Part shown: positions 1 through 64,000 of the stretch, piece after piece
Layout: each line of letters starts with the position of its first letter
Numbering within the stretch: the stretch's first letter is position 1
Assembly: GCF_014836675.1 (NCBI RefSeq)
Contig: NZ_JACSQK010000004.1
Location: 1-64,000, forward strand
Direction: 5' to 3'
Source: Comamonas avium
GTDB taxonomy: Bacteria > Pseudomonadota > Gammaproteobacteria > Burkholderiales > Burkholderiaceae_C
Length of the DNA: 64,000 nucleotides
The notes under the pieces: model-generated
Databases searched by the model: none
Told to the model about the DNA's origin: nothing
The model's input: only the letters and a program-made list of their open reading frames with translations
Program-made: the position numbers and the translations under genes

Positions 1-174
1 GGTATCCGCGTGGGTACACCGGCCATGACCACCCGTGGTTTCAAGGAAGAAGAGACCCGCATTACCGCCAACTTGGTGGCTGATGTGCTGGAGAACCCCA
101 GCGACGAAGCCAACCTGGCGCGTGTGCGTGAGCAGGTGGCTGCGCTGACCGCGCGCTTTCCTGTCTACAAGTAA
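1..174 (+). CDS. glyA: Serine hydroxymethyltransferase, 3' end (partial)
   Basis: The window opens inside this gene; only the last 57 codons and the TAA stop are present. The tail begins [18 protein letters not shown] and ends ARFPVYK, which matches the C-terminal domain of PLP-dependent serine hydroxymethyltransferase, the enzyme that interconverts serine and glycine while charging tetrahydrofolate with a one-carbon unit. It is followed after 12 bp by nrdR in the same direction, the usual glyA-nrdR arrangement of many proteobacteria. The family assignment rests on this short C-terminal stretch plus the neighbour. Confidence 0.93.
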
Positions 175-186
175 GACCTTGCCACC

Positions 187-636
187 ATGAAGTGCCCTTT
201 TTGCAGCCACCCGGACACCCAAGTCGTGGAAACCCGCGTGGCCGAAGAAGGGGCCTTCATCCGCCGCCGTCGGCAATGTCTGAGCTGCGCCAAGCGCTTT
301 ACCACCTACGAACGCCCTGATGTGAGCTTTCCCACCGTGGTCAAGAAAGATGGTCGCCGCATTGACTTCAGCCACGACAAGTTGCAAGCCTCATTCACAC
401 TGGCTTTGCGCAAGCGTCCTGTCGCGTCGCCCCAGGTGGATGACGCCATCGAACGCGTCAAAGAGCAATTGCTGACAGCTGGTGTCCGTGAGGTTCCCTC
501 CTCGCGCATTGGCGAGCTGGTGATGCAAGAGCTGCGCAAGCTCGACAAGGTGGCATACATCCGCTTTGCCAGCGTGTACCGCAGCTTTGAAGACATCGAC
601 GACTTCAAGCATCTGGTCGATGAGGTTCGCACCTGA
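187..636 (+). CDS. nrdR: Transcriptional repressor NrdR
   Basis: The 149-residue protein is full length for NrdR, which senses ATP/dATP and represses ribonucleotide reductase operons by binding NrdR boxes. An N-terminal zinc ribbon is visible ([17 protein letters not shown], then [13 protein letters not shown]), giving two CxxC pairs near residues 3-6 and 31-34. An ATP-cone domain follows ([16 protein letters not shown] onward, residues about 50-140). The ATG is 12 bp after the glyA stop, so the two are probably cotranscribed. A perfect 20 bp hairpin closes the unit just downstream. Confidence 0.97.
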
Positions 637-650
637 ACACGACATCTGAG

Positions 651-694
651 TCACCCAAACAAAAGGCCGCAGATGCGGCCTTTTGTTTGGGTGA
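651..694. terminator. Bidirectional hairpin terminator after nrdR
   Basis: A perfect 20 bp inverted repeat with a 4-base loop (AGAT) begins 14 bp after the nrdR stop. The stem holds A and T runs on either side of a GC-rich core (GGCCGC/GCGGCC), so it could terminate transcripts from either side. aroC converges on it from the right, beyond repeat copy 1. Confidence 0.85.
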
Positions 695-700
695 CTTCTC

Positions 701-794
701 AAAAAGAAGAGCTAACAGCGCTTACACAACAACGATTTACTTATTAAAACTACCTGAAACCGTTGATTTTTCAGCGCTACCAGCTATTTTTTTT
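701..794. repeat. Dispersed nested-palindrome repeat, copy 1
   Basis: The left arm AGAGCTAACAGCGCTTA is answered by a right arm TCAGCGCTACCAGCTATTTT in inverted orientation. The inner part is AT rich and diverged. The right edge runs into the aroC stop codon (793-795 on the minus strand). The copy lies between the convergent genes nrdR and aroC. It belongs to the family seen at 4.9, 15.7, 26.0, 35.7, 45.7, 47.3 and 59.1 kb. Confidence 0.7.
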
Positions 795-1893
795 AATCCT
801 GTGCTGATGCGGGAATCGGCGCCAGCGGCAAGCTGACATCACCGCACTGTGCGCGGTTGCGCAAGGCGTGGTCCATGACTACCAGTGCCAGCAAGGCCTC
901 GGCGATGGGTGCAGCACGAATGCCTACGCAGGGGTCATGACGACCTTTGGTAATCACCTCTGTACTGTGGCCAAGCGTATCGATCGACTCACGAGGGCTC
1001 AAAATAGAACTGGTGGGCTTGATGGCAATGCTCACCTCTAGATTCTGCCCCGTACTGATCCCGCCCAGCACACCACCAGCGTTGTTGGAGCGAAAGCCTT
1101 CAGGACTGAGCGAGTCACCATGAACGGTCCCCCGCTGTGCCACGCTGGCAAAGCCTGCTCCGATCTCGACGCCCTTGACAGCGTTCAGCCCCATCATGGC
1201 GTAGGCAATATCAGCATCGAGCTTGTCGTAGAGCGGCTGGCCCAGCCCCACCGGCATACCTGTCGCCTGCACGTGGATGCGTGCACCGCAGCTGTCACCC
1301 GCCTTGCGCAGCGCATCCATGTAGCTTTCAAGCTGCTGCACATCCGACACCGGGGCGAAAAATGGGTTGTGAGGGACATGGGACCAGTCTTCAAAACCAA
1401 TCGGCAGCTCACCCAACTGCGTCATGCAGGCACGAAATTCCGTACCAAACTGGGATTTCAGCCATTTTTTGGCCACCGCACCTGCTGCCACGGTGGGAGC
1501 CGTCAAGCGGGCCGATGAACGCCCACCACCACGGGGATCACGGACGCCGTATTTGTACCAATAAGCGTAATCCGCATGCCCAGGACGAAAACTTTGAGCG
1601 ATATTGGCGTAATCTTTGCTCCGCTGGTCGGTATTACGAATCAGCAAGCCAATCGGCGTGCCTGTGGTTACCCCCTCATACACGCCGGAGAGAATTTCCA
1701 CTTGATCAGGTTCCTGCCGCTGCGTCACATGCCGGCTGGTGCCGGGGCGACGTCGGTCCAGATCCCACTGGATATCTTCAACCGATAACGGCATGCCCGG
1801 AGGACATCCATCAATAACGCAGCCAATGGCTGGCCCATGCGATTCACCAAAATTGGTGACCGTGAAAAGAGTTCCGAAAGTGTTGCCGCTCAT
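793..1893 (-). CDS. aroC: Chorismate synthase
   Basis: AroC converts 5-enolpyruvylshikimate-3-phosphate to chorismate, the last common step of aromatic amino acid synthesis, using reduced FMN. The protein starts [20 protein letters not shown], the characteristic chorismate synthase N terminus, and carries the conserved [20 protein letters not shown] and [17 protein letters not shown] segments. I chose the start at 1893 (366 codons, the family's usual length), because an upstream in-frame ATG at 1929 would add 12 unrelated residues. It diverges from the PAS-GAF-GGDEF-EAL gene. The stop codon sits at the edge of repeat copy 1. Confidence 0.96.
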
Positions 1894-1987
1894 AGTGCTG
1901 CGAATTATGCCCTTGTGATGCTTGAACATCTTGGCGGGGCTCTGACAGCTTGTTACTATTTGCGAAATTTTTCCAGAAAGCCGTTTG

Positions 1988-4177
1988 ATGACACACTTGA
2001 CACCGGCTCCTCAGACCTTGGACTGGTTGCAAGCGCTGCACAGCAGCGATAGCGCATGGCTGATCACTGACGATCACTTGAATGTGGTGCACGTCAATGA
2101 CGGTTTTACCCGCCTTTTAGGCTACACCTTGCAGGACATGCAAGGCGTACGCCCGCTCCAAAAATTACTGGCGTCGTCTACTGACCTGGCGCCCCACATT
2201 CGCGAACAACTGGTGCACCGAGGTGCTTACAGCGGCGAACTATTACTCACACACAGAGATGGATCCCCGCTGTGGGTGGCTGCCAGCATCAATACGCTGG
2301 ACCGCCAGTCCACCCCCATTGATCGCACCGCCGCACAAGTCATTGTCCTGACTGATATTGGCTTTACCAAACGTTTTGAGGCTTTTCAGCGGCAAGTTCT
2401 GGAAGATGTGGTGCAAGAAAAGCCCCTGCCTACGCTGATGCTCCACATGTGCCAGGCGCTAGAGGAGTTGCTGCCGCACGTACACGTCAGCATCTTGACG
2501 GTCGATGAGGATGACTTGCTGCACCCCTTAGCAGCCCCCAGCTTGCCCGATTCGCTGTCTGCACTTATTGAAGGCATGCGTATTGGCCCCAGCACCGGTG
2601 CCTGCGGCACCGCTGCTTTTTTGGGGCATGAGGTCATCAGCACAGACCTGAGTACAGACCCCAACTGGCAAGATATTGCCGCACCTTTCCTGGAGGCAGG
2701 CCTGCGTGCTTGCTGGTCTTGCCCCATCAAAAGCCATGACCACAAAGTTCTGGGCACATTTGCGCTGTACTTTGAATCCACTGGTGCGCCCAATGCACTG
2801 CACCAGCAAGTGGTCAAGGCTTGCCTGTACCTGAGCGCCATCGCAATGGAGCGTGATGCCAGCAAACACCGCATCCGCCAGCTGGCTTACTACGACACAC
2901 TCACACTGCTGCCCAACCGCACCATGTTCAATGAGTGCGCCGAGCAGGTGCTGCACTCCATTCGCGGCCAGTCCGGCGTGTTGTTCTTCCTGGATCTGGA
3001 TCGATTCAAGCTGTGGAACGACAGTCTGGGTCATGCAGCTGGCGATGCCCTGCTGTGCGAAATCGCCCTGCGCTTGGGCCAGTGCACCCGCCCTGATGAC
3101 GTGGTGGGGCGTCTGTCCAGCGATGAGTTTGCAGTGCTCATGCCGCGCTGCCCTGCTGAGCAAATTCCTGAAGTTGCGCAACGAATGCTGGACGCCATTG
3201 CCGAGCCCTTCAGCATCAATGGCGTTATGACGATTCCCAGCGCCTGCATCGGCGTGTGCACCTACCCAGAAGACGGCACCGATATTGAAATGCTGCTGCG
3301 CCATGCCGACCAGGCCATGTACGCCGCCAAAAGCCAAGGCAGCCAGCTGTGGGAGCGCTATCAGCCAGAGATGGGGAAAATCAGTCAGGAGCGCGCAGAC
3401 ATGGAGCGTGAGCTGCGGCAGACATTGGCCGATGGAGGACTACAGCTGCATTACCAGCCACAGGTTCTGAGCACGGCAGAGCACACGCTGTATGGCGTGG
3501 AAGCATTGGCACGCTGGCAGCACCCTGAATGGGGCTGGGTTGCACCGCCGCGCTTCATAGCAGCGGCTGAAGACGCCGGCCTGATCCATGCGCTGACCAG
3601 CTGGCTGATTGATGCGGCATGCACGCAACTGGCCACATGGCGTGCGCAAGGGATATCTGTTCCACATATTGCCGTGAATTTATCGACCAATAACTTTCAC
3701 GACCCTGAATTTGCACAGCGCGTATACAACAGCCTGCAAGAGCACGGACTGGCTTGCAATGATCTGATGCTGGAGATCACAGAAAGCGTGATGCTCGACA
3801 GCAGCCCTGCCACGCTCAACAACCTCAAGAATCTGCACGCCATGGGCATGCGCTTGTCCATGGATGACTTTGGCACCGGCTACTCCAGCCTGAGCTATTT
3901 GCATCGCCTGCCTATTTCAGAGCTCAAGCTGGACAAGAGCTTTGTGCACGATGTCACCACCAGCTCGGCAGCCAGCGCGCTGACGCGCTCTGTGCTCAAT
4001 ATTGCGACCAGCCTTGGCATGACAGTAGTGGCCGAAGGGGTTGAGACGCCCGAGCAAGCCGCATGGCTGACCGAGCAAGGTTGCCCAGTGCTGCAAGGCT
4101 ATCTGTTTGCCAAACCTATGCCGGCTCAGGATTTACCGCCTTGGCTGCGCAAGGTCACCAACCACCAGCTGGCCTGA
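1988..4177 (+). CDS. PAS-GAF-GGDEF-EAL protein, probable c-di-GMP phosphodiesterase
   Basis: About 729 residues with four recognisable domains: PAS (residues about 10-115; [21 protein letters not shown]), GAF (about 135-290; [15 protein letters not shown]), GGDEF (about 300-465; [15 protein letters not shown]) and EAL (about 480-725). The GGDEF signature is changed to SSDEF ([10 protein letters not shown]), so cyclase activity is unlikely. The EAL part keeps its catalytic motifs: [43 protein letters not shown] and QGYLFAKP. I infer a c-di-GMP phosphodiesterase tuned by PAS/GAF input, with no signal peptide or membrane segment seen. A TTG three bases upstream is an alternative start. Confidence 0.9.
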
Positions 4178-4221
4178 CAAGCCAGCCTCAAGCCCTGACA
4201 CCACACGGCTTGCGCCCATAA

Positions 4222-4248
4222 AAAAGGCTTCCATCACGGAAGCCTTTT
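4222..4248. terminator. Bidirectional terminator
   Basis: An 11 bp perfect stem (AAAAGGCTTCC/GGAAGCCTTTT) with loop ATCAC lies between the convergent GGDEF-EAL and CBS-domain genes. A-tracts and T-tracts on both sides suit termination in both directions. Confidence 0.85.
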
Positions 4249-4276
4249 GGCATGAGCCGTCGCCGCAGCGCCAAAC

Positions 4277-4729
4277 TCAGGGATTGGGTGTTTCTTGCTC
4301 GGGCCAGTCACGGATATAGGCCTTGAGCAGTTTGTTTTCAAAATTCTGGCTGTCTACCACCGCCTTGGCCACGTCGTACAGGCTGACCACGCCCATCAGC
4401 ATGCGCTTGTCCATCACAGGCATATAGCGTGCGTGGCGGTCCAAAATCATGCGCCGTACTTCATCCAGTTCGGTTTCCATGGTGCAGGTCAGCGGGGCAT
4501 CATCCATGGCAGAGCGCACACGGCTAGAGCCGAAACTGCCGCCGTTTTTCACCGTGGCCTGAATGACTTCGCGGAAGGTCAGCATGCCCACCACATCGCC
4601 GTGCTCCATCACGACCAGCGAGCCAATGTCTTTTTCCGCCATCAGAGCGACGGCATCGGCCAACGCATCATCGGCCTGCGCTACATACAAAGTGCTGCCC
4701 TTGAGGAGCAGGATGTCGCTCACTTTCAT
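4277..4729 (-). CDS. CBS-domain pair protein
   Basis: A 150-residue protein made of two consecutive CBS motifs (residues about 1-60 and 70-135), the Bateman-module fold that binds adenine nucleotides or related ligands and usually serves as a regulatory sensor. Visible blocks are VADAVALMAEKDIGSLVVM-like (ADAVALMAEKDIGSLVVMEH) and VRRMILDRHARYMPVMD. There is no partner catalytic domain, so target and ligand cannot be told. I chose the ATG at 4729 (MKVSDILLLKG), where homology to the family begins; an upstream ATG at 4795 would add 22 unsupported residues. Transcription converges on the GGDEF-EAL gene. Confidence 0.85.
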   Translation of the reverse strand: MKVSDILLLKGSTLYVAQADDALADAVALMAEKDIGSLVVMEHGDVVGMLTFREVIQATVKNGGSFGSSRVRSAMDDAPLTCTMETELDEVRRMILDRHARYMPVMDKRMLMGVVSLYDVAKAVVDSQNFENKLLKAYIRDWPEQETPNP

Positions 4730-5064
4730 TCGGTATATCTCCAAAATCTGGCCACCGTCGCCAGATGCGGTGCCTTGTCCAGCAATATAGCCCACAACAC
4801 AAGCGCTGCGGCCTTCCTGCGCGACAGGATCAGCATCTGCACGTGACGCAGTTAAAACAATAGCTGCAAACGTATATAAATCAAATCACTGCAATAGGCA
4901 TTGCTTTTAAAAGCAATAAATACGAGCGCTTATAGCTACTGTTTCGTGAGCACACCCTGATTGTCACCGCCTATAGCCACCTGAATACGTCTCCAAAGTG
5001 CTGACTGCGGGCTGTATCTGTGCCAGCATGCTGACCCATTACAAAAATGCTGGAGATAGCACAC
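4730..5064. other. Divergent intergenic region between the CBS gene and metY
   Basis: This 335 bp space must hold both divergent promoters. Its middle is occupied by repeat copy 2 (4854-4945). I looked for a SAM-type riboswitch in front of metY and saw no matching conserved core; no other gene or RNA was recognised. Confidence 0.6.
4854..4945. repeat. Dispersed nested-palindrome repeat, copy 2
   Basis: Outer arms AAACAATAGCTGCAAACG and GAGCGCTTATAGCTACTGTTT are imperfect inverted repeats of the family type. The inner palindrome here is different from the common one: ATTGCTTTT/AAAAGCAAT, a perfect 9 bp dyad at 4900-4917. It lies between two divergently transcribed genes, so this copy cannot be a simple gene-end terminator. 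Confidence 0.65.
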
Positions 5065-6363
5065 ATGCCCGGTTATAGCGACCCTGGTTTTGACACCCTG
5101 AGCCTGCACGCTGGTGCACAGCCTGACCCGGCAACGGGCGCACGCGCAGTCCCCATTCACTTGACGACCTCTTTTGTCTTCGAGTCCAGTGACCATGCTG
5201 CCAGTCTGTTTAACCTCGAGCGCCCCGGCCACGTCTACAGCCGCATCAGCAACCCGACCAACGCGGTGCTGGAGCAACGCGTCTCGGCGCTGGAAGGCGG
5301 TGTGGGCGCGATTGCCGTGGCCAGCGGCCAGGCGGCGCTGCACCTGTCGATTGCCACGCTGATGGGTGCAGGCAGCCACATCGTGGCCAGCACCGCGCTG
5401 TACGGCGGCAGCCAGAACCTGCTGCACTACACGCTGCGCCGCTTTGGCATTGAGACCACCTTTGTCAAACCCGGTGACATTGATGGCTGGAAAGCCGCTG
5501 TGCGCCCCAACACCAAGCTGTTCTTTGGTGAAACCGTAGGCAACCCGGGCCTGGATGTGCTGGACATTCCTACCATCAGTCAGATAGCCCACGATGCCGG
5601 CGTGCCACTGCTGGTGGACTCCACCCTCACCTCACCGTGGCTGATGCGGCCACTCCAACACGGTGCCGATATTGTTTACCACTCGGCCACCAAATTCCTG
5701 TCGGGCCACGGCACGGTGATTGGGGGCATTGTGGTGGATGGCGGCAGCTTTGACTGGGAAAAATCGGGCAAATTTCCTGAACTGACCGAACCCTACGAAG
5801 GCTTTCACAACATGGTGTTCAGCGAGGAAAGCACCACCGGAGCCTTCCTGCTGCGCGCCCGCCGCGAAGGTCTGCGCGACTTTGGTGCCTGCCTGAGCCC
5901 GCACAGCGCTTGGCTGATTTTGCAAGGCATTGAAACCCTGCCCCTGCGCATGGAGCGCCACATGAAGAACACCGAAAAAGTGGTGCAGTTTCTGGCCAGC
6001 CATCCACTGGTCAGCCGCGTCGGTCACCCCATGCTGCCGACGCATTCATCGCACACATTGGCGCAAAAACTGCTGCCCCGCGGAGCGGGTTCGGTGTTCA
6101 GCTTTGACATTGCAGGCAACCGCAATCAGGGCAAGAAGTTCATTGAAACGCTGAAAGTGTTCAGCCACCTGGCCAACGTGGGCGATTGCCGCTCGCTGGT
6201 CATTCACCCTGCCAGCACCACGCATTTCCGCATGAGCGATGAGGCGCTGTCTCAGGCCGGCATCAACCAGGGCACGATCCGTCTGTCCATAGGACTGGAA
6301 GATGCCGACGACCTGATCGACGACCTCAAACGCGCCCTCAAGGCAGCTGAGAAAGCTGCCTGA
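5065..6363 (+). CDS. metY: O-acetylhomoserine aminocarboxypropyltransferase (sulfhydrylase)
   Basis: A PLP enzyme of the Cys/Met metabolism family that condenses O-acetylhomoserine with sulfide to make homocysteine in direct-sulfhydrylation methionine synthesis. The 432-residue length and LERPGHVYSRISNPTNAVLE suit MetY better than the shorter MetZ. The PLP lysine is about residue 210 in HSATKFLSGHG; ASGQAALHL and YGGSQNLL form the cofactor pocket. I chose the start at 5065 because GGAG stands 9 bases before it, whereas the ATG at 5047 has no ribosome site. The stop overlaps the ypeA start by one base (TGATG), so they are probably cotranscribed. Confidence 0.92.
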   Translation: MPGYSDPGFDTLSLHAGAQPDPATGARAVPIHLTTSFVFESSDHAASLFNLERPGHVYSRISNPTNAVLEQRVSALEGGVGAIAVASGQAALHLSIATLMGAGSHIVASTALYGGSQNLLHYTLRRFGIETTFVKPGDIDGWKAAVRPNTKLFFGETVGNPGLDVLDIPTISQIAHDAGVPLLVDSTLTSPWLMRPLQHGADIVYHSATKFLSGHGTVIGGIVVDGGSFDWEKSGKFPELTEPYEGFHNMVFSEESTTGAFLLRARREGLRDFGACLSPHSAWLILQGIETLPLRMERHMKNTEKVVQFLASHPLVSRVGHPMLPTHSSHTLAQKLLPRGAGSVFSFDIAGNRNQGKKFIETLKVFSHLANVGDCRSLVIHPASTTHFRMSDEALSQAGINQGTIRLSIGLEDADDLIDDLKRALKAAEKAA

Positions 6364-6785
6364 TGCAGATCCGCGCCTTCACGCTTGCAGACCAGGAGGC
6401 CGTGGTGCAGCTGTGGAAAGACTGCGATCTCGTGCGCCCGTGGAACGATCCCGCCAAAGACATTGCGCGCAAGCTCAGCGTGGCGCCCGAATTGTTTGTG
6501 GTGGGGCTGAATGCGCAAGGCCAGCTGATTGCCACCATCATGGCCGGCTACGAGGGCCACCGGGGCTGGATCAATTACCTGGCAGTGCACCCCTTGCACC
6601 AGCGCCAGGGCCATGCCCGCCAACTGGTTGGCTGGGCCGAGCAGCAGCTCATGGCGCTGGGCTGCCCCAAACTCAACTTACAGGTACGCAGCGGCAACCA
6701 TGCCGTGATCGCGTTTTACGAAAGCCTCGGCTACGCCAACGATGCATCCATCTGCATGAGTAAACGCTTGATTGCCGACATCTAA
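6363..6785 (+). CDS. ypeA: GNAT family acetyltransferase YpeA
   Basis: A 140-residue single-domain N-acetyltransferase. It closely follows the YpeA pattern: LWKDCDLVRPWNDPAKDI near the N terminus, GYEGHRGWINYLAVHP, then the acetyl-CoA-binding segment QRQGHARQLVGWAEQQL and the tail NHAVIAFYESLGY. The acceptor of the acetyl group is not known for this family. The start codon overlaps the metY stop by one base, indicating translational coupling. The alpha/beta hydrolase gene follows after 23 bp. Confidence 0.88.
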   Translation: MQIRAFTLADQEAVVQLWKDCDLVRPWNDPAKDIARKLSVAPELFVVGLNAQGQLIATIMAGYEGHRGWINYLAVHPLHQRQGHARQLVGWAEQQLMALGCPKLNLQVRSGNHAVIAFYESLGYANDASICMSKRLIADI

Positions 6786-6808
6786 AAAAAGCCCAGGAAG
6801 AGACACAC

Positions 6809-7618
6809 ATGTATATCGACGTTCACCAAGCCCGCATCTACGCTTACACCGGTGGCAAAGCTTTTGACAGCAGCAAACCGACGGTCATCTTCATCCATGG
6901 CGTGCTGTGTGACCACAGCGTCTGGGCCCTGCAAAGTCGCTACATGGCCAACCATGGCTGGAATGTGCTGGCCATTGATCTGCCCGGTCACTGTAAAAGC
7001 ACCGGCACAGCACCCGCAACGGTCGAAGCTGCTGCCACCTTCATGGCTGCACTGATGGATGCAATGGGCTTGCAAAAAGCTGCTCTGGTGGGCCACAGCT
7101 GGGGCAGTTTGATTGCCATGCAGACTGCCGCTCAACTGCCCGGGCGCATCAGCCATCTGGCGCTGGTGGGCACTGCCTTTCCCATGAAAGTTGCCCCGGC
7201 ACTGCTGGATTCGGCGCTGAACACGCCTGAAAAAGCCATTGCCATGGTCAACACTTTTTCACGCGCTACGCTCTCGCCCCCCAATGGTGCAGGCAGCTGG
7301 GTGTTTGGTGCGGGCATGGCACTGGGCCGGCGCGTGCTGGCCAGCAACAGCGAGACCAACTTGCTGCACGCAGGCTTTCTTGCCTGCGACAGCTATACCG
7401 GCGCAGAGGCGGCGATCGCCCAGGTGCAATGCCCCATCCTGTTTGCACTGGGCGAGCAAGACCAAATGACGCCAGCCAAGGCCGCCCAAGGCTTGATCGA
7501 TACAGCCAAGCGCCACGCCAAGACCTGTCGCGTAGTCATGCTGCCCATGGGCCACAACCAGATGACGGAATCACCGGATGAAACCTTGTTTGCCCTGCAT
7601 GATTTTTTGAAGGACTGA
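6809..7618 (+). CDS. Alpha/beta hydrolase
   Basis: A 269-residue alpha/beta-hydrolase-fold protein. The oxyanion region is VIFIHGVLCDHSVW, the nucleophile elbow is GHSWGS with Ser near residue 97, and the acid and base are probably Asp in GEQDQMTP and His in MGHNQMTESP. It has no signal peptide and should be cytoplasmic. The substrate cannot be told; esterase or C-C hydrolase activity is possible. AGGAAGAGA upstream serves as ribosome site. It is last in the metY-ypeA-hydrolase run and is followed by a strong terminator. Confidence 0.85.
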   Translation: MYIDVHQARIYAYTGGKAFDSSKPTVIFIHGVLCDHSVWALQSRYMANHGWNVLAIDLPGHCKSTGTAPATVEAAATFMAALMDAMGLQKAALVGHSWGSLIAMQTAAQLPGRISHLALVGTAFPMKVAPALLDSALNTPEKAIAMVNTFSRATLSPPNGAGSWVFGAGMALGRRVLASNSETNLLHAGFLACDSYTGAEAAIAQVQCPILFALGEQDQMTPAKAAQGLIDTAKRHAKTCRVVMLPMGHNQMTESPDETLFALHDFLKD

Positions 7619-7637
7619 TCCCTTCTGGCCCACTTTG

Positions 7638-7664
7638 AAAGCCCGCAAGCTGCGGGCTTTTTTC
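7638..7664 (+). terminator. Rho-independent terminator after the hydrolase gene
   Basis: The 10 bp stem AAAGCCCGCA/TGCGGGCTTT with a three-base loop is followed by TTTTC, a classic intrinsic terminator for the metY-ypeA-hydrolase unit. Confidence 0.9.
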
Positions 7665-7898
7665 ATGGGTGTGTTCGTGTTCACTACCCACGTATGAACA
7701 AACGCACGACGTGATCTGGCAAAGCCTTGTGAAAACAGCGCCAGCTTCAACGAACGGCATTGAAAGAAGACGGGCAGCCAGCCCAAAAACTGGACAAAGA
7801 GTTTCCCCAATAAGGTTCTGCCGCTTGCATGCGCAGGTTTTCTGGTCAACCATGGCCCATGCACCACACAAAGGTGCTCACCCTTGCAGGAGGTTGCA

Positions 7899-8231
7899 AT
7901 GACCAGCGCAAACACGGCCAGTGTCGATCCCAAAACGTTCACCAGTTTTGCTGATTTTTATCCGTTCTACCTGAGCGAACACAGCAACCGCACCTGTCGC
8001 CGCTTGCACTTTGCGGGCAGCACGCTGGGGCTGATCTGCCTGGCGCTGGCCATCTGGCAAGGCCAGCCATGGTTCATCGCCTTGGGGCTGTTTCTGGGTT
8101 ATGCCTTCGCCTGGGTGGGGCACTTTGGCTTTGAAAAGAACAAGCCAGCCAGCTTTAAGCGCCCGCTTTACAGCTTCATGGGCGACTGGAAGATGTATGC
8201 CGACATCTGGGCTGGCCGCGTCAAGCTCTAA
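7899..8231 (+). CDS. DUF962/Mpo1-like small membrane protein
   Basis: A 110-residue protein with the DUF962 (Mpo1-like) pattern: FADFYPFYLSEHSNRTCRRLHFAGS, two hydrophobic segments around residues 45-62 and 67-85, then GHFGFEKNKPASFKRPLYSFMGDW. In yeast the family founder Mpo1 is an Fe(II)-dependent dioxygenase acting on 2-hydroxy fatty acids, and the conserved histidines near the N terminus and in GHFGFEKN fit such a role; bacterial members are uncharacterised. The start at 7899 is set by a perfect AGGAGG five bases upstream. The 280 bp before it shows only the terminator and no further gene. Confidence 0.85.
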   Translation: MTSANTASVDPKTFTSFADFYPFYLSEHSNRTCRRLHFAGSTLGLICLALAIWQGQPWFIALGLFLGYAFAWVGHFGFEKNKPASFKRPLYSFMGDWKMYADIWAGRVKL

Positions 8232-8545
8232 GCCTCAAGTTTGCGCTGCACTGGTCGAAACTGGGGGTATCCGGTTTCGCACCAAGTCTAGGTGGAAGCC
8301 TGCGGCCCCGGTTGCGCATGCACCGGGGCTTCGTTTTTTGCGCTGAAGTGCGTGCATCCGGAACCGTTGACTCCGCCCAGCAGTCGATTGCCAATTTGCG
8401 GTGGAGCAGTGCTTAAGGGTCTAAGAGCGACTAATGCAACCCAGTAAACCGCAGGTTTACGGCTGCGACGAGGCGCAAAACCGTAGGCAGAACAAAAGTA
8501 CGACAAGGCCAAGCAACGACGCATCAAAGGTTGCGTTCGCGCGCT
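8232..8545. other. Intergenic region with terminator and possible repeat remnant
   Basis: No gene was accepted in these 314 bp. The left half holds a terminator (8305-8336). The right part (about 8418-8545) could be read on the minus strand as a short Arg/Ala-rich peptide beginning MMRRCLALSYFCSAYG; the composition is unlike the neighbouring genes and resembles non-coding dispersed sequence more than a protein. Confidence 0.4.
8305..8336 (+). terminator. Terminator after the Mpo1-like gene
   Basis: The 8 bp stem GCCCCGGT/ACCGGGGC with a nine-base loop is followed by TTCGTTTTTT. It fits plus-strand termination about 75 bp after the stop codon. Confidence 0.8.
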
Positions 8546-10384
8546 CTAAACACTGCGACGGCTGCCGTACATACCGTCAACTTGCACGCTGTAGCGCTCC
8601 AATATCTGCTTGCGCTTGACCTTCATGGTGGGTGTGAGCAACTGGTTTTCTACGCTCCATGGCTCGGTGGTCAGCAGCAGTGCACGTGGTTGCGCGTAGC
8701 TGGGAAAATCCGTACTCAAGGCGTGCAGCCGCTGAAGAATAGTCTGCACCACCACAGGCTGGCGCAGGGTATCTGGGTTGCTGGCGTTCCAGCCATTGGC
8801 GGCCGCCAGCAGCTCCCAATTTTCGGCATTGAGCACCGCAATCGCGCTCACATAGGGGCGGTGATCGCCCAGCACCATGATTTGTTCAATCAAGGGATCG
8901 GCCAGCAAAGACAGCTCCAGATCGGCAGGCGAGAGTTTCTCGCCCGTCGAAGTGACAATGATTTCCTTCAAGCGCCCCATCAAGCGAATACGCCCCTTGA
9001 CCAGTTCTGCCTGGTCTACGGTGCGCAGCCAGCCATCCTCCGTCAGCGCTGCTGCCGACTCTTGTGGCCGCTTCCAGTACCCTTTCATCACGATGGGACC
9101 ATGCACCTGCAGCTCACGCTGAGCGCCAATGCGCACCTCCACACAAGGCAAAGGCTCCCCGACGGTAGAAGGGTCATTGCTCTGCAGCGTCACGACGGAA
9201 ATCACAGGGCTGGTTTCCGTCATGCCATAGCCTTGCAGCAGTGGCACATCCAGCGCCAGAAACACCTTGGCAGTGCTGTGCGCAATGGCTGCGCCCCCTG
9301 TAATAGCCATGCGAATGCTGCCACCGAACAAGCTGGCAATTTGCTGCGCAATCGCTGCGTGGGCAGCAGGCTTTGGTGCGTTGATCAACGACGCATCGTG
9401 CTTGTGCACATCCGTGATGCCTTGGCGTGCACAGAAATTAGCCCAGCCCCACTGCACAGCAGCTTCAAATGCCGTGCGCTCAGCCTCCCCGCCTGCCTGT
9501 ACTTTCTCCAGCACCTTGGCATGGGCTCGCTCGTAAATGCGCGGCACGCACACCAACATGGTGGGCTTTTCAGTCTGCATGTCCTGCATCAGCAATGCCG
9601 CAGAGCGTGCGTACGACGTGCATGCCCCGCAAGCAACCGCCAGGTAATAGCCTACCGTGCGCTCAAAGGTGTGCGACAGCGGCAAGAACGACAGAAACCG
9701 GTCTTGTGCATTTGGCTGCAAGCGCTCGACAAAAGCACCGACATCCGCCACAACGTTGGCATGCGTCAACATCACGCCCTTGGGCTTTCCGGTGGTGCCT
9801 GAGGTGTAAACAATTGCCGCTACATCCTGCGCTGCCGGCAGTGCAGGGGCTGCGCCCATCGCCAAAGACGCTCCTGCCTGCAGCCATTGCACCAGAGGCA
9901 CCACACGCGGCTGGCCTGGTACTGGGGCCACTTGGTCTTGCAGATCAACCACCACCACCGTGTGCAGTGCATCCATTGCATAGCTGGTGGCGCGCAGACG
10001 CTCCCATTGGCTCAGGCTGGACAAGACCAGCAGGCTGACTTCAGCATTGTCAAAAATATAGGCAATGCTGGCCGGGTTGTCGGTGGTGTGCACCGGCACC
10101 GAGATGGCACCAATCTGCAGCGCCGCCTGGTCCACGCACATGGCATTCACACTGTTGGGCAGCCAAATGCCCACACGGTCGCCGTGGCGCACCCCTGAGT
10201 GCTGCATGGCACCACGAAAGCCAGTAACAGCGGCCCCTGCCTCCTGCCAGCTGTACTGCTTCCAGGGCTGGTCCTTGCCTGCAAATTCACGGTATGCAGG
10301 TAAAGACGGCGTAGCAGCTACACGTGCTTGCAGCGCGTGGGCCAAGGTCGGCTGCAGCCAGGGTTCAATAACAGATGCGCTCAT
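8546..10384 (-). CDS. AMP-dependent long-chain acyl-CoA synthetase
   Basis: A 612-residue adenylate-forming ligase of the long-chain fatty acid-CoA ligase (FAA1-like) type, which activates fatty acids with ATP and CoA. The P-loop-like A3 motif is YTSGTTGKPKGVMLTH, then FLPLSHTFERTVGYY, the A5 motif GYGMTETSP and the hinge region RLMGRLKEIIVTSTGEKLSP. Exact chain-length preference is not visible. It lacks signal peptide and strong membrane segments. The 300 bp upstream separates it from the YihY gene in the same direction, so it probably has its own promoter. Confidence 0.9.
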   Translation of the reverse strand: MSASVIEPWLQPTLAHALQARVAATPSLPAYREFAGKDQPWKQYSWQEAGAAVTGFRGAMQHSGVRHGDRVGIWLPNSVNAMCVDQAALQIGAISVPVHTTDNPASIAYIFDNAEVSLLVLSSLSQWERLRATSYAMDALHTVVVVDLQDQVAPVPGQPRVVPLVQWLQAGASLAMGAAPALPAAQDVAAIVYTSGTTGKPKGVMLTHANVVADVGAFVERLQPNAQDRFLSFLPLSHTFERTVGYYLAVACGACTSYARSAALLMQDMQTEKPTMLVCVPRIYERAHAKVLEKVQAGGEAERTAFEAAVQWGWANFCARQGITDVHKHDASLINAPKPAAHAAIAQQIASLFGGSIRMAITGGAAIAHSTAKVFLALDVPLLQGYGMTETSPVISVVTLQSNDPSTVGEPLPCVEVRIGAQRELQVHGPIVMKGYWKRPQESAAALTEDGWLRTVDQAELVKGRIRLMGRLKEIIVTSTGEKLSPADLELSLLADPLIEQIMVLGDHRPYVSAIAVLNAENWELLAAANGWNASNPDTLRQPVVVQTILQRLHALSTDFPSYAQPRALLLTTEPWSVENQLLTPTMKVKRKQILERYSVQVDGMYGSRRSV

Positions 10385-10684
10385 GGCAGTGACGAAAAAG
10401 AAAATGCACCAAAGTGCAGCCTAGGGCCACGTTCTGGCAATGTTTGTAGGTAGATGTGAAATTTGCCCGCAGGCTGGCCCCATGGGGCATGGCTGGCCAG
10501 AGGCCTTACAAGCACCAGACTGGCCGGCAACCTATCTGCAAACCCGTGCAGCAGATCCAAACTGGGGCCTGGACATACCCAAAGCCAAATAGCGGCGGGG
10601 TATGGTCTCAAGCATCAGATGCTTCAAATACTGAAGCATTCAAAGCCTTTACAGCAAAGGTAAAAGCTATAAAACGCTGATATT
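10385..10684. other. Intergenic region upstream of the acyl-CoA synthetase gene
   Basis: Exactly 300 bp without an acceptable gene. The half next to the synthetase presumably holds its promoter. The half next to the YihY stop is hairpin rich and contains the weak repeat copy at about 10605-10680. No RNA gene was recognised. Confidence 0.5.
10605..10680. repeat. Possible degenerate copy of the dispersed palindromic repeat
   Basis: On the minus strand this stretch reads AGCGTTTTATAGCTTTTA, then GCTGTAAAGGCTTTGAATGC, then GCTTCAGTATTTGAAGC, which resembles the outer arms and inner TTCAG...TGAA dyad of the repeat family in scrambled form. It directly follows the YihY/BrkB stop codon. Resemblance is weak and could be chance. 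Confidence 0.3.
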
Positions 10685-11998
10685 TTAGTGTAAAGCGTCA
10701 GGGGCAGGGGCAGGCGCCACCTCGCCCGGGCCTTTGTGTACATCGCCGCTCATCACTGGCAAGGCCTCGCGCAGCAAACAGGTCTGCAGCCCTGCACTGC
10801 GCCACAAAGCAGCGGTGCTTTCTGTGTGAGTGAGCAGCATATGCTCCAGCAAGGGGGCCAGCGGCGTCTGATCTGGCTCTACCAGCAACACGTAGCGTGG
10901 CTCACCTTCTTCCAGATACGCCGTTCCAGAATCTGGCATGGCCCCTACCCAGCGGATGGCAGTCAAGGCACTCAGCGCGGGCTCCAGCTGCAAACGGTCC
11001 ACACGCAAGCGTTTGGCCAAAGCCATCGAGGGCATGCCGCGCTGATCCTGCATGCGCAAGGGCTCCAGCACGGCGACCGTTTCCAGCGCCAGCTCGAACT
11101 GCCAGCCAGGCTGACGCAGATTGCGGCTGGTGCCAGCCAGCAAACTGGGCAAATACGCAGCCACCAGAGCACCCAGCAAAAAGATGACCCAGCAGGTGTA
11201 GATCCAGATCAGCAAAATAGGCAAGGTGGCAAAGGTGCCGTAGATGGCCGAATACGTGGGCACCGTAGACAGATACAGCCCCAGCACCGTCTTGGCCAAG
11301 GCCATGCCTGCCGCCACAAAAAAACCACCTGCCCATGCATGTCGCCATTTGACGGGCGTGTTTGGCACAAAGTGGTAGAGCGCCGCCATCGCAGCCGACA
11401 GCAGCAAAAACTCCAGCGAGTTAAACCCTATCTGCACAGTCTCTGGCAGCACCGCCACAAAGCCGCGCGAAGCCGACAGAACGTAGGAGGTGGTGGCAAT
11501 GCTCAAGCCCATGAGCAAAGGGCCAAACGTAATTACAGCCCAGTAAATCAGCAGACGCTGCCCCAGTGGGCGCATGCGCTGCACACGCCAGATCTGGTTG
11601 AGCGTTTTGTCCATGGTCAAAATCAGGCTCACCACGGTCAGCAGCAAAAAGGCCAGACCGACAATACCGAGCTGGCTGGCCTTGCTGGCGAACTGCAGCA
11701 GGTAGCCCATGACCTGCTCGGCAATTTCGCTGGGGATCAGACTGTCTACCAGCCAGCGCTGCAGCGTTTCCTGCAAGCGGCCAAAGCTGGGGAAAGCCGT
11801 AAAAACAGACAGCAAGACCGTGAAAAATGGCACCAGTGCCAGCAAGGTGGTGAAAGTCAAACTGCTCGCTGTCAGACCCAGCTGGTCTTCACTGAAGCGG
11901 GTTTTGAGTGTGTGCAAGGTATTGCGCCATGGAAAAGACTTGAGCGTCTTCAACAAATGGCGCGTGCGCAGTCGCGTACGGTGTAAGGTCAGGGCCAT
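10685..11998 (-). CDS. YihY/BrkB family inner-membrane protein
   Basis: A 437-residue multi-pass membrane protein of the YihY/virulence factor BrkB family (once mislabelled ribonuclease BN). The hallmark N-terminal motif is DQLGLTASSLTFTTLLALVPFFTVLLS (short form: LTASSLTFTTLLALVPF), followed by hydrophobic segments near residues 95-115, 140-160, 180-200, 215-235 and 245-270, and a soluble C-terminal tail of about 150 residues. Molecular function is unsettled. I chose the start at 11998 (MALTLHRTRLR); the reading frame stays open further upstream but that part overlaps the divergent DUF2069 gene. Confidence 0.88.
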   Translation of the reverse strand: MALTLHRTRLRTRHLLKTLKSFPWRNTLHTLKTRFSEDQLGLTASSLTFTTLLALVPFFTVLLSVFTAFPSFGRLQETLQRWLVDSLIPSEIAEQVMGYLLQFASKASQLGIVGLAFLLLTVVSLILTMDKTLNQIWRVQRMRPLGQRLLIYWAVITFGPLLMGLSIATTSYVLSASRGFVAVLPETVQIGFNSLEFLLLSAAMAALYHFVPNTPVKWRHAWAGGFFVAAGMALAKTVLGLYLSTVPTYSAIYGTFATLPILLIWIYTCWVIFLLGALVAAYLPSLLAGTSRNLRQPGWQFELALETVAVLEPLRMQDQRGMPSMALAKRLRVDRLQLEPALSALTAIRWVGAMPDSGTAYLEEGEPRYVLLVEPDQTPLAPLLEHMLLTHTESTAALWRSAGLQTCLLREALPVMSGDVHKGPGEVAPAPAPDALH

Positions 11999-12019
11999 GC
12001 CCCGTATGATGCCACCCCG

Positions 12020-12418
12020 ATGAATGCCCCAACCCACAACCACCCCGGCAGCGACGTAGCTGCCACCCGCTGGCTCGCTGCAGGCAGCCTGCTGGGCCTG
12101 ATTGTTTTGAGCCTCGCGTGGGAGCTGTGGCTGGCGCCGCTGCGCCCTGGTGGCTCCTGGCTGGTGCTCAAGGCGCTGCCCTTGTGCATTCCGCTGGCAG
12201 GGCTGCTCAAGCACCGCATGTACACCTACCGCTGGGTCAGCCTGGTGGTGTGGCTGTACTTCACCGAAGGCGTTGTACGCGCCTGGAGCGACAGCGCGCC
12301 GAGCAGCTACCTGGCGCTGATTGAAATCGCACTGTGCCTGCTGCTGTTTGTAGCCTGCGCCCTGCATGTGCGGTTGCGCCAAAAAGCGGCCAAAGCCGCC
12401 CTGACTGCACAAGCGTAA
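12020..12418 (+). CDS. DUF2069 membrane protein
   Basis: A 132-residue protein with four hydrophobic segments (residues about 18-38, 47-62, 70-88 and 97-118) matching the DUF2069 pattern, including KHRMYTYRWVSLVVWLYFTEG. The function is unknown. Its start is only 21 bp from the start of the divergent YihY gene, so both promoters must lie inside or overlap the coding ends. The FAD-linked oxidase follows after 39 bp and is probably cotranscribed. Confidence 0.82.
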   Translation: MNAPTHNHPGSDVAATRWLAAGSLLGLIVLSLAWELWLAPLRPGGSWLVLKALPLCIPLAGLLKHRMYTYRWVSLVVWLYFTEGVVRAWSDSAPSSYLALIEIALCLLLFVACALHVRLRQKAAKAALTAQA

Positions 12419-12457
12419 AGAAATCCACCATCACACAGACACGTTGAGGAAGCCAAG

Positions 12458-13879
12458 ATGGACCAGCAATTGATCGCCACATTGCGTGGCATTGTGGGTG
12501 ATGCCCACGTTCTGACCGACGGTGACTTGAGCGCCTACGAGCAAGACTGGCGCAAGCGCGTGCATGGCAAATCGCTGGCCGTTGTGCGCCCCGCCAGCAC
12601 GCAAGAGGTGGCAGCGGTGGTCAAGGCCTGCGCCCAGGCCCATACGCCCATCATTGCCCAAGGTGGCAATACTGGCCTGTCTGTCGGCTCCACCCCCGAC
12701 AGCTCTGGCCAGCAAGTGGTGCTGAGCCTGCTGCGCATGCAGGCACTGCGCCAGCTGGATGCAGACAACCTGACCGTCACGGTTGAAGCAGGCATGATTT
12801 TGCAAACCCTCCAGGACACAGCGGACAAAGCTGGCTTTCTGTTTCCCCTGTCGCTGGCGGCTGAAGGCAGTTGCACCATTGGTGGCAATCTGGGCACCAA
12901 CGCAGGCGGCACGCAGGTGCTGCGCTACGGCAATGCGCGTGAGCTGTGTCTGGGTCTGGAGGTCGTCACCGCGCAAGGTGACATCTGGAATGGACTGACC
13001 GGGCTGCGCAAAGACAACACAGGCTACGACCTGCGCGATCTGTTTATTGGCAGTGAGGGTACGCTGGGCATCATCACGGCAGCCACCATGAAGCTGTTCC
13101 CGCAACCGGCTGCACAACTGACGGCCTTTGCCGCCGTTCCAAGCATGGAAGCTGCTGTGCGCCTGCTGGGTCTGGCGCACCAGCATCTGGCCGCTGGCCT
13201 GACCGGTTTTGAGGTGATGGGAAAGTTTGCGCTGTCGCTGGTCGTCAAGCACATGCCGCAGTTGCGTGTACCGTTTGCCGACATGGCTGAGGCGCCCTAC
13301 TGCGTGCTGCTGGAAAACTCTGACAGCGAATCTGAATCCCACGCCCGCGCACGCTTTGAACACCTGCTGGAGCTGGCTTTTGAAGACGGCTGCGTGCTCG
13401 ATGCCGTGGTGGCCGAGAGCATGGCGCAGGCGCACGACCTGTGGCACATCCGCGAAAGCATTCCACTGGCGCAGGCTGAAGAAGGGCTGAACATCAAGCA
13501 CGACATCTCGGTGCAGGCTTCGCGCATTCCTGCGTTTGTTGAATACGCCGATGCCGTGCTGCTGCGCGAAATTCCGGGCGTGCGCTTAGTTAATTTCGGT
13601 CACCTGGGCGATGGCAATCTGCACTACAACGTGCAGGTGCCCGAAGGCCAGGATGGCAAGCAGTTTCTCAACGAAAAAGAAAATCTGGTCAACACCTTGG
13701 TGTACGACGCGGTGGCGAAATTTGATGGATCTTTCTCTGCCGAACACGGCGTAGGCGCGCTCAAAGCAGACAAGCTGGAGCACTACAAATCACCTGTTGC
13801 ACTGGGCATGATGCGCGCCATCAAACAGGCGCTGGACCCACAGGCCATCATGAACCCGGGCTGTGTGCTGAAGGTCTGA
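12458..13879 (+). CDS. FAD-linked oxidase, D-2-hydroxyacid dehydrogenase type
   Basis: A 473-residue flavoenzyme of the GlcD/D-lactate dehydrogenase/D-2-hydroxyglutarate dehydrogenase superfamily. The PCMH-type FAD domain spans residues about 38-215, with PIIAQGGNTGLSVGSTPD and GGNLGTNAGGTQVLRYGN. The C-terminal FAD-oxidase domain (about 220-470) contains NFGHLGDGNLHYNVQVPEG, whose histidines bind the catalytic metal in relatives, and FSAEHGVG. It should oxidise a D-2-hydroxyacid; which one cannot be decided. AGGAAG upstream gives a good ribosome site. A strong terminator follows. Confidence 0.87.
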   Translation: MDQQLIATLRGIVGDAHVLTDGDLSAYEQDWRKRVHGKSLAVVRPASTQEVAAVVKACAQAHTPIIAQGGNTGLSVGSTPDSSGQQVVLSLLRMQALRQLDADNLTVTVEAGMILQTLQDTADKAGFLFPLSLAAEGSCTIGGNLGTNAGGTQVLRYGNARELCLGLEVVTAQGDIWNGLTGLRKDNTGYDLRDLFIGSEGTLGIITAATMKLFPQPAAQLTAFAAVPSMEAAVRLLGLAHQHLAAGLTGFEVMGKFALSLVVKHMPQLRVPFADMAEAPYCVLLENSDSESESHARARFEHLLELAFEDGCVLDAVVAESMAQAHDLWHIRESIPLAQAEEGLNIKHDISVQASRIPAFVEYADAVLLREIPGVRLVNFGHLGDGNLHYNVQVPEGQDGKQFLNEKENLVNTLVYDAVAKFDGSFSAEHGVGALKADKLEHYKSPVALGMMRAIKQALDPQAIMNPGCVLKV

Positions 13880-13900
13880 ATCAACATGGTTTGACAGCAA

Positions 13901-13931
13901 AAATGCCACGCTTGAGCGTGGCATTTTTTTA
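13901..13931. terminator. Terminator between the oxidase and lipoprotein genes
   Basis: The 11 bp stem AAATGCCACGC/GCGTGGCATTT with loop TTGA is followed by a T run and preceded by an A run. It can serve both the FAD oxidase (plus) and the convergent lipoprotein gene (minus). Confidence 0.9.
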
Positions 13932-13954
13932 TGCAGACCTGCTATCTGCAGGCT

Positions 13955-14599
13955 CTAGCCTTTGGACGAACTCTTTTGATTGTCTTGCATGGTCTGTACA
14001 TCCTTGGGCCAGGGCACGGTGATGTGGTTGGGGTCTTGGTACTCGCTTACCTTGCCCTCATGCAGCATCCACACGCGTACCGCGTTCTTGCCAGCATCCA
14101 CCACCACGGCGGCGGCTTCGGTGCCGCCCTCGTGCGGGCGGTTGCCCGTGATAAACCAGCGACCTGCATCTTCCGTTAAGGGGCTGACCGTGCGCAAGTT
14201 GGACAGCAAAGTACTGTATTCCTTGCCCAGCATCAGCTTGAGGCGGTCCGCCAATACGCCTTGCTCCAGAAAACTCATGTTGCTGTCACTGGGGTAGGTG
14301 CCCACGTACTGCTTGAGCTCTGCCAGCGGTGAGGCACCTGCATCAGGTGCAGCATGGCTGGGCAGCGTTTGTGCTTTTTCTGCGCTGGCCGCCACCATGG
14401 CTGCATCGTCTCCCAGACCTTGCACTGCCCCATCCGTGGATGCGGGCACAGAGGTGGATGAGGCGGATGCAGAGCCAGGCGCTGCAGCGCCAGGCACACT
14501 CGCCGCTTTGGGGGTGGGGGGTGCAGGCTCGCAAGCTGCCAAAGCACCAGCAGCCACCAGCACAGCCACGGTATGCCACGGACTGAGCAATCGTTTCAT
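13955..14599 (-). CDS. Predicted lipoprotein of unknown function
   Basis: A 214-residue protein with a type II signal peptide: MKRLLSPWHTVAVLVAAG followed by the lipobox LAAC, giving lipidated Cys near residue 23. After it comes a low-complexity Ala/Pro/Ser linker (about residues 24-90) and a compact C-terminal part with LKQYVGTYPSDSNMSFL and DAGRWFITGNRPHEGGTEAA. No family was recognised. I chose the ATG at 14599 because the signal peptide starts there and GGAGGAAAT precedes it; the open frame upstream adds 33 residues without a signal. Residue +2 is Glu, which does not mark inner-membrane retention, so outer-membrane sorting is likely. Confidence 0.78.
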   Translation of the reverse strand: MKRLLSPWHTVAVLVAAGALAACEPAPPTPKAASVPGAAAPGSASASSTSVPASTDGAVQGLGDDAAMVAASAEKAQTLPSHAAPDAGASPLAELKQYVGTYPSDSNMSFLEQGVLADRLKLMLGKEYSTLLSNLRTVSPLTEDAGRWFITGNRPHEGGTEAAAVVVDAGKNAVRVWMLHEGKVSEYQDPNHITVPWPKDVQTMQDNQKSSSKG

Positions 14600-14872
14600 A
14601 GATTTCCTCCAAACATGGGTACGTAAAAAGCAGGTAGAGAAACAGCGTACACCGCGCCAAACACATGGGGGCTTGCTGCTGTTTTTCATCGACATCAATG
14701 CTTATAGTCTCAGCAAAAACCCTTGTGCTGTCTGTCCGTCAATGCCGCATATCCTTTGGGCCCATCTGATCGGGGGCACATGTCACAATGTCCCCATCGG
14801 CCGCCCGATGCCAATGCAAGCAATGCTTGTCTCGCTCAGGGCGGTTTTGTTTTTGTTTTGCAGATTCCGCCC

Positions 14873-15697
14873 ATGACCACCACCACAGACCGCCCTGTCC
14901 GCTCGCAATACGAAGACTTTATGCGCCATGTGTATGAACATGGTGTGACCAAAGGTGACCGCACCGGCACCGGCACACGCAGTGTGTTTGGCCACCAGAT
15001 GCGCTTTGACCTGAACGAAGGCTTCCCGCTGGTCACCACCAAAAAGGTGCACCTCAAATCCATCATTAATGAACTGCTGTGGTTCCTGCGCGGAGACAGC
15101 AACGTCAAGTGGCTGCAAGAGCGCGGCTGCACCATCTGGGACGAGTGGGCCGACAAGGAAACCGGCGACCTGGGCCCCGTATACGGCGTGCAGTGGCGCA
15201 GCTGGCCCAAAGCCGATGGCACGCACATTGACCAGATCGCCGAGGTGGTCAAGCAGCTAAAAACCAACCCGGACAGCCGCCGCATCATTGTCAGCGCCTG
15301 GAATGTGGCCGATCTGGACCAGATGGCGCTCATGCCTTGCCATGCGTTTTTCCAGTTCTATGTGGCCGACGGCAAGCTCAGCTGCCAGCTGTACCAGCGC
15401 AGCGCCGATATTTTCCTGGGCGTGCCGTTCAACATTGCCAGCTACGCGCTGCTGACCCACATGCTGGCCCAGCAATGTGACCTGCAAGTGGGCGACTTCA
15501 TCTGGACCGGTGGCGACTGCCATATCTACAACAACCACTTTGAACAGGTGCAAACGCAACTGTCGCGCCAGCCTTTTGCCTACCCAACGCTGCAGATCAA
15601 GCGCAAACCTGACTCGATCTTCGACTACGAATTTGAAGACTTTGAAGTGCTGGGCTACGAGCACCACCCTGCCATCAAGGCCCCTGTGGCGGTGTAA
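14873..15697 (+). CDS. thyA: Thymidylate synthase
   Basis: A 274-residue ThyA that methylates dUMP to dTMP with methylenetetrahydrofolate. The catalytic cysteine is Cys156 in [12 protein letters not shown]; other family blocks are [49 protein letters not shown] and [10 protein letters not shown] chose the start at 14873 ([16 protein letters not shown]) because the frame upstream of it lacks family similarity. folA, whose enzyme regenerates the dihydrofolate product, follows 130 bp downstream in the same direction, with repeat copy 3 in between. Confidence 0.97.
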
Positions 15698-15713
15698 GCC
15701 TTACAGGCAGCAC

Positions 15714-15808
15714 AAAATAAGAGCTGCTAGCGCATGTCCATCAAGCACTTCAGATATAAAAGTATCTGAAGTCTATGAATAACAAGCGCAGGCAGCTCTC
15801 TTTTTTAT
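15714..15808. repeat. Dispersed nested-palindrome repeat, copy 3
   Basis: Outer arms AAGAGCTGCTAGCGC and GCGCAGGCAGCTCTC pair in inverted orientation, followed by a T run. The inner dyad ACTTCAGATA/TATCTGAAGT is perfect (15747-15772, loop TAAAAG). It fills most of the thyA-folA gap. Confidence 0.85.
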
Positions 15809-15827
15809 ATATTCATTCGCAACGTCC

Positions 15828-16319
15828 ATGGCCATCCACCTGATTTACGCCCGCGCCGCCAATGGTGTCATTGGTTTGAACAACACCATGCCCTGGCACC
15901 TGCCCGAGGATCTGGCGCACTTCAAGCAACTGACCAGCGGTAACCCCGTGGTCATGGGCCGCAAGACCTGGGATTCACTGCCCGAGCGCTTTCGCCCCCT
16001 GCCCGGGCGCACCAACATCGTCGTCACCCGCAGCAGCGACTGGCAGGCCGATGGCGTGCTACGCGCAGGCAGTCTGGAAGAAGCCCTGCACGTGGCCGCG
16101 CAACATGGCGACACTGTCTGGGTCATGGGTGGTGCACAAATTTACGCCCAAGCCCTACCTCTGGCTGACGCTGTGGAAGTCACCATCATTGACCAAGACT
16201 TTGATGGTGACGCCTACGCTCCACCACTGGGCGCAGAGTGGAAGGAAGTGTCGCGGCAAGACCTCGTCAGCGCCAAGGGCCTGCCTTTTAGCTTTGTGCG
16301 CTACGAGCGCAAGCGCTAA
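15828..16319 (+). CDS. folA: Dihydrofolate reductase
   Basis: A 163-residue DHFR that reduces dihydrofolate to tetrahydrofolate with NADPH. The fold is clear: IYARAANGVIGLNNTMPWHLPEDLAHF (short form NGVIGLNNTMPWHLPEDL) with the active-site acid in LPEDL, the NADPH-binding VMGRKTWDSLPERFRPLPGR, TNIVVTRS, and VWVMGGAQIYAQAL. Length is typical for chromosomal DHFR. It is paired with thyA upstream, and the metallophosphatase starts 136 bp downstream. Confidence 0.97.
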   Translation: MAIHLIYARAANGVIGLNNTMPWHLPEDLAHFKQLTSGNPVVMGRKTWDSLPERFRPLPGRTNIVVTRSSDWQADGVLRAGSLEEALHVAAQHGDTVWVMGGAQIYAQALPLADAVEVTIIDQDFDGDAYAPPLGAEWKEVSRQDLVSAKGLPFSFVRYERKR

Positions 16320-16454
16320 CGGCGAACACTGCCGGCGTAAATAAAGCTGCGCTATCAGGGTGGTGACTGGTTGACGATATTGCTGCATTGCAACAATATG
16401 GAACGCCCGTGCGAATTTTTGAACGAGCGTTCTTTTGTGAAAGCCCCCGCCGCC

Positions 16455-17525
16455 ATGAGCCTGATACAGCCCCTGCCCCCCGGCCCGCTAGACATCGTGG
16501 GAGACATCCACGGTGAGTTGCATGCCCTGCAGGCCTTGCTGCGCCACCTTGGCTATGACGAAACCGGACGCCATCCGCAAGCACGCACCCTGGTCTTTGT
16601 GGGTGACTTTGTAGACCGTGGCCCCGACAGCCCGGGTGTGGTGGATTTGGTACAGCGCCTGGTGGAGGGCGGCTACGCCTGCGCCATTGCGGGCAACCAC
16701 GAAATCAACCTGCTGCGCCACGACCCCAAAGACGGTGCAGGCTGGTTTTTTGAAGAGCGCATTGCCAGCGACACCGCCAAATACAGCCAATTTGCCCGCG
16801 CCACCAACATGCTGCAGCGGGCACGCATTGAAACCTTCCTCAACAGTCTGCCCCTGGGGCTGGAGCGCCACGACCTGCGCGTAATCCATGCTGCCTGGCA
16901 TGCACCTGACATTGCCAAGGCCCGCCAGATGCCCCTGGGCACAGCCCGCGCGCAATACGACCACTGGGAAGCCAAGGCTGCACAAGTAGCCCGCGAGCAG
17001 CGTATTGCCGAGCACATGGCCGAAGAAAACGCCATCTGGCCGCACAGTCTGGAAGATGGCGAACGCTGCCCGCCCTTTCTGCAAGCCCATTGCAACAACG
17101 AGCTCAACAAAGCCCTGATCAACCCGCTCAAAGTGCTGACCTGTGGGCTGGAGCGCCAAACGCCTGAGCCGTTTTTTGCCGGCAACAAATGGCGCTTCGT
17201 AGAGCGCGTGGCGTGGTGGAACAGCTATACCGAAGACACGCCCGTGGTCGTGGGGCATTACTGGCGCTCAACGCTGCCGGCCCAGACCACACACGAAGGC
17301 CTCTTTCGCAATGTGGGCCCCTTTGCCTGGCATGGCGGGCGCGGCAATGTCTTTTGCGTGGACTACTCGGTCGGTGCCCGTGCACAGGCACGCACCTTCA
17401 ACCGCCCCCATGCCCACATGAAACTGGCAGCGCTGCGCTGGCCTGAGCGCACACTGGTATTTGATGACGGCAGCACCCACGCCACCAACGCGTTCATGCA
17501 GTCTGCACAGGCCCAGCCGGCATAA
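16455..17525 (+). CDS. Metallophosphoesterase of the PPP type
   Basis: A 356-residue protein with the calcineurin-like signature in order: GDIHG (residues 16-20), GDFVDRGPDS (50-59) and GNHE (80-83), then VIHAAWH and VVGHYWRS supplying later metal ligands. This is the dinuclear-metal phosphatase core; both diadenosine tetraphosphatases and serine/threonine protein phosphatases share it. A C-terminal extension of about 100 residues contains GRGNVFCVDYSVGARA. The substrate is unknown. I start at 16455 (MSLIQPLPPG) since the 28 residues before it in frame show no family similarity. Confidence 0.85.
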   Translation: MSLIQPLPPGPLDIVGDIHGELHALQALLRHLGYDETGRHPQARTLVFVGDFVDRGPDSPGVVDLVQRLVEGGYACAIAGNHEINLLRHDPKDGAGWFFEERIASDTAKYSQFARATNMLQRARIETFLNSLPLGLERHDLRVIHAAWHAPDIAKARQMPLGTARAQYDHWEAKAAQVAREQRIAEHMAEENAIWPHSLEDGERCPPFLQAHCNNELNKALINPLKVLTCGLERQTPEPFFAGNKWRFVERVAWWNSYTEDTPVVVGHYWRSTLPAQTTHEGLFRNVGPFAWHGGRGNVFCVDYSVGARAQARTFNRPHAHMKLAALRWPERTLVFDDGSTHATNAFMQSAQAQPA

Positions 17526-17529
17526 AAAA

Positions 17530-17556
17530 AGCCACCTCACGGCAATGAGGTGGCTA
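17530..17556 (+). terminator. Hairpin after the metallophosphatase gene
   Basis: The 10 bp stem AGCCACCTCA/TGAGGTGGCT starts a few bases after the stop codon, preceded by seven A residues. Only a short mixed T stretch follows, so it is stronger as a hairpin than as a classic terminator on the plus strand. Confidence 0.65.
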
Positions 17557-17661
17557 TCAATTTACAAGCGTTCTCGGGTATCCCCACCCGATGTGCCAAC
17601 TATAGCAAACAATCAAAAGTTTCAGTAATTACTGAAATTAGAAAAACAAACATTTACAAGC

Positions 17662-17689
17662 GATAAAAAACCCGCCAAAGCAGCGGGTT
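17662..17689 (-). terminator. Terminator of the chemoreceptor gene (minus strand)
   Basis: Read on the minus strand, AACCCGC/GCGGGTT encloses a seven-base loop and is followed by a run of T. It lies 50 bp past the stop of the minus-strand chemoreceptor gene. Confidence 0.85.
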
Positions 17690-17738
17690 GTGAATGGTGA
17701 AGACTGCCCAGCAGCTAGCAAGCTGGTGGTAATTGCCC

Positions 17739-19289
17739 TCAAGCGTGTTTCAGCCGGAATACGCTGACCATTTGCGAAAGATCACCCGTTTGCTGCTGCA
17801 TGGATTGCGCAGCCGCTGTGGACTCTTCCACCAATGCCGCGTTTTGCTGGGTCACCATATCCATCTCGGCCACTGCGCGGTTGATCTGCTCAATGCCCGA
17901 AGTTTGCTCATGGCTGGCGGCCGTAATTTCGCCCATGATGTCGGTCACACGTTTGACGCTGTGCACGATCTCATCCATCGTCTGGCCTGCCTGACTGACC
18001 TGCAGGCTGCCTTCTTCTACCTTGTTCACCGATGTATTGATCAAGGCCTTGATCTCTTTGGCTGCATCGGCGCTGCGCTGGGCCAGCGTACGCACTTCAC
18101 CGGCAACCACCGCAAAACCACGCCCTTGCTCGCCCGCACGGGCCGCTTCAACTGCTGCGTTCAATGCCAGGATATTGGTCTGAAAGGCAATGCCGTCAAT
18201 GACGCCGATTATGTCGGCAATTTTCTTGGACGAATCCGTGATGGCGCTCATGGTCTGAACCACCTGCGAGACCACCTGCCCGCCACGAACGGCCACATCC
18301 GAAGCAGACAGTGCCAGCTGATTGGCCTGGCTGGCGTTGTCGGCGTTTTGCTTGACGGTGGATGTCAGCTCCTCCATCGATGCTGCCGTCTGCTGCAGCG
18401 AGCTGGCCTGCTCTTCCGTGCGCGAAGATAAATCGTGGTTGCCCGAAGCAATCTGGCTCGATGCCGTGGCAATACTGTCCGTGCCTTGCCGAACCTGCCC
18501 CACCAAGCGGCCCAGGCTGGCATTCATGTCGTGCAGTGCCTGCATCAGCTGGCCGGTTTCATCCGTGCCATGCACTGCAATATCAGCGCTCAAATCACCA
18601 TCTGCAACACGGCGAGCCACAGTGACTGCGCTTCTCAGCGGCACCGTAATGCCCACCGTCAGGCGCCAGGCACACAGCACGCCGATCGCCAGTGCCAGCG
18701 CGGCCAAAATTACAAAGAAGGTCTGGCTGGTTCGCTCAATCTGCGCCACTTGCGCAGCCTTGGCATCCAGGCTGGTGCGCTGCAGGTTCAGCAAATCTGC
18801 CACCAGCTTCATGTAGCCCTGAGCAGCAGGCACATACGCACTCATCAGCAGTGCTTCGGCTTCGCTGGCCATGCCCTCAGCCTTGAGCTGGCCGACCTTG
18901 TCGCGGCTGGCGAGGTACACCTTGCGGATGTCCTGAATCTTGTTCATGATGTCGCGCTCGGCAGGGTGCGAAATCAAAGGTTCAATTTTGGCCAGCAACT
19001 CACCGGTGCCCTTGGAGGTTGCCGCTGCATCACTGGCAAAAAAGGGCACCAAGCTGGCGTCACTGCTTTTGGCAATCGCTGTCGTGCGCGCTACAGCCAC
19101 GCTGATGTTGTTGTTCCAGTCGCTGATGAGCCTCTCCTTGGCCAACGGCACCTGCATCATTTCTTGCGTCGCTTGCCCCACTGCACGCAGCTGCCACATG
19201 CCAATGGCCGTAATCACCACTGCAAACCCAAGCACCACGGCAAAGCCAAGGCCCAACCGTGTGCCAATATTCAAATTTGACAATTTCAT
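17739..19289 (-). CDS. Methyl-accepting chemotaxis protein
   Basis: A 516-residue transmembrane chemoreceptor. An N-terminal membrane segment (about residues 12-32), a helical periplasmic four-helix-bundle-like domain (35-190), a second membrane segment (about 190-212), a HAMP domain and a long cytoplasmic signalling coiled coil are seen. The hairpin tip that contacts CheA/CheW is [20 protein letters not shown] near residue 380. Flanking repeats such as [20 protein letters not shown] hold probable methylation sites. No CheR-binding pentapeptide ends the protein. I chose the start at 19289 ([16 protein letters not shown]). The ligand is unknown. Confidence 0.93.
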
Positions 19290-19522
19290 TGTCTCAATCC
19301 ATGTAAAAAAAGCTCGCGCACCCAGAGTGTGCGCAATGCCATCACATGGAGCGGACCGGGAGAGCGGGAATATAGAACCCAAGGTTGCAGCTGCCGTGAA
19401 ACAGGTAACCAAAAGTAGGGCGAATTATCTGCGGATCCCGTCTTTTTTTTCTGCCGCACCCGATTACGCAGGTTTAAGCCCTGACGGCTGGCTGGCTATT
19501 TTTAGCCACCGCGCGCTGCCCG

Positions 19523-19861
19523 TTAGTCGGCGGTACGCGCGAGCACCACAGTCAGCAAGACGCAGGCATCCTCCAGCGCCATCAGGCTGTGTGGCTCCCC
19601 TCCACACAGATACAGAAGCTGCCCGGCACTTAATATTTGCGTTGCTGCCGGCATTTCAAACGCGACACTGCCTTGCAGGCATTGCACCGTAATTTCGCCG
19701 GCCACAGCGTGTGTCGGCATGGAACGCCCTGCAGGCAGCACCAAGCGCATCACTTCTAATTGCGCCGTCTTGAATAAGGCAATGGACTGGGTATCTAGCG
19801 CATCTCTGCCCAAAACTTGCAGATTGACGACCTCTCCCGACAGCAGGTGGTGGATGGCCAT
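19523..19861 (-). CDS. Cupin-domain protein
   Basis: A 112-residue single cupin barrel. Two motif-like blocks are visible: LPAGRSMPTHAVAGEITVQC (with metal-ligand-like His and Glu) and AGQLLYLCGGEPHSLMALED. Small cupins of this kind may bind a metal and act as sensors or isomerases, and nothing here says which. I chose the start at 19861 (MAIHHLLSGEVV), preceded by AAGGAC; the open frame extends 62 codons further but that part has no cupin similarity. The gene diverges from xth. Confidence 0.75.
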   Translation of the reverse strand: MAIHHLLSGEVVNLQVLGRDALDTQSIALFKTAQLEVMRLVLPAGRSMPTHAVAGEITVQCLQGSVAFEMPAATQILSAGQLLYLCGGEPHSLMALEDACVLLTVVLARTAD

Positions 19862-20212
19862 AGTGCGTCCTTGCTCCAATGCGAATGTAGTCACATGCTG
19901 ATCACGCCATGAAAATTCATGGGTCAGGTGCTGTTTTAACGGCAACCTGCCAAAGACACAAGCTGCGAAACCCAAGCCCCGCGCTCCATACGCAGCGTGC
20001 AGAAAAGCTGGGCACTGGGAGGTGCTCAGACCGTATGCCTGCATCAAGCCATGGTGCTGTCGTGCTGCCCCTATGAACGCTGGATCGATTCATTCATAAA
20101 GCCTTGCTTGTGCCCCATCTAATTGGCAGCGGCACAATTGCTGTTTGCCACGCATGGTCCCAAGCCCTGTATTGACCGATCTGCCATTGATTCAAAAGAG
20201 TTAGAACAAAGA
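19862..20212. other. Divergent intergenic region between the cupin gene and xth
   Basis: These 351 bp separate two divergent genes. They may carry both promoters, but I found no clear -35/-10 pair, operator dyad or RNA structure. Open frames extending both genes into this space lack family similarity. Confidence 0.45.
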
Positions 20213-20989
20213 ATGCAAATTGCCACCTGGAACATCAACTCCCTGAACGTGCGCCTGCCCCAGTTGCTGGAGTGGTTGCAGGCCCACCCCGTTGACGCCA
20301 TTGGGCTGCAGGAGCTCAAGCTCACCGACGACAAATTTCCGTTCATGCAATTGCAGGACGCGGGCTACCAGGCCGTCTGCCATGGTCAGAAAACGTACAA
20401 CGGCGTAGCCATCCTCAGCCGTCACCCCATGCGCGACGTTGTTCGCAACATTCCCGGTCTGGACGATGAGCAGGCCCGGGTGATTGCCGCAACGCTGGAT
20501 ACCCCACAGGGACAGGTGCGCCTGATCAACTGTTATTTTGTCAACGGTCAGGCCCCCGACTCTGACAAGTTCACCTACAAGCTGCGCTGGCTGACCGCGC
20601 TGGAGGCATTTGTCAAGGCCGAAATGGCGCAGCACCCCAAGCTGGTGCTGGTCGGTGATTTCAATGTCGCCCCGGAAGACAGAGACTCTTTTGACCCCGA
20701 AGGTCTGCGCGGCACGATCCACCACACGCCCGAAGAACGGGAGCACTTTCAGCGCCTGCTGCAGCTTGGCTTGACCGATGCTTTCCGCATGTTTGAGCAA
20801 CCCGAGAAAAGCTTCTCGTGGTGGGACTACCGCATGCTGGGCTTCCAGAAAAACCGGGGTCTGCGCATTGACCATATTCTGGTCAGCGATGCACTCAAGG
20901 CCACAACCACAGGCTGCGTGGTGGACCGTGCCCCCCGCAAAAACAAGCAACCCAGCGACCACGCACCCGTGGTTGTCACCTTGGGCTAA
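20213..20989 (+). CDS. xth: Exodeoxyribonuclease III
   Basis: A 258-residue AP endonuclease/3'-5' exonuclease of the Xth (exonuclease III) family used in base-excision repair. Family blocks are MQIATWNINSLNVRLPQLL, LQELKLTDDKFP with catalytic Glu near residue 34, VGDFNVAPEDRD, RIDHILVS and the terminal PSDHAPVVVTL with catalytic His. I start at 20213, where the standard N terminus MQIATWNINS begins; the longer open frame from 20123 adds 30 non-homologous residues. A terminator follows almost at once. Confidence 0.95.
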   Translation: MQIATWNINSLNVRLPQLLEWLQAHPVDAIGLQELKLTDDKFPFMQLQDAGYQAVCHGQKTYNGVAILSRHPMRDVVRNIPGLDDEQARVIAATLDTPQGQVRLINCYFVNGQAPDSDKFTYKLRWLTALEAFVKAEMAQHPKLVLVGDFNVAPEDRDSFDPEGLRGTIHHTPEEREHFQRLLQLGLTDAFRMFEQPEKSFSWWDYRMLGFQKNRGLRIDHILVSDALKATTTGCVVDRAPRKNKQPSDHAPVVVTLG

Positions 20990-21000
20990 GTTTTCTTGTC

Positions 21001-21026
21001 AAGCCGCTGTCACAGCGGCTTTTTTT
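21001..21026 (+). terminator. Terminator after xth
   Basis: The 9 bp stem AAGCCGCTG/CAGCGGCTT with loop TCA is followed by a T run, 11 bp after the xth stop. The longest frame for the next gene would begin at the very end of this T run. Confidence 0.9.
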
Positions 21027-21072
21027 CGTGCGCCTGCATCACATCGCGCTGCTCATTCATCGGTTCTTTGCT

Positions 21073-22335
21073 GTGCCCAGTTTTCATCCTCTTCGCAATA
21101 CGGCCTTGCGCCAGCCCGGTTTTCTCCCCTTTCTGACAGCCCGCATGCTCGGTGTTTTTGCCCAGCAGATGCAGGCGGTGGTCGTGGCTTGGCAGGTCTA
21201 CGAAATCACGCGTGCCCCCATCTCTTTGGCCTATGTAGGTCTGGCGCAGTTTCTGCCCATGCTGCTGCTGCTGATTCCTGCCGGTGATCTGGCTGACCGC
21301 GTCAGCCGCAAACGCATATTGGCCATCAGCTGGAGCGTCGCCGCCCTGTGTGCAGCACTGCTGCTGTGGCTCAGTACGCTGGGTGAACATGGCGTCAGCG
21401 GTATTTACGCTGTGCTGGTGCTTTTTGGCTGCAGCCGTGCATTTACCGGCCCTGCCATGCAAAGCCTGCTGCCGCAAATCGTGCCACGTGAACACCTGGC
21501 CCAGGCTCTGGCCACCAACAGCATGCTGATGCGCACTGCAGCCATTGCAGCCCCTGTGCTGGGCGGCGTACTGTTTGGCCTGGGCGGGGGAGAGCTGACC
21601 TACGCCGTATGCGCGGTTGCACTGAGCCTAGCCGCCTTGCTGCTGTGGCGTGTACCCGTGCGGTATGCCGCGCCGCGCCAGGCACTGGAAGGCACGATGT
21701 GGCAACGGGCAGCCGATGGTTTTCGCTTTATCAGCAGCCGCCCCATTGTGCTGGGGACCATCTCGCTGGATCTGTTTGCCGTGCTGCTGGGTGGCGTGGT
21801 GGCCTTGCTGCCGGTGTACGCCAAAGAGGTACTGCACACCGGGCCAGAAGGTCTGGGGCTGCTGCGCTCTGCCATGGCAGGCGGCGAAGTCGCCATGGGC
21901 CTGTGGCTGAGCGCACGGCCCATTCAGCGCCACGTTGGCAAGGTCATGTTCGCGGCGGTCACGGTGTTTGGGCTGGCCAATCTGGTGTTTGCGCTGTCAC
22001 ACTGGTTCTGGCTGTCGATATCCATGCTGGCGCTGGCCGGTGCTGCAGACATGGTGAGCGTGTACATCCGTTCCGCTCTGGTTCAATTTTCCACGCCGGA
22101 CAGCATGCGCGGGCGCGTGAATGCGGTGAACATGCTCTTCATCAGCTCGAGCAATGAGCTGGGAGAATTTCGCGCTGGAGCCATGGCTGCAGCCATGGGG
22201 GCCGTGCCTGCTGCCATTGCTGGCAGCCTATGCACGCTGGGTGTGGTTGCCACCTGGATGCGGGTGTTCAAACCCCTGCGCGATGTGGACAGACTGGAAG
22301 ATGCGAGTGCGCCTTCACTTTCCAAAAAAGTATAA
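21073..22335 (+). CDS. MFS transporter, EntS-like
   Basis: About 420 residues with twelve probable membrane helices of the major facilitator superfamily. The loop 2-3 signature is GDLADRVSRKRILAI, and the arrangement resembles EntS/MFS_3-type exporters with GPAMQSLLPQIVPREHLAQALATNS. The substrate is unknown; drug or siderophore export is possible by family only. The start is uncertain: a GTG at 21028 lies at the end of the upstream terminator and gives 15 extra residues, while the GTG at 21073 avoids that overlap, so I prefer 21073 without a good ribosome site for either. Confidence 0.85.
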   Translation: MPSFHPLRNTALRQPGFLPFLTARMLGVFAQQMQAVVVAWQVYEITRAPISLAYVGLAQFLPMLLLLIPAGDLADRVSRKRILAISWSVAALCAALLLWLSTLGEHGVSGIYAVLVLFGCSRAFTGPAMQSLLPQIVPREHLAQALATNSMLMRTAAIAAPVLGGVLFGLGGGELTYAVCAVALSLAALLLWRVPVRYAAPRQALEGTMWQRAADGFRFISSRPIVLGTISLDLFAVLLGGVVALLPVYAKEVLHTGPEGLGLLRSAMAGGEVAMGLWLSARPIQRHVGKVMFAAVTVFGLANLVFALSHWFWLSISMLALAGAADMVSVYIRSALVQFSTPDSMRGRVNAVNMLFISSSNELGEFRAGAMAAAMGAVPAAIAGSLCTLGVVATWMRVFKPLRDVDRLEDASAPSLSKKV

Positions 22336-22437
22336 AAAATATTCATGAAAACTGACGTTTGCCTTCATAGTCGAGCGCTTGGCATTTTTTGAAATGCTTT
22401 TTTCTGCCTGCATAGTGCCCGCTTACCTGTACCTGCC

Positions 22438-22920
22438 GTGATTCGTATTGCTTTCCTGATACCCCTGTGCGCAAGTTTGCTGGCCTGCAGCGATTTCCAA
22501 GAACGCCTGGAGGGCTACCCCAAAAATGACACGGTCATCAATCTGGACACGGCCACCTCCAACGAAATTGCAGATGCCTTAAGCCAGCTCTCGCGCATTG
22601 CCGTGGTGGGAGATGACTGGGAATTTTTTGATGCCAACGACATGTGCACCGTGCATGTCATTGACAAAAGTGCCGGGCAGAGCATTGCTCTGAATTTAAA
22701 CGGCGCAAAGTTTGCACTGCACCGTGACGTGGACAAACTCAAGTACTACGCAATCATGAAACATGGCGAACAACCGGTGCTCGATGCCCATCAAGCACCG
22801 CTGCGCCTGTTTGAGACCGACACCTACCACGATGTTTTTTTTGCCGAAGGCTATCTGCAGGCACTGGCAAAAAAATGCCAGAAAAGCATCATGCAAGGCA
22901 CGGCATCTACCCGCCATTGA
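22438..22920 (+). CDS. Predicted lipoprotein of unknown function
   Basis: A 160-residue protein starting at GTG with a short type II signal peptide, MIRIAFLIPLCASLLAC, the lipidated Cys being residue 17 and Ser following it. The mature part is acidic and shows no family I recognise; it contains NDTVINLDTATSNEIADALS and a cysteine pair (one in DANDMCTVHV, one in LAKKCQKS). The gene stands alone between the MFS gene and a terminator. Confidence 0.72.
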   Translation: MIRIAFLIPLCASLLACSDFQERLEGYPKNDTVINLDTATSNEIADALSQLSRIAVVGDDWEFFDANDMCTVHVIDKSAGQSIALNLNGAKFALHRDVDKLKYYAIMKHGEQPVLDAHQAPLRLFETDTYHDVFFAEGYLQALAKKCQKSIMQGTASTRH

Positions 22921-22924
22921 CGCC

Positions 22925-22966
22925 ATAAAAAAAAGCCCGCAGCTCCATCGCTGCGGGCTTTTTCAT
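22925..22966. terminator. Bidirectional terminator
   Basis: The 12 bp perfect stem AAAAGCCCGCAG/CTGCGGGCTTTT with an eight-base loop lies between the convergent lipoprotein and ddh genes, with A and T runs on either side. Confidence 0.92.
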
Positions 22967-22987
22967 TGAAGGCCAGCCAGCAGCGCG

Positions 22988-23986
22988 TTACAGCGCATCC
23001 TTGCGCAGCTGCTCAGGGCTTTTGGCTGACAGCCAGCCCGGGGCCACATCAAACACGGTCTTGGCGCCTGTCATTCCCCACTGGTGCATGCGGTGCACGG
23101 CACGGGCATAGGCAACCAGAACGCTGGAGGTGAACTCTGGGTTGCTCTCGAGCTGCAGGCGGTACTCAATCACCTGCTTGTTCTGCGCAGACGTGTTGCC
23201 ACTGCGAATCACAAAACCGCCATGGGGCATGGCACTGTGGTTGTCCTTGAGTTCCTGCTGCGTGATGAAGTTGACCGTGGTGTCGTACTCATCAAAGTAA
23301 TGGGGCATTTGCACAATGGTCTTGTGCACCGCTTGCGCATCGGCACCTTCGGCCAGCACCACGTAGCAATGGCGCTCGTGCTTTTGGCGCGTAGTCAACG
23401 CGGGGCGCACGCCGCTGCGCACGGCATCCACCGCCGCTTCAACAGGGATGGTGTATTGCACGCCACCAGCCACGCCAGGGATGCGGCGAATGGCATCAGA
23501 ATGGCCTTGGCTCAAGCCCTTGCCCCAGAAGGTGTAAGTGGCGCCATCGGGCAACAGAGCTTCACCCATTACGCGATTGATAGAGAACATGCCGGGGTCC
23601 CAGCCGGCAGAAATCAAGGCGGTGGTCTTGCCCGCTTGAGCTGCAGCATCGACGGCCGCAAAGTGCTCTGGTATACGGGCATGGGTGTCAAAGCTGTCCA
23701 CCATGCAGAACTTGGCTGCCAGCTCGGGGGACTGCACAGGCAAATCGTCCTTAGAGCCACCGCACAGCACCAGTACATCCACGCGGTCTGCATGCTGGTG
23801 CAGATCGGCTACGGAGAACACGGGTGTGCCCGCAAACAAAGGCTGGAGCTGGCCCGGATCGCGGCGGGTGTAGATACCAGCCACAACCATGTCCGGATTT
23901 TTGGCCACAGCGTTTTCCACGCCACGACCCAAATTGCCATAACCCACCACACCAATGCGGATGGGGTTAGCTGCAGTTTTTTCCAT
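22988..23986 (-). CDS. ddh: meso-Diaminopimelate D-dehydrogenase
   Basis: A 332-residue NADPH-dependent dehydrogenase that makes meso-diaminopimelate from tetrahydrodipicolinate in a single step. The Rossmann motif is IRIGVVGYGNLGRGVE, and conserved family blocks include CMVDSFDTHARIP, ISAGWDPGMFSINRV, FWGKGLSQGHSDAIRRIPGV and TSSVLVAYARAVHRM. Length is close to the 320-330 residues usual for Ddh. Most proteobacteria use the succinylase route, so this is a bypass enzyme acting beside it or in place of it. The rarD-like gene lies upstream in the same direction. Confidence 0.93.
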   Translation of the reverse strand: MEKTAANPIRIGVVGYGNLGRGVENAVAKNPDMVVAGIYTRRDPGQLQPLFAGTPVFSVADLHQHADRVDVLVLCGGSKDDLPVQSPELAAKFCMVDSFDTHARIPEHFAAVDAAAQAGKTTALISAGWDPGMFSINRVMGEALLPDGATYTFWGKGLSQGHSDAIRRIPGVAGGVQYTIPVEAAVDAVRSGVRPALTTRQKHERHCYVVLAEGADAQAVHKTIVQMPHYFDEYDTTVNFITQQELKDNHSAMPHGGFVIRSGNTSAQNKQVIEYRLQLESNPEFTSSVLVAYARAVHRMHQWGMTGAKTVFDVAPGWLSAKSPEQLRKDAL

Positions 23987-24061
23987 TGACAGATTTCCTT
24001 TCAGATCACCAATTCAGACCACCAACCTTGGTGGCAGGCCACTGACCTGCCACCGCTTTAT

Positions 24062-24970
24062 TCATTGCGCACTGGCCACCGTTTTGGCAGAGCGGCGCAT
24101 TTGCACCCCGCCTTCCAGCGCCAGCAGGCCCACACCAGCGCCAATCAGGGCATACATGAGCTCTTGCCCCGGCTGTATGCGCTCGCCCATCAGCAAGGCA
24201 GCTACCACCAGCAGCATGGGCTCCACATAAGAGAGCAACCCAAACAGCCCCAGTGGCAGCAAGCGGCTGGCGGCCATGTACAAAGCCAGCGCCACGGCAC
24301 TCACCATGCCCAGCAGCGGCACCAGCCCGTGCAGTGCATCGGTGCCCAGCACAGCCTGCCAGCCAGCTAAACCGGCGGGCGCATCCACCAGTGCAAACCA
24401 CAGACACACAGGCAGCAGCAAAGCCACATCCAGCCAATGGCCTGCCAACGTATTGGTTTTGAGCACACGGCGCAGCACAAAATAAGCGGGGTAACCAATC
24501 ACCACCACCCAGGTGGACCACGCCAGCCCGCCCGCACGCCACAGCTCCCAGACCATGCCGCAGGCGGCCAGTGCCGTGGCAGCGGTTTGCCACACGCTCA
24601 GCCGCTCTTTAAACACCACACGCCCAGCAACCACCATGGCCAGCGGCAGCAAAAAATAGCCCAGTGACACCGGCAAAGCATGCCCATGCAAAGGCGCCCA
24701 CATAAACAGCCACAGCTGCACCCCTGCCAGTGCCGACGACAGCAGCAGCAGCAAGGCAAACGACCAGCGCTGCGCCACACGCTGGCACAAAGCCCACACC
24801 GCAGCACCCTGACCGCTGTACAGCAGCCAGGCCGTTGTAAAGGGAATGGTCATCAGCATTCGCCAGCCGAAGATTTGCTCCCCCGTGAGCGGCTGCAACA
24901 GCGGCGCCAGGTAGTAAATGCCACCAAAAATGCACGAAGCCACCACTGAAGCCACTACGCCCTGAAACAT
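24062..24970 (-). CDS. rarD: RarD-type EamA transporter
   Basis: A 302-residue membrane protein with about ten hydrophobic helices and two EamA repeats. The N-terminal part, MFQGVVASVVASCIFGGIYY, and TGEQIFGWRMLMTIPFT, match RarD, an EamA-family protein named from chloramphenicol sensitivity whose transported substrate is not known. Further RarD-like pieces are WLFMWAPLHGHALPVSLGYF and SYVEPMLLVVAALLMGE. I chose the start at 24970 to fit homologues; an ATG at 25045 would add 25 residues. The spacing to ddh is 75 bp and a common transcript is possible. Confidence 0.85.
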   Translation of the reverse strand: MFQGVVASVVASCIFGGIYYLAPLLQPLTGEQIFGWRMLMTIPFTTAWLLYSGQGAAVWALCQRVAQRWSFALLLLLSSALAGVQLWLFMWAPLHGHALPVSLGYFLLPLAMVVAGRVVFKERLSVWQTAATALAACGMVWELWRAGGLAWSTWVVVIGYPAYFVLRRVLKTNTLAGHWLDVALLLPVCLWFALVDAPAGLAGWQAVLGTDALHGLVPLLGMVSAVALALYMAASRLLPLGLFGLLSYVEPMLLVVAALLMGERIQPGQELMYALIGAGVGLLALEGGVQMRRSAKTVASAQ

Positions 24971-25159
24971 CCCCAACCCAACTTTCTTGCTGATGTTGAT
25001 GCACCCCGACAAGGTTGCACCAAAATGATGCAGCGCATGCACCAAGACCGTGATTCTCGGTGAATTTCAGCGCGGTGCGCGTGCATATTTGGACAGCACC
25101 CACCACGGCAGCAACCACCCCACTACACTTGCCCGCTTTGTGCCAGCCCCCTTTTTTTC

Positions 25160-25972
25160 ATGACCGACACCCCCGAGCGCCCCTGCTACACCCATCCGCT
25201 GGAAATTCTCTGGCAGGACGAAGACATGGTGGTTGTCTACAAACCTGCGGGCTGGCTGGTACACCGCACGCCACTGGCGCGCCATGAGACGCGCTTTGTG
25301 CTGCAAAGCCTGCGCGATCAGATTGGCCAGCACGTCTGGCCCGTGCACCGTCTGGATCAGGGCACCTGCGGCGTTTTAGTGTTTGCGCTGAGCAAAGAAG
25401 CCTGCCAGAAACTGGCGGCCTGCTTTGCCGATCACACGGCCCAAAAGCACTACCTGGCTTTGGCACGCGGCTGGCTGCCCGATGAAGTGGATGTGGACTA
25501 CGCCCTCAAACCCGACGACGCCCCCGAAGATGCCCCGGCCCAGTCCGCCCAAACCACGCTGCGCTGCCTGGCGCACCTGGAATGGCCCGAGGCATATGAC
25601 CCGCGCCATGCCAGCACACGCATTTCGCTGGTCGAGGCCTTGCCCAAAACGGGCCGTCGCCACCAGATACGCCGCCACCTCAAACACGAATCTCACCCCA
25701 TCATTGGCGATGCCACACACGGCAAAGGCCCTCTGAACCGCTGGTGGGCCCAGCGCATTGGCCTGCACCGCCTGTGGCTGCACGCGCACGCGCTGTGCAT
25801 ACCGCACCCGCGCACGGGCGAAGTCATGCACTTTGGTGCCGACTGGCGCCAGCTGGCCCATGTGCCCGAAGTGCAGCAATGGCAACAACTGCTGCGCGTG
25901 AAGGGCTGGCAGGCCACAGCACGCGGTTTGCCCGAAACCTGCGGCATGCAGCTGCCCTTAACAACCCCATAA
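25160..25972 (+). CDS. truC: tRNA pseudouridine(65) synthase TruC
   Basis: A 270-residue RluA-family pseudouridine synthase. The order of blocks follows TruC: PLEILWQDEDMVVVYKPAGW, VHRTPLARHETRFVLQSLRDQIGQHV (short form LRDQIGQHVWPVHRLDQ), the catalytic Asp in HRLDQGTCGVLVFALS, then LPKTGRRHQIRRHLKHESHP and HPIIGDATHGKG. TruC modifies U65 of certain tRNAs. The HRLD catalytic motif is followed by QGTCG where RPTSG is more common. The stop codon (25970-25972) forms the left edge of repeat copy 4. Confidence 0.9.
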   Translation: MTDTPERPCYTHPLEILWQDEDMVVVYKPAGWLVHRTPLARHETRFVLQSLRDQIGQHVWPVHRLDQGTCGVLVFALSKEACQKLAACFADHTAQKHYLALARGWLPDEVDVDYALKPDDAPEDAPAQSAQTTLRCLAHLEWPEAYDPRHASTRISLVEALPKTGRRHQIRRHLKHESHPIIGDATHGKGPLNRWWAQRIGLHRLWLHAHALCIPHPRTGEVMHFGADWRQLAHVPEVQQWQQLLRVKGWQATARGLPETCGMQLPLTTP

Positions 25973-26062
25973 AAAGAGAGCTGCTAGCGCCCAATACAAA
26001 AGGACTTCAGATATAAAACTATCTGAAGTCCTTTATTGGTAAGCGCTAACAGCTCTCTTTTT
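25971..26062. repeat. Dispersed nested-palindrome repeat, copy 4
   Basis: The best-preserved outer arms of the family: AGAGAGCTGCTAGCGC and AAGCGCTAACAGCTCTCTTT. The inner dyad AAAGGACTTCAGATA/TATCTGAAGTCCTTT is perfect over 15 bp with loop TAAAAC (25999-26034). It begins within the truC stop codon and lies between convergent truC and the DHH gene. Confidence 0.9.
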
Positions 26063-26121
26063 CAAGACCTCACGCCTGCGCTGCAGGTGTCACGTCCATT
26101 GGCTGCGATGGCGCGCAGCCC

Positions 26122-27117
26122 TTACTTTCTGGGCTTGATCAGCTTGCCTTCTTCGTCAAACACCAGCAGCGGTGCAGGCACAAAGTCATACGTTGCCGCT
26201 GGATCGGCCTTGAGCTCACCTGTCAGCAAATCCAGCAAGCGCGCGTTGTCCATCTTGAAGCCGCACGCCTGTGCGTGGCCGCCGCCGCCAAAACTTTCGG
26301 CCAGTGGAATGCAGTTGAACTCAGAGCGCGAACGCAAGCCCACCTTGGTGCCCTTGGGGTTGGCATGCCACATGAACGCAAAGCTGCCGCTTTGCTTGGA
26401 CAGCAAGTCCCCCACCTGGCTGTGGAACATGCCGGGGCAGTTGACCATCAGGCCCTGAAAACCGTTGAACGTCATCACCTGCGCGCTCTCGGCAATGTCG
26501 GCGCACAGCTTCTGGTATTTTTCATCCATCGCACCACCACGCGCCATGAAGGCGGCTTCTTGCTCTGGCGTGAAAGCGGCAATCTCGGCCCAGCGTTCAA
26601 AGCTGCGCTCCTCCATGTCCAGCGCAGCCAGGAAGGGGGCACTTTCGGCAAACTCCCACTTCCAGATGTCACGGTCTTCGATGTACTTGATCAGGCCTGG
26701 CACGGGCTTTTCGGGGTGAAAAAACTCCCAGCCCAGCCGTGCACCCGACTTGTTCATGTCAAAGTGCACCACACCGCAGCGGCACTGGTAGCCCGTCAGT
26801 TTTTCTGCCGCACTCTTGTGGTGATCCAGCACCACCAGCTTGCTGACCTTGGCTTCGATCTGCGCCATCAGTTCGGGTTCAAACGCAAAGTCCACCACGT
26901 AGACCGCCCGGCCATCCAGATCACCGAGGTCTTCGGGGGTTTGAATTTCACCATGGTCCAGCCCGCGAAATTCAGCCTTATCCCCATAAAACAGCCAGGC
27001 AGCCAGCGCTGCGCCATAGCCATCAGGGCAGCGACGGCCGTGGTAGAGGATCAAGGGACGTACATCTTGCAGCGAAGGATGCACCAGCAGTTGCAGTGGG
27101 AGGATGGTGTTTTTCAT
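26122..27117 (-). CDS. DHH-family phosphoesterase
   Basis: A 331-residue protein of the DHH superfamily (with RecJ, exopolyphosphatase and nanoRNase). The N-terminal metal site is seen as YHGRRCPDGYGAA (residues about 25-37), VDFAF and the naming motif LDHHKS (97-102). The C-terminal DHHA1-type domain ends with FGGGGHAQACGFKM. The substrate is not evident; oligonucleotide or polyphosphate hydrolysis is possible. No ribosome site stands out in front of the chosen ATG at 27117. The gene diverges from the MgtC-like gene across 141 bp. Confidence 0.86.
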   Translation of the reverse strand: MKNTILPLQLLVHPSLQDVRPLILYHGRRCPDGYGAALAAWLFYGDKAEFRGLDHGEIQTPEDLGDLDGRAVYVVDFAFEPELMAQIEAKVSKLVVLDHHKSAAEKLTGYQCRCGVVHFDMNKSGARLGWEFFHPEKPVPGLIKYIEDRDIWKWEFAESAPFLAALDMEERSFERWAEIAAFTPEQEAAFMARGGAMDEKYQKLCADIAESAQVMTFNGFQGLMVNCPGMFHSQVGDLLSKQSGSFAFMWHANPKGTKVGLRSRSEFNCIPLAESFGGGGHAQACGFKMDNARLLDLLTGELKADPAATYDFVPAPLLVFDEEGKLIKPRK

Positions 27118-27258
27118 GTTGCACGCATTGTCGCCGCGAGCCGCAGCCCGTGCACAGCGTCGGCTCTAGATGACACGCTTTTGCGGCGGATAAAAGCTAC
27201 GCCACACCCGCCGGGCAGGCACGATCAGGCCTTGACATGTACTGGCAGGAGCAAACAT

Positions 27259-27759
27259 ATGAATGACTGGTGGCAACAGGTAGCGGCAACCGCCGTGGCA
27301 GAGTTCTCCGACATCCCCGACCCCGCGCAAGCAACGCGCATCGTCATGCGCCTGAGTCTTGCAGCCTTGCTCGGTGGCTTGCTGGGCTGGGAGCGCGAGG
27401 CCACCGGCAAAGCTGCCGGCGTGCGCACGCACATGCTGGTGTGCATGGGCTCGGCCATGTTTGTAATGATTGCCCTGCAAACCGGTGCACAGGCCAATGA
27501 GGCCAGCCGCGTCATGCAGGGCGTGATTGCCGGTGTGGGCTTTTTAGGGGCAGGCACCATCCTCAAAGACAGCACGCACGATGGCAGTACCACCCAGGTA
27601 CGCGGGCTCACCACCGCTGCAGGCATCTGGCTGACGGCAGCCATTGGTGTGGCGGCGGGCATGGGTGAAGAAGCCACAGCCTTGCTCAGCGCCTTGCTGG
27701 CCTATGGAATTTTGCGGCTGGCACCACTGATTACCGAACGCAACAAGGGCGACCGTTAA
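27259..27759 (+). CDS. MgtC/SapB family membrane protein
   Basis: A 166-residue inner-membrane protein with four or five hydrophobic segments. The MgtC/SapB signature is plain: LLGGLLGWEREATGKAAGVRTHMLV (short form GWEREATGKAAGVRTHM), then GVIAGVGFLGAGTILKD and VRGLTTAAGIWLTAAIG. In Salmonella, MgtC helps survival at low magnesium and inhibits ATP synthase; roles in environmental bacteria vary. I choose the ATG at 27259 (MNDWWQQVAAT), which has CAGGAG eight bases upstream, over a long in-frame extension that overlaps the divergent DHH gene. Confidence 0.87.
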   Translation: MNDWWQQVAATAVAEFSDIPDPAQATRIVMRLSLAALLGGLLGWEREATGKAAGVRTHMLVCMGSAMFVMIALQTGAQANEASRVMQGVIAGVGFLGAGTILKDSTHDGSTTQVRGLTTAAGIWLTAAIGVAAGMGEEATALLSALLAYGILRLAPLITERNKGDR

Positions 27760-28021
27760 TGCCAGCACCCTACTGCAGCGCAGTCGATAGATGTAAGTTT
27801 GGAATGTTTCGATCTCCCCGGCGCATGCCTTTTTCTACTTTAAAAACAGCAACAAAACATTAACTATCAACCACTTAAGCGACTGCAACTTTTCAAAGCT
27901 CGCAAAAAATAACCCCCTCTTCACATTCCGTGCCAGCAGACAGCCTTTAGGCCACGGCCCATAATGGATTCACTACTGTTTCAGTGGCAGGCTCGTTGTA
28001 CGGTGCCTGCTGCCAAGTCTG

Positions 28022-29212
28022 ATGAATAACGTCAACGACATCACCCCCTATTTGGGACAACTGCTCAAGTTCCGGCATGACATGCACGCCAATCCTGAGC
28101 TGCGCTATGAAGAGCACCGCACCGCCGACAAAGTGGCTGCCTACCTGCAAGCGCTGGGCCTGAGCGTGCACCGCGGGCTGGGTAAAACTGGCGTAGTTGC
28201 CAGCATTTATGGCCAGGGCCGCTCCAAAGACAATCCTGGCCGCGCCATAGGTATCCGTGCCGACATGGATGCGCTGCCCGTCGCCGAAAGCACCGGTGCA
28301 GCCTACGCCAGCTGCGTGCCCGGCAAGATGCACGCCTGCGGCCACGATGGCCACACCACCATGCTGCTCGGGGCCGCCACGCTGATGGCCCAGAACCCTG
28401 CGTTTGACGGCACGGTGCACCTGATTTTTCAACCTGCAGAAGAAGGCGGTGCAGGCGCCAAGGCCATGATGGATGACGGCCTGTTCAAACTGTTCCCATG
28501 CGATGCCGTGTTTGCATTGCACAACTGGCCATCCATGCCCCAAGGCCAGATGGCCGTGCGCGTGGGCCCCATCATGGCATCCACCATGCGTTTTGAAATT
28601 CGCGTCAGAGGCAAGGGCGGCCACGCCGCCATGCCGCACAAAACGCTGGATCCAATCCCCGTGGCCTGCGCCATCGTCAATCAGCTGCAAACTCTGGTTT
28701 CGCGCGGGGTCGATCCACTGGACTGCGCCGTGCTGACCATTGGCAAGATTGAAGCGGGTACGGTGGAAAACATCATCCCCGATGAAGCCGCCATTTACGG
28801 CACAGTGCGCACGCTGAAAAAGTCGACCCAGGAATACATGACCGAGGGTTTGAAGCGCATCTCCAGCCATGTCGCAGCCGCCCACCTGTGTGAGGCCACC
28901 TACATCCACAAACCCGGCTACCCCAACACGACCAACACCGCTGACGAAGCCCGCTTCATGGGCGAAGTGATGGCCGAGATGGTGGGCAAGGACAATGCCT
29001 TCCCCGACATTGACCCCGCCATGACTGCCGAAGACTTTGGCTTCATGCTGGAAGAAGTACCGGGCGCATATGGATGGATTGGCAATGGTCGCAATGGTCA
29101 GCCAGGTGTTGGCTTGCACAACCCCGGCTACGACTTTAACGACGACAATATCGAACTGGGTTCGCGCTTCTGGGACAGACTGGCACGCCGCTGGTTTGAA
29201 CAACCGCGCTGA
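28022..29212 (+). CDS. M20 family amidohydrolase (hippurate hydrolase-like)
   Basis: A 396-residue zinc amidohydrolase of the M20D group that includes hippuricases and IAA-amino acid hydrolases. Metal-binding and catalytic motifs are RADMDALPVAE, HACGHDGHTTMLLGAA, FQPAEEGGAGA and LHNPGYDFND. The dimerisation insert occupies roughly residues 190-305 (GKGGHAAMPHKTLDPI). It probably hydrolyses N-acylated amino acids. The Bug receptor gene follows 60 bp downstream past a terminator. The 262 bp upstream shows no gene, only A+T-rich sequence with a doubtful repeat-like tail near 27870. Confidence 0.9.
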   Translation: MNNVNDITPYLGQLLKFRHDMHANPELRYEEHRTADKVAAYLQALGLSVHRGLGKTGVVASIYGQGRSKDNPGRAIGIRADMDALPVAESTGAAYASCVPGKMHACGHDGHTTMLLGAATLMAQNPAFDGTVHLIFQPAEEGGAGAKAMMDDGLFKLFPCDAVFALHNWPSMPQGQMAVRVGPIMASTMRFEIRVRGKGGHAAMPHKTLDPIPVACAIVNQLQTLVSRGVDPLDCAVLTIGKIEAGTVENIIPDEAAIYGTVRTLKKSTQEYMTEGLKRISSHVAAAHLCEATYIHKPGYPNTTNTADEARFMGEVMAEMVGKDNAFPDIDPAMTAEDFGFMLEEVPGAYGWIGNGRNGQPGVGLHNPGYDFNDDNIELGSRFWDRLARRWFEQPR

Positions 29213-29231
29213 GCCAGCGCCAGACAAAAAC

Positions 29232-29256
29232 AAACCGCGCGCATGCGCGGTTTTTT
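29232..29256 (+). terminator. Terminator between the amidohydrolase and Bug receptor genes
   Basis: The 9 bp stem AAACCGCGC/GCGCGGTTT with loop GCAT and following T run. The Bug gene starts 17 bp later, so readthrough or an internal promoter must supply it. Confidence 0.88.
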
Positions 29257-29272
29257 ATTGGGAACCGACACC

Positions 29273-30268
29273 ATGCAAACCACCCGCCCCTACGCTCTCA
29301 ACCGCCGCAATTTGTTACTGGCCGGTGCGGGCCTTGCCAGCGCCACGCTCCCCAGCATGGGCAGCGCCAGCCCTGCATGGCCCAGCAAGCCTGTTCGCCT
29401 GATCGTGCCCTACCCTGCTGGTGGCGTGAACGATGTGGTGGCACGCATGTTTGGTGATGCCCTGACCCCTGTTTTGGGGCAGCCTGTGGTGGTTGAAAAC
29501 AAGCCCGGCGCAGGCGGCACCCTGGGCATGGCTGAGCTGGCCAAGTCCAATGACCAGCACAGTTTTGCCTTCGCCGCCATCAGCCCGCTGACGCTGAACC
29601 CGTATTTGATGAAGGTGGCCTATGACCCCCTCAATGACATTCAAGCCGTGGCCAGCGTGATGTACGCCCCGGTGTATGTCATGGCGACCACGGCGTTCAA
29701 GGGCAAAAACATGGCCGACGTACTGGCGCAAGCCAAGACCAGCAAGGGTGTGAGCGTGGCCACCTCAGGCTACGGCACCTTGGCACACATCATGGTGGAG
29801 CAGTTGATTCGGGCCACAGGCGGCCATTTTGTGCATGTGCCCTACAAGGGCGGCAGCCAGCTCATCACCGATGCGGCAGGCGCGCAATTTGATTTGCTGC
29901 TTGCCAATCCCTATGCCCCTATCAATGCCTTGATTGAACAAGGCAAATTGCGCGTGCTGGCCACCACAGGGCCGCAGCGCATGGCCAGCTTCAAGCACAT
30001 ACCCACGCTGGGAGAGCTGGGTTTTAACAAAGCCAACCAGACCTCACTGTTTGGCTTTTACGCCCCCAAAAACACCGACATGGCGGTCGTGCAGCGCTTT
30101 AACACCGAGGTCAATCGAATTTTGCTGGGCAAGGACATGCACCAGCGCCTTGGCAAGCTGGACAACATTCCCACTGCCTCAACGCCCGAAGCTTTTGGCA
30201 CCGTCATCCGCAAGGACTACGCCCTCAATGGCATGGTGATTGAGCAAGCGGGCATCAAAGCTCAGTGA
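29273..30268 (+). CDS. Bug/TctC-type periplasmic solute-binding protein with Tat signal
   Basis: A 331-residue tripartite tricarboxylate transporter receptor-like protein. A twin-arginine signal is seen at the N terminus (LNRRNLLLAGAGLA), then the family pattern PVRLIVPYPAGGVNDVVAR, VVENKPGAGGTLGMAEL, VPYKGGSQLITDAAGAQ and TPEAFGTVIRKDY. No TctA or TctB membrane gene lies nearby, so the partner is elsewhere or the protein only senses. I start at 29273 so the Tat motif sits near the N terminus. The stop overlaps the convergent GGDEF-EAL gene by 14 bp. Confidence 0.88.
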   Translation: MQTTRPYALNRRNLLLAGAGLASATLPSMGSASPAWPSKPVRLIVPYPAGGVNDVVARMFGDALTPVLGQPVVVENKPGAGGTLGMAELAKSNDQHSFAFAAISPLTLNPYLMKVAYDPLNDIQAVASVMYAPVYVMATTAFKGKNMADVLAQAKTSKGVSVATSGYGTLAHIMVEQLIRATGGHFVHVPYKGGSQLITDAAGAQFDLLLANPYAPINALIEQGKLRVLATTGPQRMASFKHIPTLGELGFNKANQTSLFGFYAPKNTDMAVVQRFNTEVNRILLGKDMHQRLGKLDNIPTASTPEAFGTVIRKDYALNGMVIEQAGIKAQ

Positions 30269-32540
30269 GCAGCGCGTCGGACAGCTTGTCTGTGTCCTGC
30301 AGCCACTGCTCGGCAGGTATGGGCCTGCTGAACAAATAGCCCTGGCACAAAATGGAGGGCTCCCAGGCTTGCAGTACATGGGTCTGGGCCAGCTCCTCCA
30401 CCCCCTCTGCCACCACGCGCAGACTCTGGCTTTTGGCCACCATTAAACAGGCCTGCACCAGCGCGCCGCTGGCCGCATCGGGCTGCATGTCGCGAATGAA
30501 CGACTGGTCCATCTTGATCTCCTGGATAGGCAGCCGCATCAAGTAAGACAGCGACGAATACCCGGTGCCAAAATCATCAATGGCAAACTGCACGCCCAAG
30601 GCGCGCAATGCCACCATTTTCCGGATGATGGCCTCTATATCCGTCAAAAGCAGACTTTCCGTGAACTCCAGTGTCAAGCGGGTGGCATCCACTCCCGTTC
30701 TCTGAAGCAGCGCCGTGAGCTTGGAGACAAAATCCGGCTCCTGAAACTGCAGCGCGCTCACGTTCGCAGACAGCGTATAGCCGCCCGCCTTCACACGGGG
30801 GTGAGTGAGCAGCAGACACACCTGCTCCAGTACCCAGTCGCCCAGGGGAATGATGAGCCCAGACTCTTCGGCAATAGGAATGAATTCTGCGGGCGAGATC
30901 AGCCCCTCTTGTGGATGTTGCCAGCGCACCAGCGCCTCCATGCCTGCCACCTTCCCGAACATGTCCACCTGGTGCTGCACAAAGAGACGCAAATGCCCAT
31001 GTTCCAAGGCCTCGTGCAAGCCCTTTTCTACCTGCAGATGGCGGTGCGCAGTCTCTGCCAATGCCTCTGAGTAGGCATGGATTTTCCCCGCACCCTGATT
31101 TTTGGCCTGACTCAGCGCCACGCTGCAGCGGCGCATGATGTGCTCGGTCGCATCGACCTTCAACCCCGGCTCTACGAACGGGAACACCGTAAAACCGATC
31201 CCGCAGCTGATGGGTACGCGCTCGACACCCTCGTGATGAATATCCAGAAAGTCCAGCGCCAAAAGCAAGTCTGAGGCCAGCGCATAGGCCTGCAGGCGCG
31301 ACTCCTGCCTGCTGCTGCCGGCGTTCTCGATCACCACCGCAAACTGGTCGGCGGTGGTGCGTGCCACAAAAGCGGTTTCGGGCACCAAGGTGCGCAACCG
31401 CAGCGCAAGGGCTTGCAGCAGTGCATCCGACCACGCCGAGCCACGGGCATCATTGAATTTCTTGAATCGGTCTAAATCGACCACCAGCATGGCATGCCAT
31501 ATGGACGGGGATATGCTGTTGGCCCGCCTGCCAACACGTGACTGCAGCAACAGTTTTTCCAGAAGCCTTGCCAGGGCATAGCGGTTAGGCAATTGCGTCA
31601 GGCCATCAAAATTTTGCAGAAATGCAATGTATTCCTCAGCCTGCAGGCGGTCGGTAACGTCTTGCTTGATCTCTACAAAGCTGCTGAGCTGGCCATCTTC
31701 ATACACAGGAGAAATGCTGACACTTTCGGTGACGGTGCTGCCATCCTTGCGCTGGTTATGCAATGTGCCACGCCACACACCACCGCTGTGCACGGTCTCA
31801 CGCATGCTGCGGTGCTCATCAGCGCTCAGGCCGTTGACAGACACCTCCAGTGAAGGCCTGCCGATGACCTCCTCACTGCTGTACCCATACTGGGTGGCAA
31901 ACGATTTATTGGCGTAGCGCACACGTCCATCCAGCCCCACGATCAGCACACTGTCCGGGCTCTGGTCCACCGCCTGATACAGCAGCGCTACCTGGCGTTT
32001 GTGCTGGCTGAGTTCTTCCAGAGATTTTTGCTGTTTGTGCAATTGCCGCTCATAGCGACGCCGCTCTATATAGATGACCCACAGAAAAAACCCGATGGTG
32101 TAGCTCATCCCCAGAAACTGGAGCCATTTTAATTTTTCATGCAGCACCAGCGCGACGACCAGTCCGATGGCCGCCAGCGACATCCCCAGCGCCGCCCGCG
32201 TTCCCAGAACCCAGCCGCAAAACACGACCATGACCACAAGGTTCAGGAAAAGGGTGGTCTGCTCGGCCTTCGAATTCCATGACAAAGCCGCGACCACCGC
32301 AATCATTGCCCACGCCAGCCACCATGCGGCACTGCGCCACGATCGCAGCCAGCCCAATCCCCACGCAATCCAGGCAATGGGGGCCGTAGCCATTGCGATA
32401 TACCAGTGCAGCTCTCTGGTCTCCAAGCTTGCAGCAACGCCCCAGCCCAAAGCCCAATACAAAATACTGCCGCCAAAAACAGCGTAGCGCGCTTCAGCTT
32501 CTGGTACGCCGCGCGAAGGAGCAAAAAATGAGGAGGGCAT
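30255..32540 (-). CDS. Membrane-bound PAS-GGDEF-EAL protein, probable c-di-GMP phosphodiesterase
   Basis: A 761-residue protein with five or six hydrophobic segments in the first 170 residues (a possible membrane sensor), a coiled stretch (ERRRYERQLHKQQKSLEELSQ), a PAS domain (about 200-310; SPDSVLIVGLDGRVRYANKSF), a GGDEF domain with the signature decayed to TADQF (RTTADQFAVV, about residue 395), and an EAL domain from about 510 on. EAL motifs are intact: [53 protein letters not shown] infer phosphodiesterase activity only. The start at 32540 is preceded by GGAG-like sequence. Confidence 0.9.
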   Translation of the reverse strand: MPSSFFAPSRGVPEAEARYAVFGGSILYWALGWGVAASLETRELHWYIAMATAPIAWIAWGLGWLRSWRSAAWWLAWAMIAVVAALSWNSKAEQTTLFLNLVVMVVFCGWVLGTRAALGMSLAAIGLVVALVLHEKLKWLQFLGMSYTIGFFLWVIYIERRRYERQLHKQQKSLEELSQHKRQVALLYQAVDQSPDSVLIVGLDGRVRYANKSFATQYGYSSEEVIGRPSLEVSVNGLSADEHRSMRETVHSGGVWRGTLHNQRKDGSTVTESVSISPVYEDGQLSSFVEIKQDVTDRLQAEEYIAFLQNFDGLTQLPNRYALARLLEKLLLQSRVGRRANSISPSIWHAMLVVDLDRFKKFNDARGSAWSDALLQALALRLRTLVPETAFVARTTADQFAVVIENAGSSRQESRLQAYALASDLLLALDFLDIHHEGVERVPISCGIGFTVFPFVEPGLKVDATEHIMRRCSVALSQAKNQGAGKIHAYSEALAETAHRHLQVEKGLHEALEHGHLRLFVQHQVDMFGKVAGMEALVRWQHPQEGLISPAEFIPIAEESGLIIPLGDWVLEQVCLLLTHPRVKAGGYTLSANVSALQFQEPDFVSKLTALLQRTGVDATRLTLEFTESLLLTDIEAIIRKMVALRALGVQFAIDDFGTGYSSLSYLMRLPIQEIKMDQSFIRDMQPDAASGALVQACLMVAKSQSLRVVAEGVEELAQTHVLQAWEPSILCQGYLFSRPIPAEQWLQDTDKLSDALLTEL

Positions 32541-32607
32541 GGTGTGTGAAAAAGTCGTGCTAAAGCATTCACCCCGCCCCGCCACCTCTGTGTAGGTGGA
32601 TTGCGCG

Positions 32608-33555
32608 TTATTTGCGCAGCTTGCGGCCTGTTTTACGTGTCAGGGCCAATGCATCTTTTTTGGCCTGGCGCTCGGCATCAGCAATCACGGCCACGGCGGC
32701 CCACTGCTCAAACTCCTGGGGCGTCTCCAGCGTGATACGTCCCAGAATGTGTGTGCGGTAGTCGGTAATCACAATTTCAGCCGCTTTTTGCGTGTTGACG
32801 CGTCCACCGCTCATCACACAGCCGCGCTTGCGCCCGATGACTTCCAGCAGCTCGTCATCGTGCATGGCCTGTATTTTCTCAGCGCCCAGACCCAGCTTGA
32901 AACGGTCTTCCAGGTTTTGGGGATAACGCCTTTGCAAAATAAGCAGCAACTCCAGTGCCACCAGCTCTTCGTCGTAGGCATTGCGCCCCACAGAACCAGA
33001 AGCTGCCAGATTAAAACCACTTTGTTCAATGGAAATGCGGGGCCACAGCATGCCCGGCGTGTCCCAGAGATAAAAGTCGTGATCCAGAACAATGCGCTGC
33101 TCGTCCTTGGTCACGCCCGCCTCATCGGCAGCTTTGGCCTGTTTCTTGCCACTCATGGTGTTGATCAGCGTTGATTTACCCACGTTGGGCACGCCACAGA
33201 TCAGCACTCGCATGGGCTTGGCCATCCCCCCGCGGTTGGGTGCCAGCTGGCGGCATGTGTCCACCAGGCGGCGCGCGGGTGCCACCTCTTCTGCATCCAT
33301 GGCAATGGCCAGGGTATCGGGCTGGGCGTTGTACCAATCCAGCCATGCCTGCGTCTGTACGGGGTCTGCCACATCCTGCTTGTTGAGCAATTTCATACGC
33401 GGTTTGTGGCCCGTCAGCTCCTGCAGCAGCGGGTTAAAGCTGGAACCCGGAATGCGCGCATCCAGCACCTCAATGACCACGTCAATGTCTTTGACGCGCT
33501 CTTCGATGAGCTTGCGCGTGAGATGCATGTGACCGGGAAACCATTGGATTGCCAT
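32608..33555 (-). CDS. ylqF: YlqF/RbgA-type circularly permuted GTPase
   Basis: A 315-residue ribosome-biogenesis GTPase. The order of G motifs is permuted: G4 NKQD (58-61) comes first, then G1 GVPNVGKST (121-129) and G3 DTPG (165-168). The N terminus MAIQWFPGHMHLTRKLIEE is the family hallmark. In Bacillus, RbgA helps late 50S assembly, and the proteobacterial relatives are expected to act likewise. I choose 33555 as start because homologues begin at MAIQWFPGHM; the upstream in-frame ATG at 33609 adds 18 residues. A divergent small membrane protein gene lies 82 bp away. Confidence 0.92.
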   Translation of the reverse strand: MAIQWFPGHMHLTRKLIEERVKDIDVVIEVLDARIPGSSFNPLLQELTGHKPRMKLLNKQDVADPVQTQAWLDWYNAQPDTLAIAMDAEEVAPARRLVDTCRQLAPNRGGMAKPMRVLICGVPNVGKSTLINTMSGKKQAKAADEAGVTKDEQRIVLDHDFYLWDTPGMLWPRISIEQSGFNLAASGSVGRNAYDEELVALELLLILQRRYPQNLEDRFKLGLGAEKIQAMHDDELLEVIGRKRGCVMSGGRVNTQKAAEIVITDYRTHILGRITLETPQEFEQWAAVAVIADAERQAKKDALALTRKTGRKLRK

Positions 33556-33637
33556 GAGTTTGCTTTCTTGTTTTGCAGTAGGTGTGTGGGGCAGCAAGGA
33601 TAATCGCAAGCTGTTATCTCGTCACAACGGTCCGCCC

Positions 33638-33868
33638 ATGTCCTCGCAACACTCCAAACCTTCCCGCTCTCCTTTGAACAATGACATGCTGGTGCGTGGC
33701 GTGATCTTGGTGCTGATTGGCCTTGTCCTGATCATTGCCCCGCACTTCATGTCCAGCAGCTCTGTGCGCGAGCTGTTCGTGCACGCGCAAATACCGGCAT
33801 GGTTTGCCTTGGTGCTGGGTGCTGCATTCATGGGGCAATACGCATTGCGCCGCCACAAGCAAAAATAA
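33638..33868 (+). CDS. Small two-helix membrane protein
   Basis: A 76-residue protein with two hydrophobic stretches (residues about 19-36, VRGVILVLIGLVLIIAPHF, and 51-67, PAWFALVLGAAFMGQYAL) and a basic tail RRHKQK. No family is recognised. It starts at ATG 33638 within a longer open frame. It diverges from ylqF and converges with the chemoreceptor gene. Confidence 0.65.
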   Translation: MSSQHSKPSRSPLNNDMLVRGVILVLIGLVLIIAPHFMSSSSVRELFVHAQIPAWFALVLGAAFMGQYALRRHKQK

Positions 33869-33884
33869 CACCCCTCAAAAACTC

Positions 33885-33905
33885 GAAAAAAAGCGGCTTT
33901 GCCGC
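33885..33905 (-). terminator. Terminator of the second chemoreceptor gene (minus strand)
   Basis: On the minus strand GCGGC-AAA-GCCGC is followed by a run of T, about 17 bp past the stop codon. The stem is short (5-7 bp) but the T run is long. Confidence 0.75.
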
Positions 33906-33922
33906 ATTGATCAGCAGGCGTT

Positions 33923-35557
33923 TCAAGCTATCAATGCTTGCTTGTTCTGTAGCTTAAAAACGGCCACTTGCTCGGCCAAATGCCCCGCCTGTGCATGCAA
34001 GCTGGCTGCCGACTGGCTGCTGGCCTGCACCAGGCGTGCGTTGTCCTGGGTCATACCGTCCAGCGCCACCATGGTCTGATGCAGTTGCGCCATGCCCTGG
34101 CTTTGTTCCTGGGCCTTGTGGGTAATGCTGCCCACCAAGCTGCTGACATCCTGCACATCCTGCACGATGCGGTGCATGCGCTGGCCTGCATCTTGTGCCA
34201 GTCCTGCCCCCGATTCCATTTGCTCCAGTGAGCTGGTAATCAAAGTCTTGATCTGGCGCGCCGCCTCGGCGCTGCGCAGCGCCAAAGCCCGCACCTCGGC
34301 CGCCACCACGGCAAAACCGCGTCCTTGCTCACCAGCGCGCGCAGCTTCTACGGCAGCGTTGAGCGCCAAAATATTGGTCTGAAAGGCAATGCCATCGATC
34401 ACTCCCGTGATGGCGGCAATCTCCGTGCTTTGGGCCCGCAAACTGTCCATGCTGCTCACCACCATCTGCACCACCGCCCCCCCGTCACTGGCTGACTGCA
34501 CCGCCGATGCTGACAACTGATGGGCTTTACCGGCATTGGCCACCGAATCGGCCAGTTGCTGGCTGATTTGCTCAATCCCCGTCACAGCCAGCTGCAACTG
34601 GGCATCGGTGTACTGGGTACGCTGGGCAAGCTCTGAGTTGCCTTGCGCCAGATAGCTGGCGGTTTGCGTGACATGCCCCACACCGCTGCGCACCTGCGCC
34701 ACAACCCCGTTCAACTGCGCGCACATCCGGTCAAAGGCGCGCAGCAAGCTGCCCATTTCGTCTTTACGGCTGTCTGCCGCCTGCTCCGTCAGGTCACCCT
34801 GCGCAATGGCCTGCGCCAGCTCCACCGCCTGCGCCAATGGCTGGGTGATAGAGCGCGTGATGGCGACAGAAATCCATACACCCACCACCAGCAACACGGC
34901 ATACACCAGCAAAGCCCACAACTGGGCCTGCTGACGCACTTGGGCGGCAGTGGCCTGCGCGCCCTGTCGCATTTGCTGCAACTGCTGCAGCCATTCGGTC
35001 TGAGTCAGCAGGTAAGCCTGGGCAGCAGGCTGCATGCCCTCTTTCACCAGGCGTTCCGCCTCCCACGACATACCCAGATCACGGGCGCGAAACGTTTCTT
35101 CGTAACTTTTATCCAAAGCAGCCGCTTGTGCGTGCAGTTGCTCACCCAAAGCACCCGTCAGGTCCATGGACTGGGACAGCACCCGCGCCTGTGTCAGATA
35201 GCTCTTGGCTTTCGCGGCAAAGGCGCTGATCACGTCCTCTTCAGAAGAAAGCACGCTGGCCAGGGCTGTCTCCACCCCTTTTTCAGTGAGCGCCTGCCAC
35301 TGCTGGGCGTGTGCAATGCCTTCATCTTGCACCTGCAAACTGGTGGCAGCGTTGTGCTCGACTTTTTGCAGATAGGCAATCAAAGCCCCTGCCACCAGCA
35401 CGCCACACAGCAGCAACCCGCCAAACACTACGGCAATCTTGGTTGCTACAGGCCAGTTGCGCAGCAAGCCACGCTGGGCCGTAGGTTGCGATAACTCGCC
35501 TGCGTCCATGGCGTCAACCACAGACACAGAAACAAGAGAAGGGGCAGCAAGCGACAT
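33923..35557 (-). CDS. Methyl-accepting chemotaxis protein
   Basis: A 544-residue chemoreceptor with a first membrane segment near residues 38-62, a periplasmic helical domain to about 205, a second membrane segment (about 210-232), HAMP, and the cytoplasmic domain. The signalling tip reads [20 protein letters not shown] near residue 405. It is diverged from the 19 kb chemoreceptor in the sensory part but shares the tip. The C-terminal tail ends [11 protein letters not shown] without a CheR pentapeptide. Starts at 35569 and 35557 are both possible; GGAG abuts the first and is 12 bases from the second. Confidence 0.92.
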
Positions 35558-35644
35558 AGTGGCAAACATCTCCAGACAGATTGCTTGCCAATTTAGCGTT
35601 ACAAAATGTCAACACTGTGACATTCCATCAAGGCGAACGCTTTT

Positions 35645-35741
35645 CAAAAAATACAGCACCTATCGCTTACCAAAGCTAGCTTTCAGGTAATTAACTATCT
35701 AAAAACAAGCTGTGGCAAGCGCTTAAAGCTCTTATTTTTTA
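35645..35741. repeat. Dispersed nested-palindrome repeat, copy 5 (diverged)
   Basis: The left arm ACAGCACCTATCGCTTACC and right arm GGCAAGCGCTTAAAGCTCTTA pair imperfectly, with an inner TTTCAGGTAATTAACTATC stretch recalling the common inner dyad. The gshA stop codon (35732-35734 on the minus strand) lies inside the right arm, so the repeat supplies the gene's last bases. Confidence 0.65.
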
Positions 35742-37285
35742 TAAACCTGGATGCAGCAGCCCAAAACTGCGGGGTCCATATAGCGCTGGCGCCATTCTTC
35801 AAACGTCCCCGTGTCTGCAGCTTCAATGTCTTTTTGCGCTTGCACCGAGGCGTGCGCCATGTGCTCAAAGTGCGCTTGCTGCTGCTCGGTCCAAGGCAGG
35901 CTCAGCACGCTCTCGCGCGCCCACATGGACTGCATCAGGCCAAACTGCTCAAAGCTGTTGCCATGCAGGCGGTGCATTTGCTCAAGCACCCGTGCCGAGG
36001 GCGTGTTATGCGGCTGAGCCACCAGCGCCTGGGCCTGGGCCAGAGCTTCGCTGTAGCTGCTTGTCTGGTGCGTCGCATCCAGCGCCGCAGCCAGCGGAGC
36101 GCACTGGGTCAGTACATCGCTGGCCCAGTCCACCAGCGACACCGATTGCGCGCCGCGCTGCAACTGCAGCCCCGGCTCGCGGCCACGCTCGGCCACCATG
36201 TGCTGGTTGTGCTTGAGCTGCTCAATTTCTTCGGGCGAATCGGGTGGGCTGTCGCTGAGCAAGCAGTGCAGCAAAAACACATCCAGCATGCGCATGGTGC
36301 TGGCATTGATGCCCACGGGCTCGAACGGATCCAGATCCATCAAGCGCACTTCCACATATTCCACACCTCGCTCACGCAGCGCGTGCAGTGGTCGCTCGCC
36401 CCGCTGCGTAGTGCGCTTGGGGCGAATGGTGCCGTAGAACTCGTTCTCTATCTGCAGCAAGCTGGTGCCCAGCTGGTTGTAGTCACCACCGGGGTTGCGA
36501 ATGCCCAGTTGCTCGTAAGCTGGGTAAGGCTGCGTCAGCGCCTTGTGCAGAGAGTTGGCATAGCCTTCCAGGCCGTTGTAGCTGACGTTGATGGACGACT
36601 GCGCATCACTTTGGTAGCCCAGACGCCCCATGCGCAGCGACGTGGCATAAGGCAGATACAGCGCTTTTTTGGCATCGCCCAGCGGCTGCAACTGGTGGTC
36701 ACGTCCTTCGACAAAGCAGGGACTGAGTGCAGGCGATGCGCCAAACAGGTACAGCAGCACAAAAGCGTTGCGGCGGAAATTGCGAATCAGCGCAAAGTAC
36801 TCTTCGCTGCTCACGCCTGGCAGCGACCAGTTGTAGTGAATGCCCGAGATGGTCTGCATGCGACGGCCATACCGGTGACCCAGCCCCATGCGATACACGC
36901 TTTTGGAGCGGCCGGAATGCGACGAGCCATAACGGCCCAGCGGAATGGTTTCGTCAGTGGGCAAATAGCACGGCATGCTCGATGCCCACATCGTCTCGTC
37001 ACCCACCAGCGCCATGCTGCGCAAGGTGTACTGGTGCACCTGCTGCAGCTCCTGCAGACACTCTTGCACGCCCTTGCGGGCACCGGTAATCAGCTCCAGC
37101 TGCGACTCGCTGTAATCGGTGGTGATGTGCGGGTGTGTCAGCGCCGAGCCCAAAGCAGCTGGGTGCGGGGTCAGCGCCAGATGACCCGAGGGCAATACGC
37201 GCAAACCTTCTTTTTCAATACCGCGGCGAATGCCGGCAAGGCGCTCGGCAGCGGGCAGGGCAAACGGTTTGTGCGTTGGATTCAT
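35732..37285 (-). CDS. gshA: Glutamate-cysteine ligase
   Basis: A 517-residue enzyme of the enterobacterial GshA type, which joins glutamate and cysteine with ATP in the first step of glutathione synthesis. Family blocks include RRGIEKEGLRVLPSGHLALT (short form IEKEGLRVLPSGHLA), TTDYSESQLELIT, PLGRYGSSHSGRSKSVYRMGL and GIHYNWSLP. Length matches the E. coli enzyme. gshB is not in this window. The stop codon falls in repeat copy 5, and the chemoreceptor gene lies downstream on the same strand. Confidence 0.94.
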   Translation of the reverse strand: MNPTHKPFALPAAERLAGIRRGIEKEGLRVLPSGHLALTPHPAALGSALTHPHITTDYSESQLELITGARKGVQECLQELQQVHQYTLRSMALVGDETMWASSMPCYLPTDETIPLGRYGSSHSGRSKSVYRMGLGHRYGRRMQTISGIHYNWSLPGVSSEEYFALIRNFRRNAFVLLYLFGASPALSPCFVEGRDHQLQPLGDAKKALYLPYATSLRMGRLGYQSDAQSSINVSYNGLEGYANSLHKALTQPYPAYEQLGIRNPGGDYNQLGTSLLQIENEFYGTIRPKRTTQRGERPLHALRERGVEYVEVRLMDLDPFEPVGINASTMRMLDVFLLHCLLSDSPPDSPEEIEQLKHNQHMVAERGREPGLQLQRGAQSVSLVDWASDVLTQCAPLAAALDATHQTSSYSEALAQAQALVAQPHNTPSARVLEQMHRLHGNSFEQFGLMQSMWARESVLSLPWTEQQQAHFEHMAHASVQAQKDIEAADTGTFEEWRQRYMDPAVLGCCIQVYKK

Positions 37286-37464
37286 TCTTGTCGGGTGTAA
37301 CGGTCAAAAACGGGGTCGACCTTAGCATGCCACCCCTGCGAGCAAAGATGATAGAGACATGCCTGCGGCCTTGACGTTGTGTGGCGACATAACCATTTCA
37401 GGCCCGGGAAACCTGAGGAAGGTGATTGCGCACTGACTTTCTAACAGCTACACGCCGCTGCCTA

Positions 37465-38385
37465 TCAGACAGTGACTGATCGCGCCGCCATCGCCTTGCC
37501 CACCTCAAGCTGGCCCTGCGCTGACCCGCTTTGGGGCACCTTTTCATTGGAGCGGTCCAGCACTGCACCCAGCTGCTCGGCCAGTTGTTCTGCCGCGTCA
37601 GCACCGGTGCCCACATACACGCCTTGCGTCAGTGTGATATGCGCCGCTTCAAACCCACCGGCACCCGCACACAAGATGGTACGGGTGGGCGCTGAAGCAT
37701 GGGCCAGCACCAGCATGGCTGGCACCACTGCTGCAGGCTTGAGCGCTGCCAGCACGGCTTCAGGCATCAAGCCTTCGGTCATGCGCGTGGCCGCCGTGGG
37801 AGCCAGAGCGTTCACATGGATGTTGTGCTTGGCGCCTTCAATCGACAAGGTTTGCATCAGGCCCACCTGCGCCATCTTGGCCGCGCCGTAATTGCTTTGC
37901 CCAAAATTGCCATACAGGCCAGACGACGAGGTGGTCATCACAATACGGCCATAGTTTTGTGCCTGCATGTGAGGCCACACCGCTTTGCAGCAATTGGCAG
38001 CCCCCATGAGGTGCACTTCCACCACCAGGCGAAAGTCGTCCATCTCCATCTTGGCAAAACTCTTGTCGCGCAAGATGCCCGCGTTGTTCACCAAAATATC
38101 GATACGTCCCCATGCATCCATGGCCTGCTGCACCATGGCCTGCACCCCCGCAAAGTCGGTGACCGATGCACCGTTGGCGATGGCCTCGCCGCCCAGCGCC
38201 TTGATTTCGTTGACAACCGCTTGCGCCGCTGAAACGGACCCACCCAGCCCGTCCAGACTGCCCCCCAGATCATTGACCAGTACCTTGGCCCCGCGTTGCG
38301 CCAATGCCAGTGCGTGCTCACGCCCCAAGCCACCGCCTGCCCCCGTCACAATCGCAACCTGCCCCTCAAACGTCAATGCCTGCAT
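37465..38385 (-). CDS. Short-chain dehydrogenase (3-hydroxyacyl-CoA dehydrogenase-like)
   Basis: A 306-residue SDR-family oxidoreductase. The NAD(P)-binding motif is VTGAGGGLGREHALALA, a NNAG motif is LVNNAGILRDKSF, and the catalytic Ser-Tyr-Lys set is TSSSGLYGNFGQSNYGAAK. The sequence GRDHA-like start and the VNDLGG segment resemble the dehydrogenase part of peroxisomal multifunctional enzyme type 2, so a (3R)-hydroxyacyl-CoA substrate is likely. The start at 38385 (MQALTFEGQVAIV) follows AGGAGAG. The 600 bp AT-rich region with DnaA-box-like sites lies directly upstream. Confidence 0.88.
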   Translation of the reverse strand: MQALTFEGQVAIVTGAGGGLGREHALALAQRGAKVLVNDLGGSLDGLGGSVSAAQAVVNEIKALGGEAIANGASVTDFAGVQAMVQQAMDAWGRIDILVNNAGILRDKSFAKMEMDDFRLVVEVHLMGAANCCKAVWPHMQAQNYGRIVMTTSSSGLYGNFGQSNYGAAKMAQVGLMQTLSIEGAKHNIHVNALAPTAATRMTEGLMPEAVLAALKPAAVVPAMLVLAHASAPTRTILCAGAGGFEAAHITLTQGVYVGTGADAAEQLAEQLGAVLDRSNEKVPQSGSAQGQLEVGKAMAARSVTV

Positions 38386-38646
38386 GGATATCTCTCCTCT
38401 TCGCTGTGATTCATTACGTGATAGCCAGCCACTGTAAGCATGCTCGTTCATCCCCCATTTCACCCAAGTGACTCAACGACCAACGGCTTATCCACGGATA
38501 AACGGCACAAGCATGTGGACAAGCCAAGAAGGCTTGTCGACAACTGCGCTAAGCCCTTGTTTTACAAAAGCCTCCACCAACTGCCTGTTTTTTAATCACT
38601 CACCCAGGTCACACATGTACTTTCACCCGAAAATCCTGAACAATCC

Positions 38647-38655
38647 TGTGGATAA
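38647..38655 (-). promoter_or_regulatory. DnaA box (perfect consensus)
   Basis: TGTGGATAA on the plus strand is an exact TTATCCACA box in reverse. It lies 26 bp left of the most AT-rich stretch. Confidence 0.6.
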
Positions 38656-38819
38656 CCAATCTCAAAGCACAACACAACACACTTAACTCATTGTTTTAAA
38701 TCAAAATAAATCACACTGAGTAAAAAATAGACAGTGGATACCTTCCATAAAAAACGTCATTTATCCAAGTTGGTGCATCTTCTAAACCGCCAGTTGCCCC
38801 CAAATTGACTGAACAACTA

Positions 38820-38828
38820 TGTGGATAA
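38820..38828 (-). promoter_or_regulatory. DnaA box (perfect consensus)
   Basis: A second exact TTATCCACA box in reverse orientation, 173 bp from the first and right of the AT-rich stretch. Confidence 0.6.
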
Positions 38829-38987
38829 GCCCGGACAAAACCCGCCACCCCCGCACAAGTGCTTGATCTACAAAGCACACAAGTGCGCTGCTTATTTTTT
38901 AAGCACATTCACTTAACTGCCACAGGCAGCTTGCGCAGCGACAATTGGCGGTTGACCATTCAGCCATCCCACCCTCGGGATAACCCC

Positions 38988-39284
38988 ATGAACCACCCTC
39001 TTACCCCTGAACTTTTTACCGCCAAGCTCGAACCCAGCGGACAGCAGTGCGATGCCTGGGCAGACCAGACCTTGCTGGACTCCATGGAAATGGGCGGCCT
39101 GAACTGGCCCAGCTCATGCCGCAATGGCACTTGCAGAACCTGCCTGGGAACACTCACAACCGGCAGCGTGCATTACAAAATAGAGTGGCCCGGGCTGACG
39201 GCGCAAGAAAAAGCCGAGGGCTGTGTACTGCCTTGCGTGGCCTACCCCAACGGGGATGTCTGCCTGCAAGACCCCGAGAACTAG
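38988..39284 (+). CDS. 2Fe-2S ferredoxin
   Basis: A 98-residue plant-type ferredoxin domain that carries electrons through one [2Fe-2S] cluster. The cluster loop is SSCRNGTCRTCLG (C-x4-C-x2-C), and the fourth ligand is the Cys in GCVLPCVAYP. The start at 38988 (MNHPLTPELFTAKL) gives a typical small ferredoxin; the upstream open frame enters the origin-like region. No redox partner gene is adjacent, so its electron acceptor is unknown. The next gene, ribBA, is 213 bp away. Confidence 0.85.
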   Translation: MNHPLTPELFTAKLEPSGQQCDAWADQTLLDSMEMGGLNWPSSCRNGTCRTCLGTLTTGSVHYKIEWPGLTAQEKAEGCVLPCVAYPNGDVCLQDPEN

Positions 39285-39497
39285 AGCCCAGTCGCGCCCC
39301 TTGCATGCCAAGAGCGCTACAAAGCACTAAAATACCGACTTTCGACAGGACCGCGCACCATCCGGCGCCGGCCTACCAGCGGCGAAGACCGCGCGCAATG
39401 TTCTTTGGAAAGCATGCCCCCATAGGCATGCTGGGCGGGTGCCCACACAAAGGCGTGCTGCCGGCAACCCGACAGGTCATCCAAGGAACAAGACTCC

Positions 39498-40619
39498 ATG
39501 AACTCACCACTCATCCCCGTGCAGATTTCGCCGGTGGAAGACATCGTTGCAGACATGCGCGCTGGTCGCATGGTCATTTTGGTTGATGAAGAGGACCGTG
39601 AAAACGAAGGCGATCTGGTCCTGGCCTCTGACCACGTCACACCTGAAGCCATCAATTTCATGGCCAAATTTGGCCGTGGCCTGATCTGCCTGACGCTGAC
39701 CCGCGAACGCTGCGAATACCTGAAACTGCCTCCCATGGCCGCCCGCAATGGCACGGTGTACAGCACAGCGTTCACCGTTTCCATTGAGGCCGCTGAAGGC
39801 GTGACTACGGGCATTTCTGCCGCTGACCGCGCACGCACCGTGCAGGCCGCCGTGGCCCAGAACGCCCAGCCCACAGACCTGGTGCAGCCTGGCCATATTT
39901 TCCCGCTGCAAGCCGTAGACGGTGGCGTGCTGATGCGCGCCGGGCACACCGAAGCCGGCTGCGACCTGGCCGCCATGGCCGGCTGCTCCCCCTCCTCCGT
40001 GATCTGTGAAGTCATGAAGGACGATGGCACCATGGCCCGCCTGCCTGATCTGCAGCTGTTTGCTGCAGAGCACGGACTGAAGATCGGCACCATTGCTGAT
40101 CTGATCCAGTACCGCAGCCGCACCGAGTCGCTGCTGCAAAAGGTCGGCACGCGTCAGATGCACACCAACTGGGGCGAGTTCACTGCCCACCTTTTCCAGG
40201 ACAAGCCCAGTCAGTCTGTGCACATGGCCCTGGTCAAAGGCAGCTGGAGCCAGACCGATGAAGTGGCCGTGCGCGTGCATGAACCGCTGTCAGTGCTGGA
40301 TGCGCTGGAAGTCAACCGATCCATGCACTCATGGGGTCTGGACACCAGCCTTCAATACCTGAATGCCCAAGGACAAGGCGTTGCCGTGCTGCTCAACTGT
40401 GGCGAAAGCGCCGGGCAATTGCTGGCGCAATTTGAAGGCAGCGCCCGCTCTGCCCAGGCACCCGAGCGTGGCCGCATGGACCTGCGCTCCTACGGCATTG
40501 GCGCACAGATTCTGCGTGAATGCGGTGTTCACAAAATGAAACTGCTGGGCCAGCCCCGCCGCATGCCCAGCATGGCCGGCTATGGACTGGAAATTACTGG
40601 CTACATCACCAAGGAATAA
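39498..40619 (+). CDS. ribBA: 3,4-Dihydroxy-2-butanone 4-phosphate synthase with degenerate GTP cyclohydrolase II domain
   Basis: A 373-residue riboflavin-pathway protein. The N-terminal RibB domain (residues 1-200) has the catalytic [10 protein letters not shown] at 30-39 and [15 protein letters not shown], and makes dihydroxybutanone phosphate from ribulose 5-phosphate. The C-terminal half (about 207-373) keeps the RibA fold outline ([21 protein letters not shown]) but lacks the three zinc cysteines and the catalytic segment of GTP cyclohydrolase II, so that activity is probably absent. The gene leads ribH by 5 bp. I saw no FMN riboswitch in the 213 bp upstream. Confidence 0.92.
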
Positions 40620-40624
40620 CACAC

Positions 40625-41095
40625 ATGCTGCACGCTGAAAAAGGCGCAACACAACCACTCAACGGCCAGACACTGCGCATTGGCATTGTTCAGGCCCGCT
40701 GGAATGAAGGCATCACCAATGCCCTGGCCGATGCATGCCGCAAAGAGCTGCTGGCCACGGGCGTACAGCCCGATGCCATCCACCATGTCATGGTTGCCGG
40801 TGCACTGGAAGTGCCTGTGGCCCTACAAGCCATGGCAGAGCGCGGCGGCTACGATGCACTGATTGCACTGGGCTGCATCATTCGTGGGGAGACATACCAC
40901 TTTGAACTGGTGGCCAACGAATCGGGCGCAGGCGTCACACGCCTGAGCCTGGACTACAAGCTGCCGATTGCCAACGCAATCATTACCACCGAAAACCTGG
41001 AGCAAGCCATTGCCCGCCAGACCGAAAAGGGTCTGGATGCCGCACGTGTGGCTGTGGAAATGGCCTGCTTGCTCCGCACACTGAAACAAGCATGA
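40625..41095 (+). CDS. ribH: 6,7-Dimethyl-8-ribityllumazine synthase
   Basis: A 156-residue lumazine synthase that condenses the RibB product with the pyrimidine intermediate to make the riboflavin precursor. Conserved parts are [59 protein letters not shown] and [12 protein letters not shown]. The enzyme normally forms pentamers or 60-mer shells. Its ATG is 5 bp after the ribBA stop and its stop overlaps the nusB start by four bases (ATGA), showing translational coupling. Confidence 0.96.
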
Positions 41096-41631
41096 GCGAC
41101 GAACACGCACCCACATCCGCTGACAACAGCCCCACGCCCCGCCAGCCTCGCAAGGGGCTGACCAGCACCGGCGTACGCAAGGCATCGTCCAAATCTGCAC
41201 GCAGCCGCTCGCGCGAGTTTGCACTGCAAGCGCTTTACCAGCACCTGGTTGGCCGCAACAGCGCCACCTCGATCGACATGTTCACGCGTGATCTGGCAGG
41301 CTTTCACAAGAGCGATGCGGCGCACTACGATGCACTGCTGCATGGCTGCATTGAAATGGAAGCTGATCTGAACGCATTGATCGCACCCAAGCTCGATCGC
41401 AAGATCGAAGAGCTCTCGCCCATTGAGCATGCATGCCTGTGGATTGGCGCTTACGAGCTGATGCACTGCATGGACGTGCCATGGCGCGTTGTTCTCAACG
41501 AAGTGATTGAGCTGGCCAAAGAGTTTGGCGGCACTGACGGTCACAAATACGTCAACGGCATCATGAATGCACTGGCACCAGAGTTGCGTGCCGACGAGGT
41601 CAACGCAGACAAGGCTGGCAAAAAGGCCTAA
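41092..41631 (+). CDS. nusB: Transcription antitermination factor NusB
   Basis: A 179-residue NusB, the partner of NusE (S10) that binds boxA RNA during rRNA antitermination. The core starts at [18 protein letters not shown] (about residue 38) and continues to [20 protein letters not shown] and [30 protein letters not shown] basic, unstructured N-terminal extension of about 35 residues is longer than in E. coli. It starts in an ATGA overlap with ribH. A terminator lies directly downstream. Confidence 0.95.
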
Positions 41632-41646
41632 GCCAGCCACACAATC

Positions 41647-41677
41647 AGGCAGCGCCCAACGGGCCGCTGCCTTTTTT
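41647..41677 (+). terminator. Terminator of the ribBA-ribH-nusB unit
   Basis: The 8 bp stem AGGCAGCG/CGCTGCCT with a ten-base loop is followed by a run of T, 16 bp past the nusB stop. Confidence 0.9.
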
Positions 41678-41730
41678 CATGGCTCTGTTTTGTTTTCCAT
41701 CTTTCACAGCGCTTTGCGCTTTGCTTGCAC

Positions 41731-42915
41731 ATGCAGTTTTCTACGCGCGCCGAAAAGATCACCCCCTTTTACGTGATGGAAGTGGCCAAAGCGGCCCAGC
41801 AACTGGCCAAAGAAGTCGCCAGCGGCCCTGAGCCCATGATCTTCCTGAACATTGGCGAGCCCGACTTCACGGCACCGGCGCAGGTGCAAGCAGCTGCCCA
41901 GCACAGCATTGCCAGTGGGCAAACCCAGTACACCAACGCCCTGGGTCTGGAGCCTTTGCGTGAAGCCATCAGCGCCTGGTACCTCAGCCGCTTTGGTATC
42001 ACCGTGCCCGCCCGGCGCATCGTGATTACGGCGGGTGCATCGGCAGCTTTGCAACTGGCGTGCCTGGCATTGATCGATGCGGGAGATGAAATCCTCATGC
42101 CCGATCCCAGCTACCCCTGCAACCGCCACTTTGTGAGCGCCGCAGAAGGTGTGGCCAAGCTGATTCCCACCGGCGCTGCCGAGCGCTACCAGCTGAGCGC
42201 TGCACAGGTTGCTGCACATTGGGGGGACAAAACCCGTGGCGTGCTGCTGGCATCGCCCTCCAACCCAACGGGCACCTCGATTGAGCCGCAGGAGTTGCGC
42301 CGCATTCACGAAGTGGTTCAGGCCAAGGGCGGTGTCACCATCGTGGATGAAATTTATCTGGGCCTGTCCTACGAGGAGGCCTTTGGCCACAGTGCGCTGG
42401 CCATCAGCGACGACATCATCTCCATCAACAGCTTCAGCAAGTATTTCAACATGACGGGCTGGCGCCTGGGCTGGATGGTTGTCCCCGATGCCATGGTGCC
42501 TGTGATCGAGCGCATGGCGCAAAACCTGTTCATCTGCGCCTCCACCATCTCGCAGCACGCTGCGCTGGCCTGCTTTACCCCCCAGAGCATGGCCATCTTT
42601 GAAGAGCGCCGTGCCCAATTCAAAGCCCGGCGCGACTATTTCTTGCCCGCCTTGCGTGAACTGGGCTTTGGCATTGATGTCATGCCTGACGGCGCTTTTT
42701 ACGCCTGGGCCGACTGCACCGCACTGTGCAAAAAGTTAGGCGTAGACAATAGCTGGGACTTTGCCTACGCGCTGATGGACAAAGCCCACCTGGCCATTAC
42801 CCCCGGGCGCGACTTTGGCACCGCTGACACCGCCCGTTACGTGCGTTTTTCCACCGCCAACTCCATGCAGCAGCTGCAAGAGGCCGTGCGCCGCATGCGC
42901 AAGCTGTTTGCCTGA
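41731..42915 (+). CDS. Class I/II PLP aminotransferase (aspartate aminotransferase-like)
   Basis: A 394-residue fold-type I aminotransferase. Marks of the family are FLNIGEPDFTAPAQVQAAA, the nicking motif YPCNRHFVSA, ASPSNPTGTSIEPQEL, and the PLP lysine in INSFSKYFNMTGWRLGWMV. The C terminus carries the substrate Arg in TARYVRFSTA. The exact amino acid specificity is not clear; similar proteins are annotated as aspartate or branched-chain/alanine aminotransferases. I choose ATG 41731 over a TTG two codons upstream. It is probably separate from the nusB unit because a terminator intervenes. Confidence 0.87.
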   Translation: MQFSTRAEKITPFYVMEVAKAAQQLAKEVASGPEPMIFLNIGEPDFTAPAQVQAAAQHSIASGQTQYTNALGLEPLREAISAWYLSRFGITVPARRIVITAGASAALQLACLALIDAGDEILMPDPSYPCNRHFVSAAEGVAKLIPTGAAERYQLSAAQVAAHWGDKTRGVLLASPSNPTGTSIEPQELRRIHEVVQAKGGVTIVDEIYLGLSYEEAFGHSALAISDDIISINSFSKYFNMTGWRLGWMVVPDAMVPVIERMAQNLFICASTISQHAALACFTPQSMAIFEERRAQFKARRDYFLPALRELGFGIDVMPDGAFYAWADCTALCKKLGVDNSWDFAYALMDKAHLAITPGRDFGTADTARYVRFSTANSMQQLQEAVRRMRKLFA

Positions 42916-42938
42916 CCCCGACAACGAAGGGAACTTTT

Positions 42939-43352
42939 ATGGTTTTCTCCTTTCCCATTCGCGTGTACTGGGAAGACACCGATGCTGGCGGCATCGTCTT
43001 CTACGCCAACTACCTCAAATTCTTTGAGCGTGCGCGCACAGAGTGGCTGCGCAATCTGGGCGTAGAGCAGCAAAAGCTGCGCGACGAAGCCGGCGGCATA
43101 TTTGTGGTGACACAGGCGCAGCTCAATTACCTGCAACCTGCGCGTCTGGATGACGTGATCGAAGTGACAGCTGTGCTGCAATCAGCAGGCCGAGCCTCCA
43201 TCACCATTGCCCAGCAGGCTTTTTTGAAGCCGGTGTCATCCAACGAGGCACCGCAACTGTTATGTGAAGGCAGTATTCGCGTTGGCTGGGTCGATTCGAC
43301 CACCATGCGCCCTGCCCGAATTCCGAACTCCATTGTGGAAAAACTCTCATGA
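42939..43352 (+). CDS. ybgC: Acyl-CoA thioesterase YbgC
   Basis: A 137-residue hotdog-fold thioesterase of the YbgC group that begins the tol-pal operon in many proteobacteria. The signature YWEDTDAGGIVFYANYLKFFERARTEWLR carries the catalytic Asp of the 4-hydroxybenzoyl-CoA thioesterase-type fold (short form EDTDAGGIVFYANYL). It probably hydrolyses acyl-CoA or acyl-ACP at the membrane. GAAGGGA precedes the ATG. The stop overlaps the tolQ start by four bases (ATGA). Confidence 0.94.
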   Translation: MVFSFPIRVYWEDTDAGGIVFYANYLKFFERARTEWLRNLGVEQQKLRDEAGGIFVVTQAQLNYLQPARLDDVIEVTAVLQSAGRASITIAQQAFLKPVSSNEAPQLLCEGSIRVGWVDSTTMRPARIPNSIVEKLS

Positions 43353-44059
43353 ACGCAGCCCAAGACATGTCCATCTTCAGCCTCATCTTGCAGGCCAGCT
43401 GGGTGGTACAACTGGTCATGCTGATTTTGGTCGTTGCCTCGGTCGCAAGCTGGGCCACCATTTTCCGCAAGTCTCAGGCCCTCAAGCAGGTGCGCCAGCT
43501 CAATGAATCCTTTGAGCAAGATTTCTGGTCGGGACAAAGCCTCAATGACCTGTACAACAGTGCCACACAGAACGCCAAGCTCGGCGGTCCGATGGAGCGC
43601 ATTTTTGCCAGCGGCATGCGCGAGTACAAAAAACTGCGCGAACGCCGCATCAACGACAGCGGCACCCTGATGGACGGCACACGCCGCGCCATGCGCGCCA
43701 GCTTTCAGCGCGAGATGGACGAGGTCGAGTCCGGCCTGTCTTTTCTGGGCACCGTCGGCTCTGTCTCGCCTTATGTGGGCTTGTTCGGTACGGTGTGGGG
43801 CGTGATGCACGCTTTCACCGGCTTTGCCAACATGGAGCAGATCACGCTGGCCACGGTGGCCCCCGGCATTGCCGAGGCACTGGTGGCCACCGCCATGGGC
43901 CTGTTTGCAGCGATTCCAGCGGTCACCGCTTACAACCGCTACGCCAACAGCATTGACCGCATTGCCAACGGGCAAGAGACCTTCATGGAAGAGTTCACCA
44001 ACATCTTGCAGCGCAACGTCAGCAGCCCTTCGGCCAGCACCACGGCCTCAGGCTATTGA
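43349..44059 (+). CDS. tolQ: Tol-Pal system protein TolQ
   Basis: A 236-residue inner-membrane proton-channel subunit of the Tol system, homologous to ExbB/MotA. Three membrane segments are seen: about residues 15-37 (VVQLVMLILVVASVASWATI), 135-160 and 172-195 (SPYVGLFGTVWGVMHAF and VATAMGLFAAIPAVTAYN). TolQ with TolR uses the proton gradient to energise TolA during envelope constriction. It starts within the ybgC stop and is followed by tolR after 15 bp. Confidence 0.95.
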   Translation: MNAAQDMSIFSLILQASWVVQLVMLILVVASVASWATIFRKSQALKQVRQLNESFEQDFWSGQSLNDLYNSATQNAKLGGPMERIFASGMREYKKLRERRINDSGTLMDGTRRAMRASFQREMDEVESGLSFLGTVGSVSPYVGLFGTVWGVMHAFTGFANMEQITLATVAPGIAEALVATAMGLFAAIPAVTAYNRYANSIDRIANGQETFMEEFTNILQRNVSSPSASTTASGY

Positions 44060-44074
44060 GCGCAGGAGCACACC

Positions 44075-44503
44075 ATGCCCGCAGTCAGCTCCCGAGGTCG
44101 CGGTGGTCGCCGCACCGTCAATGAAATCAATATGGTGCCCTTCATCGACGTGATGCTGGTGCTGCTCATCATCTTCATGGTGACAGCCCCCATGCTCACG
44201 CCCGGCAATATTGATGTGCCCACGGCAGGCAAGTCCTCCAAACCGCCGTCCAAGAGCATTGCCTACGTGCTGCTGGACAAAGATGGCACCCATACCTTCA
44301 AGGCCGGCAACAACTCACAGCAAGTGGCCCTGGGCGAATTGCAGGGTCTGGCCCGCTCGTGGAAAGATGCCAACCCCGAGCAGGCTGCGGTGCAGATTCT
44401 TGCTGACAAATCACTGCCCTACGAAGTCGTGGTGCAAGCCATGGCCGAGCTGCAAGCGGCTGAAGTGCGCGTGGCTCTGGGCGTGAAGTCCGCCGCCAAA
44501 TAA
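44075..44503 (+). CDS. tolR: Tol-Pal system protein TolR
   Basis: A 142-residue ExbD/TolR protein. The single membrane helix with its essential Asp is seen in INMVPFIDVMLVLLIIFMV (residues about 17-37), preceded by a basic N terminus (SSRGRGGRRTVNE). The periplasmic domain ends with SLPYEVVVQAMAELQAAEV. TolR forms the stator with TolQ. tolA begins 38 bp downstream. Confidence 0.95.
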   Translation: MPAVSSRGRGGRRTVNEINMVPFIDVMLVLLIIFMVTAPMLTPGNIDVPTAGKSSKPPSKSIAYVLLDKDGTHTFKAGNNSQQVALGELQGLARSWKDANPEQAAVQILADKSLPYEVVVQAMAELQAAEVRVALGVKSAAK

Positions 44504-44541
44504 ACCTTTTTATCCTCTGATTCGAGCGCCTGATTGTTTCC

Positions 44542-45678
44542 ATGTCCTCTCGCCTAGACCACGACCCCTTTGCCCCACCCCGCCAGCCCAAGCGTCTGCG
44601 CAACTGGGTGCTGGCATTGCTGGCACATGCCGTTTTGGTGGGCGCATTCATGTGGAAAGTCAGCCCCCCAGCATCGACTGAGCAAGCCGCCGTCGAGGCA
44701 GAGCTGTGGTCAGACACCTTTGTGCAGGCAGCTCCACTGGCACCCGTGGCACCGCCGCCGCCGCCTGTGCCGCAGCCCACGCCTGCACCGCCGCCCGAGC
44801 CTGAGCCAGAACCCATTCCTCAGCCCCCTGCACCACCTCCAGCGCCCCCCCAGCCCACGCAGCAAGAGCTGCAGGCGCAGCGTGATGCAGACATTGCCTT
44901 GCAGGAACGCAAAAAGCACGAAGCTGAGCAAAAGCAGCGAGAGCTAGAGGCACAAAAGGCCAAGGACAAGGCCGAACGTGAAAAAGCCGAAAAAGCCAAA
45001 CTTGAAAAAGACAAGGCGGATCAGGCACGCAAGGACAAGATCGAGCAAGACAGACGCGACAAGCTGGAACAGCAAAAGCGCGACAAGGCCGAGCAAGAGA
45101 AAAAAGACCGCCAGGAAAAAGACAAGCGCGAAAAAGCCGAGAAAGACAAAGCCGCCAAAGACAAGGCAGAGAAAGAAAAGGCCGAGAAGGCCGAAAAAGC
45201 CAAGCAAGAAGCGGAAAAGAAAGCTGCTGACGACAAGCGCAAGAAAGAACAAGCCGCCAAAGATGCCAAGGCCGCCAAGGAGCTGGAGCGCATGCGCCAG
45301 GAAAACCTCAAAGCCATGGCCGGTCTGGCAGGCTCTGGGGGCACGGGCTCTGCTGAAAAGAGCAGTGGCCCCAACGGTGGCAAGGGCACAGGCGGCGGTA
45401 CCGCCGGGCACTCTGCGGGCTACGGCGCCAAGGTGGCGGCCAAGGTCAAGCCCAACATCGTCTACCCTGACATGGTCAGCGGCAACCCGCGCGCTGAAGT
45501 GCGCGTGCGCGCAGCCCCCGATGGCACCATCACTGGCGTGCAGCTGGTGCAGTCCAGCGGCAACAAAGCCTGGGATGACGCCGTGGTGCGCGCCCTGCAC
45601 AAGACAGACACACTGCCACGCGACACCAATGGCAAAGTGCCTTCAGAGCTGCTGATTGGTTTCCGCCCACAGGATTAA
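44542..45678 (+). CDS. tolA: Cell envelope integrity protein TolA
   Basis: A 378-residue TolA. One N-terminal membrane helix (about residues 18-35; NWVLALLAHAVLVGAFMW), a proline-rich segment (66-108), a long Lys/Glu/Ala-rich helix (about 110-265), a glycine-rich hinge and a C-terminal TonB/TolA-like domain (about 285-378; NPRAEVRVRAAPDGTITGV and DDAVVRALHKTDTLPRDT). TolA links the inner-membrane TolQR motor to Pal. The usual next genes tolB and pal do not follow; repeat copy 6 and trhP do. Confidence 0.93.
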   Translation: MSSRLDHDPFAPPRQPKRLRNWVLALLAHAVLVGAFMWKVSPPASTEQAAVEAELWSDTFVQAAPLAPVAPPPPPVPQPTPAPPPEPEPEPIPQPPAPPPAPPQPTQQELQAQRDADIALQERKKHEAEQKQRELEAQKAKDKAEREKAEKAKLEKDKADQARKDKIEQDRRDKLEQQKRDKAEQEKKDRQEKDKREKAEKDKAAKDKAEKEKAEKAEKAKQEAEKKAADDKRKKEQAAKDAKAAKELERMRQENLKAMAGLAGSGGTGSAEKSSGPNGGKGTGGGTAGHSAGYGAKVAAKVKPNIVYPDMVSGNPRAEVRVRAAPDGTITGVQLVQSSGNKAWDDAVVRALHKTDTLPRDTNGKVPSELLIGFRPQD

Positions 45679-45684
45679 TACTTT

Positions 45685-45772
45685 GTATAGCAGCTAGCGC
45701 TTACCGCATAAGGACTTCAGATAGAAAAGTATCTGAAGTCCTTATGCATTAAGCGTAAGTAGCTATTTTTAT
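45685..45772. repeat. Dispersed nested-palindrome repeat, copy 6
   Basis: The outer arms ATAGCAGCTAGCGCTTA and TAAGCGTAAGTAGCTAT pair, and the inner dyad GCATAAGGACTTCAGATA/TATCTGAAGTCCTTATGC is a perfect 18 bp stem with loop GAAAAG (45706-45747). It starts 6 bp after the tolA stop. Confidence 0.9.
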
Positions 45773-45861
45773 TTCAGCAAACTCGTTGCACCACATGGCC
45801 TGCAGGTTCATGTCCGCTGGGCCGTGACGAACTGACGCCAATCAAGGAAAATAAGCCCCCT

Positions 45862-47238
45862 ATGAAAGCCCCTGAACTGCTGCTTCCCGCCGGCTCGCTT
45901 GAAAAAATGCGCGCCGCCTATGACTTTGGTGCCGACGCTGTCTACGCTGGCCAGCCGCGCTACTCGCTGCGCGCGCGCAACAACGAGTTCCGCATGGAAC
46001 AGATTGCCCAAGGCATTCAAGAAGCCCATGCCCGTGGCAAGAAATTCTTTCTGACATCCAACGTCATTGCGCACAACGACAAGATTCGCACCTACCTGCG
46101 CGACATCGAGCCCATCATGGAGCTCAAGCCAGACGCGCTGATCATGGCCGACCCCGGCCTGATCATGATGGTCAAGGAAAAGTGGCCCGAGGCGGTGATC
46201 CACCTGTCCGTGCAGGCCAACACCACCAACTACGCCACCGTCAAGTTCTGGCAGAAGATGGGCGTGGAGCGCATCATTCTCTCGCGCGAGCTGAGCCTCG
46301 ATGAGATCGAAAAGATCCGCCAGGAATGCCCCGACATGGAGCTGGAAGTGTTCGTGCACGGCGCGCTGTGCATTGCCTACTCGGGCCGCTGCCTGCTGTC
46401 GGGTTACTTCAACCGCCGCGACCCCAACCAGGGCACCTGCACCAACGCCTGCCGCTGGGACTACAAGACGCACGACGCCAATGTGGACCCCAACACTGGC
46501 GAGGCGCTGGGCCAGACCATGGAAAAGGGCTTCAACTTCGAAGACGCCAAGAACGACGCAGACAACCAGTTCACCAGCACCTGCGGTGACGGCAACCGCC
46601 ACCCCAAGGCCGATGCCATCTACCTGCTGGAAGAAAAAGGCCGCCCCGGCGAGATGATGCCCATCATGGAAGATGAGCACGGCACCTACATCATGAACTC
46701 CAAGGACCTGCGCGCTATTGAGCACGTAGAGCGCCTGGCCAAGATTGGTGTCGATTCACTGAAAATTGAAGGCCGCACCAAGAGCCTGTACTACGTGGCC
46801 CGTACCGCGCAAACCTACCGCCGCGCCATCGATGACGCCGTGGCTGGCCGCCCCTTCAACCCCCACCTCATCACCGAGCTGGAAGGTCTGGCCAACCGCG
46901 GTTACACCGGCGGCCTGCTGGAGCGCCGCCCCGCCAACGACTACCAGAACTACGAGACCGGCACCTCGGTGCTGCAACGCAGCCACTACGTGGGCAAGGT
47001 GCACGGCTACGAAAACGGCATGGCCGAAATCGAAACCATGAACCGCTTCTCGGTGGGCGATACGCTGGAAATCATTCACCCGACCGGCAACCGCACCGTC
47101 AAGCTCGAGCAGATGTTCAACCTGGAAGGCCAGGCCGTCCAAGTGGCATCGGGCAACCCGGTGCGCGTACGCATTCCGGTGCAAGGCCCTGTGGAAGGCG
47201 CTCTGATTTCGCGCCTGCTGCAGCCTACCGAAGCTTGA
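45862..47238 (+). CDS. trhP: U32-family tRNA 5-hydroxyuridine modification protein TrhP (YegQ)
   Basis: A 458-residue peptidase-U32-like protein. Its start MKAPELLLPAGSLEKMRAAY and the signature EVFVHGALCIAYSGRCLLSGYF match YegQ/TrhP, which takes part in prephenate-dependent 5-hydroxyuridine formation at tRNA position 34. Cysteines in CIAYSGRCLL, GTCTNACRW and TSTCGDG are probably iron-sulfur ligands. No protease role is expected despite the family name. It lies between repeat copies 6 and 7, in the same direction as tolA. Confidence 0.9.
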   Translation: MKAPELLLPAGSLEKMRAAYDFGADAVYAGQPRYSLRARNNEFRMEQIAQGIQEAHARGKKFFLTSNVIAHNDKIRTYLRDIEPIMELKPDALIMADPGLIMMVKEKWPEAVIHLSVQANTTNYATVKFWQKMGVERIILSRELSLDEIEKIRQECPDMELEVFVHGALCIAYSGRCLLSGYFNRRDPNQGTCTNACRWDYKTHDANVDPNTGEALGQTMEKGFNFEDAKNDADNQFTSTCGDGNRHPKADAIYLLEEKGRPGEMMPIMEDEHGTYIMNSKDLRAIEHVERLAKIGVDSLKIEGRTKSLYYVARTAQTYRRAIDDAVAGRPFNPHLITELEGLANRGYTGGLLERRPANDYQNYETGTSVLQRSHYVGKVHGYENGMAEIETMNRFSVGDTLEIIHPTGNRTVKLEQMFNLEGQAVQVASGNPVRVRIPVQGPVEGALISRLLQPTEA

Positions 47239-47250
47239 TAAGAAATAACT

Positions 47251-47340
47251 GATAGCTGCCAGCGCTTTATTCACAACACTTTCAGATAGTTTTCTATTTG
47301 AAAACCAATGACAGAAAGCGCTAGCAGCTCTTATTTTTAA
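47251..47340. repeat. Dispersed nested-palindrome repeat, copy 7
   Basis: Outer arms ATAGCTGCCAGCGCTTTA and AGAAAGCGCTAGCAGCTCTT are well conserved. The inner dyad TTTCAGATAG/CTATTTGAAA has one G-U-type mismatch. It starts 13 bp after the trhP stop, immediately before a separate UUCG-loop terminator. Confidence 0.88.
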
Positions 47341-47364
47341 AGACACCACATGGTCTTTGCACAC

Positions 47365-47386
47365 AAGGCACCTTCGGGTGCCTTTT
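47365..47386 (+). terminator. UUCG-loop terminator
   Basis: The 8 bp stem AAGGCACC/GGTGCCTT closes a TTCG tetraloop, followed by a short T run. It lies just after repeat copy 7 and ahead of the ParB-like gene. Confidence 0.75.
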
Positions 47387-47451
47387 GACTTGGATCTTTG
47401 ACATTCGCGTCCAGCGGGCTACAGTCCATGGGCCGCAAAAATTGGAATTTC

Positions 47452-48321
47452 ATGAGCACCGAAGAGATTGTTGTTCTGCCTGAACTCAAGGCCTATATCG
47501 ACCCCCTGACCCCCGACGAACATGAAGCCCTGGAGCGCAGCATTTTGGATGAAGGCTGCCGCGACGCACTGGTGCTGTGGGGCAATATTTTGGTGGACGG
47601 GCACAACCGCTACGGCATCTGCCAAAAGCATGGCCTGCCGTTCAAAACCATCCAGAACGAACGCTTTCAGAACATGGAAGACATCCACCTGTGGATGATT
47701 GACCAGCATCTGGGCCGCCGCTCGGTGTCCGACTTTCAGCGCGGTGTACTGGCCCTGCGCAAGCGCGAAATCATTACCGAGCGCCGCGCCGCTGCAGCTG
47801 CTGCCGTGAACGCCGCCAAGGCCGAATCTGCCAATGCACAAGCCCCGTGGGAAGGTGATGTCGACCCCGCCGTAGCCCAGGCCCTGGCCAGCAGCCCCAA
47901 GGTGCCCGATGACGCGCTGGACACCCGCGAAGCCCTGGCCCGCGCTGCACGCCTGTCGGCCAGCCAGGTCAAGATGATTGAAACCATCCAGCAAAAAGCC
48001 GCCCCCGAAGTGGTGGCTGCGGTCAAGGCCGGTGAGCTGTCTTTGAACGCGGCTGCCGTGGTCTCTACCCTGCCCGTCGAAGAGCAGCAAGCCATGGCCG
48101 CCGAAGGCGCAGATGGCCTCAAGCAAGGGGCCAAGCGCGTGCGCGATGCCAAGAAAAAGCCCAAGGCAGAAAAGGTGGTGCCAGAAGATGACAGCGCAGA
48201 TGCCGCCCCTGTGGCTTCTGCCGAGGAGCTGCAAGCGCGCGTGAACGAGCTGGAAGCCGAAAACGAACGCCTGCGCATGCAGGTCAAGACGCTGCAGGAG
48301 CTGCTGGCCGAGCAGGGCTAA
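47452..48321 (+). CDS. ParB/plasmid partition-like protein
   Basis: A 289-residue protein with an N-terminal ParB/Spo0J-type domain (about residues 8-110; LTPDEHEALERSILDEGCRDAL, ILVDGHNRYGICQKHGL). The short form LVDGHNRYGI carries the box II-like His-Asn-Arg of ParB N-terminal domains that bind CTP in true ParB. The centre is Ala-rich (ARLSASQVKMIETIQQ) and the C terminus is a coiled coil (EELQARVNELEAENERLRMQ). No parA is adjacent, so it is an orphan and its DNA target is unknown. Alternative starts at 47428 and 47398 exist; GGAA stands before 47452. Confidence 0.75.
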   Translation: MSTEEIVVLPELKAYIDPLTPDEHEALERSILDEGCRDALVLWGNILVDGHNRYGICQKHGLPFKTIQNERFQNMEDIHLWMIDQHLGRRSVSDFQRGVLALRKREIITERRAAAAAAVNAAKAESANAQAPWEGDVDPAVAQALASSPKVPDDALDTREALARAARLSASQVKMIETIQQKAAPEVVAAVKAGELSLNAAAVVSTLPVEEQQAMAAEGADGLKQGAKRVRDAKKKPKAEKVVPEDDSADAAPVASAEELQARVNELEAENERLRMQVKTLQELLAEQG

Positions 48322-48346
48322 GCGCCCAGACGGCTGCCCTTGCAGC

Positions 48347-48380
48347 GGGGTCACCGACGTGCTCGGTGGCCCCTTTTTTT
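48347..48380 (+). terminator. Terminator after the ParB-like gene
   Basis: The 11 bp stem GGGGTCACCGA/TCGGTGGCCCC (one wobble pair) with loop CGTGC is followed by a long T run. Confidence 0.9.
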
Positions 48381-48426
48381 TGTGCCATGCTGAGCGCTTG
48401 TCTGGCTTTCCCCTCAACACCCCACC

Positions 48427-49533
48427 ATGCCTGCACTGTTTTCTCCCATTCGCCTGGGCAATCTGGAGCTGACCAACCGCATCATCGTTCCGCCCATGTG
48501 CATGTACTCTGCCCAAGACGGCTGCGCCACCAGCTGGCACCAGATGCACTACGGCAACCTGGCCCAGTGCGGCGCGGGCCTGCTGATTTTGGAAGCCACT
48601 GCGGTCGAGGCGCGCGGTCGCATCAGCCCCTACGATCTGGGCCTGTGGAGCGATGCACAGGCCGCAGCCCTACAGCCTGTGCTGGCCCATATCCGCAGCT
48701 ACAGCCCCATGCCGGTATGCATTCAGCTGGCCCACGCAGGCCGCAAGGCCAGCAGCCTGCGGCCCTGGGAAGGCGGTGGAGCCATGCCTGCTGACCATCC
48801 CGGCGCATGGCGCACCATCAGTGCCAGCGCCCAGGGCTATCTGCCCACCGACCCCGCCCCAGCCAGCGCCACACTGCAAGATATTGCAGACATCAAGCAA
48901 GCGTTTGTCGATGCCGCCCTGCGCAGCCACCAGCTGGGTCTGGATGCCATTGAGCTGCATGCCGCCCATGGCTATTTGCTACATCAGTTCCTCTCCCCGC
49001 TGTCCAACCTGCGCACCGATGCCTATGGCGACAGCCTGGACAACCGCATGCGCCTGACGCTGGAAGTTTTTGACGCCATGCAGGCGGCGGTGCCTGAGGG
49101 TTTCCCGATCGGCGCGCGCATCTCGGCCACGGACTGGGTCGACGGGGGCTGGGATGTGGAGCAAAGCAAGGCGCTGGCGCATGCCCTGTCGCAGCGCGGC
49201 TGTGCATTCCTTCACGTCTCCAGCGCTGCCTTGCACCCGGCGCAGCAGATACCGATTGGACCTGGCTACCAGGTGCCGCTGGCCGCTGCACTGCGCGAAA
49301 GTCTGGGCGGCAGCATGCCTGTGATTGCCGTGGGCCTGATTACCCAGGCACAGCAGGCCCAGGCCATTTTGGATGCGGGCCACGCCGATGCCATTGGCGT
49401 AGCCCGTGCCATGCTGTACAACCCACGCTGGCCGTGGGAAGCCGCACGCCAGCTGGGTGCCCGTGTACATGCCGCACCGCAGTACCTGCGCTGCCAGCCG
49501 CATGGGGCCAAGGATTTGTTTGACGCCCCTTAA
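48427..49533 (+). CDS. Old yellow enzyme family NADH:flavin oxidoreductase (YqjM-like)
   Basis: A 368-residue FMN-dependent ene-reductase. The N terminus LFSPIRLGNLELTNRIIVPPMCMYSA carries the cysteine of the YqjM (thermophilic-like) subgroup in PPMCMYS (short form LTNRIIVPPMCMYSA). The substrate-binding His pair is in HAAHGYLLHQFLSPLSN and the tail IGVARAMLYNPRWPW is typical. It reduces activated alkenes with NAD(P)H; the natural substrate is unknown. A short terminator separates it from the convergent CoA-transferase gene. Confidence 0.9.
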   Translation: MPALFSPIRLGNLELTNRIIVPPMCMYSAQDGCATSWHQMHYGNLAQCGAGLLILEATAVEARGRISPYDLGLWSDAQAAALQPVLAHIRSYSPMPVCIQLAHAGRKASSLRPWEGGGAMPADHPGAWRTISASAQGYLPTDPAPASATLQDIADIKQAFVDAALRSHQLGLDAIELHAAHGYLLHQFLSPLSNLRTDAYGDSLDNRMRLTLEVFDAMQAAVPEGFPIGARISATDWVDGGWDVEQSKALAHALSQRGCAFLHVSSAALHPAQQIPIGPGYQVPLAAALRESLGGSMPVIAVGLITQAQQAQAILDAGHADAIGVARAMLYNPRWPWEAARQLGARVHAAPQYLRCQPHGAKDLFDAP

Positions 49534-49550
49534 GCGCCGCATCGCATGAA

Positions 49551-49578
49551 AAAAAGGAGTCCAAGGACTCCTTTTTTT
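49551..49578. terminator. Bidirectional terminator
   Basis: The perfect inverted repeat AAAAAGGAGTCC/GGACTCCTTTTT has A and T runs at the ends and lies between the convergent oxidoreductase and CoA-transferase genes. Confidence 0.9.
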
Positions 49579-49641
49579 GATTCACCCACAGCGCGCAGCC
49601 TCTTACAGCATTCAGGCGCTTTTCAACGTTGCCCTTGCCCT

Positions 49642-50814
49642 TCAGTCTGGCAAAAATGCATCCCCCCGCGCCAGCGGCGGCACGCGATAAGTCGCCGGTG
49701 TGCGGCTGAGTTTGACTGGGGAGCCCAGCCCCCGGTAGCCACCAGGCATCTGCACCACCATTTCTCTGTGCAAGCTATGCGGGTGCTGCAGCGCGTCATC
49801 GACCGATTGCACGGGTGCTGCAGGCACACCCAGAGCCATCAAATCAGTCGCCAGTTGCGCACCGTCAAAGGCAGCCAGATACTCCTCCAGCAAAGGCTTG
49901 AGCGTGTCTCGGTGCACCGAGCGCTGGCCTGCGCTGGCAAAGCGCACATCCTGAGCCAGATGCTGGCACCCGATATGCCCGCACAGCAGTTGAAACTGGC
50001 GGTCATTGCCCACCGCAAAAAACACGGGGATCGAGCCGGTATGCAGCACGTCATAGGGATAGATGTTGGGATGTGCGTTGCCGGTGCGCTGCGGTGGTTT
50101 GCCATCCATGAACCAGTTGGGCGCATGGGGGTGCAGCAGGGCAATGGCACTGTCGTACAGCGCCGCATCCACCAATTGCCCCAAACCGCTGCGCTGGCGC
50201 TCTTGCAGCGCCAGCAGCACACCAATCACAGCGTTCATTCCTGTGACCATATCCACCACTGGCAACCCTACCCGCAAGGGCTCTCCCCCAGCTTCACCAT
50301 TGACGCTCATGATGCCGCTCATGGCCTGAATGGCTGCGTCATAACCGGGCCATGCGCCCAACGGTCCATCGGCGCCAAACCCGCTGACGCGGCACCAGAT
50401 CAACCGTGGAAAGCGCGACTGCATCTGCTGCCAGCCTATGTCCCACTTTTCCAGGGTACCGATCTTGAAGTTCTCCACCACCACATCGGCCTGCTCCATC
50501 AGCGCCAGCACTCTGGCTTGGCCTTCAGGCTGGCTCAGGTCCAGAAACTGCGTGCGCTTGTTGCGATTCAGTCCACGGTAGTACGAAGAAACCCCGTCCT
50601 GAAACGGTGGCCCCCAGGCTCGCGTGTCGTCGCCTTGCGGAGGCTCTACTTTCAGCACATCAGCGCCATGGTCACCCAGCATCTGTCCGCACAGTGGCCC
50701 CCCCAGAATGCGTGAAAGATCCAGCACCGTCAGGCCCTGCAAAGCACCCGTTGGCATGCCTGCAGGTGCGGCACAAGTTGTTGGCGAGGGTGCTGTCATA
50801 CAAGCGTTGCTCAT
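49642..50814 (-). CDS. CaiB/BaiF family CoA-transferase
   Basis: A 390-residue class III CoA-transferase. It shows GLTVLDLSRILGGPLCGQMLGDHGADVLKVEPP (short form GPLCGQMLGDHGADVLKVEP), the likely catalytic Asp in GYDAAIQAMSGIM, and VVDMVTGMNAVIGVLLALQERQRSG. Such enzymes move CoA between an acyl-CoA and a free acid without ATP. With the two Bug receptors and the acyl-CoA dehydrogenase upstream it probably belongs to a catabolic unit for an organic acid. Start 50814 is ATG; a TTG one codon earlier is possible. Confidence 0.9.
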   Translation of the reverse strand: MSNACMTAPSPTTCAAPAGMPTGALQGLTVLDLSRILGGPLCGQMLGDHGADVLKVEPPQGDDTRAWGPPFQDGVSSYYRGLNRNKRTQFLDLSQPEGQARVLALMEQADVVVENFKIGTLEKWDIGWQQMQSRFPRLIWCRVSGFGADGPLGAWPGYDAAIQAMSGIMSVNGEAGGEPLRVGLPVVDMVTGMNAVIGVLLALQERQRSGLGQLVDAALYDSAIALLHPHAPNWFMDGKPPQRTGNAHPNIYPYDVLHTGSIPVFFAVGNDRQFQLLCGHIGCQHLAQDVRFASAGQRSVHRDTLKPLLEEYLAAFDGAQLATDLMALGVPAAPVQSVDDALQHPHSLHREMVVQMPGGYRGLGSPVKLSRTPATYRVPPLARGDAFLPD

Positions 50815-50838
50815 CAAAAAATCTCCATCTCTGTCACA

Positions 50839-51840
50839 TCAGTCCAGCACGGCACCTGAGGCGAGCACCACGGCTTTCCACTTGGCCACTTCTTCGGGAA
50901 TAAAACGTCCCAGCCCTTCGGCAGTCAGATCTGGTGCGGGCTCCAGGCCCTGGCTGGCGAAGGTGGTGCGCACCTTCTCACTGACCAAAGCCTTGCGGAA
51001 AGCCTGGTTCAAGATGGCAATACGCTGGGCAGGCGTGCCCGCTGGTGCCACCACGCCAAAAAACACACTCACGTCGTAGCCGGGCAAGCCTTGCTCGGCA
51101 ATCGTGGGGACACCTGGCATCGCCTGAGAGCGCTTTTCAGTGGCCACGCCAATGATCTTGAGCTTGCCACTTTGCACATAGGGCATGGCCGTCAAGATGT
51201 CAGTAAAGCTCATGTCTACCTGACCTGCCAGCAAGTCATTGAGCGCTGGCCCTGTGCCTTTGTAGGGCACGTGCTGCAGCGAGGTCTGGGCTTTTTGGTT
51301 AAACAGCACCCCGGCCAGATGCGAAGAGGCCCCGTTGCCAGAAGAGGCGTAGTTCAAACTGCCGGGCTTGGCCTTGTCCAGCGCAATCAGCTCTTGCACG
51401 GAATTGGCTTTGACACTGGGGTGCACCGCCAGCACGTTGGGCAGATAGCCCACGCGAATCACCGGCGCAAAGCTTGTGACAGGGTCGTAGCCAATCTTGC
51501 TGTACAGACTCTTGTTGATGGCCAAGGGGCCAGATGTTCCAAACATGATGGTGTAGCCGTCCGGTTTGGCACGCGCCAGCGCCTCAGCCCCGATATTGCC
51601 GCCCGCTCCAGCGCGGTTTTCCACAATCACGCTTTGACCCAGCGCCTGCGTCAACGCTACGCCCAGAGTGCGCGCCATGGCATCCGTGGGACCGCCCGGC
51701 GGGAATGGCACCACAAACGTCACAGGCCTGGAAGGAAAGGTCTCAGCCGCTGCGAGCAGCGGAAAGCTGGCGCCCAGCGCAGCCACAGCCGAAGCTGCGA
51801 CCACTACCGTGCGTGATATTTTTTTCAAATGTATTGCCAT
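50839..51840 (-). CDS. Bug/TctC-type periplasmic solute-binding protein
   Basis: A 333-residue receptor with an N-terminal signal peptide (MAIHLKKISRTVVVAASAVA, cleavage near LLAAAET). Family blocks are FPSRPVTFVVPFPPGGPTDAMAR, VIVENRAGAGGNIGAEALA, LQHVPYKGTGPALNDLLAGQV and TPAQRIAILNQAFRKAL. The start at 51840 was chosen because the signal peptide begins there; a longer frame to 51927 runs through the tandem repeat upstream and lacks a signal. The gene stop is 24 bp from the CoA-transferase start. Ligand unknown, probably a carboxylate. Confidence 0.88.
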   Translation of the reverse strand: MAIHLKKISRTVVVAASAVAALGASFPLLAAAETFPSRPVTFVVPFPPGGPTDAMARTLGVALTQALGQSVIVENRAGAGGNIGAEALARAKPDGYTIMFGTSGPLAINKSLYSKIGYDPVTSFAPVIRVGYLPNVLAVHPSVKANSVQELIALDKAKPGSLNYASSGNGASSHLAGVLFNQKAQTSLQHVPYKGTGPALNDLLAGQVDMSFTDILTAMPYVQSGKLKIIGVATEKRSQAMPGVPTIAEQGLPGYDVSVFFGVVAPAGTPAQRIAILNQAFRKALVSEKVRTTFASQGLEPAPDLTAEGLGRFIPEEVAKWKAVVLASGAVLD

Positions 51841-51857
51841 GTTGTGTCTCCTTGCAG

Positions 51858-51934
51858 TACTGGTGCATGCAGGCCTGTGCATACGGGCCTGTGCATGCGG
51901 GCCTGTGCATGTAGCCGCAAACGGCATGCACCAG
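51858..51934. repeat. 14 bp tandem repeat framed by an inverted repeat
   Basis: GGCCTGTGCAT occurs at 51872, 51886 and 51900, a 14 bp period, with a degenerate fourth copy at 51858. An 11 bp perfect inverted repeat, CTGGTGCATGC near 51860 and GCATGCACCAG at 51924-51934, brackets the array. It lies about 20-95 bp upstream of the minus-strand Bug gene at 51840, in its 5' leader or promoter. Confidence 0.75.
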
Positions 51935-51996
51935 TTTTTTTATTGATGGCCACCAGACACTTAACCAGTCAGCGTTTGGTGCATTTTTCTCTTCAG

Positions 51997-52974
51997 TTAC
52001 TGAAGCAGCCCGTTGTCTCGCATCCATGCCATGCGCGCTTTCTCGCGGGCAAACGCTGCATTGGCATACGCCTGGTAGTCAGCTGGAGCCTTGTAGTTGG
52101 GTTCTTGATTGAGCTGCTGCAGCACCCGCATGCCCGCTGGCGACAGCAACGCCTGGTGAAACGCTGTGCTGATCTGCAAAACGCGTGCTGCATCCATACC
52201 TTTGGGGCCTGCCACGCCATAGGGCGAATCGATGTAATGCGGGATACCGGCTTCCTGCAACGTCTGCAATTGCGGAAAGCGCCGAATGCGCTGCGCCGTC
52301 AGCATGACCAGATAGCGCATTTTTTTCGCTTCGATATGCGGCACTGCCACACCCGACAGCGGTGCTGCGTCGATATGCCCGCCCAAAATTGCGGTGGTGA
52401 CGTCCGCATCACCTTTGTAAGTGACCACGTTGGCTTTCACGCCCGCAGCCGCCAGCGCCTCTTCCATCACGATCCGGGGAGTACCCATGGCACCCGTTGC
52501 ACCAATGTTGAGGACGCCTGGGCGCTTCTTGGCGTCTTCCATCAGGTCTGCCCACGTTTTCCACGGTGCATCGTCGCGCACAGCCAGTCCAAAGCTGTAG
52601 TCTGAAAGCAGGGCGATGTAGCTGAAGCTGCTGGTCGGGTCAAACGGCACCTTGTTGATATAAGGTTCGCGATAGACCGATGCAGGCAACACCCCCAGCG
52701 TGTAGCCATCCGGAGCTGCGCGGGTCAGCGCGGCAGCAGCCGTTACGCCATTCGCACCGGGGCGACTGTCCAGCACAATGGGCTGCCCCAAAATCTTTCC
52801 GGCCTCTTCGGCCACCACGCGCAGGTGCTGATCGGTCGGGCCGCCCGGGGCATAGGGCTGAATCAAGGTGATGGGCTTTTGCGGAAAGCCAGAGTGACTG
52901 GTTTGCGCCCAGCTGGATGTCCACGTTGTGGCAGCCAGTGCTCCCAAGCTTTGCAAAAATATGCGCTTATCCAT
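51997..52974 (-). CDS. Bug/TctC-type periplasmic solute-binding protein
   Basis: A 325-residue receptor, diverged from its neighbour at 50.8 kb. The short signal region is MDKRIFLQSLGALAATTW and then ITLIQPYAPGGPTDQHLR, VLDSRPGANGVTAAAALTRA and VVTYKGDADVTTAILGGH follow the family. The usual VPYKG is replaced by VTYKG. It lies between the other Bug gene and the acyl-CoA dehydrogenase on the same strand, with no TctA/TctB genes. The two receptors may bind different intermediates of one pathway. Confidence 0.87.
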   Translation of the reverse strand: MDKRIFLQSLGALAATTWTSSWAQTSHSGFPQKPITLIQPYAPGGPTDQHLRVVAEEAGKILGQPIVLDSRPGANGVTAAAALTRAAPDGYTLGVLPASVYREPYINKVPFDPTSSFSYIALLSDYSFGLAVRDDAPWKTWADLMEDAKKRPGVLNIGATGAMGTPRIVMEEALAAAGVKANVVTYKGDADVTTAILGGHIDAAPLSGVAVPHIEAKKMRYLVMLTAQRIRRFPQLQTLQEAGIPHYIDSPYGVAGPKGMDAARVLQISTAFHQALLSPAGMRVLQQLNQEPNYKAPADYQAYANAAFAREKARMAWMRDNGLLQ

Positions 52975-53103
52975 GGTTTGTCTCCTAGGAAATAGACCCT
53001 GCCTCTGTATCGGGGCTTAGGGGCCGAAAGCGGCGCTGGCTGAGCCAGTCACCGCCCAATGCAGGCACGGACATCTCCCCCCGTGCCACGCAACAGTTGC
53101 ACC

Positions 53104-54804
53104 TCAAGCCCAATCGGCAGGCACGGCGCTCACACTCAATGGGTCACGTGGCAATACACGGTGCAGCAGCACCAGCTGCGCCCAGCGCATGCGCTGCAAA
53201 CATTGGGTGTGTGATGCCTCCCACGCCATGGCAATCGCGGTAAAGCAGTGGTAGAGGGCCGAGGCTGCCGCGCGTGCCAGGTGTTCGCCTTGTGCGCCAG
53301 CATCGGTGGCGCTTTGCACCAATGCGCAGGCACGCTCCATGGCTTGCTCTAGCTCGGCCTTGAATGCGGGTGCTGCCTGGGTTTGCGCCAGCAGCTGCGC
53401 CGCATGGGCTTGAAGCACAGGCAAAGAGCCTTCACGGCGTGTGGCCCGCAAGACATCCAGCGCCACAATGTTGCTGGTGCCTTCCCAGATGCTGCCCAAA
53501 TGCGCATCGCGCACCAGCCGAGGGTCGCTCCACTCTTCGATATAGCCACAGCCACCGCGCACTTCCATGGCATCGCCCGTGACCATGCGGGCATCGCGAC
53601 AGGCGCGGAACTTGATCATGGGCGTCAGGATGCGCAGCAAGGCATAGCCGCCCTCTTCGCCCGCGTCAGAGCGCTGCAGCGCCTGCGCCGTCTGCAGCAC
53701 CATGGTGCGGGCTTGCTCGGCACGAATGCGCAGCTTGTCCAGCTGGCGCTGCATCAATGGGATGTCCTGCAGGGCTTTACCAAAAGCATGGCGCTCCTGG
53801 GCAATGAATTCCGCTTCCGCCACCGCGCGTCGCATCAAGCCGGCAGCGCGCACACCATTGGACAGGCGTGAGTTGTTGACCATATCGGCCATTTGCACAA
53901 AGCCGCGCCCTTGCTCCCCCACCAGATAGGCGACTGCGCCTTCCATGCGAATCTCGCCACTGGCCATGGAGCGTGTGCCCAGCTTTTCTTTCAGGCGGAC
54001 GATGTGGTAGTGGTTGGTGCTGCCATCGTCCAGCTGGCGCGGCAGCAAGAACAAAGAGATGCCTTTCATGCCTGCAGGTGCGCCTTCTACCCGTGCCAGC
54101 ACCATGGCGAAAGCGGCATCCGGGTTGGAGCAAAACCACTTATCCCCTGTCAGGCTCCAGCTGCCATCTGCATTGGGCTGCGCCAGGGTCTGGGTGTTGG
54201 AAATATCAGAGCCCGCAGCCTGTTCGGTCATGAACATGGCCCCTTGTGCCATGTCTTCAAAATCTGTGGCCGTCAGCTGACTCCAGTATTTCTCCACCAG
54301 CTCTGGCGTGCCAAATTTGCGCAAGGTGCGGGTCAGTGAATCCGTCATCGACAGCGGGCAGCACAGACCAAACTCTGCCTGCACAAACAGATAGGTCAGC
54401 GCGTACTTGGCCAGGGGTGGCAACTTGCCCTCCCAGCCCAGAGCGCCGCTGCGGTGCGACATGGTGGCCAGCGCAAACTCACCATAGGCCACGCGTTCCA
54501 TCTCGACATACGCCGGGTGCTTGTGAATGCGCTGTGCATCCTGGCCAGTGCGGCTTCGGTGCTCCAGGGTGGGCGGGTTTTTATCGGCGATCAGCGCCAG
54601 CTCATCGAGCCGGCCACCAGCCAGGTGCCCCATGCGCTGCAGATAGGGTTGCAGGTGGGCATGCACCTGCTCGGGCAGATACAGCCTGAGCAAGGGCTCC
54701 AACTGCAAGTCTGTGCTGTACAGGTTGCTGCCGTGTCGATCCGGCACGGGGTGGTCCGCAGCAGCAGCGGTGCGTTGAACGTCCATCGGTGGGCGCATAT
54801 TCAT
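53104..54804 (-). CDS. AidB-like acyl-CoA dehydrogenase
   Basis: A 566-residue flavoprotein of the acyl-CoA dehydrogenase superfamily. The N-terminal GSNLYSTDLQLEPLLRLYLP and the later KNPPTLEHRSRTGQDAQRIHKHPAY match the AidB branch (an extended N-terminal domain). FAD-binding parts include GAMFMTEQAAGSDISNTQT, GDKWFCSNPDAAFA and VRGGCGYIEEWSDPRLVRDA. E. coli AidB binds DNA and responds to alkylation, but the branch also holds catabolic enzymes. The start 54804 follows GGAG; 54807 and 54798 are neighbours. It diverges from a LysR gene. Confidence 0.87.
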   Translation of the reverse strand: MNMRPPMDVQRTAAAADHPVPDRHGSNLYSTDLQLEPLLRLYLPEQVHAHLQPYLQRMGHLAGGRLDELALIADKNPPTLEHRSRTGQDAQRIHKHPAYVEMERVAYGEFALATMSHRSGALGWEGKLPPLAKYALTYLFVQAEFGLCCPLSMTDSLTRTLRKFGTPELVEKYWSQLTATDFEDMAQGAMFMTEQAAGSDISNTQTLAQPNADGSWSLTGDKWFCSNPDAAFAMVLARVEGAPAGMKGISLFLLPRQLDDGSTNHYHIVRLKEKLGTRSMASGEIRMEGAVAYLVGEQGRGFVQMADMVNNSRLSNGVRAAGLMRRAVAEAEFIAQERHAFGKALQDIPLMQRQLDKLRIRAEQARTMVLQTAQALQRSDAGEEGGYALLRILTPMIKFRACRDARMVTGDAMEVRGGCGYIEEWSDPRLVRDAHLGSIWEGTSNIVALDVLRATRREGSLPVLQAHAAQLLAQTQAAPAFKAELEQAMERACALVQSATDAGAQGEHLARAAASALYHCFTAIAMAWEASHTQCLQRMRWAQLVLLHRVLPRDPLSVSAVPADWA

Positions 54805-54866
54805 CATCACTCCATCTAGGCTTGCTTGCCTGGTTATGACATGCGTCAAATGATGCAAAGAGAACC

Positions 54867-54919
54867 TATTCGAGTCGAATATTATTGATGTATAGATCAA
54901 TATCTAAATCGAATAGATA
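54867..54919. promoter_or_regulatory. Three consecutive dyads in the LysR divergent promoter
   Basis: Between the divergent acyl-CoA dehydrogenase and LysR genes three inverted repeats stand in series: TATTCGA-G-TCGAATA (54867-54881), TATTGAT-N6-ATCAATA (54883-54902) and TATCTA-N7-TAGATA (54901-54919). LysR regulators usually bind T-N11-A dyads near their own divergent promoters, so these are probable binding sites. They lie 26-78 bp ahead of the LysR ATG. Confidence 0.65.
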
Positions 54920-54944
54920 CCTCTTTGCCACACAAGGACCGTCG

Positions 54945-55874
54945 ATGGAATTTCGCCTGCTGCAGTATTTCGTAGTGCTCGCTGAAGAGCTGCACTTCAG
55001 CCGCGCTGCACAGCGCCTGCATATCTCCCAGCCCCCGCTGAGTGTGGCCATCAAGCAGCTGGAGGGGCAGCTCAGCGCCCAGCTGTTCGAACGCAGCAGC
55101 AAGGAAGTGAGGCTGACTGCTGCAGGCCAGCATTTACTGGTACAGGCCCGCGACATTCTGGACCGCAGCCGACGCGCTGCGCTGGACACGCGTGCCGTAG
55201 CGCAAGGCATGGCCGGCTGTCTGCGGCTGGGCTTTGTAGGCTCCAGCATGTACCGCGGCTTGCCAGAAGCCCTGGCACAGCTGCAAGCCCAGCACCCACA
55301 GGTGCGCGTGGATCTGCACGAGCTCAACAGTGCAGCCCAGGTCACCGCCTTGCAGCAGGGAAAAATAGATTTGGGCTTGATGCATACCCTGGCTGCACCT
55401 GCCGGCCTGCACACACAGATGTTGCTGCGCGAGCCATTCATGGCGTGCCTGCCCGCACAGCACCCTCTGGCAACGCAAGCACGACTGAGCGTATCCAGCC
55501 TGGCCAAAGAGCGGTTGGTGCTGTTTTCTGGCGCAGTCTCGCCCGAGTACTTTCGCAGCATTCACAGCCTGTGCCTGCGCGCAGGCTTTGACCCGGAGCT
55601 GCGCCATGAAGTGCACCACTGGCTGTCCGTGCTGTCTTTGGTGAGCAACAGGCAAGGCGTCTCTATCGTGCCGGCCTGCTTGCAGCGCGCAGGCATACCG
55701 GGCCTGGTATTTCGCCCCCTGCGCGACAACACAGTACATTCAGAAATGCAGGCCATGTGGCGCTCGGGGCTCGAGCATCCACTGGTAACGGCGCTGCTCG
55801 AACATCTCAAACACCAAATTGAACAGTCTGCAACTCGCACGCAAGCAGACGCCCCGGCTGCACGCATCCCATGA
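54945..55874 (+). CDS. LysR-family transcriptional regulator
   Basis: A 309-residue regulator. The winged helix-turn-helix occupies residues 1-60 (FRLLQYFVVLAEELHFSRAA, RLHISQPPLSVAIKQLE), followed by a periplasmic-binding-protein-like effector domain (about 90-300). The 54945 start (MEFRLLQYFVVLAEEL) is the usual N terminus for this family. It lies divergent from the AidB-like/Bug/CoA-transferase set and probably controls it, with the dyads between as candidate operators. The inducer is unknown. Confidence 0.92.
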   Translation: MEFRLLQYFVVLAEELHFSRAAQRLHISQPPLSVAIKQLEGQLSAQLFERSSKEVRLTAAGQHLLVQARDILDRSRRAALDTRAVAQGMAGCLRLGFVGSSMYRGLPEALAQLQAQHPQVRVDLHELNSAAQVTALQQGKIDLGLMHTLAAPAGLHTQMLLREPFMACLPAQHPLATQARLSVSSLAKERLVLFSGAVSPEYFRSIHSLCLRAGFDPELRHEVHHWLSVLSLVSNRQGVSIVPACLQRAGIPGLVFRPLRDNTVHSEMQAMWRSGLEHPLVTALLEHLKHQIEQSATRTQADAPAARIP

Positions 55875-55944
55875 TGCGCGCAGCCAGTAGCGCTACATAC
55901 TCTTGTGTGCCGCACACGCAATGCACCTCTCCAACGCAACTGCC

Positions 55945-57423
55945 ATGTCTGAAGCCATCTTGTCTGCCTCTGCATACCGCTACCAATCTCTGGCTGCCGA
56001 AATCGAAGAGCGCATTCACGCCGGAGTGCTGTTGCCTGGCGATAAGCTGCCTTCGGTGCGCAACTGCTGCACGGCACGCAATGTCAGCCCATCGACGGTG
56101 TTTCAGGCCTACTACCTGCTAGAAGCGCGGGGGCTGATTCGCGCCCGCGAGCGATCGGGCTACTACGTCGCCCATGGCGCACACCAGGCACCGCCCGAGC
56201 CAGAAATTGGCCTGCACACTTCGCCCAGCTCCCTGACAGTGGATGTCACCGAGCGTGTATTTGCTTTGTTGCAAGCCAGCTTTCAGCCCGGAACCGTGGC
56301 TTTCGGCAGCGCTTTTCCGGCCGCTCAGCACTTTCCGCTAGCCAAGCTGGCGCGTGCCATGGCCCACAATGCCCGTCATTTTGTGGCGCACACCATGCTC
56401 GATGATCTGAGCACCGGGCACAGCGGGCTGCGCCGGCATATTGCGCGCCGCTACCTGGCCGATGGCCTGCCGCTGCATGCCGACGATCTGGTCATCACCA
56501 ACGGTGCTCTGGAGGCGCTGAACCTTTGTCTCTCCACGGTGACACGCCCCGGCGGCACCGTAGTGGTTGAATCGCCCAGCTTCTATGGCGCACTGCAAGC
56601 GCTGGAGCGCCTGGGCCTGAACGTGATTGAAGTGCCTACCCATCCACGCGATGGCATCGATCTGCAAGCACTGCAAGCCGCCATCACGCAGCACCAGCCG
56701 CAGGCGATCTGGCTGATGCCCAACTTTCACAACCCGCTGGGTTGCCTGATGCCAGAGGCGAACAAGCGCCAGCTGGTCGATCTCATTACCTGCCACCGCA
56801 TCCCGCTGATTGAAGACGACGTGTATGGCGAGCTGTACTTTACCGCTCGCCGGCCACTGCCCGCCAAGGCCTATGACCGCGAAGGCTGGGTGCTGCACTG
56901 CAGCTCATTTTCAAAATGTCTGGCACCGGGCTGGCGCATTGGTTGGGTGGCCGCGGGCCGTTTTTCGCAGGCTGTGGCTCGGCAAAAACTTACCACCTCT
57001 ATCAGCACCAATGCACCCAGCCAGGCTGCCTTGGCACAGTACCTTGAAGGAGTGGGCTACGACAAGCACCTGCGCCAGCTGCGCCACACGCTGGCCACAC
57101 AGCGCGACTGCATGACGCAAGCCATTGCACAGCACTTTCCGGCAGGTACCCGCGCAACGCGCCCAGAAGGTGGCTACTTTATGTGGGTGGAGCTGCCCGA
57201 AGGCTGCGATGCGCTGGCGTTGCACCAGCGGGCTTTGGCGGCGGGCATCAGCGTGGCACCAGGGCCGGTGTTCTCGGCCTCGCGCGCATTTGGCCGCTGC
57301 CTGCGGCTGAACTATGGCCTGCTGTGGGACGCACGCACCGAGCAAGCGCTGCAAATGCTAGGCCAGTGGTGCTGCGAAATGACCCGTACAGGCGCACAGG
57401 GCATCGCGCCCTGTGGCTCCTGA
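55945..57423 (+). CDS. MocR-family (GntR + aminotransferase) regulator
   Basis: A 492-residue protein that joins an N-terminal GntR winged helix (about residues 10-78; LPSVRNCCTARNVSPSTVFQAYYLLEARG in short form SPSTVFQAYYLLEARG) to a fold-type I aminotransferase domain (about 105-485). The PLP lysine is in SFSKCLAPGWRIGW, and NFHNPLGCLM and DDVYGEL are family motifs. MocR proteins act as PLP- or amino-acid-responsive regulators of nearby or distant genes. Candidate starts are 55945, 55921 and a TTG at 55903, none with a good ribosome site. It converges on ccoG. Confidence 0.88.
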   Translation: MSEAILSASAYRYQSLAAEIEERIHAGVLLPGDKLPSVRNCCTARNVSPSTVFQAYYLLEARGLIRARERSGYYVAHGAHQAPPEPEIGLHTSPSSLTVDVTERVFALLQASFQPGTVAFGSAFPAAQHFPLAKLARAMAHNARHFVAHTMLDDLSTGHSGLRRHIARRYLADGLPLHADDLVITNGALEALNLCLSTVTRPGGTVVVESPSFYGALQALERLGLNVIEVPTHPRDGIDLQALQAAITQHQPQAIWLMPNFHNPLGCLMPEANKRQLVDLITCHRIPLIEDDVYGELYFTARRPLPAKAYDREGWVLHCSSFSKCLAPGWRIGWVAAGRFSQAVARQKLTTSISTNAPSQAALAQYLEGVGYDKHLRQLRHTLATQRDCMTQAIAQHFPAGTRATRPEGGYFMWVELPEGCDALALHQRALAAGISVAPGPVFSASRAFGRCLRLNYGLLWDARTEQALQMLGQWCCEMTRTGAQGIAPCGS

Positions 57424-57426
57424 GCT

Positions 57427-58878
57427 TTACCGAGGCATCAAGAACGTGGTTTTGGCCAGTACCTGAATGCGCGCATCCGACTCGGCCTGCACTTCGATAA
57501 AGACCGTGTGTGAACCGGGTGAAGCCGCCCCATACGGCACCTGCAAACGCACAACCACCCAGCGGTCTTGCGCGCTGGCCAGCTGCACATGCGTTTCAGA
57601 TGCCACCCGAATGCCGTCAATCCCCGAAGCGCTGAGCACATAGGTTTGCTCCATTTCCGTGGCATTGCCAATTTGCACCCGGTAAATGTTTTCAATCTGC
57701 CCACCGGCCACGATGCGTGAAAGCGTCCCTCGGTCACGCACCACGTCCACCTTCAGGGGCACGCGCACATACAGACTGGCCACCATGGCCACGGTAATAG
57801 CGATCAAGCCCGCTCCATACAGCAGCACGCGAGGGCGGAACACACGGCGCAATATCTGCGACTGGCTCCAGCGCTGGGCTATTCCGTTTTCCGTGGTCAG
57901 ACGAATCAGCCCCCGTGGATAGTGCACCTTGTCCATCACGCTGTTGCACGCGTCAATACACAGGCCACAGCCAATGCACTCGTACTGCAGGCCATTGCGA
58001 ATATCAATGCCCACCGGACACACCTGCACACACAGCTTGCAATCAATACAGTCCCCCAGCCCCTGGGCCTTGTAATCTGCATCTTTATGGCGTGGCCCAC
58101 TATTTTCACCACGCGCCGCGTCGTAAGTCACCACCAGCGTGTCTTTGTCAAACATGGCACTTTGAAAACGTGCATACGGACACATGTACTTGCACACTTG
58201 CTCGCGCAAAAAGCCTGCATTGCCGTAGGTGGCCAGTGCGTAGAACAAAATCCAGAAAATTTGCCATGCGCCTTGCAACGCCATCACCTGAACGGCCAGC
58301 TCCCGAATCGGCACAAAGTAGCCAACAAAGGTAAAGCCTGTCCACAGTGACACCAGCACCCAAAGCAATTGTTTGCCGCCACGTCTGGCAACTTTCTCCA
58401 GCGACCAGCCACTGCCGTCCAGGCGCAGCCGTGCGCTGCGGTCACCCTCTAGGCGCTGCTCAATCCACATGAAAATTTCGGTGTACACCGACTGCGGGCA
58501 GCTAAAGCCACACCACAAACGCCCGGCCACCGCAGTGAACAGGAACAGCGCAAGGGCACTGATGATCAGCAGCGCCGTCAGGTAGATAAAGTCTTGCGGG
58601 TACAGCAGCCAGCCAAAGATGTAAAAACGCCGCTGCTCCAAGTCAAACAGCAGCGCCTGGCGGCCATGCACCTGCAGCCAGGGCGTGACGTAAAAGAACA
58701 GCTGGGTGATCCACACCAGCGCCCAGCGCCAGTTGGCAAATACGCCTTGAATGGAGCGAGGCTGAATTTTTTTACGGGCCTCGTAAAACGGCGTACCCAC
58801 AGGTTCAGCATGGATTGGAATGGTTTTGCGCGACGACTGAGGTGCGCTGTCGGGGGCTTTGTTTTTTTCGGTGGTCAT
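57427..58878 (-). CDS. ccoG: Cytochrome c oxidase accessory protein CcoG
   Basis: A 483-residue membrane iron-sulfur protein (FixG/RdxA family) that helps deliver copper to cbb3 oxidase by cupric reduction. It has about five membrane segments and two 4Fe-4S clusters in CIDCKLCVQVCPVGIDIR and CIGCGLCIDACN; GRLWCGFSCPQSVYTEIF is another conserved signature. A C-terminal Ig-like domain starts near residue 365. The ccoNOQP oxidase genes and copper exporter ccoI are not adjacent, so the gene is detached here. The stop is 4 bp from the MocR stop in convergent orientation. Confidence 0.93.
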   Translation of the reverse strand: MTTEKNKAPDSAPQSSRKTIPIHAEPVGTPFYEARKKIQPRSIQGVFANWRWALVWITQLFFYVTPWLQVHGRQALLFDLEQRRFYIFGWLLYPQDFIYLTALLIISALALFLFTAVAGRLWCGFSCPQSVYTEIFMWIEQRLEGDRSARLRLDGSGWSLEKVARRGGKQLLWVLVSLWTGFTFVGYFVPIRELAVQVMALQGAWQIFWILFYALATYGNAGFLREQVCKYMCPYARFQSAMFDKDTLVVTYDAARGENSGPRHKDADYKAQGLGDCIDCKLCVQVCPVGIDIRNGLQYECIGCGLCIDACNSVMDKVHYPRGLIRLTTENGIAQRWSQSQILRRVFRPRVLLYGAGLIAITVAMVASLYVRVPLKVDVVRDRGTLSRIVAGGQIENIYRVQIGNATEMEQTYVLSASGIDGIRVASETHVQLASAQDRWVVVRLQVPYGAASPGSHTVFIEVQAESDARIQVLAKTTFLMPR

Positions 58879-59244
58879 GGGCTGTGGTCCGTTGCGCTAC
58901 TGCCCGCCCACGCGGGCTCGGGCTCGCGTTCCATGGGGCAATTTGCAACAACGACTGTGCGTGAGTTGGCAACTTGCGCCAAGGAGCAGATGGCGCACAA
59001 AAGACCATATCAGATGACGAAACTGCACTTTCGATGGGATCAGTTGATTTAAAACAATAGCTGTTAACGCTCTGTTTTCATTGCTTTGATAATCAAATCT
59101 ATTTAAGGTGACGAGATAGCAAGCGCTTACAGCTATTGTTTTTCTGAGCACACAGAGGATCCCGACCGACGGCACTTCATTTCGACGCCCGACAGCCGAA
59201 AACGATGCAAGCCTCACTCCCTCTGACTGGCAAGAAAGCACCCC
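58879..59244. other. Divergent intergenic region between ccoG and the DUF5610 gene
   Basis: These 366 bp carry promoters in both directions and repeat copy 8 (59049-59144). I checked for an FNR box (TTGAT-N4-ATCAA) because ccoG is often oxygen-regulated; the nearest dyad, TTTGAT-A-ATCAAA, has the wrong spacing and is part of the repeat. Confidence 0.5.
59049..59144. repeat. Dispersed nested-palindrome repeat, copy 8
   Basis: The outer arms AAAACAATAGCTGTTAACGC and AGCGCTTACAGCTATTGTTTTT are well paired; the inner palindrome is TTTGATAATCAAA. Like copy 2 it lies between divergent genes, so it is unlikely to work as a simple terminator. Confidence 0.8.
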
Positions 59245-59838
59245 ATGATTTCTGCACCGCAAGCCGCTAACGCACCTGTTGCCGCTGACCCTGCCTACAC
59301 AGGCACCAAGTCATCGCAGGCACTGGAGGAAGCACAAAAAACCGCAGCTGCCAGCAGCCAGGGGCAGAAAAACTTGCGCAATTCGCGAATTTTGCAAGCC
59401 TCACTGCAAGTGAGCATCCAAGCTGGCAACGACAGTCTGGCTTTGCTGTATCGCACCGCAGTGGATGAAATCAACAACGTACTGGCCCCCGAGCTGGGGC
59501 CCAATGCCATCCAGAACGCCATGTCGCAAGACAACAGTGCGCAGGCTACTGCCGGGCGCATCGTTGGTCTGTCTACCGCCATGTTCAATGCCTACGCTGC
59601 GCGCTACCCAGGCAAAGACATGGAAGTGGTCGCGCAAGATTTTGTGAATGTGGTGCGCGGCGGCTTTGAGCAAGGCTACAAAGAGGCAGAAGATATATTG
59701 AACTCTCTGGGGGTACTGAGCGCAGGCAGCCCCGTGGCCGAAGGCATCAGTCAAACCTTTGCGCTGGTGCAAAAAGGGTATGACGACTGGCTGGCCAGCA
59801 AGCTGGCATCACTGCGCAATGATGCGGCACAAGCCTGA
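59245..59838 (+). CDS. DUF5610-domain protein
   Basis: A 197-residue protein matching the DUF5610 pattern in its C-terminal two thirds: MEVVAQDFVNVVRGGFEQGYKEAEDIL, then GISQTFALVQKGYDDWL (short form FVNVVRGGFEQGYKEAEDIL). The N terminus (residues 1-50) is Ala/Gln/Ser-rich and probably disordered. No signal peptide or membrane segment is present. Function unknown. It sits between ccoG and acnA with no cotranscribed partner. Confidence 0.78.
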   Translation: MISAPQAANAPVAADPAYTGTKSSQALEEAQKTAAASSQGQKNLRNSRILQASLQVSIQAGNDSLALLYRTAVDEINNVLAPELGPNAIQNAMSQDNSAQATAGRIVGLSTAMFNAYAARYPGKDMEVVAQDFVNVVRGGFEQGYKEAEDILNSLGVLSAGSPVAEGISQTFALVQKGYDDWLASKLASLRNDAAQA

Positions 59839-59917
59839 GCCCGCTCCAGCGCCAATGCCCCCCAAAGACACAACCCGCTTTTTGCCGGTGGGGTCTTTGG
59901 GAAGTGATAGCTCCTGA

Positions 59918-62824
59918 TTATTTGACCAGCAACTGGCGCAGTACATACGGCAAGATGCCGCCGTGCTGGTAGTAATCGACCTCAATCGGGGTATCAATGC
60001 GCAGGGTCACAGTGACCGTGTGCTGGCTGCCATCCGTGCGGGTGATACGCATCTGCGCATCGCTTTGTGGCGTAAGTTCTGGCGACGGAATAATGTCGAT
60101 GACTTCATCACCGGTCAGCCCCAGTGACTGCCAGCTATCGCCCGCCTTGAACTGCAGTGGCAACACCCCCATACCGACCAAATTGGAGCGATGAATCCGT
60201 TCAAAACTGCGTGCCACCACGGCTTTGATACCCAGTAGCTGGGTACCCTTGGCCGCCCAGTCCCGGCTGGAGCCTGTGCCATATTCTTCGCCAGCCAGCA
60301 CCACCGTGGCACGCCCAGCTGCCTGGTATTGCATCGCCGCGTCATAGATGGACATTTTGCTGACCTTGCCAGCATCACTGCGGTGCAGCGTCAAGCCGCC
60401 TTCTTCCTGCGAACCATCGGGCTGCGGTGGAATCATCAGGTTCTTGATACGCACATTGGCAAAAGTGCCACGCATCATCACCTCGTGGTTACCACGCCGC
60501 GAACCATAGCTGTTGAAGTCGGCTTTTTGTACGCCATGCGCCAGCAGCCACTGCCCGGCAGGTGAAGATTCCTTGATCGCACCTGCCGGAGAAATATGGT
60601 CGGTGGTGATGGAGTCTCCAAACAGCGCCATGATGCGAGCCCCCTGCACAGCATGGGTACTGGGGGATTTTTTCGCATCCGTCTGGGGCAGTGCCAGCGT
60701 GAAGTTGTGAAAAAACGGCGGCTCAGCAATATAGGTGCTCGTGGGCCATGTGTAGGTGGCCCCTGCCACACCTTTGATTTTTTCCCACAGCTTCCCCGGC
60801 TCGGTTTTGACTTTCTCGTAATTGGCGCGAAAGGCTTTGCCGTTCATGGCGAACTTCATCAGGGCTTGAATTTCTTCGCTGCTCGGCCAGATATCACCCA
60901 GGTACACATCTTTGCCACCCTTGCCCTGCCCCACAGGTTCGGTCATCAAATCTTTGAGCACGGTACCTGCAATCGCATAGGCCACAACCAAAGGTGGGCT
61001 GGCCAAGAAATTGGCTTTGATGTTGGGGTGAATCCGCGCTTCAAAATTACGGTTGCCCGAAAGAACTGCCGCGCATACCAGGTTGTTGCGTGCAATGGCC
61101 TCGTTGAGTTCCGGCGTCAGATCGCCTGAGTTACCAATACAGGTGGTGCAGCCGTAGCCCACCAGGGCAAAGCCTAATTTTTCCAGATACGGCAGCAGCC
61201 CTGCTTCTGTCAAATACTCCGTCACCACCCGGGAGCCGGGTGCCAGCGAGGTCTTGATGTGCGGCTGCACCTTCAGCCCTGCTTGGACCGCTTTTTTAGC
61301 CAGCAGGCCAGCCGCCAGCAACACGCTGGGGTTGGAGGTATTGGTGCAACTGGTAATGGCAGCAATCAGTACATCGCCATTGCCAACGCGCAACACCTGC
61401 TCACCCTGCGGCACGTCGCACACGGAAACTGCAGGTGCATGCTTGTGTGAACTTTCAAGCGCAGGGCGGTTACTCACCATCTCCACCACCGAGCGTGAAG
61501 CGCCAGGCTTGGGCCCGGGTGCATCCACCGCCTGCTCGCCTTCTCCACAGCCCACACGGAAACGCTGTGTCAACTGGTCATGCGGCTGGTTAAAACCATT
61601 GTCTGCAGGCCCGGCACTGAACAGCTCGCTGAATTTGTGTGCCACATCCCCAATTTCGATACGGTCTTGCGGACGCTTTGGGCCCGCCAGACTGGGCGCT
61701 ACGGACCCCAGATCCAGCCGCACCACGCGTGAGTAGTCGATATCACCCGCCTTGGGCACGCCAAACAAGCCTTGGGCACGGAAGTACGCCTCAAAGGCCT
61801 CGATCTCCGAGGAAGTGCGGCCTGTTCCGCGGAAGTAATCCAGTGTTTTGTCATCCACGGGAAAGAACCCCATCGTGGCCCCATATTCAGGGGCCATATT
61901 GCCAATGGTGGCGCGATCAGGCAGCGACAGGCTGGCCGTGCCCTCACCGAAGAATTCAACAAACTGCCCCACCACCTTTTCTTTGCGCAGTATTTCCGTC
62001 ACGGTCAGCACCAGGTCGGTAGCCATCACCCCCTCGCGCAAACGCCCTGTCAGCTCAAAGCCCACCACGTCGGGCGTAAGAAAGTAAACAGGCTGCCCCA
62101 GCATGGCCGCTTCCGCTTCGATACCGCCCACCCCCCAGCCCACCACGCCAATGCCATTGATCATGGTGGTGTGGCTGTCAGTGCCGACCAGCGTATCTGG
62201 ATAGTAGAGCGCCCTGCCTTTGCTGTCTTTGCCCGCTTTGGCTTTGTGTACGCCACGCGCAAGATATTCCAGGTTGACCTGGTGAACGATGCCAAAACCT
62301 GGTGGCACCACGCCAAAAGTGTCAAAGGCCTGCATGCCCCACTTCATGAACTGGTAGCGCTCCTGGTTGCGCTGAAATTCCAGCTTCATATTCAGATCCA
62401 GTGCCTGCTTGGTGCCAAAGTAATCCACCATGATGGAGTGATCGACCACCAGATCGACTGGCACCAGTGGCTCAATGGCCTTGGGTTGTTTGCCCAGCGC
62501 TGCAGCCACGCTGCGCATCGCGGCCAAGTCCGCCAGCAAAGGCACTCCCGTGAAATCTTGCAACACCACGCGCGAGACAACAAACGGCACCTCTTCGGTA
62601 CGCGGTGCATCAGGACGCCAATGAGCCAGCTGCTCCACGTGCAAAGGCAGTACCTTCTTGCCATCACAATTGCGCAGCACCGACTCCAGCACAATGCGAA
62701 GCGACACCGGCAGGCGTCCCACATTCGCATACCGCTGGGCCAAGGCTGGCAGCGAGAAGAACCGTCCCTCTGTTCCTGACGCAGTCTGGAACGTCTTTTC
62801 GGTAAAAGCAAAAGCATGTTTCAT
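59918..62824 (-). CDS. acnA: Aconitate hydratase A
   Basis: A 968-residue aconitase of the AcnA/IRP type, which isomerises citrate to isocitrate. The 4Fe-4S cysteines are in [10 protein letters not shown] and [10 protein letters not shown]. Other blocks are [31 protein letters not shown] and [12 protein letters not shown]. It is longer than the 890-residue E. coli AcnA, the excess including a low-complexity segment at about 435-470 ([19 protein letters not shown]). It lies downstream of acnB in the same direction but a terminator intervenes between them. It probably has its own promoter in the 62.8-62.9 kb gap. Confidence 0.95.
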
Positions 62825-62921
62825 CTGGGGATCTCCGACTTAAGAAGAAGCTTGTCGCACCCATTTTGCACCGTCACTTTGCAGACGCCTATCGGACAAG
62901 ACGATCACTTCCTGCACGCCC

Positions 62922-62948
62922 ATAAAAAAACCCGCCGAAGCGGGTTTT
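62922..62948 (-). terminator. Terminator after acnB (minus strand)
   Basis: On the minus strand AAAACCCGC/GCGGGTTTT closes loop TTCG and is followed by a T run. It lies 21 bp past the acnB stop and separates acnB from acnA. Confidence 0.9.
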
Positions 62949-62969
62949 AAGAGAGGTCGACCTCGATGC

Positions 62970-64000
62970 TCAGGCGGTCACGCTTTTGGCAACGTCCGCA
63001 TACTCATCGATCTGGTCAAAGTTCATGTAACGGTACACCGACGCCTTGTCCGCATCGATCACGCCCATCTCCTTGAGGTACTCATCCTTGGAAGGCAAGT
63101 AGCCCAGACGCGATGCAATCGCAGCCAGCTCAGCCGAGCCCAGGAACACATTGGTGTTCTTGCCCAAACGATTGGGGAAGTTGCGGGTAGAGGTGGAGAT
63201 GACGGTTGCACCTTCGCGCACCTGGGCCTGGTTACCCATGCACAGCGAGCAGCCAGGCATTTCAGTGCGCGCACCAGCCGTGCCAAATGCAGCGTAGTGA
63301 CCTTCCTTGATCAGCTCGTTTTGGTCCATCTTGGTCGGAGGGGCCACCCACAGCTTGACTGGAATGTCACGCTGACCGCCAAGCAATTTGGCCGCAGCAC
63401 GGAAGTGACCAATATTGGTCATGCAAGAGCCGATGAAAGCTTCGTCGATCTTGGTGCCAGCCACTTCAGACAGGAACTTGGCGTCATCCGGATCGTTAGG
63501 GCAGCAAACAATAGGCTCCTTGATGTCAGCCAGATCAATCTCGATCACGGCAGCGTACTCGGCATCCTTGTCCGCTTCCAGCAGATCAGGCTGGGCCAGC
63601 CACGCCTGCACCTTCTCGATACGGCGCTGCAAGGTCTTGGCATCCTGGTAACCGTCAGCGATCATGTTCTTCATCAGAACGATGTTCGAAGTCAGGTATT
63701 CCTTGATGGGCTCTGGGTTCAACTTGATGGTGCAACCGGCAGCGGAACGTTCAGCCGACGCATCCGACAGCTCAAACGCTTGTTCCACTTTCAGGTCTGG
63801 CAAGCCTTCGATTTCGAGGATACGGCCCGAGAACGCATTGATCTTGCCGGCCTTGGCCACAGTCAGCAGGCCCTGCTTGATCCCGTAGAGCGGGATTGCA
63901 TGGACCAAGTCACGCAAAGTCACGCCAGGCTGCAATTCACCCTTGAAGCGCACCAGAATCGATTCAGGCATGTCCAGTGGCATCACACCAGTCGCAGCAC
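62970..64000 (-). CDS. acnB: Aconitate hydratase B, 3' part (partial)
   Basis: The C-terminal 340 or so residues of AcnB; the gene continues past the window edge on the minus strand, so the start is not visible. The family is clear from [20 protein letters not shown], the cluster ligands in [11 protein letters not shown] and [12 protein letters not shown], then [21 protein letters not shown]. AcnB is the main TCA-cycle aconitase in many proteobacteria. Having acnA next to it is a usual betaproteobacterial pairing. Confidence 0.95.

Follow-up and report, generated by a model that had tools for sequence, protein, structure and literature searches.

In the literature consulted, the sites away from the origin that switch DnaA have been characterized in E. 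coli and its close kin. There the DARS sites stimulate the release of ADP from DnaA, and datA, with IHF, promotes the hydrolysis of the ATP bound to DnaA. At both DARS1 and DARS2 of strain K-12, the core consists of three DnaA boxes, the first head-to-head with the second, with 14 bp between box I and box II and 12 bp between box II and box III. Passages in two papers (PMC10380432, PMC5742627) describe a requirement for IHF sites at DARS2 and an IHF-bent DnaA complex at both datA and DARS2. At datA, according to an excerpt of PMC4585315, an IHF site lies between DnaA boxes of the same orientation, and the spacing between box and IHF site matters. The distribution of the DARS2 core is given in two ways, as specific to the gamma-proteobacteria in a passage of PMC4245941 and as shared by the beta or gamma groups in one of PMC5742627. 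Among the matches listed, the wider datA/DARS literature in the open-licence part of PMC deals mostly with E. coli and includes no title that names the Comamonadaceae.

Here we describe a conserved array, designated locus A, in the genome of Comamonas avium. Judged by its sequence, locus A is fairly likely to be a chromosomal DnaA-control array that works in the manner of datA and DARS but is built differently. A description of such an array was not found in the open-licence PMC literature on Comamonas, Acidovorax or the Comamonadaceae together with DnaA boxes, oriC or IHF. The array is conserved, modular and defined by sequence in a large environmental family, and would help to test the generality of off-origin control. 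Its repeat number, which ranges from one to seven modules, offers a natural dose series.

Organization of the SDR-Fer2 intergenic region

The window analyzed here is a stretch of 64,000 nucleotides from the start of contig C14, one of 19 contigs that make up the 3.93 Mb host genome. Locus A lies in a gene-free region of 602 bp (38386..38987) between a short-chain dehydrogenase gene (SDR, PF00106; 37465..38385, minus strand) and a gene for a small 2Fe-2S ferredoxin (Fer2, PF00111; 38988..39284, plus strand). On the left MCP, gshA and SDR all run on the minus strand, and on the right Fer2, ribBA, ribH and a gene that we take from its translation to be nusB all run on the plus strand. A preliminary description of this DNA had drawn attention to an intergenic region with divergent flanks, and near the site this is borne out, with the SDR side minus and the Fer2 side plus. 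The same description had counted two exact and two one-mismatch DnaA boxes, all four of which are present at that strength, and an 11-bp inverted repeat, which we locate at 38485-38495 (GGCTTATCCAC) and 38821-38831 (GTGGATAAGCC); several direct repeats are present as well. Its figure of 22% GC between the exact boxes holds for a 50-bp stretch starting at 38679 and not for the whole gap, which is 36% GC; within the region, the lowest value over 100 bp is 29% GC.

The cluster of DnaA boxes is genuine and greatly exceeds chance expectation. In 200 first-order Markov copies of the window, four boxes with no more than one mismatch, including two exact ones, never fell within 602 bp, and 20,000 Markov copies of the 602-bp region itself gave no cluster of the same strength. 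Exact boxes are scarce throughout the genome, with 19 in 3.93 Mb against 9 for a reversed control pattern.

Locus A is made up of three tandem copies of a module of about 90 bp, spaced by 133 and 173 bp. A 35-bp direct repeat, D1, is present in three copies at the same spacing; it and the IHF-like sites of the locus, both absent from the preliminary description, are what the region is built of. The plan of the module is a TTATCCC-like half-site, a facing DnaA box 26 bp on, and a near-match to the IHF consensus 36-37 bp after the start of the box. All three modules are on the plus strand, at 38484..38570, 38619..38708 and 38790..38877. In a whole-genome search with R1, a model of the module built from sequence only, they gave E-values of 3.8e-14, 4.6e-11 and 6.4e-13, respectively, which are not independent of the modules themselves, since R1 was built partly from them.

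Among the window's three modules, the half-site is clear only in module 1, where it is a one-mismatch DnaA box (TTATCCACG; 38488..38496, plus strand); its counterparts in modules 2 and 3, TTTCACCCG and TTGCCCCCA, are poor matches. The facing boxes are all on the minus strand, with one mismatch in module 1 (TTGTCCACA; 38514..38522) and the exact sequence TTATCCACA in modules 2 (38647..38655) and 3 (38820..38828). The IHF-like sites, also on the minus strand, each depart by one mismatch from WATCAANNNNTTR: AAACAAGGGCTTA at 38550..38562, AAACAATGAGTTA at 38684..38696 and GATCAAGCACTTG at 38856..38868. Their register is +36 in modules 1 and 3 and +37, one base later, in the middle module. A second direct repeat, D2, is an A/T-centred element that follows module 1 (CTGCCTGTTTTTTAATCAC; 38581..38599, unstranded) and module 3 (CTGCTTATTTTTTAAGCAC; 38888..38906, unstranded).

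Conservation within the genus

The genus is understood here in the sense of GTDB. Locus A DNA was matched in 20 of the 24 same-genus relatives searched, in addition to the host genome, and in none of 16 genomes from other families. The spacer between SDR and Fer2 could be excised in 11 relatives, and every one of these spacers holds at least one box with at most one mismatch. The spacers fail to align end to end, and MAFFT, applied directly to the 650-bp upstream regions, gave no usable alignment, since the modules had slid against each other. The remedy was to cut the modules out by their box and align them afterwards. Treated in this way, 41 modules from the window and from the loci of 19 of the 20 relatives line up when anchored on the box, and their MAFFT alignment needed a single one-base column, filled in 4 of the 41. 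One relative (G006) shows no box within the 620 bp examined, and R1 found three units further upstream in its genome.

The conserved unit consists of the TTATCCC half-site, the flank CTGNACAAGC before the opposite-strand box, and CAAGNCATTGATTT 36 bp after the start of the box. Conservation of the box among the 41 modules is partly imposed, because they were picked with a TGTGNANAA-type expression; that expression covered the box alone. Read on the other strand, CAAGNCATTGATTT is the IHF consensus WATCAANNNNTTR, as stated in a passage of PMC10380432. At +36 exactly, 28 of the 41 modules carry this consensus with no more than one mismatch, 17 of them without any, where shuffles give 0.025. When the gap was left free in a search downstream of 42 first halves, all 19 IHF matches fell at 36 or 37. 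Within the host genome R1 finds four copies, three in the window and one on contig C15, and its next match has an E-value of 0.2.

Distribution across the Comamonadaceae and beyond

Across the family, 86 of 150 genomes match the model at E<=0.01, 33 of them below 1e-6, and 64 have no match. The scan of the order found matches at E<=0.001 in 17 of 150 genomes, 3 from the same genus and 14 from other families (best 1.8e-7). Both scans scored 27 candidates per genome under strict filters, so that absences in them carry little weight. Among 16 closed or near-closed genomes from other genera, a further 7 lack a match at E<=0.001; together with the 64 family genomes they indicate that the module is not indispensable.

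Scanning 84,980 species genomes with a pattern returned 107 stretches. The pattern was in two parts, and imposes the bases of the box and of the IHF site as well as a gap of 26-30 between them. Nearly all the titles are from the Comamonadaceae, including Comamonas, Acidovorax, Paracidovorax, Delftia, Diaphorobacter, Giesbergeria, Hydrogenophaga, Curvibacter, Extensimonas and relatives. The model also matches 106 of the 107 stretches (79 of a first 80 and all of the remaining 27); the pattern-selected stretch from a Bacteroidales MAG (L092) gave no model match.

Several individual stretches deserve mention. A 3.2-kb contig titled Persephonella (MAG) is 30% GC, packed with exact DnaA boxes, and matches the model at L183:2,190-2,490. 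It is probably not the same array, and may possibly be an origin, of Persephonella or of another organism. The module is also carried by a stretch titled Pantoea sp. 18069 (L178) and by one titled Gammaproteobacteria MAG (L112); the latter title looks wrong because the stretch has the gene order of the Comamonadaceae. The largest array among the stretches searched, of seven tandem modules, is at the Fer2 locus of Paracidovorax wautersii (L160:4,577-5,663).

An alignment for the family was made from the best 150 of the 177 units in the first 80 stretches, and draws on 75 of these. The facing box fits TTNTNCACA in 149 of the 150 aligned modules and is exactly TTATCCACA in 86, and the IHF consensus is perfect in 119; both counts are partly imposed by the pattern. 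In most cases the left half-site reads TTATCCC, a form without the CACA end of a DnaA box, which tells against the DnaA-control reading. Neighbouring units keep preferred distances, the 75 pairs being spaced by 133-135 bp in 35 cases, by 172-174 bp in 18 and by 124-128 bp in 8. The first two classes, to which both of the window's spacings belong (133 and 173), thus account for 53 of the 75.

Genomic location and orientation

The window's own locus accounts for 55 of 79 stretches, 50 with Fer2 and 5 with only the left neighbours in the stretch examined. The other 24 lack both Fer2 and the orthologous SDR in the stretch examined, 5 of them still lying near gshA or ylqF. The direction of the module relative to GC skew is kept in 51 of the 55 and in 14 of the 24 other contexts.

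Each of 11 closed or near-closed genomes of the same genus has two module loci, the weakest best match among them having an E-value of 1.6e-5 (G008). The second locus of the host genome, locus B, is the sole other strong copy of the module there (C15:425,717-425,804) and lies between lrgB and a umuC-like gene. Second loci were fetched from the host and ten other genomes, leaving out that of G017, and an lrgB-type gene is common to 8 of these 11, which shows in part that locus B is the same place in all genomes.

These contexts bear on whether the array is a DnaA- and IHF-regulated promoter region of Fer2, of the divergent SDR or of both, tying the gene to the cell cycle. The DnaA-controlled promoter pair put forward in the preliminary description survives in this form as a weaker rival, which we consider unlikely. 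Its strength is that the module lies upstream of Fer2 and points in the same direction in all 50 loci with Fer2, including two Hydrogenophaga stretches in which the other neighbours have changed. A fixed position before one gene thus holds in the Fer2 loci but fails overall, given the 24 other contexts, and the locus B unit precedes lrgB in the host genome but follows it in the other seven loci that have lrgB (two of which also have a unit before it). A promoter/terminator scan came back empty, with no sigma-70-like promoter in 38300-39050, a weak negative.

The position of the loci along the chromosome was determined in 12 chromosomes, ten from single-contig genomes and two (G018 and G058) from genomes with a second contig; the draft host genome is not among them. 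The origin was taken from box clusters, with two exceptions: for G018 the skew minimum within its first 60 kb served, and for G044 the origin was assumed to lie near coordinate 1. Checked against four skew samples each, these assumed origins gave all four expected signs in 8 of the 12 chromosomes. In 11 of the 12, locus A is located 0.59-0.73 of the distance from origin to terminus, and in one at 0.89; locus B is at 0.49-0.67 of the half-chromosome in six. In six same-genus chromosomes all 12 loci, A and B in each, are oriented toward the origin, even when A and B are on opposite arms. This is support rather than proof, because symmetric inversions would keep both distance and direction, and the conservation of position may follow gene order only. 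Extra arrays tell against a general rule, as does the mixed direction relative to skew in the other contexts. Two genomes of genus g35 have them at 0.12, 0.35, 0.89 and 0.99, three of the four pointing the other way, and G112 has one at 0.92.

A putative role in the control of DnaA

If locus A is a DnaA-control array, DnaA would bind to the boxes of the array, and IHF would bend the DNA at each IHF site, joining the DnaA molecules on neighbouring boxes. The resulting DnaA-IHF complex would alter the amount or the nucleotide state of the DnaA that is available to oriC. The host genome encodes the proteins IhfA, IhfB and Hda, along with a DnaA that carries DHTTVLHAVR, the canonical motif for DNA binding. 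From these features of the sequence, the array is probably one of the places that control how often the chromosome is copied. As to the direction of the effect, we lean weakly to a DARS-like reactivation ahead of a datA-like inactivation, with plain titration third, because of the facing sites and the late position on the replication arm.

Passive titration of DnaA, with the IHF sites incidental, overlaps the part of this mechanism that concerns the amount of DnaA. Titration on the E. coli chromosome is argued for in a passage of PMC12371093, and with exact boxes so rare in the host genome, two close together make a notable sink. The preliminary description came close to the DnaA-control reading when it listed a titration site; the boxes it relied on are there, and the IHF component and the modular repeat had gone unseen. 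A passive sink would nonetheless need neither the fixed distance between box and IHF site, nor the facing half-site, nor the preferred spacing of modules, yet all three are conserved, and we regard titration alone as distinctly unlikely.

The array might also serve an unknown DNA-binding protein, for instance in the organization or segregation of the chromosome, with a box that resembles a DnaA box by chance. Neither DnaA nor IHF explains why the TTATCCC half-site and the flank CTGNACAAGC are conserved. The box, though, varies mainly at positions 3 and 5, in agreement with TTWTNCACA except for G at position 3, and an IHF consensus stands at a fixed distance from it, which makes this reading quite improbable.

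A structured RNA or a mobile repeat is extremely improbable, even though the half-sites form an inverted repeat whose column pair (10, 36) ranks 1 of 51 in mutual information and the copies stand in tandem. The RNA element was dropped because the most variable pair of the repeat (columns 8, 38) shows no covariation (rank 34 of 51) and the single Rfam match in 38300-39600 is far below its cut-off; the mobile element was dropped because plasmid, phage and viral-contig sequences gave no match to the module, which moreover has orthologous position and orientation and few copies per genome.

Locus A and the replication origin

Clusters of DnaA boxes flanked by divergent genes can mislead origin calls. 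Locus A has such a cluster in a gene-free region, with a short A/T-rich stretch and divergent genes, and the preliminary description offered it as the true oriC in an unusual place or as a secondary origin. That it is either, whether oriC or a back-up, is scarcely plausible: skew is negative on both sides of locus A with no switch, the skew minimum and a larger box cluster lie near C12:~212 kb, and in the 12 chromosomes placed the locus is 0.59-0.89 of the way to the terminus. The skew without a switch and this late position in other chromosomes rule out locus A as the true oriC, and a secondary origin finds no support in these data.

The cumulative skew of C12:140-240 kb reaches its minimum at 211,642, and eight DnaA boxes with at most one mismatch follow just past it, at C12:211,733-212,328. 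Samples of 20 kb along C12 are negative in skew in 6 of 6 cases before 200 kb and positive in 5 of 5 after 220 kb. Flanked by a PQQ-dehydrogenase gene and an LTXXQ-family gene, the boxes occupy DNA that is A/T-rich and free of genes. With a switch in skew at C12:~211.6 kb and eight boxes beside it, oriC is likely to be at C12:~212 kb (211,400-212,700), 38 kb from dnaA (C12:173,587) and on a contig other than that of locus A. As a refutation of its reading, the preliminary description had named a skew minimum elsewhere, next to dnaA, together with boxes that relatives do not conserve. This is borne out only by half: the minimum does lie elsewhere, it is not next to dnaA, and the boxes are conserved in relatives. 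This likely oriC resembles locus A in grouping its DnaA boxes in A/T-rich DNA free of genes, and differs from it in its eight boxes, in sitting at the skew minimum and in not matching the module model.

Some related observations were made along the way. In G018, 53 kb separate dnaA from the skew minimum found within the first 60 kb, and the largest box cluster is ~185 kb from dnaA in G017 and ~270 kb in G013. The host genome has a further cluster 7 kb from oriC, where 250 bp hold six boxes, each with no more than one mismatch (C12:204,817-205,065); its flanks, going by their translations, are presumably UppP-like and DinG-like helicase genes.

Comparison with DARS, datA and a third locus

Like DARS1 and DARS2, locus A is an intergenic cluster of DnaA boxes away from the origin. 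The DARS sites have two boxes head-to-head; in locus A the partner of the box would be the facing half-site, which is in register, comes close to a box in module 1, is weak in the other two modules and is mostly TTATCCC across the family. The array differs from DARS in the 26 bp that separate its facing sites, in a left site that usually has no CACA, and in the tandem repetition of the unit. A scan for the DARS core (spacings 14, 12) that recovers DARS1 and DARS2 from K-12 finds no core in the window, and over the window, loci B and C (described below) and C12:160-220 kb (six stretches) it gave one poor match, at C12:204,817 (2, 0 and 3 mismatches). Conversely, R1 matches K-12 DARS1 weakly over two facing boxes (12.8 bits, E 0.03) and has no match in K-12 DARS2 or datA. 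Taking E. coli K-12 oriC to be at 3.92 Mb, DARS1 (0.81 Mb) lies at ~0.66 of its arm, to be compared with 0.59-0.73 for locus A.

The likeness to datA is one of mechanism, in that IHF would drive contact between DnaA molecules at locus A as it does at datA. As at datA, IHF-like sites lie between boxes of the same orientation; the minus-strand boxes start at 38514, 38647 and 38820, and the one-mismatch IHF-like sites at 38550 and 38684. From box to IHF site to box, the start distances are 65 and 97 bp for boxes 2 and 3 of datA, and 36 and 97 bp, then 37 and 136 bp, in the window. In contrast, datA is a single unit near oriC, at ~0.2 of the arm with oriC placed as above, and locus A is far from it, at 0.59-0.73 in 11 of 12 chromosomes and 0.89 in the last.

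A different locus with DnaA boxes and IHF-like sites was seen in the host genome at C12:~487.46 kb. This locus C has an exact box in the context TGTGGATAACTTTGT together with IHF-consensus-like sites, and its flanking genes, named from their translations, are presumably hemE and priA. It was surveyed in the 11 other genomes whose exact boxes had been compiled, by box pattern alone. Two such boxes in the same direction, 311-338 bp apart, are found in seven of these (G002, G043, G044, G058, G112, G160 and G186), at 0.14-0.27 of the arm, with the sequence of one G002 copy diverging past the box. In G013 and G017 the pair of boxes is of another kind and faces inward, and G004 and G022 have no such pair. 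Some copies have a second box-like site that starts 12 bp on.

It is a tentative proposal, falling just short of probable, that the Comamonadaceae have a class of DnaA-control sites of their own, in which the tandem box/IHF modules of loci A and B, together with locus C, would do the work that DARS and datA do in E. coli. Under this proposal the fixed-spacing module would stand at one to few loci, with A and B far out on the arms. Locus C, for its part, would parallel E. coli datA in its position on the arm, with E. coli oriC placed as above.
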